Assembly: GCF_013001275.1 (NCBI RefSeq)
Contig: NZ_JABDMV010000089.1
Span: 1 to 37,052 of the forward strand
DNA length: 37,052 nucleotides
Reading direction: 5' to 3'
Origin: Flaviramulus sp.
GTDB lineage: Bacteria; Bacteroidota; Bacteroidia; Flavobacteriales; Flavobacteriaceae
How positions within the stretch are numbered: position 1 is the stretch's first letter; the number at the start of each line of letters is the position of its first letter. Below are positions 1-37,052 of this stretch, one piece after another. Position numbers and translations under genes: made by a program. The notes under the pieces were generated by a model. That model was given only the letters and a program-made list of their open reading frames with translations, ran no database searches and had not been told where the DNA came from.

Positions 1-538
1 AAAAATGAATCATAAATAAGCCTCCAATAAAAAATCCGATCACTGCGATTAACGAAGGCAATTGTAAATTACTCAAACCAGAAATAGCATGTCCTGAAGT
101 GCAGCCACCGGCATACCTAGTGCCAAACCCGACCAATAAACCACCGATGGATAATAGAACTACATCTTTCAGGCTTCCAAATACAGAAATATCAAAAAGC
201 TCGGTTGGTAAATAAGCATTTCCGGCGCTATTTATTCCTAATGAATTTAAATCACTTACTGTTTCGGGACTAATATGTACAATTAAATCGTTACTCAAAA
301 AATGGGAGCCAATAAATCCTCCAATAATAGTTCCTAAAACAACTATTAGATTCCATTTTTGAGATTTCCAGTCAAAATCAAAAAAGCTTGTTTTTTTACC
401 TGCACCACAAATGGTACACAACGTTCTCAAATTTGAAGACATTCCAAAATTTTTACCAACCATTATTAGTAAAAACATTATAAACGCTATTAATGGGCCA
501 GAAACATACCATGGCCAAGGTTCAAAAATCCAATTCAT
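1..538 (-). CDS. YeeE/YedE-family sulfur-compound transporter, 3' end cut by window edge
   Basis: The minus strand reads open from an ATG at 538 to the window edge, giving at least 179 residues starting MNWIFEPWPWYVSGPLIAF. Hydrophobic segments alternate with the motif RYAGGCTSGHAISG, which matches the conserved cysteine-containing helix of YeeE/YedE (TsuA-like) proteins; an earlier CTICGAG motif also fits. Family members move thiosulfate or related sulfur species across the inner membrane. Flavobacterial members are usually about 185-190 residues and are often followed by a second half-size paralogue, so little is missing and the partner probably lies just left of base 1. The gene lies 115 bases downstream of sqr on the same strand, so co-transcription from the sqr promoter is plausible. 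The family call is firm; the exact substrate is inferred. Confidence 0.88.
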   Translation of the reverse strand, partial: MNWIFEPWPWYVSGPLIAFIMFLLIMVGKNFGMSSNLRTLCTICGAGKKTSFFDFDWKSQKWNLIVVLGTIIGGFIGSHFLSNDLIVHISPETVSDLNSLGINSAGNAYLPTELFDISVFGSLKDVVLLSIGGLLVGFGTRYAGGCTSGHAISGLSNLQLPSLIAVIGFFIGGLFMIHF

Positions 539-653
539 ATTTAATAATTTAATTTGTAAAATATATTTACACTATTCAAAAGTCTTTTATTTAAATTTTA
601 ACTGACAAACCTTTTCGTCATCTAATTTGTTGCCAATTTAAGGAATTGATTTT

Positions 654-1901
654 TTATACATCTTTACCTTTCATCATTTTATTCCAATATAAATAGGGGA
701 GCATGTATTTTTTTAGAATCCATAGTCTCCAATGTTCTTTACTAGAATCTGAGATAAGCATTTTCTTTAATTGTGGATCTGGAGTAAAATTATTGTCATA
801 ATCAAACTCTGCCAAAACCATTTTTCCGTAGTCTGTAACTATTGGACAGGATGAATAACCATTATATGATTTTGTGCCAAGTTTGTTATGATTAATGAGT
901 AGTGAAATATTATCGACTACTACCGGCACTTGTTTCCTAATTGCCGCACCAGTTTTTGCAGTAGGTAAAGCCACCACATCTCCTAATCCAAAAATATTTG
1001 AATATTTATTATGTTGCATGGTATGATGATTTACATCCAGCCACTTTGTTTCATTTACTAATGGAGAATCTTGAATAAATTTTGGAGCCACAGATGGAGG
1101 CGCCGTGTGTAGCATATCATAATGGATTCCGACTAAATCACCGTCTTTATAAACCTCTATATTTTTGTGATTAATTTCAGATTTGTTTGCACCTAAAGCA
1201 TACCACGCTATTTGTTTTTTGGCATCAATTTTCTTTAAATGGTGGCCAAAACGAAGATTAATATCTTTTCTTGAATTAACTTTTAATAGTGTATCTGCTA
1301 TAGATTTTAAACCAAAAATTACACCTCCATTTGTAGCGAATACAATATTAGTTTTATTTTTAACTCCAGTTTTTCTAAAATAATTTTCAGCTAAATACAT
1401 TATTTTTTGAGGTGCACCGCCACATTTAATTGGCGTGGTAGGTTGTGTAAATAAAGCTGTACCACCTTTGAAATTTTTAAGGACTTCCCAGGTGTGTAAA
1501 GGATCAGTATAATTACTACAAACGACTCCTTTATCTAAAGCTTCCTCTAAACCAGGAACTAATGAATTATCGTAGACTAAACCAGGGGCCACAACTAAAT
1601 AATCATAAGTAATTTCGCCACTAGACTTTGTTGAAACTAAATTACTTTTAGGTTTAAAACCAGATGCATAATCTTTAATCCAATCTACGCCATTAGGGAT
1701 AATATCTCCCATAGGGCGCGCCGTTTTATCATAATCGTATGTGCCGGCACCTACCAATGTCCATGCAGGTTGATAATAATGAGTATCAGCCGGTTCTATA
1801 ATTCCTATTTTGAAACGCTTATTCTTTTTTTGAAGTTGTGCAGCAACCATAATGCCTGCAGTTCCACCTCCAATAATGAGAATTTGATAATGTGTGTTCA
1901 T
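654..1901 (-). CDS. sqr: Type II sulfide:quinone oxidoreductase
   Basis: This is a 415-residue FAD-dependent enzyme of the human SQOR-like type II group, which oxidises sulfide at the membrane surface, passes electrons to quinone and gives the sulfane sulfur to a small thiol acceptor. An N-terminal FAD-binding motif (GGGTAG, residues 11-16) opens the protein. The two redox cysteines sit in TPIKCGGAPQK (Cys160) and YNGYSSCPIVTDYG (Cys352), both in strongly conserved type II contexts. A second flavin-site motif FGLGDVVALPTAKTGAA lies at 304-320. A further cysteine, Cys128 in VVCSNYT, sits where type I enzymes carry their third cysteine. The C-terminal tail around residues 395-410 (MLPYLYWNKMMKG) resembles the amphipathic membrane anchor. 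The promoter region has a GTAAC palindrome and a good -7 box. Flavocytochrome c sulfide dehydrogenase is the alternative, but motif context favours SQR. Confidence 0.93.
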   Translation of the reverse strand: MNTHYQILIIGGGTAGIMVAAQLQKKNKRFKIGIIEPADTHYYQPAWTLVGAGTYDYDKTARPMGDIIPNGVDWIKDYASGFKPKSNLVSTKSSGEITYDYLVVAPGLVYDNSLVPGLEEALDKGVVCSNYTDPLHTWEVLKNFKGGTALFTQPTTPIKCGGAPQKIMYLAENYFRKTGVKNKTNIVFATNGGVIFGLKSIADTLLKVNSRKDINLRFGHHLKKIDAKKQIAWYALGANKSEINHKNIEVYKDGDLVGIHYDMLHTAPPSVAPKFIQDSPLVNETKWLDVNHHTMQHNKYSNIFGLGDVVALPTAKTGAAIRKQVPVVVDNISLLINHNKLGTKSYNGYSSCPIVTDYGKMVLAEFDYDNNFTPDPQLKKMLISDSSKEHWRLWILKKYMLPYLYWNKMMKGKDV

Positions 1902-1939
1902 GATTTAAGTGAGTTTAACATTTGATTAATTTGCCGATA

Positions 1940-1947
1940 CAAAAGTA
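1940..1947 (-). promoter_or_regulatory. -7 promoter box of sqr (TACTTTTG)
   Basis: Reading leftwards the bases are TACTTTTG, a perfect match to the Bacteroidota -7 consensus TAnnTTTG. The box lies 38 bases upstream of the sqr ATG. Its upstream edge is 29.5 bases from the centre of the GTAAC palindrome at 1970-1983. No TTG -33 element is evident, which fits an activator-dependent promoter. Confidence 0.65.
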
Positions 1948-1969
1948 TTATGTTGTATTTTGATTGACA

Positions 1970-1983
1970 GTAACATAAGTTAC
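1970..1983. promoter_or_regulatory. GTAAC-N4-GTTAC operator, sqr-facing
   Basis: The sequence GTAAC-ATAA-GTTAC is an inverted repeat of two 5-base arms with a 4-base spacer. Its distance to the sqr -7 box places its centre near -40 of the inferred start of transcription, the class II position for Crp/Fnr activators. The same palindrome recurs at 2027, 8058 and 8929, always in promoter gaps of sulfur genes. The proposed binder is the Crp/Fnr protein encoded at 8951-9583; this is inference. Confidence 0.7.
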
Positions 1984-2026
1984 AAACCTTAAAAATTGAA
2001 ATTTTATAAAATGTGAACTGATATTT

Positions 2027-2040
2027 GTAACAATTGTTAC
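2027..2040. promoter_or_regulatory. GTAAC-N4-GTTAC operator, sorA-facing
   Basis: GTAAC-AATT-GTTAC is a perfect palindrome which extends symmetrically to 20 bases (2024-2043, with TTT and AAA flanks), making it the best of the four copies. It lies about 50 bases upstream of the sorA ATG. At the same distance used by the other promoters (base 2063) there is TATATTGT, only a partial match to TAnnTTTG, so the sorA -7 assignment is weaker than for the other three. This gap thus holds two operators, one for each divergent gene. Confidence 0.72.
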
Positions 2041-2083
2041 AAAAATTAAAAAATAGAAATTATATATTGTCCAGTTTTCCTTT

Positions 2084-3328
2084 ATGAATGGAATAAATTT
2101 TAATCATTTGAAAAGAAGAAATTTTATTAAAAAAGCAACCTTAAGTAGTTTTGCTACTTTAATAGGATCAGAGATTGTTTTTGGTTCAAAAATGTTTGAA
2201 GGATATCAGCCTATCGCGTTGCAAGACCCTGATCCCTTTAAAATGTTTAGTAAAAACAAAGAAATGATTGTACTTAACGATAAACCATGGAATATCGAAG
2301 CACAAGCACATTTACTAGACGATAAAATCACTCCTAATTCTGCGATGTTTATTAGAAATAATGGACTTATACCAGAGAATATTGATGTGCGAAATTGGAC
2401 ACTTACAATTGATGGAGAATCTGTTAATAAAGAAAAAACATATACCCTAAACGAACTTAAGTCAAAGTTTAAGGAATATAGCTATCAGTTGACCTTAGAG
2501 TGCGGCGGTAATGGCAGGAGTGAATTCAATCCACCGGCCAAAGGAAATCAATGGACCGTAGGTGCGGTGCATTGCGCCAAATGGACTGGAATTCGTTTGC
2601 GGGATGTTCTTGATGATGTGGGAATAAAAAAAGATGCAGTATATATTGGATATCATTCATCCGATGTACATTTAAGTAGAGATCCATATAAAGAACCAAT
2701 ATCAAGAGGTGCACCAATATCAAAATCACTTCAAGAAGAAACTTTGTTAGCCTTTAAAATGAATGGTAAAGATATACCCTTAGTTCATGGTTATCCGCTG
2801 CGTTTAGTGGCAGGTGGTTGGCCAGCATCTGTTTCGGGTAAATGGGTAAACAGAATTAGTATAAGAAATAAAATACATGATGGAACTAAAATGACTGGTA
2901 CTGCATACCGTATACCTTGTGAACCTGTTGCGCCCGGCGATAAGGTAAAAGATGAGGATATGTGTATTATTGAATCAATGCCCGTAAAATCATTAATAAC
3001 ATTTCCTAAATCTGGGGCAACAATTAATGAAGGGAAATCTTTAAATATAAGAGGTCATGCATGGGCAGGTGAATTAGTTGTTTCTAAAATGGAATACTCA
3101 ATTGATTTTGGTGCGACCTGGAATGAATGTCAAATTGAATTACCAGTTAACCGTTTAGCTTGGCAGCACTTTTCTACCAGTATAAACTTCCCTAAAAAAG
3201 GATATTATGAGATTTGGGCAAGAGCTACGGACTCACAAGGAACTGCACAACCTATGATATTACCAGGTTGGAATCCGAAGGGTTATTTAAATAATGCCTG
3301 TCATAGAATCGCTATTAAAGTAAAATAA
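2084..3328 (+). CDS. sorA: Periplasmic molybdenum sulfite dehydrogenase, catalytic subunit
   Basis: This 414-residue protein is a sulfite oxidase-family molybdopterin enzyme, which oxidises sulfite to sulfate and passes electrons to a cytochrome c. The N-terminus has a twin-arginine signal (KRRNFIKKATLSSFATLIG, residues 10-28), so it should be exported folded with its cofactor. The molybdenum-ligand cysteine is Cys140 in LTLECGGNGR. The motif HGYPLRLVAGGWPASVSGKW, near residues 235-254, is typical of the cofactor domain. The C-terminal third is the Mo-co dimerisation domain (AWAG, MEYSIDFGATW, YYEIWARATDSQGTAQP, WNPKGYLNN). There is no fused heme domain; instead a cytochrome gene begins on the very next base. 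SoxC is the main alternative, but no soxD or other sox gene is in view, which favours SorA. Confidence 0.88.
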   Translation: MNGINFNHLKRRNFIKKATLSSFATLIGSEIVFGSKMFEGYQPIALQDPDPFKMFSKNKEMIVLNDKPWNIEAQAHLLDDKITPNSAMFIRNNGLIPENIDVRNWTLTIDGESVNKEKTYTLNELKSKFKEYSYQLTLECGGNGRSEFNPPAKGNQWTVGAVHCAKWTGIRLRDVLDDVGIKKDAVYIGYHSSDVHLSRDPYKEPISRGAPISKSLQEETLLAFKMNGKDIPLVHGYPLRLVAGGWPASVSGKWVNRISIRNKIHDGTKMTGTAYRIPCEPVAPGDKVKDEDMCIIESMPVKSLITFPKSGATINEGKSLNIRGHAWAGELVVSKMEYSIDFGATWNECQIELPVNRLAWQHFSTSINFPKKGYYEIWARATDSQGTAQPMILPGWNPKGYLNNACHRIAIKVK

Positions 3329-3805
3329 ATGTCACAGGAGGAAGATTTTCGAAAAGGTATAAAAGAAATATATCATAAATTAATGCTTTTTTTTAGCCTT
3401 TTTATTATTGCGGGCGCCTTTTTGTTGTTGTATGTACTAAATCCAAATTTAAATGTTTTCAACGCTAAAGAAAATAATTATGTTGAAACGCCTGTAATAG
3501 AATTAGATGAAGATCGAGTAGAAAACGGGATTCATGTAAGAACAGGATTAATTTCTGCGGATGGTTTAATGATAGTTGTGAATAATTGCACCAATTGCCA
3601 TTCAGCAAAGCTTGTAACTCAAAATAGAATGAATAAAGAGCGTTGGAATGCCACAATAAGGTGGATGCAAGAAACGCAAAATCTATGGGATTTAGGAAAA
3701 AATCAGGAAATTATAGTAGACTATTTAGTTGCTAATTATCCTGTAGAAGTAGTAGGCAGACGTGCTAATTTAACTGATATTGATTGGTATGAACTTAAGG
3801 ATTAG
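3329..3805 (+). CDS. Membrane-anchored monoheme cytochrome c, likely sulfite dehydrogenase electron acceptor
   Basis: This 158-residue protein begins directly after the sorA stop codon, so the two are surely co-translated. A single transmembrane helix spans about residues 17-38, leaving the rest in the periplasm. One c-type heme motif, NNCTNCHSAK, gives Cys87, Cys90 and His91; a likely distal ligand is Met113 in RWMQET. It plays the role of SorB, taking electrons from the molybdenum subunit to the respiratory chain. Unlike SorB of Starkeya it is anchored by its N-terminus rather than having a cleaved signal peptide, as judged by the charged residues and long hydrophobic stretch. The function is inferred from family and position. 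Confidence 0.82.
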   Translation: MSQEEDFRKGIKEIYHKLMLFFSLFIIAGAFLLLYVLNPNLNVFNAKENNYVETPVIELDEDRVENGIHVRTGLISADGLMIVVNNCTNCHSAKLVTQNRMNKERWNATIRWMQETQNLWDLGKNQEIIVDYLVANYPVEVVGRRANLTDIDWYELKD

Positions 3806-4733
3806 TATTGTAATTATTGTGTTAGCAGTATATGGTTGTAAAAAAGAATCAAACAGCAAAAATTTTGTAGGAGACATAAAGTCGTCAGAGTTTTCAAGTA
3901 AATATCTAATAGAAGCTGAAGAGTTATTAAAGATATTCAAAAACCCAAATATAAAAATAATTGATTTTAGAAAGCCAGAATTCTACTTAGAAGAACATTT
4001 GCCTAGAGCCATCAATATTTGGAGAACCGATATAGAAGATAAAACTTTTCCATATAAGGGCATGATGGCGAGCACTGCTCAAATAGAAAATTTATTTGGT
4101 AGTTTAGGAATTAGTGATGATAATACTATTATCATTTATGATAATAACGGATTATGTGATTCAGCAAGATTATGGTGGATTTTACAGAATTATGATTTTT
4201 CAAATGTAAAACTTTTACATGGAGGAATTAAGGCTTGGAAAATGAATAATGGAACAATATCAACAACAATCCCTAAAAGTGAAAAAGTCAATTTTACGTT
4301 GCCAAAAAGCCCTTCAATGAAATATTATATTTCTAAAGATGAAATGGTAGAAGCTATAATTAATGAAAAGATGATATTAGATACTAGGACAGATGATGAG
4401 TTTTCTGGGAAACGTCAAAAATCAGGATCTTTTCGTGGTGGTCGCATCCCAAATAGTAAAGTGATAGATTGGTCTAACGCCATTAACTATCATGGTAATA
4501 TGAAGCTAAAACCACATGAGCGACTCTTTGAAATTTATAAAAATTTCGCATTAAAAAATGATACACTAATTGTTTATTGCCACAGCGGTGTTCGTTCTGC
4601 GCACACAACCTTTGTATTAACTCAAGTATTAGGTTATAAAAATGTAAAAAACTACGATGGTTCCTGGACAGAGTGGAGTTATTTTAACGACTTACCAATA
4701 GAACAAGATAGTATTACTAAGATATTTAATTAA
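3789..4733 (+). CDS. Two-domain rhodanese lipoprotein (thiosulfate/mercaptopyruvate sulfurtransferase type)
   Basis: I start this gene at the ATG at 3789 rather than a TTG 9 bases upstream, because it directly precedes a good lipoprotein signal (MNLRISIVIIVLAVYGCKK, lipid-attachment Cys17). The 314-residue product has two rhodanese domains. The first (about 35-150) has LCDSARLWW near its pseudo-active site. The second (about 175-300) carries the active loop CHSGVRS with Cys264. Enzymes of this build move sulfane sulfur between thiosulfate, persulfide or mercaptopyruvate and a nucleophile such as cyanide or a thiol. The start overlaps the end of the cytochrome gene by 17 bases, so it belongs to the sor operon, and its lipid anchor puts it on the same periplasmic side as SorA. 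Confidence 0.87.
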   Translation: MNLRISIVIIVLAVYGCKKESNSKNFVGDIKSSEFSSKYLIEAEELLKIFKNPNIKIIDFRKPEFYLEEHLPRAINIWRTDIEDKTFPYKGMMASTAQIENLFGSLGISDDNTIIIYDNNGLCDSARLWWILQNYDFSNVKLLHGGIKAWKMNNGTISTTIPKSEKVNFTLPKSPSMKYYISKDEMVEAIINEKMILDTRTDDEFSGKRQKSGSFRGGRIPNSKVIDWSNAINYHGNMKLKPHERLFEIYKNFALKNDTLIVYCHSGVRSAHTTFVLTQVLGYKNVKNYDGSWTEWSYFNDLPIEQDSITKIFN

Positions 4734-4735
4734 TT

Positions 4736-5623
4736 ATGGAAAAATATATAAATGCTTTTGTAAACGCTTTTAATGGCACTGTAAATTGGACATGGAAATC
4801 TATAATTTTTGAAGTGCCTTGGTATACAAACTATTTCTGGGGATTAATTTTTATATCTCTATTTGTATGGATTTTGGAAATGATTTTTCCTTGGAGGAAA
4901 GACCAATCAGTTTTTAGAAAAGATTTCTGGCTAGATGGTTTTTACATGTTTTTTAATTTTTTCATTTTCTCTATAGCCATTAGTGGATTTTATAAATTGT
5001 TACAAGTAGCATTTGCCGATATTGGAATAACAAATAAAACTTTAGCTTTATTCGATCCTTCAGGATGGCCTTTGTGGCTGCAATTATTACTATTTTTTAT
5101 TGTTCTTGATTTTGTTCAATGGTTTACTCATACTTTGTTACATAAGTATCCTTTATTGTGGCGGTTTCATAAAGTACATCACAGCGTGAAGGAAATGGGT
5201 TTTGCAGCACACTTACGTTATCATTGGATGGAAAACATTTTATACAAACCGTTAAAAACTTTTGGAGTTATGATATTGTTTGGTTTTGAGCCAGAGCAGG
5301 CATATATAGTTCATTTTATGGCCATTACTATTGGCCATTTTAATCATTCAAATATTAAAATAACTTGGGGGCCACTTAAATATATTATTAATAACCCTGT
5401 AATGCATTTATATCATCATTCCTATGTTTTGCCTAAAGGAAAATATGGTGTTAATTTTGGCATTAGTTTGAGTTTGTGGGATTATATTTTTAAAACTAAT
5501 TACATTCCAGAAGATAGTGGCACGATTAAACTCGGTTTTCCTGGAGACGAAAAATTTCCAAAAGATTTTATAGGACAAAATACTTATGGATTTACACCAC
5601 GGAAACCTAAAAAGGGAAACTAA
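4736..5623 (+). CDS. Sterol desaturase/fatty acid hydroxylase-family membrane di-iron enzyme
   Basis: This 295-residue integral membrane protein has the histidine clusters of the fatty acid hydroxylase superfamily: HTLLH, then HKVHHS, HFNHS and, further on, HLYHHS. These bind two irons and insert oxygen into lipid C-H bonds. Hydrophobic segments lie at about residues 30-50, 70-95, 115-135 and 170-200. The gene starts two bases after the rhodanese stop codon and is the last gene of the sor operon. Related proteins hydroxylate sterols, carotenoids, alkylglycerols or fatty acids, none with an obvious tie to sulfite oxidation. The family is clear; the substrate is unknown. Confidence 0.85.
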   Translation: MEKYINAFVNAFNGTVNWTWKSIIFEVPWYTNYFWGLIFISLFVWILEMIFPWRKDQSVFRKDFWLDGFYMFFNFFIFSIAISGFYKLLQVAFADIGITNKTLALFDPSGWPLWLQLLLFFIVLDFVQWFTHTLLHKYPLLWRFHKVHHSVKEMGFAAHLRYHWMENILYKPLKTFGVMILFGFEPEQAYIVHFMAITIGHFNHSNIKITWGPLKYIINNPVMHLYHHSYVLPKGKYGVNFGISLSLWDYIFKTNYIPEDSGTIKLGFPGDEKFPKDFIGQNTYGFTPRKPKKGN

Positions 5624-5648
5624 TTTGAAATTATTTTTTAATTAGTTT
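5617..5648. terminator. Inverted repeat spanning two convergent stop codons, possible weak terminator
   Basis: AAACTAATT (5617-5625) and its exact complement AATTAGTTT (5640-5648) flank a 14-base loop. The repeat covers the stop codon of the hydroxylase gene and the last codons and stop of the convergent methyltransferase gene. The stem is AT-rich and lacks a long U tract on either strand, so terminator function is only a suggestion. Confidence 0.3.
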
Positions 5649-6218
5649 AATAAATAACTCTTTGCCTTTTCTACTTGCTTCAGAATTATAGCAGTTTTCC
5701 ATAATTTCAATATTAAAATGCGTTTCGAATAAATCAATATAGGCTTTCTTATTACCACCAAAGGGAGGTTGATCATCATTTAATGGTAAATTGAAAAGCA
5801 AACCAACTATTTTACCGCTAGGATTTAAAATTTGATGCATTTTTTTAACATAATTTTCACGCAGATTTGGATTTATTGCACAGAAAAAGGTTTGCTCGAT
5901 TACTAAATCAAAAGTTTCTTTTAGTTTAAAAAAATCTTTAAGTATTAAGTTTGAATTGGGAAAGGAAGGAACTCGGTTCTTGATATTTTGCAATGCTGTT
6001 TTTGAAACATCAACAACATATACATTTTTAAATCCTTTTTTAAACAAATATTCCGCTTCATACGAATTACCACCTCCTGGAATTAAAATTTTTAAACTTT
6101 TATCTTCCAACTGATCTATATAAGCTTTAATAGGCGGAGATATACTGCCTAAATCCCATCCGATATTGTTATTTATGTATCTATTGTCCCAGTAGGCGTC
6201 GTTAAGTTCTAAATCCAT
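5631..6218 (-). CDS. TPMT-family SAM-dependent thiol methyltransferase
   Basis: The start is taken as the ATG at 6218, one base after the stop of the preceding rhodanese gene; an open frame extends 20 codons further but those overlap the rhodanese coding region. The product is 195 residues. The opening motif AYWDNRYINNNIGWDLG with SPPI, and the SAM-binding loop ILIPGGGNSYEAEYL, are typical of the thiopurine S-methyltransferase/thiol methyltransferase superfamily. Members methylate thiols, bisulfide, selenium or tellurium species. As the last gene of the PDO-rhodanese-methyltransferase operon it could methylate sulfide or a thiol product to volatile methylated sulfur, but that is inferred from context. 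Confidence 0.83.
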   Translation of the reverse strand: MDLELNDAYWDNRYINNNIGWDLGSISPPIKAYIDQLEDKSLKILIPGGGNSYEAEYLFKKGFKNVYVVDVSKTALQNIKNRVPSFPNSNLILKDFFKLKETFDLVIEQTFFCAINPNLRENYVKKMHQILNPSGKIVGLLFNLPLNDDQPPFGGNKKAYIDLFETHFNIEIMENCYNSEASRKGKELFIKLIKK

Positions 6219-6219
6219 T

Positions 6220-6588
6220 TTATTTTTTACTCCAAGTACTCCATCCTCCAGAAAAATCATAAATCGTTGAAAAACCAAGTTCTTCCATTATTTTACTAGC
6301 CTTGTTACTTCTTCCTCCAGAATAGCAATAAATATAAACTGGTTGGTTTTTGTTTAGTTTTTCAATGGCTATTTTGAAATTCGCTTCGTTTGAAACATCA
6401 ATATTTATGGCATCATCGATATGTCCTTCAAAATATTCATTAGCCTTTCTTACATCAACAAACTGAACATTTTTACCAATAACGTCTTGGTTCAATTTTG
6501 TTAAATCAATGGTGTTTATTTTCTTACTCACTTGACCGTTACAGGAAGTGAAAGCTACTATTACAAATAAAATTAATATGTTTTTCAT
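6220..6588 (-). CDS. Single-domain rhodanese lipoprotein
   Basis: This 122-residue protein has a lipoprotein signal peptide with the lipobox FTSCNG (Cys16) and one rhodanese domain. The active-site loop is CYSGGRS with Cys88; FVDVRKANEYFEGHI and FSGGWSTW are the other typical family stretches. It should be anchored outside the inner membrane, possibly handling sulfane sulfur in the periplasm. It lies 6 bases downstream of the PDO gene and one base upstream of the methyltransferase start, so the three are translated from one message. Confidence 0.9.
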   Translation of the reverse strand: MKNILILFVIVAFTSCNGQVSKKINTIDLTKLNQDVIGKNVQFVDVRKANEYFEGHIDDAINIDVSNEANFKIAIEKLNKNQPVYIYCYSGGRSNKASKIMEELGFSTIYDFSGGWSTWSKK

Positions 6589-6594
6589 CTGTTT

Positions 6595-8004
6595 TTATAA
6601 AGTTGTTGGGCAAACATAATCTGAAACTTTTATACCAGTTTCTTTAATGTCTTTAAACCCTCCTTGGATGTCAATTAAATTGTGAATACCTCTACTTTTT
6701 AAAATTGAAGCAGCTATCATGCTTCTATATCCTCCAGCACAATGCACATAAAAAGTTTCAGTGTCTGGAAATTGTGGCAGATAATCGTTAATATAATCTA
6801 AAGGAGTGTTTTTAGCATTTTCAACGTGTTCAGACAGAAATTCGCCTTCTTTTCGAACATCAAAAATTGGAACTGCGCTATCTTGTATGGCTTTTTTAAA
6901 TTTAGATGCAGAAATAGAACTAACTGTGTCAATTTCCTTGCCCGCTTTTTTCCAAGATTCAAATCCTCCTTCTAAGTACCCAATAGTAGCATCAAAACCA
7001 ACTCTTGATAATCGTGTAATTGTTTCTTCTTCTCTACCTTCAGGAGTTACAAGCAGAATAGGTTGTTTTACATCTGCAATTAAAGCACCTACCCAAGGAG
7101 CAAAACTACCATCTAAACCAATAAAAATTGATCGTGGAATATGGCCTTTTGTAAAGTCATCTTGATGGCGCACATCCAATACTACTGATTCGGTTTGGTT
7201 GGCAGCTATTTCAAAAGCATCCGGTGTTAAGGCTTGAGCACTTCGTTCTAGAACGTCTTCAAAATCATCATAACCTTCTTTGTTCATTTTCACATTTAAA
7301 GGAAAGTACTGCGGTGGCGGTGTTAAGCCTTCAGTGACTTCGTCAATAAACTCTTTTTTTGTCATATCTGCTCGAAGTGCATAGTTGGTAGCTTTCTGGT
7401 TTCCAAGTGTATCTACCGTTTCTTTACTCAAATTTTTTCCGCAAGAAGAACCTGCACCATGTGCTGGATAAACAATAACATCATCTGCCAAAGGCATTAT
7501 TTTTGTTCGTAAACTATCAAACAAAAACCCAGCTAAATCTTTCTCGGTAATTTTTCCCATTTTTTGAGCCAAATCAGGTCTTCCAACATCACCTAAAAAC
7601 AAAGTGTCTCCACTAAAAATAGCATGGTCTTTTCCGTTTTCATCTTTCAAAAGGAATACCGAGCTTTCCATAGTATGCCCTGGAGTATGTAATACCTTAA
7701 ATATTATATCTCCTAACTTAAATTCTTGGCCATCTTTTGCAATTAGAGCATCAAAAGAAGTCTCAGCATTCGGACCAAAAATAATGGGTGCCCCAGTTTC
7801 TTTTGAGAGTGTTACGTGCCCACTAACAAAATCGGCATGAAAGTGAGTTTCAAAAATGTACTTTATTTTTGCATTATCAGATCTAGCCCTATCAATATAT
7901 GGTTGAACTTCACGTAAAGGATCTATAATTGCTACTTCTCCTTTGCTTTCAATATAGTATGCACCTTGTGCTAAACAGCCGGTATATATTTGTTCTATTT
8001 TCAT
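6595..8004 (-). CDS. CstB-like persulfide dioxygenase-rhodanese fusion
   Basis: This 469-residue cytoplasmic protein has three modules. Residues 1-240 are a metallo-beta-lactamase-fold persulfide dioxygenase of the ETHE1/CstB kind: HFHADFVSGH (His54, His56, Asp58), HTPGHT (His110), SGDTLF (Asp133) and YPAHGAGSSCGK (His182, Cys188). Residues 265-355 are a rhodanese fold whose catalytic position has no cysteine (TPEGREE), so it is a structural or pseudo domain. Residues 362-455 are an active rhodanese with Cys422 in VHCAGGYRS. The architecture and length match staphylococcal CstB, which oxidises low-molecular-weight persulfides and forms thiosulfate. Here it is expected to oxidise the persulfide made by SQR to sulfite, possibly going on to thiosulfate. 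Its promoter carries a GTAAC operator, and two further genes follow in the operon. Confidence 0.93.
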   Translation of the reverse strand: MKIEQIYTGCLAQGAYYIESKGEVAIIDPLREVQPYIDRARSDNAKIKYIFETHFHADFVSGHVTLSKETGAPIIFGPNAETSFDALIAKDGQEFKLGDIIFKVLHTPGHTMESSVFLLKDENGKDHAIFSGDTLFLGDVGRPDLAQKMGKITEKDLAGFLFDSLRTKIMPLADDVIVYPAHGAGSSCGKNLSKETVDTLGNQKATNYALRADMTKKEFIDEVTEGLTPPPQYFPLNVKMNKEGYDDFEDVLERSAQALTPDAFEIAANQTESVVLDVRHQDDFTKGHIPRSIFIGLDGSFAPWVGALIADVKQPILLVTPEGREEETITRLSRVGFDATIGYLEGGFESWKKAGKEIDTVSSISASKFKKAIQDSAVPIFDVRKEGEFLSEHVENAKNTPLDYINDYLPQFPDTETFYVHCAGGYRSMIAASILKSRGIHNLIDIQGGFKDIKETGIKVSDYVCPTTL

Positions 8005-8026
8005 AATAATAATAATTTTAACTTTT

Positions 8027-8034
8027 CAAATTTA
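8027..8034 (-). promoter_or_regulatory. -7 promoter box of the PDO operon (TAAATTTG)
   Basis: The leftward sequence TAAATTTG matches TAnnTTTG exactly and lies 22 bases upstream of the PDO start. Its upstream edge is 30.5 bases from the centre of the operator at 8058-8071, nearly the same geometry as at sqr and tauE. Confidence 0.62.
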
Positions 8035-8057
8035 TAACTTAATTTATATTATAGCTA

Positions 8058-8071
8058 GTAACGTGAGTTAC
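8058..8071. promoter_or_regulatory. GTAAC-N4-GTTAC operator of the PDO operon
   Basis: GTAAC-GTGA-GTTAC sits in the 74-base gap between the tauE stop codon and the PDO start. It gives the PDO operon its own controlled promoter although it lies downstream of tauE on the same strand. The arms are identical to those of the other three copies; only the spacer bases differ. Confidence 0.7.
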
Positions 8072-8078
8072 ATTTCTT

Positions 8079-8879
8079 TTAAAGAAAAAACTCCATGTAA
8101 AAAATAAAGATTGCCATTGCTATAATAAAATAGCCAAATCCTTTTTTTAGTTTCTCCCCATTTATAAAATTACTTAAATAACTACCAATAAATATTCCTA
8201 CAAATGATAATCCCGTAAATACCATTAAAAATGGCCAATCTATTTCCATAGTTAATGCATCACCCAAGAAGAAGCCCATTAATGACTTGAAGGCAATAAT
8301 TATAAGGGATGTAGCAACTGCGACCTTCATTTCTACGTTTGCTAATATTACTAGTGCAGGTATAATTAAAAACCCACCACCAGCACCTATCATGCCTGTT
8401 ATGGCTCCTACAATTAATCCTTCAATCAAAATTAACGGATAATTGTATTTTACTTTGCCAGTTATTATTTTCTCTTTACCATTTTTCAACATCGAAAAAG
8501 CTGCAGGTATCATTAATAGTGCAAAAAGACCGAACATAGCCATCCTTCTAGTAAAGATAAACCCACTAAAAGAAAGTAAAATATTGGGTAAAACTGGTAT
8601 TACAAAATATCTAATTAAAGTAACTCCTATTATTGCAGGAATCCCAAAAACTATCGCTGTTCTCCAATCTACTAATCCTTTAAAATGTTGTTTTATTCCA
8701 CCAACTAAAGCACTAAAGCCCACAATAAACAAGGAGTATGCCGTAGCAGCTTTTTCATTGATGGAGAACAAATATGCTAATACTGGTACAGCTAAGATGG
8801 AACCGCCTCCACCAATAAGTCCTAAAGAAACACCAATTATTAATGCACTTAGATATCCAAAGAATTCAAATAATCCCAT
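8079..8879 (-). CDS. TauE/SafE-family sulfite exporter
   Basis: The start is the ATG at 8879 (266 residues, MGLFEFFGYLSALIIG). An upstream in-frame ATG at 8915 is rejected because the promoter -7 box (8899-8906) lies downstream of it, so it would not be on the transcript. The protein is almost entirely hydrophobic, with the two family glycine motifs GLIGGGGSILAVP and GMIGAGGGFLIIP at the start of each half. TauE/SafE proteins export sulfite, sulfoacetate and similar anions. Between a cytoplasmic sulfite producer (PDO) and a periplasmic sulfite oxidase (SorA), sulfite export is the natural reading. Confidence 0.9.
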   Translation of the reverse strand: MGLFEFFGYLSALIIGVSLGLIGGGGSILAVPVLAYLFSINEKAATAYSLFIVGFSALVGGIKQHFKGLVDWRTAIVFGIPAIIGVTLIRYFVIPVLPNILLSFSGFIFTRRMAMFGLFALLMIPAAFSMLKNGKEKIITGKVKYNYPLILIEGLIVGAITGMIGAGGGFLIIPALVILANVEMKVAVATSLIIIAFKSLMGFFLGDALTMEIDWPFLMVFTGLSFVGIFIGSYLSNFINGEKLKKGFGYFIIAMAIFIFYMEFFL

Positions 8880-8898
8880 TATTTCACAAAATTTAATG

Positions 8899-8906
8899 CA
8901 AAAATA
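8899..8906 (-). promoter_or_regulatory. -7 promoter box of tauE (TATTTTTG)
   Basis: The leftward sequence TATTTTTG matches TAnnTTTG exactly. Its edge is 29.5 bases from the centre of the operator at 8929-8942, the same distance as at sqr. It leaves a leader of only about 13 bases before the ATG at 8879 and rules out the upstream ATG. Confidence 0.62.
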
Positions 8907-8928
8907 GGGGTACACTTTAAGCCTCGCA

Positions 8929-8942
8929 GTAACATTAGTTAC
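8929..8942. promoter_or_regulatory. GTAAC-N4-GTTAC operator of tauE
   Basis: GTAAC-ATTA-GTTAC lies between the regulator stop codon (8951) and the tauE start. It is the copy nearest the Crp/Fnr gene, which supports that protein as the binder. Confidence 0.7.
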
Positions 8943-8950
8943 ACTACAGG

Positions 8951-9583
8951 CTAAATATCTTTAATGATAATAAAATTTCTATGAAGTTCGATTTTACCTA
9001 AGTTTTCCAATTTTTTTAATAATCGTGAAATCACAACCCGAGAAGTATGTAGTTCATAGGCAATTTCTTGATGCGTGTTATGCACGATATTATCATTGGT
9101 AAGTCTTGCCTTTTCATTTAAATATTTTAAAAGTCTTTCATCCATTTTTAAGAATGCGATATTATCAATGGTTTCTAACATTTCGTTTAATCTGTTATGA
9201 TAGCTTTTAAAAACAAAATTCCTCCAACTTTTGTATTTAGCCGACCATTCTTCCATTTTCTGAATAGGTATCATAATTAGTTTTGCATCTGTTTCTGCGA
9301 TGGCACGTATTTCGCTTTTAGTTTCTCCTAAACAACAGGTAAGAGTCATAGCGCAAGTATCGCCTTTTTCAAGAAAGTAGAGTAGGAGTTCGTCCCCATC
9401 ATTATCTTCTCTTAAAATTTTTATCGCGCCAGATATAAGCAAAGGCATAGATTTTAAATAATTACCAATGTCAATCATAACAAACCCTTCAGGAATTTCC
9501 TTAAATGTTCCTACTTGATTTATTTCTTCCAAAAGCGTGGCCTCAAAAAGATGACCATAATTCTCTTTTAATTCTTGTATCAT
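8951..9583 (-). CDS. Crp/Fnr-family transcriptional regulator, proposed sulfur regulon activator
   Basis: The start is the ATG at 9583 (210 residues, MIQELKENYGHLFEATLLEEI); a TTG four codons upstream is less likely. Residues 20-110 form the cNMP-binding-like sensor fold and the C-terminal 70 a winged helix with THQEIAYELHTSRVVISRLL, the Crp/Fnr helix-turn-helix. In the recognition helix the leading Arg of SR is kept, but the Glu that Crp uses to read TGTGA is replaced by Val, so a different half-site such as GTAAC is reasonable. Three cysteines lie close together in the sensor domain, in GDTCAMTLTCCLGE (Cys77, Cys83, Cys84); this is not the four-cysteine iron-sulfur pattern of Fnr. No operator is seen upstream; the gene starts 39 bases after hutI and may be read from the hut operon. 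Confidence 0.9.
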   Translation of the reverse strand: MIQELKENYGHLFEATLLEEINQVGTFKEIPEGFVMIDIGNYLKSMPLLISGAIKILREDNDGDELLLYFLEKGDTCAMTLTCCLGETKSEIRAIAETDAKLIMIPIQKMEEWSAKYKSWRNFVFKSYHNRLNEMLETIDNIAFLKMDERLLKYLNEKARLTNDNIVHNTHQEIAYELHTSRVVISRLLKKLENLGKIELHRNFIIIKDI

Positions 9584-9622
9584 ATTATAAGGCAATTATT
9601 GATTGAGAGATTTTATATATTA

Positions 9623-10864
9623 TTAGGTGCATATCATTTTACCTTCTAAATAAATATTTTCGATTAAGTTTGAACCGAATGCGTATGGTATAAAACTAAA
9701 TGAATTTATTGGTTTAGTCATAATTAAGTTGGCTACTTTACCAATAGAAATTGATCCCAATTGCTTTTCTAATCCCATAGCATAAGCTCCGTTTATTGTT
9801 GCTGCATTAATAGCTTCTTCAGGAGTCATTTTCATTTTAATACACGCCGTTGAAACCACAAAATTCATGTTGCCGGAAGGAGACGAACCTGGATTATAAT
9901 CGGTTGCTAATGCTATTGGTAAACCTGCACTTATCATTTTACGAGCTGGAGTATATGGAATGCCTAAAAAATAAGAGCAGCCTGGTAAGGCCACAGGCAT
10001 AGTTTTCGTGTTTTTTAAAGATTCGATATCCGTTATTCGCATTTCCTCCAGATGATCTACAGATAATGCCTCATACTTTATACCCGCTTGTAGACCTCCA
10101 ATGGCAGTGAACTGATTGACATGAATTTTAGGCACTAATCCATGTTTTTTGCCAGCTTGCAAAATGAGTTCGGTGTCTTCTACGGAAAAATATCCCGTTT
10201 CACAAAACACATCAATATATTCAGCTAAATTTTCATTAGCTACTTTTGGTATCAATTCGTTAATAACGAGTTGAACAAATCCTGCTTTATTATTTTTGAA
10301 TTCACTTGGTAGAGCATGAGCGGCTAATAGTGTGGCTTTTATCTTGATTGGGTAATTTTCCTTTAATCGTTTTATAACTCTAAGCATTTTTAATTCTGCT
10401 TCTACCGTTAGGCCATATCCTGATTTAATTTCGATAGCTCCAGTACCCATTTGAATGACTTCTTCTACTCTCGCTTTACTTTGCAGATATAATTCTTCTT
10501 CGGAAGAATCTTGAAGTTTTTTTGCTGAGTTTAATATGCCGCCACCGTTATTTGCAATTTCTTCATATGTTAAACCATTAATTCTGTCAACAAATTCGCC
10601 CTCTCGATTTCCAGCGTAAACAATATGTGTATGTGAATCACACCATGCGGGCAAGATTATTTTACCTGATGCGTCGATGATATTATCGACCTTCAAATCA
10701 GGACAATTTTTCATCATTCCAAAATCAGCTATCAAACCATTATATACAACTAAAAATGCATTTTTAATAGTAGGTAATACATTCATTTCAGAACCTGAAA
10801 TAAAGGAGATGGGTTGTTCACGAACTTGAACTAATTCTTTGATGTTTTTGAATAATGTTGTCAT
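9623..10864 (-). CDS. hutI: Imidazolonepropionase
   Basis: This 413-residue amidohydrolase carries out the third step of histidine breakdown, opening imidazolone-5-propionate to N-formimino-L-glutamate. The metal site motif is WCDSHTHIVYAGNR (His78, His80), followed by the family stretches KIHVNQFTAIGG and ATDYNPGSSPSGNM. Length is normal for HutI (about 400-415). The ATG overlaps the last base of the hutU stop codon (TAATG), so translation is coupled. It is the last hut gene of the operon. Confidence 0.96.
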   Translation of the reverse strand: MTTLFKNIKELVQVREQPISFISGSEMNVLPTIKNAFLVVYNGLIADFGMMKNCPDLKVDNIIDASGKIILPAWCDSHTHIVYAGNREGEFVDRINGLTYEEIANNGGGILNSAKKLQDSSEEELYLQSKARVEEVIQMGTGAIEIKSGYGLTVEAELKMLRVIKRLKENYPIKIKATLLAAHALPSEFKNNKAGFVQLVINELIPKVANENLAEYIDVFCETGYFSVEDTELILQAGKKHGLVPKIHVNQFTAIGGLQAGIKYEALSVDHLEEMRITDIESLKNTKTMPVALPGCSYFLGIPYTPARKMISAGLPIALATDYNPGSSPSGNMNFVVSTACIKMKMTPEEAINAATINGAYAMGLEKQLGSISIGKVANLIMTKPINSFSFIPYAFGSNLIENIYLEGKMICT

Positions 10865-12861
10865 TAAAAAAGGTCGTTTAATAATTCATCGGCAACTAAG
10901 TTAGGCAAAGTAACTTTAAGATTTGGTGTACGTTTCATTTCTCTTTTTATGGCGAATAAGGCCTCGTCATTTCTTGCCCAACTTCTTCGTGCCACACCAT
11001 TATTAACATCATAAAACAACATACTTTTTAATCTTGATTCTGATTCTTGTGTACCATCTAACAGCATACCAAAACCACCATTTATTACTTCGCCCCAACC
11101 AACGCCACCACCGTTATGAATAGAAACCCAAGTAGCACCTCTAAAGCTGTCTCCAATCACATTATGAATAGCCATATCTGCCGTAAATTTACTTCCATCA
11201 TAAATATTAGATGTTTCACGATAAGGTGAATCTGTACCGCTAACATCATGATGATCTCGCCCTAATACAACTGGTCCAATTTCGCCTTCTGCAATTGCAT
11301 TATTAAAAGCTTCAGCAATTTTGATTCGACCTTCAGCATCGGCATATAAAATACGGGCTTGCGAGCCAACTACCATTTTGTTTTTTTTGGCATCTTTAAT
11401 CCAAGTGATGTTGTCTTGCATTTGAAGTTGAATTTCTTCTGGAGCATTTTTCATAATACTTTGCAATACCTTCATTGCAATTTTATCTGTTTTATCTAAA
11501 TCTTCAGGTTTTCCTGAAGTACAAACCCATCTAAAAGGACCAAATCCGTAGTCAAAACACATGGGACCCAAAATATCTTGTACATAAGAGGGGTATTTAA
11601 AATCGATATTATTAGCTTCCATTACATCAGCGCCGGCCCTTGAGGCCTCTAATAAAAAGGCATTTCCATAATCGAAAAAATAAGTGCCTTTGGCAGCATG
11701 TTTATTTATTGCGTTTGCATGACGTATTAATGTCTCTTGCACGCGTTTTTTAAAAATTTTAGGCTCTTCTCTTAATAGCCTATTCGCTTCGTCATACGAA
11801 ATATCAACAGGGTAATAACCGCCTGTCCAAGGAATATGTAATGAGGTTTGATCTGAACCAACATGAATAAATATGCTTTCAGAATCGAAGTGCTCCCATA
11901 CATCAACAATGTTTCCAATAAATGCTATTGAAACAATTTCTTGACTTTTTTGAGCTTGTTTTACTCGTGAAATTAATTCTTCCATCGAATCAATTAGAAC
12001 ATCCACCCAGCCTTGCTCAAAACGTTTTGTTGCGGCTTTCGGGTTTATTTCTGCGGCAATGGTAATGCATCCAGCAATGTTTCCGGCTTTGGGTTGTGCG
12101 CCACTCATACCACCTAGACCAGCAGTTAAAAATATTTTTCCATTGGGCGTTTCATTTTTTGATAAAATTTTACGGAAAGCATTCATAACTGTAATAGTTG
12201 TTCCGTGAACAATGCCTTGTGGACCTATGTACATAAATGAACCTGCCGTCATTTGACCGTATTGTGTAACTCCGAGGGCATTGAATTTTTCCCAATCATC
12301 GGGTTGTGAATAGTTTGGAATCATCATGCCATTGGTAACAACAACTCGTGGGGCATTTTTTGATGATGGAAACAAACCCATTGGATGCCCCGAATATATA
12401 TGTAACGTTTGTTCATCGGACATGATAGCCAAATATTGCATAGTTAATATATACTGAGCCCAATTCTGAAAAACGGCTCCATTACCGCCATAAGTAATCA
12501 ATTCTTCAGGGTGTTGTGCTACTGCGGGATTTAAATTATTTTCAATCATCAACATGATTGCTGCAGCTTGAATAGATTTAGCTGGATATTTATCTATAGT
12601 TCTTGAATAAATATCATAATCGGGTTTAAAACGATACATATATATTCTACCAAAATCACTTAATTCTTGAGCAAATTCTTTTGCTAATATTTCATGCCAT
12701 TTTTCGGGAAAATATCGAAGTGCGTTTCTTACTGCTAATTGCTTTTCCTCAACAGATAAAATATCCTTTCTGTTGGGCGCTCTATTAGCTTCTTTTGGAT
12801 ATGCTTTTTTTTCTGGTAATTCAGTTGGAATCCCTTGCAATATTTGTTCTTTGAACGTCAT
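10864..12861 (-). CDS. hutU: Urocanate hydratase (urocanase), long form
   Basis: This 665-residue enzyme converts urocanate to imidazolonepropionate using tightly bound NAD+ as an electrophile. Motifs seen are GLGGMSGAQPKAG (NAD+ site), and GPMCFDYGFGPFRWVCTSGKP around the active-site region, split by the conserved cysteines. At 665 residues it is about 110 longer than the Pseudomonas-type enzyme (about 557) and closer in length to the animal-type urocanases; long forms are common in Bacteroidota. It lies 9 bases downstream of hutH and overlaps hutI by one base. Confidence 0.97.
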   Translation of the reverse strand: MTFKEQILQGIPTELPEKKAYPKEANRAPNRKDILSVEEKQLAVRNALRYFPEKWHEILAKEFAQELSDFGRIYMYRFKPDYDIYSRTIDKYPAKSIQAAAIMLMIENNLNPAVAQHPEELITYGGNGAVFQNWAQYILTMQYLAIMSDEQTLHIYSGHPMGLFPSSKNAPRVVVTNGMMIPNYSQPDDWEKFNALGVTQYGQMTAGSFMYIGPQGIVHGTTITVMNAFRKILSKNETPNGKIFLTAGLGGMSGAQPKAGNIAGCITIAAEINPKAATKRFEQGWVDVLIDSMEELISRVKQAQKSQEIVSIAFIGNIVDVWEHFDSESIFIHVGSDQTSLHIPWTGGYYPVDISYDEANRLLREEPKIFKKRVQETLIRHANAINKHAAKGTYFFDYGNAFLLEASRAGADVMEANNIDFKYPSYVQDILGPMCFDYGFGPFRWVCTSGKPEDLDKTDKIAMKVLQSIMKNAPEEIQLQMQDNITWIKDAKKNKMVVGSQARILYADAEGRIKIAEAFNNAIAEGEIGPVVLGRDHHDVSGTDSPYRETSNIYDGSKFTADMAIHNVIGDSFRGATWVSIHNGGGVGWGEVINGGFGMLLDGTQESESRLKSMLFYDVNNGVARRSWARNDEALFAIKREMKRTPNLKVTLPNLVADELLNDLF

Positions 12862-12870
12862 TCTATTAAA

Positions 12871-14361
12871 TTATTTTACTATTAATGAGCGATTAACTAC
12901 CAGATTAATCATTTGGTCGATATCAGTCTTTATGGCCCTGTCGTCTTCAAGTTTTTTAACTTTACTTCTTATAATTTTAAAATTTTCTTCTACTATTTTT
13001 GAAAATGTTTGAGGTCTTCTAAACTCCAATGCTTGCGCAGCATACATGAGCTCGATTGCCAGTATTTTTTCAAGATTACCAAGTATTTGATTGAATTGTC
13101 TACCTGAAATGCTACCCATAGAAACATGATCTTCTTGTCCCAATGATGTGGGTATGCTATCTGCGGAAGGTGGGAAACATAAAGACTTGTTTTCTGTTAC
13201 TAATGCAGCGGTAGTATATTGAGGTATCATAAATCCAGAATTTAAACCTCCTCCGGTAGTTAATAACCGTGGTAAACCATATTTTCCTTCAATAAGTAAA
13301 TAACATCTTCTGTCTGAAATATTTCCTAATTCGGAAGCAGCAATTGATGCATAATCTAATGCCATTGCTAAAGGTTGTCCATGAAAATTACCGCCAGAAA
13401 TTGCGACCGTATCACTCAAAATAATCGGATTATCGGTAACCGAATTCATTTCTATTTCCGTCAATTTTTTTAAATGATAAAACGCGTTTCTGGAAGCACC
13501 ATGAACTTGCGGAATACAGCGCATAGAATATGGATCTTGAACACGTTCACAGTTTTCATGCGACATAATGTTTTCAGAATTTTTAAAAAGCAATCGCATC
13601 CGTTTAGCAACTTTTAAATTCCCTTTAAATGGTCTGATACTGTGCAATGCCTTTTTAAATGGTGAAGCACTTCCTTTATAGCCCTCTATACTCATAGCGC
13701 CTGCTAAATCGGCTAAATCGAGTAAGTAGTTCATTTTAGAAAGCCCAGTAATGGCATGTGCTAAAATAAATTGTGTGCCGTTTATTAATGCTAAGCCCTC
13801 TTTTGCTTGTAATTGAATTGGTTTTAAATTATGCTTTTTAAGTACATTTATAGCACGTGTTGGTTTATTATTCACCCAGATCTCACCTTGTCCTATCAAG
13901 GGCAAAAATAAATGTGATAATGGTGCTAAATCTCCTGATGCACCAACCGATCCTTGAGAAGGAACAACCGGTAATAAATCATTTTCAATAAAATAAATAA
14001 TGCGCTCGATAACTTCTAATCTAATTCCAGAAAAACCCAAGCACAACGCGTGTACTTTACAAATCATCATTATTTTTGAAATTTGTTTTTCAATGGCATT
14101 TCCAACTCCAACTGCATGTGTGATAAGTAAGTTTTCTTGAAGTTTGTTAGTTTCTGTTGGCGTGATTTGAACATCACATAATGGACCAAACCCCGTATTT
14201 ATGCCGTAAATGGCTTTATCAGACTTTGCCATTATTTCAACTCGGTTTCTACTATTATTAACTTTTTTAATAGCTTCATCCGTTAGTGTAGTAACTAAAC
14301 TTCCGATTGAGATGCTAATGACTTTTTTTACAGAAAGTCTATCGATTCCATATTTGAACAT
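12871..14361 (-). CDS. hutH: Histidine ammonia-lyase
   Basis: This 496-residue enzyme deaminates histidine to urocanate, the first step of the pathway. The Ala141-Ser142-Gly143 triad in GSVGASGDLAPLSH forms the MIO electrophile. The N-terminal YGINTGFG supplies the usual active-site tyrosine (Tyr52). The family C-terminal motifs DHVSMGSISGR and MYAAQALEFRRP are present. First gene of a hutH-hutU-hutI operon with a -7 box at 14391-14398. No hutG or hutF is in view, so the last step must be encoded elsewhere. Confidence 0.96.
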   Translation of the reverse strand: MFKYGIDRLSVKKVISISIGSLVTTLTDEAIKKVNNSRNRVEIMAKSDKAIYGINTGFGPLCDVQITPTETNKLQENLLITHAVGVGNAIEKQISKIMMICKVHALCLGFSGIRLEVIERIIYFIENDLLPVVPSQGSVGASGDLAPLSHLFLPLIGQGEIWVNNKPTRAINVLKKHNLKPIQLQAKEGLALINGTQFILAHAITGLSKMNYLLDLADLAGAMSIEGYKGSASPFKKALHSIRPFKGNLKVAKRMRLLFKNSENIMSHENCERVQDPYSMRCIPQVHGASRNAFYHLKKLTEIEMNSVTDNPIILSDTVAISGGNFHGQPLAMALDYASIAASELGNISDRRCYLLIEGKYGLPRLLTTGGGLNSGFMIPQYTTAALVTENKSLCFPPSADSIPTSLGQEDHVSMGSISGRQFNQILGNLEKILAIELMYAAQALEFRRPQTFSKIVEENFKIIRSKVKKLEDDRAIKTDIDQMINLVVNRSLIVK

Positions 14362-14390
14362 GTATTTTAAAAAGTTTATTGATGTATTTA

Positions 14391-14398
14391 CAAAGTTA
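14391..14398 (-). promoter_or_regulatory. -7 promoter box of the hut operon (TAACTTTG)
   Basis: The leftward sequence TAACTTTG matches TAnnTTTG perfectly, 30 bases upstream of the hutH ATG. No clear TTG -33 element stands 19-20 bases further up, so the promoter may be activator-dependent. Confidence 0.5.
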
Positions 14399-14451
14399 AA
14401 TTTATTTTCATGGTTCTTGGTAATAAATGTTGTTATCTATATTAAATGGCA

Positions 14452-14479
14452 TAAAAAAACCCACAACAAAGTTGCAGGT
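14452..14479 (-). terminator. Intrinsic terminator after the secreted two-domain protein gene
   Basis: Reading leftwards, ACCTGCAAC, loop TTT, GTTGTGGGT forms a 9-pair stem with two G-U pairs, followed by a run of seven T. It ends the transcript of the gene at 14500-15270 and separates it from the hut promoter. Confidence 0.75.
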
Positions 14480-14499
14480 TTTGTTACTGGTGTTTACTA

Positions 14500-15270
14500 C
14501 TATTTTTTGTCTGCCCTAACGCTCATTACGCGTTCATAAATAATGCTATATTCAAATCCGTGTGGCATAATTTCGTCCATTTTAGTTTTAGATAAAACAT
14601 CTTGAAAAGGTCCGGTAGCTTCAGAATCTGGGCTTGAATAACTCACATATTTTAAAGCATCTGTTAAAGTTGGAAAACCATCCCATGTTAGGCAAGAAAA
14701 GCGTGCTTCATTGCCCGTTGGTGTAATAACAGACATCAATCCCCACGATGAAATGCCCATTGTGCCACTCTCTATATTCTTCTCATGCAAAGGTTTCCAT
14801 AAAGTTTTGTTTTCTTCAATAAAATCTGCTCTACTTGTTGGTTTTGCATAATTAACAACGGCATACTGATAGGCTCCTCCTGCAGTTGCCTCCAGATTTA
14901 GGTAGCAATCGAAAGCAATAGTAGTAAACGAATTTGTTTCTACAGATGCAGGATCAACTCCCATGCTTTTTACATTATCATCGGTCCAAATTTTCGAAGG
15001 ATCCATCTTATCCAAACTTTCATAGGTATTTACAAATACATAATTTGGAGCGTCTGGTTTTGTAACTCCTACCTTCCGCCATAAAGTCCAGCCCAATAAA
15101 TTACCTTGATTGGCAGCGGCTTTCGCAACTTTAGACCAATACTTAGTTTCTTTCTCCACGAATTCAGCGTCCCTATCAGAAGGAACAATTCGATATTGCA
15201 AATACGACACTTGAGCATAAGAACTCAAGACAAAAACGATTGAGGCAATTAAAATCAATGTTTTTTTCAT
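14500..15270 (-). CDS. Secreted protein with two related domains, function unknown
   Basis: This 256-residue protein has a clear signal peptide (MKKTLILIASIVFVLSSYAQ, cleavage after about residue 20). The mature part appears to hold two copies of one fold: residues 22-125 (DAEFVEKETKYWSKVAKAA, GNLLGWTLWRK) and 133-250 (RADFIEENKTLWKPLHEKN, GTMGISSWGLM). The shared acid/aromatic-rich helix followed by a strand with conserved glycine and tryptophan suggests a duplicated dimeric alpha-beta barrel-like domain, but no catalytic residues stand out. It stands alone between two terminators. I do not recognise a named family. Confidence 0.8.
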   Translation of the reverse strand: MKKTLILIASIVFVLSSYAQVSYLQYRIVPSDRDAEFVEKETKYWSKVAKAAANQGNLLGWTLWRKVGVTKPDAPNYVFVNTYESLDKMDPSKIWTDDNVKSMGVDPASVETNSFTTIAFDCYLNLEATAGGAYQYAVVNYAKPTSRADFIEENKTLWKPLHEKNIESGTMGISSWGLMSVITPTGNEARFSCLTWDGFPTLTDALKYVSYSSPDSEATGPFQDVLSKTKMDEIMPHGFEYSIIYERVMSVRADKK

Positions 15271-15440
15271 AATTGATAAATATTAGTTGATAAAATTATA
15301 GTAATTTACAAAATATTTTTTATCTAAGTGCCTTTTTGTTAACAACTTACATGCTAAAATGAAGAAATAATAATCTAATAATTTAGGTAAGAAATAATTT
15401 TAATTGAGCTTAATAAAGAGCTTAAAGCATATAAATAATA

Positions 15441-15475
15441 AAGCCCCATCAACATATTTGTGAAGGGGCTTTTTG
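15441..15475. terminator. Terminator downstream of tRNA-Ser, possibly bidirectional
   Basis: AAGCCCC (15441-15447) pairs with GGGGCTT (15465-15471) around a 17-base loop. On the minus strand it follows the tRNA 3' end directly and is followed by a short T-rich stretch; on the plus strand it is followed by TTTT. Confidence 0.7.
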
Positions 15476-15560
15476 CGGAGAAAGAGGGATTCGAACCCCC
15501 GGAGGTGTGACCCTCAACAGTTTTCAAGACTGCCGCATTCGACCACTCTGCCATTTCTCC
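15476..15560 (-). tRNA. tRNA-Ser (anticodon UGA)
   Basis: The 85-base minus-strand sequence folds as a class II tRNA: acceptor GGAGAAA/TTTCTCC, a D arm with AGTGGTCGAATG, anticodon loop CTTGAAA with anticodon TGA at 15526-15524, a long variable arm (GAGGGTCACACCTCC) and a T arm with GGTTCGAATCC. The discriminator is G at 15476 and CCA is not encoded. It reads UCA and related serine codons. Confidence 0.96.
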
Positions 15561-15596
15561 TTAAGTGTCTCATCAGGTATTCCCTGAATGCGGCTG

Positions 15597-15627
15597 CAAA
15601 TATAGAACCCTTTTTTAATTCTTTCAA
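15597..15627 (-). promoter_or_regulatory. Promoter of tRNA-Ser
   Basis: On the minus strand TTG (15627-15625) and TATATTTG (15604-15597) are separated by 20 bases, close to the Bacteroidota consensus TTG-N19-TAnnTTTG. The -7 box lies about 37 bases upstream of the mature tRNA. Confidence 0.7.
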
Positions 15628-15717
15628 GTAAATTTCATTTTTTTTATAATATATTTTAAGCAATTAAGCATTCAAATATTTTATTTATCTATGTGCTAAA
15701 AAGAAATCTACAAACCC

Positions 15718-15725
15718 TATTTTTG
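15718..15725 (+). promoter_or_regulatory. -7 promoter box of the nitroreductase-like gene (TATTTTTG)
   Basis: TATTTTTG matches TAnnTTTG and lies 20 bases upstream of the ATG at 15746. No clear -33 TTG is seen at the usual distance. Confidence 0.45.
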
Positions 15726-15745
15726 TAAAAACATGTCACGTTAAT

Positions 15746-16375
15746 ATGAATACTATAAAGAAGCTAAAATGGCGCTATGCAACCAAGAAGTTTGACACCA
15801 CTAAAAAGCTTTCAAAAACTAAATTAGATATTGTAAAACAAGCATTTAATCTCACAGCTACATCTTTCGGTTTGCAAACTATTAAAATGGTTATTGTTAA
15901 AAACAAAAAACTTAGAACTGCGTTAGTTTCCCATTCATACGGCCAAAATCAAGTAGCAGAAGCTTCACATTTATTAGTTATTTGTATTCAAGAAAACATT
16001 AAAAAAGACGATGTTACCCAATATTATAACAATATAAAAGGTATTCGTAATACATCTGAAACTATATTAAAACCTTATCGAGAAGATTTAATAAAAATGA
16101 TGAGTACAATGTCGCTTCCAGATCGCCAGCAATGGTCTACAAATCAAGCCTATATTGCATTAGGTAATTTAATGACGGTTTGTGCCATAGAAGACATAGA
16201 TTCTTGCCCTATGGAAGGATTTATTGCCTCAAAGTACGATGAAATTCTTAAATTAGACGAAAAGGGATTAAAATCAGTACTCCTATTACCAATAGGTTAT
16301 CGTGCTGAAGATGATATGTTTTCAGCCTTTAAAAAAGTTAGAAAACCTTTAGATGAAGCGGTATTAGAATTATAA
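15746..16375 (+). CDS. Nitroreductase-family NAD(P)H-dependent FMN oxidoreductase
   Basis: This 209-residue protein resembles NfsB-type oxidoreductases, which use FMN and NAD(P)H to reduce nitro compounds, quinones or similar acceptors. The N-terminal WRYATKKFDTTKKL contains the FMN phosphate-binding basic residues (RxATKxFD), followed by TSFGLQTIKM, the segment AYIALGNLMTVCAIEDIDSCPMEGF split around the central helix, and the C-terminal LLLPIGYRAEDD, all typical of the family. Length is normal (about 210-220). It stands alone behind the tRNA and just before a structured repeat. The physiological substrate cannot be told from sequence. Confidence 0.9.
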   Translation: MNTIKKLKWRYATKKFDTTKKLSKTKLDIVKQAFNLTATSFGLQTIKMVIVKNKKLRTALVSHSYGQNQVAEASHLLVICIQENIKKDDVTQYYNNIKGIRNTSETILKPYREDLIKMMSTMSLPDRQQWSTNQAYIALGNLMTVCAIEDIDSCPMEGFIASKYDEILKLDEKGLKSVLLLPIGYRAEDDMFSAFKKVRKPLDEAVLEL

Positions 16376-16380
16376 AACAG

Positions 16381-16460
16381 TTGGGCGTTACCTCTAGGGT
16401 CGGGCTTTCACTACTCGCTCTCTGCGAGGAGCTTAAACAAACCGTTCAATCCCTAACGCA
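16381..16460. repeat. Structured, GC-richer intergenic element, probably a dispersed palindromic repeat
   Basis: The 80-base stretch begins TTGGGCGTTACC and ends AATCCCTAACGCA, so its ends are inverted (GCGTTA at 16385-16390, TAACGC at 16454-16459). Inside it, CTCGC (16414-16418) and GCGAG (16424-16428) form a second hairpin. Its base composition is clearly richer in G and C than its neighbours. From memory, elements with GGGTCGGGCTTTC near one end and CAATCCCTAACGC at the other are scattered between genes in Flavobacteriaceae genomes. It carries no open frame. Confidence 0.6.
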
Positions 16461-16499
16461 AAAACGTCCAATTCAAAATAATAGAGAAAAATTAAAATT

Positions 16500-17696
16500 A
16501 TGCCAGGATTTGAATTATTTGGCGAGGCCGAAAGAAAAGAAGTAAACGATGTTTTAGATAATGGCGTGCTTATGCGTTATGGTTTCGATGGAATGCGAAA
16601 CGGCCATTGGAAAGCCAAAGAGCTAGAATCCGAACTTCAAATCACATTTCAATCTAAGCATGTGCAACTTGTATCCAGCGGAACAGCCGCAGTTTCAGTT
16701 GCATTAGCATCAGCAGGAGTGGGCGCAGGAGATGAGGTTATTATGCCAACATTTACTTTTGTGGCAAGTTTTGAGGCTATCATGATGCTTGGAGCAATCC
16801 CTGTTTTGGTAGATATTGATGATACTTTAGGATTAGACCCTATTGCTGTTAAAGATGCGATAACATCAAAAACAAAAGCTGTTATGGTAGTTCAAATGTG
16901 TGGTAGCATGGCAAATATGGACGGTTTACAAACTATCTGTAATGCACATAACGTGTTGCTAATAGAAGATGCTTGTCAAGCAATAGGCGGCACCTATAAA
17001 GGAAAACCATTAGGAAGTATAGGAGATTTAGGGTGTTTTTCATTCGATTTTGTAAAAACAATAACTTGCGGAGAAGGTGGGGCTGTAATTACAAATAATA
17101 AAAAGTATTATATAAATGCAGACCATTACAGCGATCACGGGCACGATCATATTGGAAATGATAGAGGTGCCGAAGCACATCCGTTTTTAGGATATAATTT
17201 CAGGATTTCCGAATTGCATTCAGCTGTAGGTTTAGCGCAAGTAAAACGTTTGCCGGAATTTTTAGAAATTCAAAAAAAGAATTTCAATATATTAAAAGAT
17301 GCATTATCAGAGATTCCAGAAGTAACATTTAGATGCGTTCCTGATGGAGGAGTAGAAAGCTGTGCCTTTTTAAATTTCTTTTTAACAGATTTGGATACCA
17401 CAAGAAAAGTAATTCAAGGGTTTAAAGAAGAAGGTGTGGATGCATGCTGGAATTATTTCGATAATAGCTGGCATTATATTCGAAAATGGGATCATTTAAA
17501 AAACCAAAACTCACTTTACCCAATTTCTAAAGAAGTAAAAGAAGGATTAAAGTATTTGCAAACAAAAACCTTTAAGCAATCAGACCATTATATTGGCAGG
17601 AATATTTCGTGTTTAATAAAATTGTCTTGGACCGAGATTGAAGTTAAAGAGCGAGCTAATAAAATGGTAAAAATTATTAAATCAAAAATAAAATAA
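16500..17696 (+). CDS. DegT/DnrJ/EryC1/StrS-family PLP aminotransferase
   Basis: This 398-residue fold-type I PLP enzyme is of the family that aminates keto-sugars and related cyclic ketones. Key features are SSGTAAVSVAL (phosphate-binding region, residues 59-69), IEDACQAIGG (Asp157) and FDFVKTITCGEGGAV with the probable PLP lysine Lys186. The C-terminal domain contains GGVESCAFLNFFL and a conserved HYIRKWDH stretch. It is not next to other sugar-nucleotide genes, so its role in polysaccharide or antibiotic-like sugar formation cannot be assigned. The ATG lies 39 bases after the repeat element. Confidence 0.9.
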   Translation: MPGFELFGEAERKEVNDVLDNGVLMRYGFDGMRNGHWKAKELESELQITFQSKHVQLVSSGTAAVSVALASAGVGAGDEVIMPTFTFVASFEAIMMLGAIPVLVDIDDTLGLDPIAVKDAITSKTKAVMVVQMCGSMANMDGLQTICNAHNVLLIEDACQAIGGTYKGKPLGSIGDLGCFSFDFVKTITCGEGGAVITNNKKYYINADHYSDHGHDHIGNDRGAEAHPFLGYNFRISELHSAVGLAQVKRLPEFLEIQKKNFNILKDALSEIPEVTFRCVPDGGVESCAFLNFFLTDLDTTRKVIQGFKEEGVDACWNYFDNSWHYIRKWDHLKNQNSLYPISKEVKEGLKYLQTKTFKQSDHYIGRNISCLIKLSWTEIEVKERANKMVKIIKSKIK

Positions 17697-17742
17697 AATC
17701 AGTATATTTATAGTAATGTTTTGATATTTAAAATATTAAGCC

Positions 17743-18690
17743 ATGAATTATTATAAATTAGCATTTTTTATAGTATTTTTTTCTTTGATTCTTAACTGCA
17801 AAGATTTTAATAAGGCTAATAAGCAAACACTCGAAATTTTAAAGGAAAAGGGTGATAAAGTTTCAAATTATACCACTTTATCAATGGAGTTTAAAGGACC
17901 AGATAGTCTCCCTTCTGGCTGGAATACCATAAAATATGAAAACCAATCTAACGAAACACATTTTTTGGTTTTTGAAAAGTATCCTGAAGGAATTACTATT
18001 GATAGTACCAAAGCCCACGTTTTTCCTGTGTTTGACAAAGGCATGGATTTAATAAATGAAGGTAAAGCTGAAGAGGGTTTTGCGGCATTTAACAATCTGC
18101 CGACTTGGTTTTTTAATGTTGAATTCACCGGAGGCACGGGATTAGTTTCACCTAAACATGAAGCCATTTCAACCATAAAATTAGATTCAGGTAGATATTT
18201 AATTGAATGCTACATAAAAATGAAAAATGGAAAATTTCATTCAGTAATGGGTATGTACAAAGAGATTATTGTCACAGATTCGGCTAGTGAGATTGAAGAA
18301 CCAAAAGCAACTATTGAAGTTGATATTTCAGGGGATAATGGAATTGTATTTAACCCAGATTTTGGAACTGGAGAACATATTTTCAAAGTAAATTTTATCG
18401 ATCAGAAACTACATGAAAATTTTGTAGGTCATGATATAAATTTAGTAAAGTTGTCTAATAATCCTGATTTAGAAGAATTAGAAGCTTGGATGAATTGGTC
18501 TAGCCCAAAAGGGTTTATTGATCCTGCTCCAAATAACATTACCTTTTTAGGAGGCATACAAGAAATGGCAGCGGGAAAGCATGGTTATTTCAAAGTCAAT
18601 TTAAAACCTGGGAAATACGCGCTAATTTCAGAAGTGCCAGCTGCCAAAAGCAAAAAAATGTTTAAAGTTTTTGAGGTAATTGACAAATAA
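17743..18690 (+). CDS. Lipoprotein with two beta-rich domains, function unknown
   Basis: This 315-residue protein starts with a lipoprotein signal (MNYYKLAFFIVFFSLILNC, lipidated Cys19). The rest looks like two beta-sandwich domains: about 35-180 (FKGPDSLPSGWNTIKYEN, LVFEKYPEG, LDSGRYLIECYI) and 192-312 (FNPDFGTGEHIFKVNF, LGGIQEMAAGKHGYFKV, LKPGKYALISEVP). The repeated pattern of a strand around F/LVFE or INLVKL and a late G+YxLI/ALIS strand suggests internal duplication, perhaps cupredoxin-like, though no full copper ligand set is evident. It is followed by a GH16 gene on the same strand, 176 bases away, so co-regulation is uncertain. Confidence 0.8.
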   Translation: MNYYKLAFFIVFFSLILNCKDFNKANKQTLEILKEKGDKVSNYTTLSMEFKGPDSLPSGWNTIKYENQSNETHFLVFEKYPEGITIDSTKAHVFPVFDKGMDLINEGKAEEGFAAFNNLPTWFFNVEFTGGTGLVSPKHEAISTIKLDSGRYLIECYIKMKNGKFHSVMGMYKEIIVTDSASEIEEPKATIEVDISGDNGIVFNPDFGTGEHIFKVNFIDQKLHENFVGHDINLVKLSNNPDLEELEAWMNWSSPKGFIDPAPNNITFLGGIQEMAAGKHGYFKVNLKPGKYALISEVPAAKSKKMFKVFEVIDK

Positions 18691-18818
18691 CCAAAGTTCA
18701 ATTTTGAATTTATTTTATATCTAATTTAAATTAATGCATTTAGTTTTTGTATTTGATATTAATGGAAGGTAAACAGCTTTTTTTAGGCTTGTTTGGTTTT
18801 TGTTGTGGTTAATTCCTT

Positions 18819-18869
18819 CATAGTTTTACTTTTTAAGTATTATTTTTATCGACTTAAGATAAAACTATG
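18819..18869 (+). promoter_or_regulatory. Long inverted repeat whose 3' arm contains the GH16 start codon
   Basis: CATAGTTTTA (18819-18828) is the exact complement of TAAAACTATG (18860-18869), and the last three bases are the ATG of the GH16 gene. Inside, TTAAGT (18833-18838) pairs with ACTTAA (18852-18857), leaving a 13-base loop. As RNA this could form a two-part hairpin covering the ribosome landing site; as DNA it could be an operator. Confidence 0.55.
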
Positions 18870-20429
18870 AAGCATTATTACATTAAATTAATTACATTTT
18901 TATTTCTTTCCATTCAATTTTGTTTTGCTCAACAAATGCCTATAGATTTTTCTGATTCTGCAGATACTTTTACGGCTTTTGATGGGAGTGGTTTTTCAAC
19001 CAGGGCAAATCCAGATGATGGAGCAGATACGGTTGCTCAATTTTTTAATGATGGTTCTGCACCTTGGCAAGGATTTCTAATAGATTTAATAAGTCCTATT
19101 GATTTAGATAGTCAGCAAACTATAACTTTAGATTTTTATGCATTCGATCCAAATAATCATACAATAATGGTTAAATTGGAGAATGGAGCAAATCCTGATA
19201 TACACGTAATAGTAAATGATTCAGGATCTGGCTGGGAAAATGGTTTAACTTTTAATTTTGCAAATGCTTTTTTAAGTTCAGATGGCGTTACACCTGTTGA
19301 TGGAAGTGGAACGTATAATAGATTAGTCATTTTTATTGATGGTGGAAATACCACACCTGGCACTTATTTAATAGATGATATTGACGATGGATCAACACCA
19401 ACAGACCCTAATGAAATTGATATAGAATATACTGATTTAGTTTGGGAAGACGAGTTTGAAACAAATGGACCACTCGATTCAAGTAAGTGGTTTCATCAAA
19501 CCCAATTACCGGCCGGTGGAAGTTGGTTTAATGGAGAACAACAGCATTATACGAATAGAATAGAAAATTCTTTTGTTGATTCTGGTAATTTGAATATTGT
19601 GGCCATAAAAGAGAGCTTTACAGATCAAGGAGAAACAAAACAATATACTTCTGCAAGACTTAATTCAAAATTTGCTTTTACTTACGGTAGGGTAGATGTA
19701 AAGGCAAAGTTGCCAAATGAAGATGGTACTTGGCCAGCTATTTGGACTTTAGGAAAAAACATTAATGAAGCTGGAGCTTACTGGCAAACACAAGGTTTTG
19801 GTAATACAAGTTGGCCAGCATGTGGCGAGATTGATATTATGGAACATGGATTAGGAGCCGTAAACCACACTTCAAGTGCTTTACATACACCATCAAGTTC
19901 TGGAAATACTGTGAATTATAAATCACAAGAAATTACTGATGTAGCTGCAAATTGGCATGTATACTCGGTTAACTGGTCTCCAAATCAAATTACCTTTTTA
20001 GTAGATGGAGTTGGTTTCTACACCTATAATCCAGCGGTAAAAGATGATGATACTTGGCCATTTTATAAAGATCAATATATTCTATTAAATATTGCAATGG
20101 GTGGCATTGCAGGTACTATCGACCCCAGTTTTACACAAAGTAGCATGATAATAGATTATGTACGTGTATACCAAAACATAGGATTATCAACAGAAGATGT
20201 AAACGCGAGTTCGTTTAAAGTATATCCAAATCCAGCCAGTGAAGAAGTTTATGTGGATTCTAAATTTAAAATAGAAAAATTGGAGTTATATAATATTTTA
20301 GGAAAGCGTGTTATAAGGCAAACGGAGGAAACAAATAGAATTAAAACTGATTTTTTAAGTAGTGGTGTTTATTTGTTAAATATTTATTCCGAAAATACTA
20401 AAACGGTTAAAAAAGTGATTATTAAGTAA
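18867..20429 (+). CDS. Secreted GH16 endo-beta-glucanase (laminarinase-like) with T9SS sorting domain
   Basis: This 520-residue protein has a signal peptide (cleaved after about residue 21, FCFAQ), an N-terminal beta-sandwich of about residues 25-172 that probably binds carbohydrate, a GH16 catalytic domain at 188-437 and a C-terminal type A secretion sorting domain from about 446 (FKVYPNPASEEV ... SSGVYLLNIYS). The catalytic signature is GEIDIMEHG, with nucleophile Glu321, Asp323 and acid/base Glu326. Family stretches TWPAIWTLG and YILLNIAMGG are present. GH16 enzymes with this signature cut beta-1,3-glucans such as laminarin, the storage sugar of diatoms and brown algae. Type IX secretion would place it outside the cell or on its surface. 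No SusC/SusD pair is near. Confidence 0.92.
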   Translation: MKHYYIKLITFLFLSIQFCFAQQMPIDFSDSADTFTAFDGSGFSTRANPDDGADTVAQFFNDGSAPWQGFLIDLISPIDLDSQQTITLDFYAFDPNNHTIMVKLENGANPDIHVIVNDSGSGWENGLTFNFANAFLSSDGVTPVDGSGTYNRLVIFIDGGNTTPGTYLIDDIDDGSTPTDPNEIDIEYTDLVWEDEFETNGPLDSSKWFHQTQLPAGGSWFNGEQQHYTNRIENSFVDSGNLNIVAIKESFTDQGETKQYTSARLNSKFAFTYGRVDVKAKLPNEDGTWPAIWTLGKNINEAGAYWQTQGFGNTSWPACGEIDIMEHGLGAVNHTSSALHTPSSSGNTVNYKSQEITDVAANWHVYSVNWSPNQITFLVDGVGFYTYNPAVKDDDTWPFYKDQYILLNIAMGGIAGTIDPSFTQSSMIIDYVRVYQNIGLSTEDVNASSFKVYPNPASEEVYVDSKFKIEKLELYNILGKRVIRQTEETNRIKTDFLSSGVYLLNIYSENTKTVKKVIIK

Positions 20430-20433
20430 ATTT

Positions 20434-21594
20434 TTAATACTTCAAATAATCAACTATTTCTAAGCCATAACCAATTAAACCAACACGTTTTGTTTGTTCC
20501 GCATTTGAAACTAAAAGTAGTTTATGAATATTTAAGTCGTGTAGAATTTGAGCGCCAATCCCAAAATCTCTCGTATCCATATTTATTCTTGGAGCCTTTG
20601 TTACTTTATTGGGTTTTTGGTTTTGCTTTAAAAAAGCTAATCTATTTAAAATATTCATAGATTGCGTTTCTTGGTTTATAAAGATAATAGCACCTTTCCC
20701 TTCGTCATTAATTACTTTAAACATCTTATCGAGTTGTTTGTCAATATTGTTAGTTAGTGTTCCTAAAATATCATTGTTTATTAATGTGGAATTTATCCGA
20801 GTTGGCACTTCTTCATTATCTTTCCATGTCCCTTTAGTTAAAGCTATATGTATTTGATTATTAGTGGTTTGTTTATAGGCTCTTAATCTAAAACTTCCAA
20901 ATCGAGTTTCAATTTGAAAATCTTCCTTTTTCTCAATTAAAGAGTCGTGTTGCATTCTATATGCTACTAAATCTTCAATGGATACAATTTTTAAATCTAG
21001 TTTTTTTGCAACTTCAAAAAGCTCAGGAAGACGTGCCATCGATCCATCTTCATTCATGATTTCTACAATCACACCAGCTGGTTGTAAACCTGCTAATCTT
21101 GCAAAATCTATAGCTGCTTCGGTATGTCCTGTGCGTCGTAAAACACCACCTTCTTTGGCAACTAACGGAAAAATATGACCTGGTCTAGCTAACTCAAAAG
21201 ATTTTGTTTTATTGTTTATAAGTGCTTGTACAGTCTTAGCTCTATCCTTAGCAGAAATTCCTGTAGTAACGCCATTTCCTCTTAAATCAACGGAAACAGT
21301 AAATGCAGTTTCCATTGGATCGGTATTATTGCGTACCATCATGTTTAACTCAAGTTCTTTACATCTTGTTTCAGTTAAAGGAACACAAATAAGGCCTCTA
21401 CCATGTGTTGCCATAAAGTTGATCATTTGCGGAGTTACCTTGTCAGCGGCAGCTAAAAAATCGCCTTCATTTTCACGATTTTCATCATCAACAACTATAA
21501 TAACTTTTCCGTTTCTTATGTCGTCGATAGCTTCGTGTATGGTATTTAATTTAGTTTTAGAAGCTTTATTTTGTGTCATAGTTTCTTCTGTCAT
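20434..21594 (-). CDS. ribB: RibBA: DHBP synthase with a degenerate GTP cyclohydrolase II-like domain
   Basis: The 386-residue protein has an intact N-terminal 3,4-dihydroxy-2-butanone 4-phosphate synthase domain (residues 15-213) with VDDENRENEGDF and RRTGHTEAAIDFARLAG, which makes the four-carbon riboflavin precursor from ribulose 5-phosphate. The C-terminal part (229-386) is a GTP cyclohydrolase II fold, recognisable from RFGSFRLRAY and DTRDFGIGAQILHDL, but the zinc motif (normally ECLTGD...RCDCG) reads STLINNDILGTLTNNIDK; there is no cysteine anywhere after residue 213. The second activity is therefore probably lost and a separate RibA should exist. It lies 16 bases downstream of lptG in one transcription unit. 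Confidence 0.92.
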   Translation of the reverse strand: MTEETMTQNKASKTKLNTIHEAIDDIRNGKVIIVVDDENRENEGDFLAAADKVTPQMINFMATHGRGLICVPLTETRCKELELNMMVRNNTDPMETAFTVSVDLRGNGVTTGISAKDRAKTVQALINNKTKSFELARPGHIFPLVAKEGGVLRRTGHTEAAIDFARLAGLQPAGVIVEIMNEDGSMARLPELFEVAKKLDLKIVSIEDLVAYRMQHDSLIEKKEDFQIETRFGSFRLRAYKQTTNNQIHIALTKGTWKDNEEVPTRINSTLINNDILGTLTNNIDKQLDKMFKVINDEGKGAIIFINQETQSMNILNRLAFLKQNQKPNKVTKAPRINMDTRDFGIGAQILHDLNIHKLLLVSNAEQTKRVGLIGYGLEIVDYLKY

Positions 21595-21610
21595 ATTGCA
21601 AAGATATTGC

Positions 21611-23575
21611 TTATTTTAAAGATTCTAAACAATTAAGTTTTAAGTCCTCTTTTATTTTATCATTCAAAAACATATAAGAAATCATGTAAAAAGGGAACCC
21701 GAGAATTATTAGAATCGATTTAGGCCTTTTTTCTTTCTTGTTTATATGAGAATAGAATTTAAATATGTTAATTAAAGATTTAATGTAATAAATAATAAAT
21801 AAACCGAATGAGACTAAACTTAGCTGTATGGACGCTGACGCTAAAGATGGTAATTTATTATTATTGAATACGAAATGAAGAATTAACAATACAAGTCCTA
21901 TAGTATATAAAACACTCGCGAATTTAGAATGGGGTTTATAATCTTCAGTAATTATACTTTCGGAAGTTTTATAATTACTATCAATTGTCAATCCTTTTTC
22001 TTGTAATTGATTTATTGTAAACCCACGTTGACGTAATATTTTAAATGCTTCGTAGCTACAAGCTTCATCATGTCCAATAGTTTCATAGTTGTTTATGAGA
22101 TTAACTAGTTCTTCATTTTTATAAGAAGCTAAAAATCTATAGTCTACACTATTTTTAGATTTAATTTTAAGGGCCTTTTTTAAAGGTTCAATAATACCAT
22201 CAAAATCAAACAATCCTTTATCGACCGTTGCTCTTTTTGTTAAAAATATACCAAGAGGGAGCATTACTAATGTTGAAAACCAACTTGCCAGAATAGGATT
22301 AAAACCACCTTTTTTTGCACTGTTTGTTGCAAAAATACCTATAAAATGATATGTTAAAAATAAAACTATAGCAATAACCATTGGCAAACCTATCCCTCCT
22401 TTGCGAATTAAAGCACCCAGTGGAGCTCCCACAAAAAACAGTATAATACAGGCAAAAGCTAAAGCGAATTTTTCATGTAAAGAAATAATGTGTCTATTTA
22501 GCCATTCTTTAGAAATTTTTAAAGTATTCTGTTTTGCAGCGATTATTTGTTTTGAGCTTGTTAAAGATCTTATTGTTACGTCTATCAATTCAAGTTTCTT
22601 ACTAGTATTAAAAACATTTAAAAGTTCACCATTGTAAATACTATCTTTTTTTGTAATATCTATTGGAGCTTTATTGATAAGACTCGATCTCTCGTGCAAA
22701 TTTTCAGCAAAAACTTCATGGTCTAATTCACTCTTTTTAACTAGCGAGTCAATGGTTTTATTCAAGCCTAATACATCTAGCATATTGTATTTGTCAGTTT
22801 GAGATTTTTCATCAAAATCAACATTATTTAATTGAGACAAATCAATATTTATAATTTTTTGTTCGAAAGTGCTTTTTGCAAATGGTTTCTTATTTCGTGC
22901 TTTAAAATCTTTTGGTGAAACGTCGCTGTAATAATGCCCGTCCGATAAAATTAGTTTTAAAACATTTGAATCTTTATCGCTAGCAAGTTCGCCAGTTTTT
23001 GATTTTATAGTTGTAGCGTTAGTTCTGCCATTAGCTCCTTTTATGTGAATGGTAACATCCTCTAAATATTGGCCTCGATCACCACTTTTATCGGCAAATT
23101 TAATATTGTAAGTTCCGACTTCATTAAACTGCCCTTCGGCTAGTAACATCGCAGGTTTTAGCTTTGCTATGTTTTTTCTTAAGTTGAACGAGTTAAGTTC
23201 TGCCCAAGGGATAACGTTGTTAGAGAAGAAAAAGGTGATAATTGCTAAAACAACTATGAAAACACTAAGTCCAGACATGGCACGTTGCAGAGAAATACCG
23301 GTAGACTTCATGGCAGCGAATTCATAGTTTTCTGCAAAACTACCAAATACCATTATAGACGCTAAAAGAATTGTTAATGGTAATACTAATGGAATAAGTT
23401 TTGGCATAAAATAAACCAAAAACTTTACAATTACTATAATATCTAAATCCTTGCCGGCCAACTCTTTTATATAAAGCCAGATAGTTTGTAAAATAAATAT
23501 CAGCATGAGGATAACAAACACGCTGATAAAAGTTTTAAGATATGTGGTTAGTATGTAACGGTCTAATATTTTCAA
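21611..23575 (-). CDS. LptF/LptG (YjgP/YjgQ)-family lipopolysaccharide export permease, long form
   Basis: The 654-residue inner-membrane protein starts with the typical MKILDRYILTTYLKTF and has N-terminal helices (about 10-35 and 60-85, plus 100-120), a large periplasmic beta-jellyroll region (about 130-360) and further helices (about 375-445). With LptB and its partner permease it pulls lipopolysaccharide from the inner membrane towards the outer membrane. E. coli LptF/G are about 360 residues; here a C-terminal extension from about 450 adds a soluble part and a further hydrophobic region (about 545-640). Such long forms occur in Bacteroidota. It lies 5 bases from lolA and 16 from ribBA. 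Confidence 0.9.
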   Translation of the reverse strand: MKILDRYILTTYLKTFISVFVILMLIFILQTIWLYIKELAGKDLDIIVIVKFLVYFMPKLIPLVLPLTILLASIMVFGSFAENYEFAAMKSTGISLQRAMSGLSVFIVVLAIITFFFSNNVIPWAELNSFNLRKNIAKLKPAMLLAEGQFNEVGTYNIKFADKSGDRGQYLEDVTIHIKGANGRTNATTIKSKTGELASDKDSNVLKLILSDGHYYSDVSPKDFKARNKKPFAKSTFEQKIINIDLSQLNNVDFDEKSQTDKYNMLDVLGLNKTIDSLVKKSELDHEVFAENLHERSSLINKAPIDITKKDSIYNGELLNVFNTSKKLELIDVTIRSLTSSKQIIAAKQNTLKISKEWLNRHIISLHEKFALAFACIILFFVGAPLGALIRKGGIGLPMVIAIVLFLTYHFIGIFATNSAKKGGFNPILASWFSTLVMLPLGIFLTKRATVDKGLFDFDGIIEPLKKALKIKSKNSVDYRFLASYKNEELVNLINNYETIGHDEACSYEAFKILRQRGFTINQLQEKGLTIDSNYKTSESIITEDYKPHSKFASVLYTIGLVLLILHFVFNNNKLPSLASASIQLSLVSFGLFIIYYIKSLINIFKFYSHINKKEKRPKSILIILGFPFYMISYMFLNDKIKEDLKLNCLESLK

Positions 23576-23580
23576 TGACC

Positions 23581-24216
23581 CTAATCTAGTTTATTGATAT
23601 AAAAATCTTTGTATTTATTGGCATCAAAGGTAAATAAGGATTTTGATAACGGTGTGTTAGTTTTGAAAGAATTAACTGTAAGCGTTGTTTTTGTTCCGTT
23701 TTTACCCACTTGTATCAAATTATAAATATGTTTGGTTTGCGAATCTATCCCTAAAAGAATATTTTTAATTTCTGAATTAGAATCGATAGGAACTAATTTA
23801 ACATACTGAATTTTTCTGCCATTTATATTTTGTTCTATATCTAAAACATAAGTATAACCATCTTCATAAAAAGATAACATTTTACTAGGTGTAATAGCAT
23901 CATTTTCGTCATCAATCTCTGATGATATAGTTACCTCTTCGTCTTCTGTACTAATACTGTATAAGGTTTTACCATCAAATAATCGAGTCACACCTAAAAT
24001 GTTTAAGCGATATTGGTCGCTTTGCATTACAACATCACCTTTTGTTTCTTGTTTTATGTTTTCTGAAATATTTTCTAAAGTGTATTTAAAATCAATAGAA
24101 ATATTTTCGTAACCTTTTACTTTTGATGAAACTTCATTCAACAATGCCTTTCCTTTGTTTTGCGAAAATGCATTAATTGAAAGTGATATTAAAAGTAGTA
24201 CTATTAGTTTTTTCAT
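23581..24216 (-). CDS. lolA: LolA-like outer-membrane lipoprotein carrier protein
   Basis: The 211-residue protein has a signal peptide (MKKLIVLLLISLSINAFSQ) and a LolA/LolB-type half-barrel fold pattern: alternating beta strands with ISIDFKYTLEN, GDVVMQSDQYRLNI, LFDGKTLYSI and the C-terminal SLFTFDANKYKDF. LolA ferries lipoproteins across the periplasm to the outer membrane. The position between ftsK (11 bases) and lptG (5 bases) matches an arrangement I recall from other Flavobacteriia. The family call rests on fold pattern and context. Confidence 0.88.
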   Translation of the reverse strand: MKKLIVLLLISLSINAFSQNKGKALLNEVSSKVKGYENISIDFKYTLENISENIKQETKGDVVMQSDQYRLNILGVTRLFDGKTLYSISTEDEEVTISSEIDDENDAITPSKMLSFYEDGYTYVLDIEQNINGRKIQYVKLVPIDSNSEIKNILLGIDSQTKHIYNLIQVGKNGTKTTLTVNSFKTNTPLSKSLFTFDANKYKDFYINKLD

Positions 24217-24227
24217 ATTATTTAAAA

Positions 24228-26615
24228 TTATATTTCATTTTCTAAAAACTTATCTAATGCTGCCAAATCAGTCACCAAAACTTGTCTTGCTTTGCTGCCT
24301 TCAAAAGGACCAACTATGCCAGCTGCTTCTAATTGATCTATTATTCTACCGGCTCTATTGTAGCCTAATTTTAATTTTCTTTGTAATAATGAGGCTGAAC
24401 CTTGTTGAGCCGTTACAATAACAATGGCTGCATCTTTAAACAGCTTATCTCTGTCAGAGATGTCTATATCAAGACTTGTGCCACTTTCTTCGCCAACATA
24501 TTCAGGTAACATATATGCTTCTGGGTAGGCTTTTTGAGAACCAATGTAATCAGTTAGTTTTTCAACTTCAGGAGTGTCAACAAAGGCACATTGAACCCTA
24601 ATCACGTCGTTGCCTTGGGTAAATAGCATATCACCTCTACCAATAAGTTGATCGGCACCAGAACTGTCTAATATGGTACGAGAATCTATTTTTGAAGTTA
24701 CTCTAAATGCAATTCGCGCAGGGAAGTTGGCTTTTATAATTCCAGTTATAACGTTAACCGATGGACGTTGCGTTGCAATTATTAAGTGAATACCTATAGC
24801 ACGTGCCAATTGAGCGAGTCTAGCAATTGGAGTTTCAACCTCTTTTCCGGCTGTCATTATTAAGTCTGCAAATTCATCAACCACCAAAATGATATATGGT
24901 AAAAATTGATGTCCATCATTTGGGTTTAATTTTCGTGCTTTAAACTTCGTATTATATTCTGCTATGTTTCTACACATCGCATTTTTAAGAAGTTCATAAC
25001 GGTTATCCATTTCAATACAAAGTGAATTTAAAGTATTGATAACTTTAGTGTTGTCGGTAATTATAGCTTCTTCACTATCTGGGAGTTTTGCTAAATAATG
25101 GCGTTCAATTTTATTAAAAAGTGTGAGTTCTACTTTTTTAGGATCGACTAAAATAAATTTAACCTCAGCCGGATGTTTTTTATAAAGTAACGAAGTTAAA
25201 ACAGCATTTAATCCAACCGATTTACCTTGACCCGTTGCACCAGCCATAAGAAGGTGAGGCATTTTGGCTAAATCAACCACAAAGGTTTCGTTGCTAATTG
25301 TTTTGCCTAATGCAATAGGAAGTTGCATCTCAGAGGTTTGGAATTTCTTTGAAGCAATTACAGAACGCATGGAAACAATCGTAGAATTTTTATTTGGCAC
25401 TTCAATCCCAATAGTTCCTTTTCCAGGAATGGGTGCAATGATTCGAATACCTAATGCCGCCAATGATAATGCAATATCATCTTCTAAGTTTTTAATTTTT
25501 GAAATCCTGATACCAGCATCTGGCACAATTTCATACAACGTTACCGTTGGTCCGATTGTGGCTTTAATACTTGAGATGCCAATATTGTAGTTTTTTAAAG
25601 TATCTACAATTTTATTTTTATTCTCTTCTAATTCTTCCTGATTTATTGTTATACCTTCAGTATCGTACTTTTTCAATAAATCTAACGGAGGGAATTGGTA
25701 TTTTGCTAACTCTAATGTTGGGTCAAATTGCCCAAAATCTTCTACTAATTTATTAGCGAGATTATCAGTTTCGGAACCTTCTTCTTTTATTTTTTCAACT
25801 TTAATTTCTAAATCTTCCTCTTCAGTTTCTTCTGGTATCGAAACGTTAACTTCCAAAGGTGCAGATTCAGTGTTAGTTTTTGTTTCTCTTTTATTTTCCG
25901 AAGCATTACTGTCAGTTTCTATGTCAAAAGTAGATTTTATAGCTTCAGCTTCTTCAGATAAACTATTATCCAATGGCACAATAACGTCATCTTTTAAATC
26001 TGAAAAATCATCTTTAATGTCATTCTTCGCAGATTTGAAAATTTTAACCAAACTTTCAAAAGTCACATTAAAACGAATTGCCAAATAAGTTATTAACCCA
26101 AACAAAAGTAGAAGAGAAGTTCCAATCTTTCCTATATAATCTTGTAGAAATGTGTTTACTTCATATCCAATGGTGCCACCGAGAATATCGCTTTTAGCGT
26201 TAAAAAAACCAAAGAAAATAGATAGCCAAATAATGATTAATAAACCCCAAAACCAATGTTTTCTTAATTTTGATTTACTAAGGTTCATTAAAACATAAAC
26301 ACCCGAAAGAAAAATTAATCCAGAAAAAATAAAGGATGCAACACCAAAACCACGTTGAATAAAAAAATCGCTTAACCAAGCACCGGATTTACTCAGCCAA
26401 TTTTGAGTTTCCGAATCTCTATTGGTGAAATTTGATAAGCTACTTTGATCTGCATCACCAGTAAAAAAGAAAGAAATAAAAGCAATACAAAGTATCGTGC
26501 CAAAAATAATTAGAAAGCTACCAAAAACTAACTTTTGCTGGTTAGATAGCTTAAAACTAGACATTTTTATTTTTTTCTTTGGTGTGTTTTTAGTTTTGGG
26601 TTTACTTTTAGCCAT
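24228..26615 (-). CDS. ftsK: FtsK/SpoIIIE DNA translocase
   Basis: The 795-residue protein pumps chromosome ends through the closing septum and helps dimer resolution. Four membrane helices lie at about 28-51, 89-110, 121-139 and 163-180, followed by an acidic linker to about residue 295. The motor domain carries Walker A GATGQGKS at 459-466 and Walker B around ILVVDEFADL. The last 65 residues are the winged-helix gamma domain (ASLLQRKLKLGYNRAGRIID) that reads the polarity sequences. The linker is short compared with E. coli FtsK, as usual for the phylum. Confidence 0.96.
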   Translation of the reverse strand: MAKSKPKTKNTPKKKIKMSSFKLSNQQKLVFGSFLIIFGTILCIAFISFFFTGDADQSSLSNFTNRDSETQNWLSKSGAWLSDFFIQRGFGVASFIFSGLIFLSGVYVLMNLSKSKLRKHWFWGLLIIIWLSIFFGFFNAKSDILGGTIGYEVNTFLQDYIGKIGTSLLLLFGLITYLAIRFNVTFESLVKIFKSAKNDIKDDFSDLKDDVIVPLDNSLSEEAEAIKSTFDIETDSNASENKRETKTNTESAPLEVNVSIPEETEEEDLEIKVEKIKEEGSETDNLANKLVEDFGQFDPTLELAKYQFPPLDLLKKYDTEGITINQEELEENKNKIVDTLKNYNIGISSIKATIGPTVTLYEIVPDAGIRISKIKNLEDDIALSLAALGIRIIAPIPGKGTIGIEVPNKNSTIVSMRSVIASKKFQTSEMQLPIALGKTISNETFVVDLAKMPHLLMAGATGQGKSVGLNAVLTSLLYKKHPAEVKFILVDPKKVELTLFNKIERHYLAKLPDSEEAIITDNTKVINTLNSLCIEMDNRYELLKNAMCRNIAEYNTKFKARKLNPNDGHQFLPYIILVVDEFADLIMTAGKEVETPIARLAQLARAIGIHLIIATQRPSVNVITGIIKANFPARIAFRVTSKIDSRTILDSSGADQLIGRGDMLFTQGNDVIRVQCAFVDTPEVEKLTDYIGSQKAYPEAYMLPEYVGEESGTSLDIDISDRDKLFKDAAIVIVTAQQGSASLLQRKLKLGYNRAGRIIDQLEAAGIVGPFEGSKARQVLVTDLAALDKFLENEI

Positions 26616-26677
26616 TAATGCTTTTTAATTTGAACAAAAATACAAATTACTAACGTTTATCCTATGCTATTAGTATT

Positions 26678-27046
26678 TTAAAAAATCTTTGGAAAATAAA
26701 TAATTAAGCCAATAATTACAGCAAAAATAGCAGCTATAAATACGGCTCCGGCGGCAATATCTTTTATTATTCCAATTTTTTGATGACGTTCTGGGTGGAT
26801 AAAATTGGCGATATATTCAATGGCGGTATTAATTCCTTCAATACTCATAACTAAACCAATTGCCATAATTTGTGCGAGCCATTCGTTAGTAGAAATATTA
26901 AAATAAAATCCAGCAGCTGTTACCAGCATCGCAATAATTAGTTGTATTTGTATACTGGCCTCTGTTTTTACAAGGAATACAGCGCCTTTAAAAGCGTATT
27001 CAATACTTTTTAATCTGTTCTTTAAGAAAGATTCTTTACTATTCAT
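26678..27046 (-). CDS. dgkA: Diacylglycerol kinase / undecaprenol kinase family protein
   Basis: The 122-residue membrane protein has three hydrophobic helices and the family signature SIEGINTAIEYIANF, with FKGAVFLVKTEASIQIQL before it. The family phosphorylates diacylglycerol or undecaprenol with ATP, recycling lipid carriers of the envelope. It lies 62 bases upstream of ftsK on the same strand and is probably the first gene of the envelope/division cluster. Confidence 0.9.
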   Translation of the reverse strand: MNSKESFLKNRLKSIEYAFKGAVFLVKTEASIQIQLIIAMLVTAAGFYFNISTNEWLAQIMAIGLVMSIEGINTAIEYIANFIHPERHQKIGIIKDIAAGAVFIAAIFAVIIGLIIYFPKIF

Positions 27047-29636
<2,590 letters not shown>

Positions 29637-29660
29637 TATTTACTTAGAATGAATTAAATA

Positions 29661-29692
29661 AAAAAAGCCAGCTCTATTTGAGGTGGCTTTTT
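29661..29692. terminator. Bidirectional terminator between katG and the peroxiredoxin operon
   Basis: AAAAAAGCCAGCTC, loop TATTT, GAGGTGGCTTTTT forms a stem with one internal mismatch, flanked by A and T runs on both sides, so it can end both convergent transcripts. Confidence 0.82.
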
Positions 29693-29710
29693 AGTTTATA
29701 ATTTCGAGTT

Positions 29711-29968
29711 TTAGTTGTCAATCGATCCCATTACACGACTCATGAAACTATTTAAAGCTTCTTTCTTTGATGTTCCCGTTTTGGTCATTTTATGTACCTC
29801 AATGGCACCATACATGTTAGAAATAAGTTCACCAATAACATCGAGTTCTTCATCTTTTAAAGACGAAATTTCAGTTAACGCTTCTAAAGTTTCAATGGTT
29901 TCAACCACAAAATCCTCGTCGTTATCTTCAATAAACTGCGTTAAATGTTTAATTACTGGTAATTTCAT
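29711..29968 (-). CDS. Small acidic protein of the peroxiredoxin-thioredoxin operon (DUF6952-like)
   Basis: This 85-residue soluble protein (MKLPVIKHLTQFIEDNDED...) is mostly predicted helix and strongly acidic in its first half, with no cysteines. Its ATG lies inside the thioredoxin gene (20-base overlap), so it is translationally coupled to it. Small proteins like this often follow a thioredoxin in Flavobacteriia; I recall the label DUF6952 but cannot verify it. Function unknown; context suggests a role with the peroxide-reducing pair. Confidence 0.83.
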   Translation of the reverse strand: MKLPVIKHLTQFIEDNDEDFVVETIETLEALTEISSLKDEELDVIGELISNMYGAIEVHKMTKTGTSKKEALNSFMSRVMGSIDN

Positions 29969-30263
29969 TTACTAAATCTTTTAAAACTTCAAATTTATTA
30001 GTTTGAACTTGATTGATAAAAGTGCCATTCTTGAAAGTTGCAAATGTTGGTAAATTATCAACAGTAGCTAGTTTTCTAGATTCAGGAAATTTTTCTGCAT
30101 CAGCTATAACAAAAGTAATAGCTTCTAATTCTGAAGCTAATTTTTTAACTTTTGGTTTCATAATTCGACAATTACCGCACCAAGAAGCAGAGTATTGTAC
30201 AACTACAGTTTCATTGTTGGCAACTATTTTGTCTAAATTATCTGTACTTAATTCTTGTACCAT
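29949..30263 (-). CDS. Thioredoxin-family protein
   Basis: The 104-residue single-domain thioredoxin fold has the active site SASWCGNCRIMKP (Cys29 and Cys32), a WCGNC variant of the usual WCGPC; the proline replaced by Asn should alter its redox potential. The cis-proline loop VDNLPTFATFKNG is present. No signal peptide, so it is cytoplasmic. Lying 7 bases downstream of the peroxiredoxin gene, it is probably the dedicated reductant of that enzyme. Confidence 0.92.
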   Translation of the reverse strand: MVQELSTDNLDKIVANNETVVVQYSASWCGNCRIMKPKVKKLASELEAITFVIADAEKFPESRKLATVDNLPTFATFKNGTFINQVQTNKFEVLKDLVNEITSN

Positions 30264-30270
30264 AATTATC

Positions 30271-30915
30271 TTAGTTTACGTGAGCAGCCAAATATTCAGC
30301 GGTAGCATTTCTGTTGGCCGTCATCGCGTTCTTACCTTCTTCCCAGTTTGCAGGACAAACTTCACCTTTTTCTTGAACATGCGTTAAAGCGTCAATTAAC
30401 CTAATGTATTCATTCACGTTTCTTCCTAATGGCATATTGTTAATGCTTTCGTGTTGTACAACGCCATCTTCATCAATTATATAAGTAGCTCTGTAAGTTA
30501 CATTATCACCTTCAACTTGAACCGTTCCAGTTTCTTCGTCATAAACTTCGTTCGTGATATCTAAAATTCCTAAAATACTTGATAAATTACGGTTGCTATC
30601 AGCAATAATAGGGTAAGTTACACCTTCAATACCGCCGTTGTCTTTTGCAGTACTTAACCATGCAAAGTGTACTTCAGAAGTATCACAAGATGCGCCTATT
30701 ACAAGTGTATTTCTTTTTTCGAATTCACCTAATGCCGCTTGAAAAGCATGTAATTCTGTTGGGCAAACAAAAGTAAAGTCTTTTGGGTACCAAAATAAAA
30801 CTACTTTTTTCTTATTGTTAACGGCCTCTTCAAGAACGTTGAGTTTAAAAGTATCACCTAATTCATTTATGGCATTCACGTTTAAATTTGGGAATTTTTT
30901 TCCTACTAATGTCAT
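30271..30915 (-). CDS. Typical 2-Cys peroxiredoxin (AhpC/Prx family)
   Basis: This 214-residue enzyme reduces hydrogen peroxide and organic hydroperoxides. The peroxidatic cysteine is Cys51 in DFTFVCPTEL and the resolving cysteine is Cys187 in GEVCPANWEEG. The C-terminal tail beyond it (NATAEYLAAHVN) resembles the YF-type tail region that makes eukaryotic-like Prx sensitive to overoxidation, but the exact motif is not kept. First gene of a prx-trx-small protein operon with a good promoter at 30957-30987. It faces katG across a shared terminator. Confidence 0.95.
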   Translation of the reverse strand: MTLVGKKFPNLNVNAINELGDTFKLNVLEEAVNNKKKVVLFWYPKDFTFVCPTELHAFQAALGEFEKRNTLVIGASCDTSEVHFAWLSTAKDNGGIEGVTYPIIADSNRNLSSILGILDITNEVYDEETGTVQVEGDNVTYRATYIIDEDGVVQHESINNMPLGRNVNEYIRLIDALTHVQEKGEVCPANWEEGKNAMTANRNATAEYLAAHVN

Positions 30916-30956
30916 TTAATTATTATTTAAAAATTATTAATTCGATTTTAAGAGTG

Positions 30957-30987
30957 CAAAAATAGTTTACAACATCAAAAAATTCAA
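30957..30987 (-). promoter_or_regulatory. Promoter of the peroxiredoxin operon
   Basis: On the minus strand TTG (30987-30985) and TATTTTTG (30964-30957) are 20 bases apart, near the Bacteroidota consensus. It lies about 41 bases upstream of the ATG. Confidence 0.68.
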
Positions 30988-31058
30988 CGTGATAAAATTT
31001 TAAATACTTATCGATTAATAGGATTTATTTATGCTTATTGATACTAAGCACATTACAA

Positions 31059-32528
31059 TTATTTTGAAGATTTTAATTGTCTAATTTTTATTTTAAAAGC
31101 CGCAAACAGTAGCGTAGTAAAAGGGCTTAACCAATTAAACATGGCATACACAAAATATTCACTAACACTAACTCCTAAAACACCAGATTGGTAGGCGCCA
31201 CAGGTGTTCCAAGGTATAAGTACCGATGTTACGGTCCCAGAGTCTTCAAGTGTTCTACTTAAGTTTTCGGGTGCTAATCCTTTATCATCAAATGCTTTTT
31301 TAAACATCTTACCGGGAATTACAATGGCTAAATATTGATCGGATGCAATTGTATTTAACCCTAAACAGCTAATAACTGTACTGGCAAATAATCCAAAAAC
31401 AGACGTAGCCACAGACAGTAAAACTTTTGTAATTCTAGCCAAAGCGCCAATTCCATCCATAACTCCACCAAAAATCATGGCGCAAATTATTAAATATATC
31501 GTCCATAACATGCCTTGCATACCACCGGCAGAAAATAATTCATTAAGCACTTCATTATCAGTTGCTATTTCGGTTTCTGTAAAAATCGATGTGATAATTG
31601 CCCCCAAATTTGAATCACCCAAATTATTTAAAATATTTGGTTGAAAAATAAAGGCAAATACTGCAGCGATAAAAACTCCTGCAGCCAATGCTACCAATGG
31701 TTTTGTTTTTAGTAATATTAAAACAATTACAGCAACGGGAACCAAAAATAGCCAAGGTGTTATATTAAAAGTAGATTTTATGGATTCCAATAAATTACTT
31801 ATATCAGTACTTCCTGAGGTTTCTACACTAAAACTTAAAATTGAAAAAACTATAAGTGTTACAATAATGGTTGGCACAGTTGTAAATGTCATGTAACGGA
31901 TATGGGTAAACAAATCAGTTCCTGCAATAGCAGGAGCAAGGTTGGTGGTATCACTTAATGGAGACATTTTATCTCCAAAATAAGCGCCAGAAATTACAGC
32001 ACCCGCAATCATTCCAGAATGAATTCCCAATGCCGTACCGATACCAATTAATGCAATACCTACTGTTGCAGATGTTGTCCAAGAACTTCCGGTAGATATA
32101 GATATAATGGCACAAATAATAACACATGCAGGTAAAAATATTGATGGATTTAAAACTTGTAAACCGTAAAATACCATGGCAGGAATAACACCACTTACTA
32201 GCCATGTTCCTGCTAAGGCTCCAACTAAAAACAATATCATTATTGGCACGAATACACTTTTTAAATTTTCCCAAATTTCTGAAAGCATTCTTGAAATGGA
32301 TACTTTATTAAAAAACCCAACAACTGTAGCTACAACGCCTCCAAATAATAAAATAATTTGATTTGAATATTCACCAAATAGTTCGCCATCGGCAAAAAAG
32401 ATGTTGTAAGCTAAAAGTCCCATTAAAATAATCACAGGAATTAGTGCTTCCCATATATTGAGCTCAGCGTTTTCAATAATTTGTTGATTATCAACTTTTA
32501 TTTTAGAAATGTTTTTATCGTCTGGCAT
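31059..32528 (-). CDS. nhaC: NhaC-family Na+/H+ antiporter
   Basis: The 489-residue polytopic membrane protein has around 11-12 hydrophobic segments and NhaC-type motifs: SISTGSSWTTSATVGIALIG, GAVISGAYFGDKMSPLSDTT and LIPWNTCGAYQSGVLG. NhaC exchanges internal sodium for protons, useful in a marine cell with sodium-based bioenergetics. Length is normal. A CGTAA-TG-TTACG palindrome lies 19 bases upstream, in the gap shared with the divergent gene. The substrate is inferred from family. Confidence 0.92.
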   Translation of the reverse strand: MPDDKNISKIKVDNQQIIENAELNIWEALIPVIILMGLLAYNIFFADGELFGEYSNQIILLFGGVVATVVGFFNKVSISRMLSEIWENLKSVFVPIMILFLVGALAGTWLVSGVIPAMVFYGLQVLNPSIFLPACVIICAIISISTGSSWTTSATVGIALIGIGTALGIHSGMIAGAVISGAYFGDKMSPLSDTTNLAPAIAGTDLFTHIRYMTFTTVPTIIVTLIVFSILSFSVETSGSTDISNLLESIKSTFNITPWLFLVPVAVIVLILLKTKPLVALAAGVFIAAVFAFIFQPNILNNLGDSNLGAIITSIFTETEIATDNEVLNELFSAGGMQGMLWTIYLIICAMIFGGVMDGIGALARITKVLLSVATSVFGLFASTVISCLGLNTIASDQYLAIVIPGKMFKKAFDDKGLAPENLSRTLEDSGTVTSVLIPWNTCGAYQSGVLGVSVSEYFVYAMFNWLSPFTTLLFAAFKIKIRQLKSSK

Positions 32529-32594
32529 CTGTGAAATTTTTAGTCACGTAATGTTACGATTTTCATTAATGCTATCCAAATGCCAATAGTTATG

Positions 32595-32602
32595 TACATT
32601 TG
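32595..32602 (+). promoter_or_regulatory. -7 promoter box of the DUF457 gene (TACATTTG)
   Basis: TACATTTG matches TAnnTTTG exactly and lies 21 bases upstream of the TTG start at 32624, supporting that start. No TTG -33 element is obvious. Confidence 0.55.
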
Positions 32603-32623
32603 CATTTCATTAAAAAAAAATAA

Positions 32624-33646
32624 TTGGATTCATTAACTCAAATCGTTCTTGGTGCTGCTTGTGGAGAAGCCATATTAGGAAAAAAAATAGGAAATAAAGC
32701 ATTGCTATTTGGTGCTATAGGTGGTACCATTCCTGACTTAGATGTTTATTTCGGGAATTTATTTTACGATAATAAAATAGATGCCATGTTATTCCATAGA
32801 GGAATTATGCATTCTATTTTATTCGCTGTTGTTGCGTCCTTAGCCTTGGGTTGGATAATTTATAAATTATATAACACAGGAAAACGTTTAGACACAACAA
32901 CCCAAAAAGAATGGGTTTTATTATTCTTTTGGTCATTAATTACGCATCCTATTTTGGACTGTTTTACGCCTTACGGGACACAATTGTTTGCACCTTTTAG
33001 TAATTATAGAGTGGCATTTAATAATATCGCTGTAGTTGATCCGGCTTATACTTTGCCATTTTTATTATGCATGATTATATTAATGTTTTATAATAGAATT
33101 TCAGCAAAAAGAAAACTTTGGTTAAAATTAGGAGTTGGTATAAGTTCAATCTACTTGTTAATTACACTTGGTAATAAATTATACATAGATTCAGTATTTA
33201 GAAAATCATTAAAAGAAAATAATATAACCGAGGTAAGATTTAGTACGCAACCTGCTATTTTTAACAATGTGCTTTGGTATGGAATTGCCGAAACAGAATC
33301 GACTTATTTTATTTCAGACTATTCCTTATTAGATACTAATAACAGATTTGAAAATTTTAGAGAAATACCTAAACAGCGAGATTTAGATCCATCTGAATTT
33401 AATGACCTCAAAGGCTTAGCGTGGTTTAGTAATCAATATTATAGTGTTTATAAGACAGACTTAAACGAATATCATTATAACGACTTGCGTTATCCTTTAT
33501 TAGATATGGATAATCCAAACTCTTCGGTTTTTAGCTTGCTTCTTTATAAAGATAATAACAGACTAAATATGAAGCCATTCAAACCTAAATTTGAAAGCGT
33601 AGGTGATGTTATGAAAGCTTTATGGATTCGAATTAAAGGGATTTAA
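32624..33646 (+). CDS. YdjM/DUF457-type membrane-bound putative metal-dependent hydrolase
   Basis: The start codon is TTG at 32624: an in-frame TAA directly precedes it, and the first residues MDSLTQIVLGAACGEAILG match the conserved start of the family, so no ATG start is possible. The 340-residue protein has about four membrane helices in its first half with the histidine/aspartate motifs LFHRGIMHS and THPILDCFTPYG, which probably bind metal, and a soluble C-terminal part of about 140 residues. The family is annotated as inner-membrane metal-dependent hydrolase; the substrate is unknown. Its 3' end overlaps the convergent PLP-enzyme gene by 14 bases. Confidence 0.9.
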   Translation: MDSLTQIVLGAACGEAILGKKIGNKALLFGAIGGTIPDLDVYFGNLFYDNKIDAMLFHRGIMHSILFAVVASLALGWIIYKLYNTGKRLDTTTQKEWVLLFFWSLITHPILDCFTPYGTQLFAPFSNYRVAFNNIAVVDPAYTLPFLLCMIILMFYNRISAKRKLWLKLGVGISSIYLLITLGNKLYIDSVFRKSLKENNITEVRFSTQPAIFNNVLWYGIAETESTYFISDYSLLDTNNRFENFREIPKQRDLDPSEFNDLKGLAWFSNQYYSVYKTDLNEYHYNDLRYPLLDMDNPNSSVFSLLLYKDNNRLNMKPFKPKFESVGDVMKALWIRIKGI

Positions 33647-34862
33647 TTAATTCTTTTTTGGTTTCTAAAATGTTTAATTCTTCCATGCATTCTCGCATAA
33701 TTTTATAGGTTCGTTCAATATCTGCATCTAATCCTATAGAAAAACGGATTAAACCATCACTCAATCCCATTTCTTTTTGCTCATCTTCAGGAATTTCAGA
33801 GGATGTTGAACTTCCTGGTGCACTAAAAAGTGTTTTGTAAAACCCTAAGCTAACCGCTAAATACCCTAGGTTTTTATTTTGCATAAGTTCCATTAATTCA
33901 TTGGCTTTGTCAGAAGTTCCAACGTCAATAGTTAACATGCCACCATAGCCATATTGAGGATTCATCATGCTTTTAAATAATTTATGCGAAGGATGCGATT
34001 TTAATCCTGGATACACAGTTTTTAAACCGTCTGCTTCAAACTTATGAGCTAAAAACAGACCGTTTTTACTATGTTGTTGCATTCTAATATGCAGTGTTCT
34101 AAGGTTTTTTAATATTGATGAAGCTCTTAAGCTGTCCATTGTTGAGCCTAATAACATAGACGCGCCATCATTAACATTACGCAAATCGTTTATAAATTCT
34201 TGTGTACCACAAACCACGCCACCAACAGTATCACTCGAGCCATTAATAAATTTTGTTAAACTATGAATAACAACATCAGCGCCTAATACAGCAGGTGAAA
34301 TTGAAAGTGGAGAAAAAGTATTATCAACCACCAATTTTAAGTTATGTTTTTGTGCAATATTTGCTAATCCTTTAATATCTGCAACTTCTAATAGCGGATT
34401 ACTAACCGACTCGCAATATAAAACCTTGGTGTTTTTTGTTATTGATGCCTCAACAGCTTTTAAGTTTGTAATATCAACAAAAGTAGTATCAATATTAAAT
34501 CGAGGCATGAAGTTTTTTAAGAAAGCATACGTGCCACCATAAATAGTTCTGCTAGAAATTAAATGATCGCCAGCACCACATAACTGCATTAAAACGGGCG
34601 TTATGGCACCCATGCCTGAAGCTGAAACGTTTGCTGTTTCTGTGCCTTCCATTGCCGCTAATGCTTCACCTAAATATAAATTAGAAGGCGAGGAGTGGCG
34701 AGAATATAAATAACAACCATCGGCATTTCCTTCAAAGGTGTCAAACATTGTTTTTGCAGACAAAAAAGTATAGGTTGATGAGTCTGATATTGAAGGGTTC
34801 ACACCTCCAAATTCACCAAAATATTGTAAGTCTTGAATATTATTTGCGGGTTTAAACGCCAT
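33633..34862 (-). CDS. Cys/Met-metabolism PLP-dependent enzyme (cystathionine gamma-synthase/gamma-lyase family)
   Basis: This 409-residue trans-sulfuration enzyme has the PLP lysine Lys204 in HSLTKFINGSSDTVGG, the conserved Tyr108 in RTIYGGTYAFL and SSxxSGMGA-type phosphate contacts at about 80-86. The family includes cystathionine synthase, cystathionine lyases and methionine gamma-lyase. In canonical methionine gamma-lyases a cysteine sits two residues after that tyrosine; here it is Gly110, which argues against a standard methionine gamma-lyase but does not settle the reaction. It is divergent from an Lrp/AsnC regulator, which suggests amino-acid-responsive control. Confidence 0.9.
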   Translation of the reverse strand: MAFKPANNIQDLQYFGEFGGVNPSISDSSTYTFLSAKTMFDTFEGNADGCYLYSRHSSPSNLYLGEALAAMEGTETANVSASGMGAITPVLMQLCGAGDHLISSRTIYGGTYAFLKNFMPRFNIDTTFVDITNLKAVEASITKNTKVLYCESVSNPLLEVADIKGLANIAQKHNLKLVVDNTFSPLSISPAVLGADVVIHSLTKFINGSSDTVGGVVCGTQEFINDLRNVNDGASMLLGSTMDSLRASSILKNLRTLHIRMQQHSKNGLFLAHKFEADGLKTVYPGLKSHPSHKLFKSMMNPQYGYGGMLTIDVGTSDKANELMELMQNKNLGYLAVSLGFYKTLFSAPGSSTSSEIPEDEQKEMGLSDGLIRFSIGLDADIERTYKIMRECMEELNILETKKELIKSL

Positions 34863-35020
34863 GATATTAGTTTTAAATTAAAATCAAATGTCTTAATATA
34901 TAGTATAAAAAACAATGATATTATATGATTATAGAAAATAAATCTATTTTTTTATAATAAATTAGATATATTTATGTAAATTAATGCAATCACTTAGGTT
35001 ATTGTGAAAAATTTTCAATT
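34863..35020. promoter_or_regulatory. AT-rich divergent promoter region with an imperfect inverted repeat
   Basis: This gap separates the PLP-enzyme gene from the Lrp/AsnC gene. ATCTA (34942-34946) and TAGAT (34963-34967) are inverted, and the match extends imperfectly outward (10 of 14 positions). Lrp-type regulators prefer such AT-rich, loosely palindromic sites, so autoregulation and control of both genes is plausible. Confidence 0.3.
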
Positions 35021-35479
35021 ATGATTTTCGATGCTACCGACAAACAATTATTAGAGTATTTACAAGAGGATAGTAAACAAACAAATAAGGAGTTATCTAA
35101 TAAATTAAATCTTTCAATAACTGCGGTTTACGAGCGTATAAAAAAACTTGAAAAAGAAGGGTTTATAAAAGGCTATATAGTGCTTTTAAATAAAGAAAAA
35201 ATTGATAAAAACTTTATGGTATTTTGTCATATTAAATTGCTTCAGCATAGTCAAGATTATGTAGTAAGCTTTGAAAAACAAGTGAAGCAAATAGGCGAGG
35301 TTTTAGAATGTTATCATATAAGTGGCGATTACGATTATTTGCTAAAAGTTTTAGTAAAAGATATGGCCGCTTTTAGGGAGTTTATGGTAAAAAAATTAAC
35401 CACCATAAATCATATTGGCAGTACGCATAGTATGTTTGTAATAAATGAAGTGAAGCACACTACAGTTATTAATTTTTAA
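35021..35479 (+). CDS. Lrp/AsnC-family transcriptional regulator
   Basis: The 152-residue protein has an N-terminal winged helix (DATDKQLLEYLQEDSKQTNK, then LSNKLNLSITAVYERIKKLE, residues 4-50) and a C-terminal RAM ligand-binding domain (about 65-145) with VLECYHISGDYDYLLKVLV. Lrp/AsnC proteins form octamers that sense amino acids. It is divergent from a cysteine/methionine enzyme, its most likely target. Confidence 0.95.
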   Translation: MIFDATDKQLLEYLQEDSKQTNKELSNKLNLSITAVYERIKKLEKEGFIKGYIVLLNKEKIDKNFMVFCHIKLLQHSQDYVVSFEKQVKQIGEVLECYHISGDYDYLLKVLVKDMAAFREFMVKKLTTINHIGSTHSMFVINEVKHTTVINF

Positions 35480-35557
35480 AATATGAGATAAAATTTTACG
35501 GAAACAGAAACTTTTTGTTATTTTTAAAAAGCTATTGACTGATCTTTTATTTTAAAC

Positions 35558-36070
35558 ATGAAAAAACTAGCTTACATTATTTTAGGATTCATTATTGGGG
35601 CCATATTAACTTATAAGTTTTGTCCGAGAGAAGCAGTTGATACTTCAGTTATTTCGTATAAGATGCCTAAAGACACTATATCGGTTGCAAAAGCTATAAA
35701 ATTAAGCGACAATTGGGCAAAGTATAATCCAACAGAAATGGATTCACTAATAGAACTAGAAGGATCAAAAAAAGTTACACGATCTGTGTGGTGGTCGTTA
35801 AAGGATGTGAATGAGTATTTAGTGTATGCAAAAGCAAAATCTGATTCATTAGGATATAATATGACTGGAATACGTGTGTATTTAGGTAATTATGGAAAAA
35901 ATATAGATGCATCAAAAAAGAATAGAAACACCATGTTTATTGTACCCACAGGTGTTAGCACAATATCAAAAGCAAGTAGTATAAATCTGTTTTTACCACC
36001 ATCCGATGGTGATATTCCTGCCCCGCCTTTAAATGATGGAACTGGGAGTGGTAATGGTTATCCTCAATAG
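35558..36070 (+). CDS. Membrane-anchored protein of unknown function
   Basis: This 170-residue protein has one N-terminal helix (residues 3-20, LAYIILGFIIGAILTYKF), either an uncleaved anchor or a signal peptide, and a soluble domain. The domain contains WWSLKDVNEYLVYAKAKSD and GIRVYLGNYG, and ends in a proline/glycine-rich tail (FLPPSDGDIPAPPLNDGTG). I do not recognise a family with certainty. It starts the string of plus-strand genes that continues with the tandem membrane proteins, 5 bases after its stop codon. Confidence 0.82.
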   Translation: MKKLAYIILGFIIGAILTYKFCPREAVDTSVISYKMPKDTISVAKAIKLSDNWAKYNPTEMDSLIELEGSKKVTRSVWWSLKDVNEYLVYAKAKSDSLGYNMTGIRVYLGNYGKNIDASKKNRNTMFIVPTGVSTISKASSINLFLPPSDGDIPAPPLNDGTGSGNGYPQ

Positions 36071-36075
36071 TATTT

Positions 36076-36810
36076 ATGAATGAGTTTATACAAAAAAACT
36101 ATACTTTATTAATACATCTTTTAGAATTTATAGCAGCTCTAACTGGAATAATTTTCTATAAAAAATTTAATTATTCTTCTTATAAATATTTTATTTGGTT
36201 TTTGATTTATATCATAATATGTGAAATAATAGGAAGCTATACACTTTATGTTAAGGATGGAAAATTTCTCTATTTTCTAAAAGGTACAATTATAGAAAAA
36301 AATTATTGGTGGTCTACTATTTTTTGGAAAATAGGAGCCATTATATTTTTTGCATTTTATTTCAATAAAATATTAAAAAGCCGGCAGAAGAAAACAATTA
36401 TAAGATACTGCGCTCTGAGTTTTTTAATTTTTTCCGTTGGCTACATTTTAATACACTGGGAGGCATTTTTTACAAGTTTCTTTCCTATTATTAGTATTTT
36501 AGGTAGCGTAATTATTTTTATATGCACGGTGTTCTATTTTATTGAGACTTTAGAAAGCGATAATATTCTATCTTTTTATAAATCCTTAAATTTTTATATA
36601 AGTACAGCAATTTTTATTTGGTGGCTAATTATTACACCAATAGTTTTTTATGATAACTATACAACCTATCAAATAGATGTTTTTCAACGAGATTGGGAAT
36701 ATATTAAAATAAGAAGGCTTTTATATTTGTCGGCTAATATTTTTATGTATTCAACTTTTACGTTCGCTTTAATATTTTGTAAACCTGAAAAAGAAATAGA
36801 TTTAAACTAA
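36076..36810 (+). CDS. Seven-helix membrane protein, first of a tandem paralogous pair
   Basis: The 244-residue protein has seven hydrophobic stretches at about 10-28, 36-58, 80-99, 108-127, 133-156, 172-191 and 213-234. No known catalytic motif is visible. Its first 79 residues align with the next gene (LLEFIAALTGI / SVELLAAVTGI; GTIIEKNYWW / GTIFVKNYWW). It follows the preceding gene by 5 bases and precedes its paralogue by 7, suggesting one operon. Function unknown. Confidence 0.85.
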   Translation: MNEFIQKNYTLLIHLLEFIAALTGIIFYKKFNYSSYKYFIWFLIYIIICEIIGSYTLYVKDGKFLYFLKGTIIEKNYWWSTIFWKIGAIIFFAFYFNKILKSRQKKTIIRYCALSFLIFSVGYILIHWEAFFTSFFPIISILGSVIIFICTVFYFIETLESDNILSFYKSLNFYISTAIFIWWLIITPIVFYDNYTTYQIDVFQRDWEYIKIRRLLYLSANIFMYSTFTFALIFCKPEKEIDLN

Positions 36811-36817
36811 TATTTAA

Positions 36818-37052
36818 ATGAACGATTTTTTATTGCAATATTATAGTGTTATCACTCACTCGGTAGAGTTATTAGCGGCTGTGACAGGAATACTGTTATT
36901 AAAAAAATACAAAAACACCTCCACCAAGTATTTTATATACTTTTTAATTTGTTTGAGTATTTGTGATTTTCTAGGAGGCTACACTCGATATATTAGTAAT
37001 AATGGAGTTTTTAGTTTTCTTGATGGAACTATTTTTGTGAAAAATTACTGGT
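36818..37052 (+). CDS. Paralogue of the preceding membrane protein, 3' end cut by window edge
   Basis: From the ATG at 36818 the frame stays open to the edge, giving 78 residues starting MNDFLLQYYSVITHSVELLA. It aligns along its whole visible length with the gene just upstream: shared features are a leading hydrophobic helix ending in TGILLLKKYK, a second helix with a Cys and GGYTRYI, and GTIFVKNYWW. The relation shows a tandem duplication that may continue to the right. Confidence 0.85.
   Translation, partial: MNDFLLQYYSVITHSVELLAAVTGILLLKKYKNTSTKYFIYFLICLSICDFLGGYTRYISNNGVFSFLDGTIFVKNYW

Follow-up and report, generated by a model that had tools for sequence, protein, structure and literature searches.

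The window, the whole stretch of 37,052 nucleotides analysed here from Flaviramulus sp., carries a gene for a Crp/Fnr-family regulator beside genes of sulfide and sulfite metabolism, which raises the question of whether the protein controls these genes, in which direction, and whether the cysteines of its sensor domain could perceive sulfur. The regulator belongs to the Crp/Fnr superfamily: it holds the domain pair cNMP_binding (PF00027, E 1e-7) and HTH_Crp_2 (PF13545, E 1e-8), both above the Pfam cut-offs, and Foldseek matches it to Crp, Fnr and NtcA, in a group that also includes the Thermus Crp and PDB 3dv8. A TTG start four codons upstream would give a protein of 214 aa; the Met of the ATG at 9583 is kept in 94% of 186 three-cysteine homologues. 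Residue numbers refer to the 210-aa form (residue n of the 214-aa form is n-4 here).

A shared operator before sulfur genes

The regulator gene, tauE and the pdo-rhodanese-TPMT unit lie on one strand, the sorA-sorB-mercaptopyruvate sulfurtransferase-fatty-acid hydroxylase genes lie on the opposite one, and sqr stands at the left (Table 1); the order regulator-tauE-pdo is common in other Flavobacteriaceae genomes. A GTG at 8915, in front of tauE, falls upstream of the predicted transcription start. A cluster resembling hutI-hutU-hutH for histidine degradation (named by eye; 9623-14361, minus strand) ends about 40 bp before the regulator gene. Since the latter follows these genes in the same orientation and none of the window's operators precedes it, it may here be transcribed by read-through from them. 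The hut genes stand outside the conserved context, HutI being found solely at the window's own locus.

Table 1. Genes and promoter elements of the sulfur gene cluster (positions in the window)
Feature	Position	Strand	Remarks
Sulfide:quinone oxidoreductase-like protein (sqr)	654..1901	minus	best NCBIfam match type III SQR, below cut-off
Operator GTAACTTATGTTAC before sqr	1970..1983	minus	-7 box TACTTTTG at 1940-1947
Operator GTAACAATTGTTAC before sorA	2027..2040	plus	TAnnTTGT box 2063-2070, standard distance
SorA-like sulfite dehydrogenase (molybdopterin)	2084..3328	plus	
SorB-like c-type cytochrome	3329..3805	plus	
Two-domain rhodanese / 3-mercaptopyruvate sulfurtransferase-like	3780..4733	plus	
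Fatty-acid-hydroxylase-superfamily protein	4736..5623	plus	
TPMT-like thiol S-methyltransferase	5631..6278	minus	PF05724; last gene of the pdo transcription unit
Single-domain rhodanese	6220..6588	minus	PF00581; 7 bp after pdo
Persulfide-dioxygenase-like protein (pdo)	6595..8004	minus	metallo-beta-lactamase domain and two rhodanese domains
Operator GTAACTCACGTTAC before pdo	8058..8071	minus	-7 box TAAATTTG shifted downstream by one base; spacer 23
TauE/SafE-family sulfite/sulfur transporter (tauE)	8079..8882	minus	PF01925, ATG start
Operator GTAACTAATGTTAC before tauE	8929..8942	minus	-7 box TATTTTTG at 8899-8906; predicted centre -41.5
Crp/Fnr-family regulator gene	8951..9583	minus	210 aa, ATG at 9583
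Codons of the three-cysteine segment GDTCAMTLTCCLGE	9314..9364, approximate	minus	predicted short helix 78-85

A palindrome, GTAAC-N4-GTTAC, was first spotted as GTAACATTAGTTAC upstream of tauE. The exact pattern GTAACNNNNGTTAC occurs at four sites in the window (1970, 2027, 8058 and 8929), which flank sqr/sorA, pdo and tauE and all lie in sulfur-gene promoters, in agreement with the sequence-only reading, which had placed every operator before sulfur genes. The 2.68-Mb genome holds six exact copies, these four and two intragenic ones (contigs C69 and C110), which fall within genes that by eye resemble those of an H+-pyrophosphatase and of SurA and were dismissed as chance occurrences. A relaxed pattern combined with the -7 box described below added a second tauE homologue on another contig, whose operator has one mismatch and whose -7 box is intact and correctly spaced (L231, G000:C111:1288-1331), and a gene for a small CPxCH membrane protein, with two mismatches (L232, G000:C13:1134-1177); in other genomes, too, members of both families follow the operator.

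Across other loci, an ORF begins no more than 250 bp downstream of 329 of the 375 exact operator sites. Leading the list of targets are pdo and the rhodaneses, with 100 proteins from 86 loci, and tauE with 75. A PF04143 gene of the sulfur-transport family comes next with 29, then the small CPxCH membrane protein with 27; the regulator itself follows with 18 and sqr with 17, and the fatty-acid hydroxylase and a SulP permease have 16 each. At the lower end stand a 1-Cys peroxiredoxin with 10, a polysulfide-reductase-like ferredoxin/NrfD protein with 6 and sorA with 3. Because these loci were taken around regulator genes, genes near the regulator are over-represented in the counts, a bias from which the whole-genome search below is free. 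Several targets drew attention in their own right: the fatty-acid-hydroxylase or OlsE-like membrane protein turns up repeatedly in the sulfide regulon and has an operator to itself in the 16 loci; the frequently targeted CPxCH protein gave no Pfam match in the one homologue scanned; and in several genera (including L247 and L250) the operator is also carried by a gene for outer-membrane efflux, TolC-like by eye.

We then sampled 149 Flavobacteriaceae genomes, one per genus. Regulator matches at E <= 1e-15 were present in 125 of them, 115 of which hold matches close enough to count as orthologues. A whole-genome search for the composite of GTAAC-N4-GTTAC followed 20-24 bases later by TAnnTTT returned 364 sites in these 115 genomes, that is 3.17 per genome, against 0.40 for the pattern read backwards as a control. 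The density was 0.2 per genome in the 10 genomes with distant homologues only and 0.17 in the 24 with none, hence at or below the control level wherever an orthologue was missing. Given that 141 of the 149 genomes have pdo, and that the operator was absent at the adjacent pdo-tauE genes of the three regulator-less genomes examined (G020, G043 and G085), these densities indicate that operator and regulator co-occur, largely independently of pdo. The control of sulfur genes by this protein, as proposed earlier from the window, is thus strongly supported by the operator regulon, as far as genome comparison can carry it.

Promoter geometry and half-site specificity

When 291 non-redundant promoters were aligned on the operator, the sole other strongly conserved element was TAnnTTTG at the fixed distance of +29 to +36 from the operator centre (T in 87%, A in 82%, TTT in 81-93% and G in 59%). 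In Flavobacterium psychrophilum the -7 box covers -12 to -5 (PMC9723704), and equating the two elements would set the centre of the operator at -41.5, as in class II activation by Crp and NtcA. The window promoters of sqr and tauE fit this geometry exactly and that of pdo has one extra base; sorA carries a TAnnTTGT variant, which resembles the SM5 promoter motif of F. psychrophilum (PMC9723704). A canonical TTG at -33 cannot form because the invariant C of the operator occupies its first base; 111 of 308 promoters still have TG at -34/-33.

Both features, the -41.5 centre and the loss of the -33 TTG, make an activator much likelier than a repressor. A repressor would occlude the -33 region, which the operator does overlap, and be released by sulfane sulfur in the manner of SqrR/BigR; the RSS-responsive regulators SqrR/BigR, CstR and SoxR are reportedly all repressors. 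Nevertheless, a centre at exactly -41.5 in promoters devoid of the canonical TTG is the layout of a class II activator, and we regard repression as highly improbable. Taken with the operator searches, the promoter alignments make it very likely that the protein acts as a Crp/Fnr class II activator of a sulfide-oxidation regulon through GTAAC-N4-GTTAC, and it very probably turns on H2S detoxification and oxidation genes across most Flavobacteriaceae genera.

The recognition helix reads S181-R182-V183-V184-I185-S186-R187 (SRVVISR), so that SR is kept and Val replaces the Glu of Crp, as had been noted in the sequence-only reading together with the expectation of a half-site other than TGTGA. The half-site is GTAAC, and it covaries with Val. 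Glu-type relatives are flanked by GTGA-N6-TCAC in 16 of 31 loci and by GTAA-N6-TTAC in 3 of 31, versus 4 and 84 of 145 loci, respectively, for Val-type regulators (Fisher p 5e-11 for GTGA and 6e-7 for GTAA, uncorrected for kinship). In these flanking sequences, Val or Glu in the recognition helix is accordingly paired with GTAA or GTGA half-sites. NtcA, whose operator is GTA-N8-TAC at -41.5 (PMC3898017), also has Val at the Crp-Glu position in our alignment, and together with the covariation this bears out the expectation drawn from the Glu-to-Val exchange.

In several genera, the same sulfur cluster contains a second Crp-like regulator of Glu type (SREVISR) with C77 only and about 36-41% identity (loci L042, L053, L057, L059, L065, L069 and L105). 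This suggests that two regulators with different half-sites stand side by side in those clusters.

The cysteines of the sensor domain

C77, C83 and C84, in GDTCAMTLTCCLGE, are all the cysteines of the protein, just as the sequence-only reading had listed them, and its distinction from the four-cysteine cluster of Fnr also holds, because the N-terminal cysteine cluster is absent; a [4Fe-4S] cluster of the Fnr type was rejected on the same grounds, with three cysteines only. In the alignment to Crp they correspond to I70, F76 and E77, respectively. The cAMP contacts of Crp, E72 and R82, are replaced by Met (94% at E72) and Lys in the orthologues, while the equivalent of Crp S83 is invariant; with Met, Lys and Val at the E72, R82 and helix Glu positions, the protein departs from cAMP-type Crp at each of these sites. 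A first AlphaFold run with 32 close orthologues left the cassette at pLDDT < 50; after nine paralogues had been added to the input, mean pLDDT rose from 76 to 85, and the better model assigns the short helix 78-85 to the phosphate-binding cassette, with a local pLDDT of about 68, too low to read sulfur-sulfur geometry. The three cysteines are thus predicted to belong to the phosphate-binding cassette, the part that in Crp takes up cAMP. Alignment and model together would put three thiols in the position at which the superfamily binds its ligands; a covalent change at that position could stand in for a bound ligand.

Among 179 orthologues of at least 55% identity, C77, C83 and C84 are conserved in 100, 98.9 and 96.6%, respectively, against a column mean of 74%. 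With one genome per genus in the Flavobacteriaceae, pdo, tauE or sqr lies within 4 kb of 91 of 109 three-cysteine regulators versus 2 of 33 others; the rest of the Bacteroidota showed no such contrast (4/18 vs 6/22). The expectation that the cysteines be conserved wherever the gene context is the same stood only in part: the linkage agrees with it, but in three genomes (G143, G025 and G016) the regulators retain C77 alone in this segment, and pdo is nevertheless preceded by an exact operator (G025 has additional paralogues). A requirement of C83/C84 for sulfur control was therefore rejected, and the pair would support, but not be indispensable for, the control of sulfur genes. On the Flavobacteriaceae tree the pair changes by loss 5-7 times, and a tree-corrected comparison of the pair with pdo linkage found on average about 3 of 5 independent pairs concordant and 0 opposite, too few to be significant. 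C77 is near-invariant even in the Glu-type paralogues with other DNA specificity; it may hence be structural, and its invariance alone is no proof of sensing.

Possible sulfane-sulfur sensing and its alternatives

The regulon, the operator, the activator-type geometry and the conserved pocket cysteines are supported by the comparisons above, and C77, C83 and C84 make the protein a good candidate for a sulfur sensor. We postulate a homodimeric Crp/Fnr-family protein that activates the genes for oxidation of sulfide to sulfate and would be triggered by a rise of intracellular sulfane sulfur, i.e., the persulfide or polysulfide produced by Sqr. Within the phosphate-binding cassette, C77 together with the pair C83/C84 would become persulfidated or joined by a di- or polysulfide link. 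Such a modification would do the work of the small ligand, which is cAMP for Crp and 2-oxoglutarate for NtcA, and bring the HTH domains into a conformation that binds DNA. Bound to GTAAC-N4-GTTAC at -41.5, the dimer would then recruit RNA polymerase in class II fashion before sqr, sorAB, tauE and pdo, the products of which would consume the inducer. The ligand, the chemistry and the allosteric direction in this model are inferred. Taken as a whole, the model of a dimeric activator switched on by sulfane sulfur at C77 and C83/C84 is one that we lean towards; for the narrower claim that C77, with C83/C84, senses sulfane sulfur, the balance is about equal, and persulfide chemistry at these cysteines is plausible. 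A broader and tentative suggestion is that, throughout Bacteroidota, such a protein is the principal class II activator of sulfide oxidation, its thiols on the cyclic-nucleotide cassette forming a covalent sulfane-sulfur switch.

Possibly, the protein activates the sulfur regulon while its cysteines are structural or bind a cofactor (heme, metal or Fe-S), the signal being CO, O2, NO or a metal. The invariance of C77 in paralogues of other DNA specificity and the lineages that keep the operator without C83/C84 would suit such a role, and CooA, a CO sensor, has a heme-ligating Cys in what would be the corresponding segment. However, no His is conserved in the sensor domain of the homologues (the sole invariant His lies in the HTH domain; H129, residue 133 of the 214-aa form, reaches 78%), which argues against a CooA-type heme; there are three cysteines only, none of them N-terminal as in Fnr, and nearly the whole regulon is sulfur chemistry, with no CO genes. 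We therefore consider a cofactor or structural role unlikely. A thiol switch that responds to oxidation in general or to electrophiles, and has the sulfide genes as one set among its targets, could draw on a disulfide among the vicinal C83-C84 and C77 and on the 1-Cys peroxiredoxin found in the regulon at 10 loci; since the usual peroxide genes are absent from the regulon in the loci examined, where sulfide, sulfane sulfur and sulfite form the centre, it appears quite unlikely. We find it very unlikely that a non-covalent ligand (sulfite, thiosulfate or a nucleotide) fills the cassette and the cysteines merely shape the pocket: an anion site may persist, given the invariant equivalent of Crp S83 and the Lys at R82, and sulfite is made, transported or consumed by regulon members (SorA, TauE), but the ribose contact E72 of Crp is Met in 94%, and conserved thiols line the pocket.

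The model of a sulfane-sulfur-responsive activator can be set against known systems. Like the regulator, NtcA has the Crp fold, Val at the Crp-Glu position and class II activation from GTA-N8-TAC at -41.5 (PMC3898017), but it responds to 2-oxoglutarate, governs a nitrogen regulon, is only about 21% identical and lacks the three-cysteine cassette in the alignment; against the NtcA equivalog TIGR03697 (NCBIfam) the regulator scored 35 bits, with a cut-off of 245. It would thus act NtcA-like on DNA and yet, by sequence, stand outside the NtcA family. E. coli Crp shares the fold, the dimer helix, the HTH, the cassette position and the activator geometry, and differs in the Glu that reads GTGA, in the cAMP contacts and in its regulon. 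Fnr belongs to the same superfamily, with the same fold and the S and R of the recognition helix; unlike the regulator, whose three cysteines all lie in the cassette, it has its cysteine cluster at the N-terminus and binds a TTGAT operator. The nearest solved relative by both sequence and fold, PDB 3dv8 (a Crp/Fnr protein from Eubacterium rectale), has C-x5-C at the positions of C77 and C83, lacks C84 and is about 22% identical.

Known persulfide sensors have other folds, and one of them, FisR, is an activator with three conserved cysteines (PMC9774590). FisR, SqrR/BigR and CstR adjoin and control sqr, pdo or transport genes and have several conserved cysteines, as here, but are unrelated in fold (sigma54 activator, ArsR and CsoR). 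Two traits of persulfide regulators are recognizable in the genome comparisons: the operator regulon points to control of sulfide-oxidation genes, and in the Flavobacteriaceae cysteine conservation largely follows the sulfur context, with exceptions such as the three named above. We found no Crp/Fnr-type persulfide sensor in the open-licence literature, in which matching of the phrase "Crp/Fnr" is uncertain, and no description of a regulator of Flavobacteriaceae sulfide-oxidation genes in the literature searched; the operator GTAAC-N4-GTTAC is new here.

The covariation of Val and Glu with GTAA and GTGA half-sites offers a specificity rule for Crp-like proteins of Bacteroidota. Flavobacteriaceae are major marine heterotrophs, and pdo occurs in 141 of the 149 genera sampled; for their sulfide oxidation, a regulator, an operator, an activator-type promoter layout and a list of targets can now be named. 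If the proposed sensing is true, it would extend sulfane-sulfur control to the Crp/Fnr superfamily.
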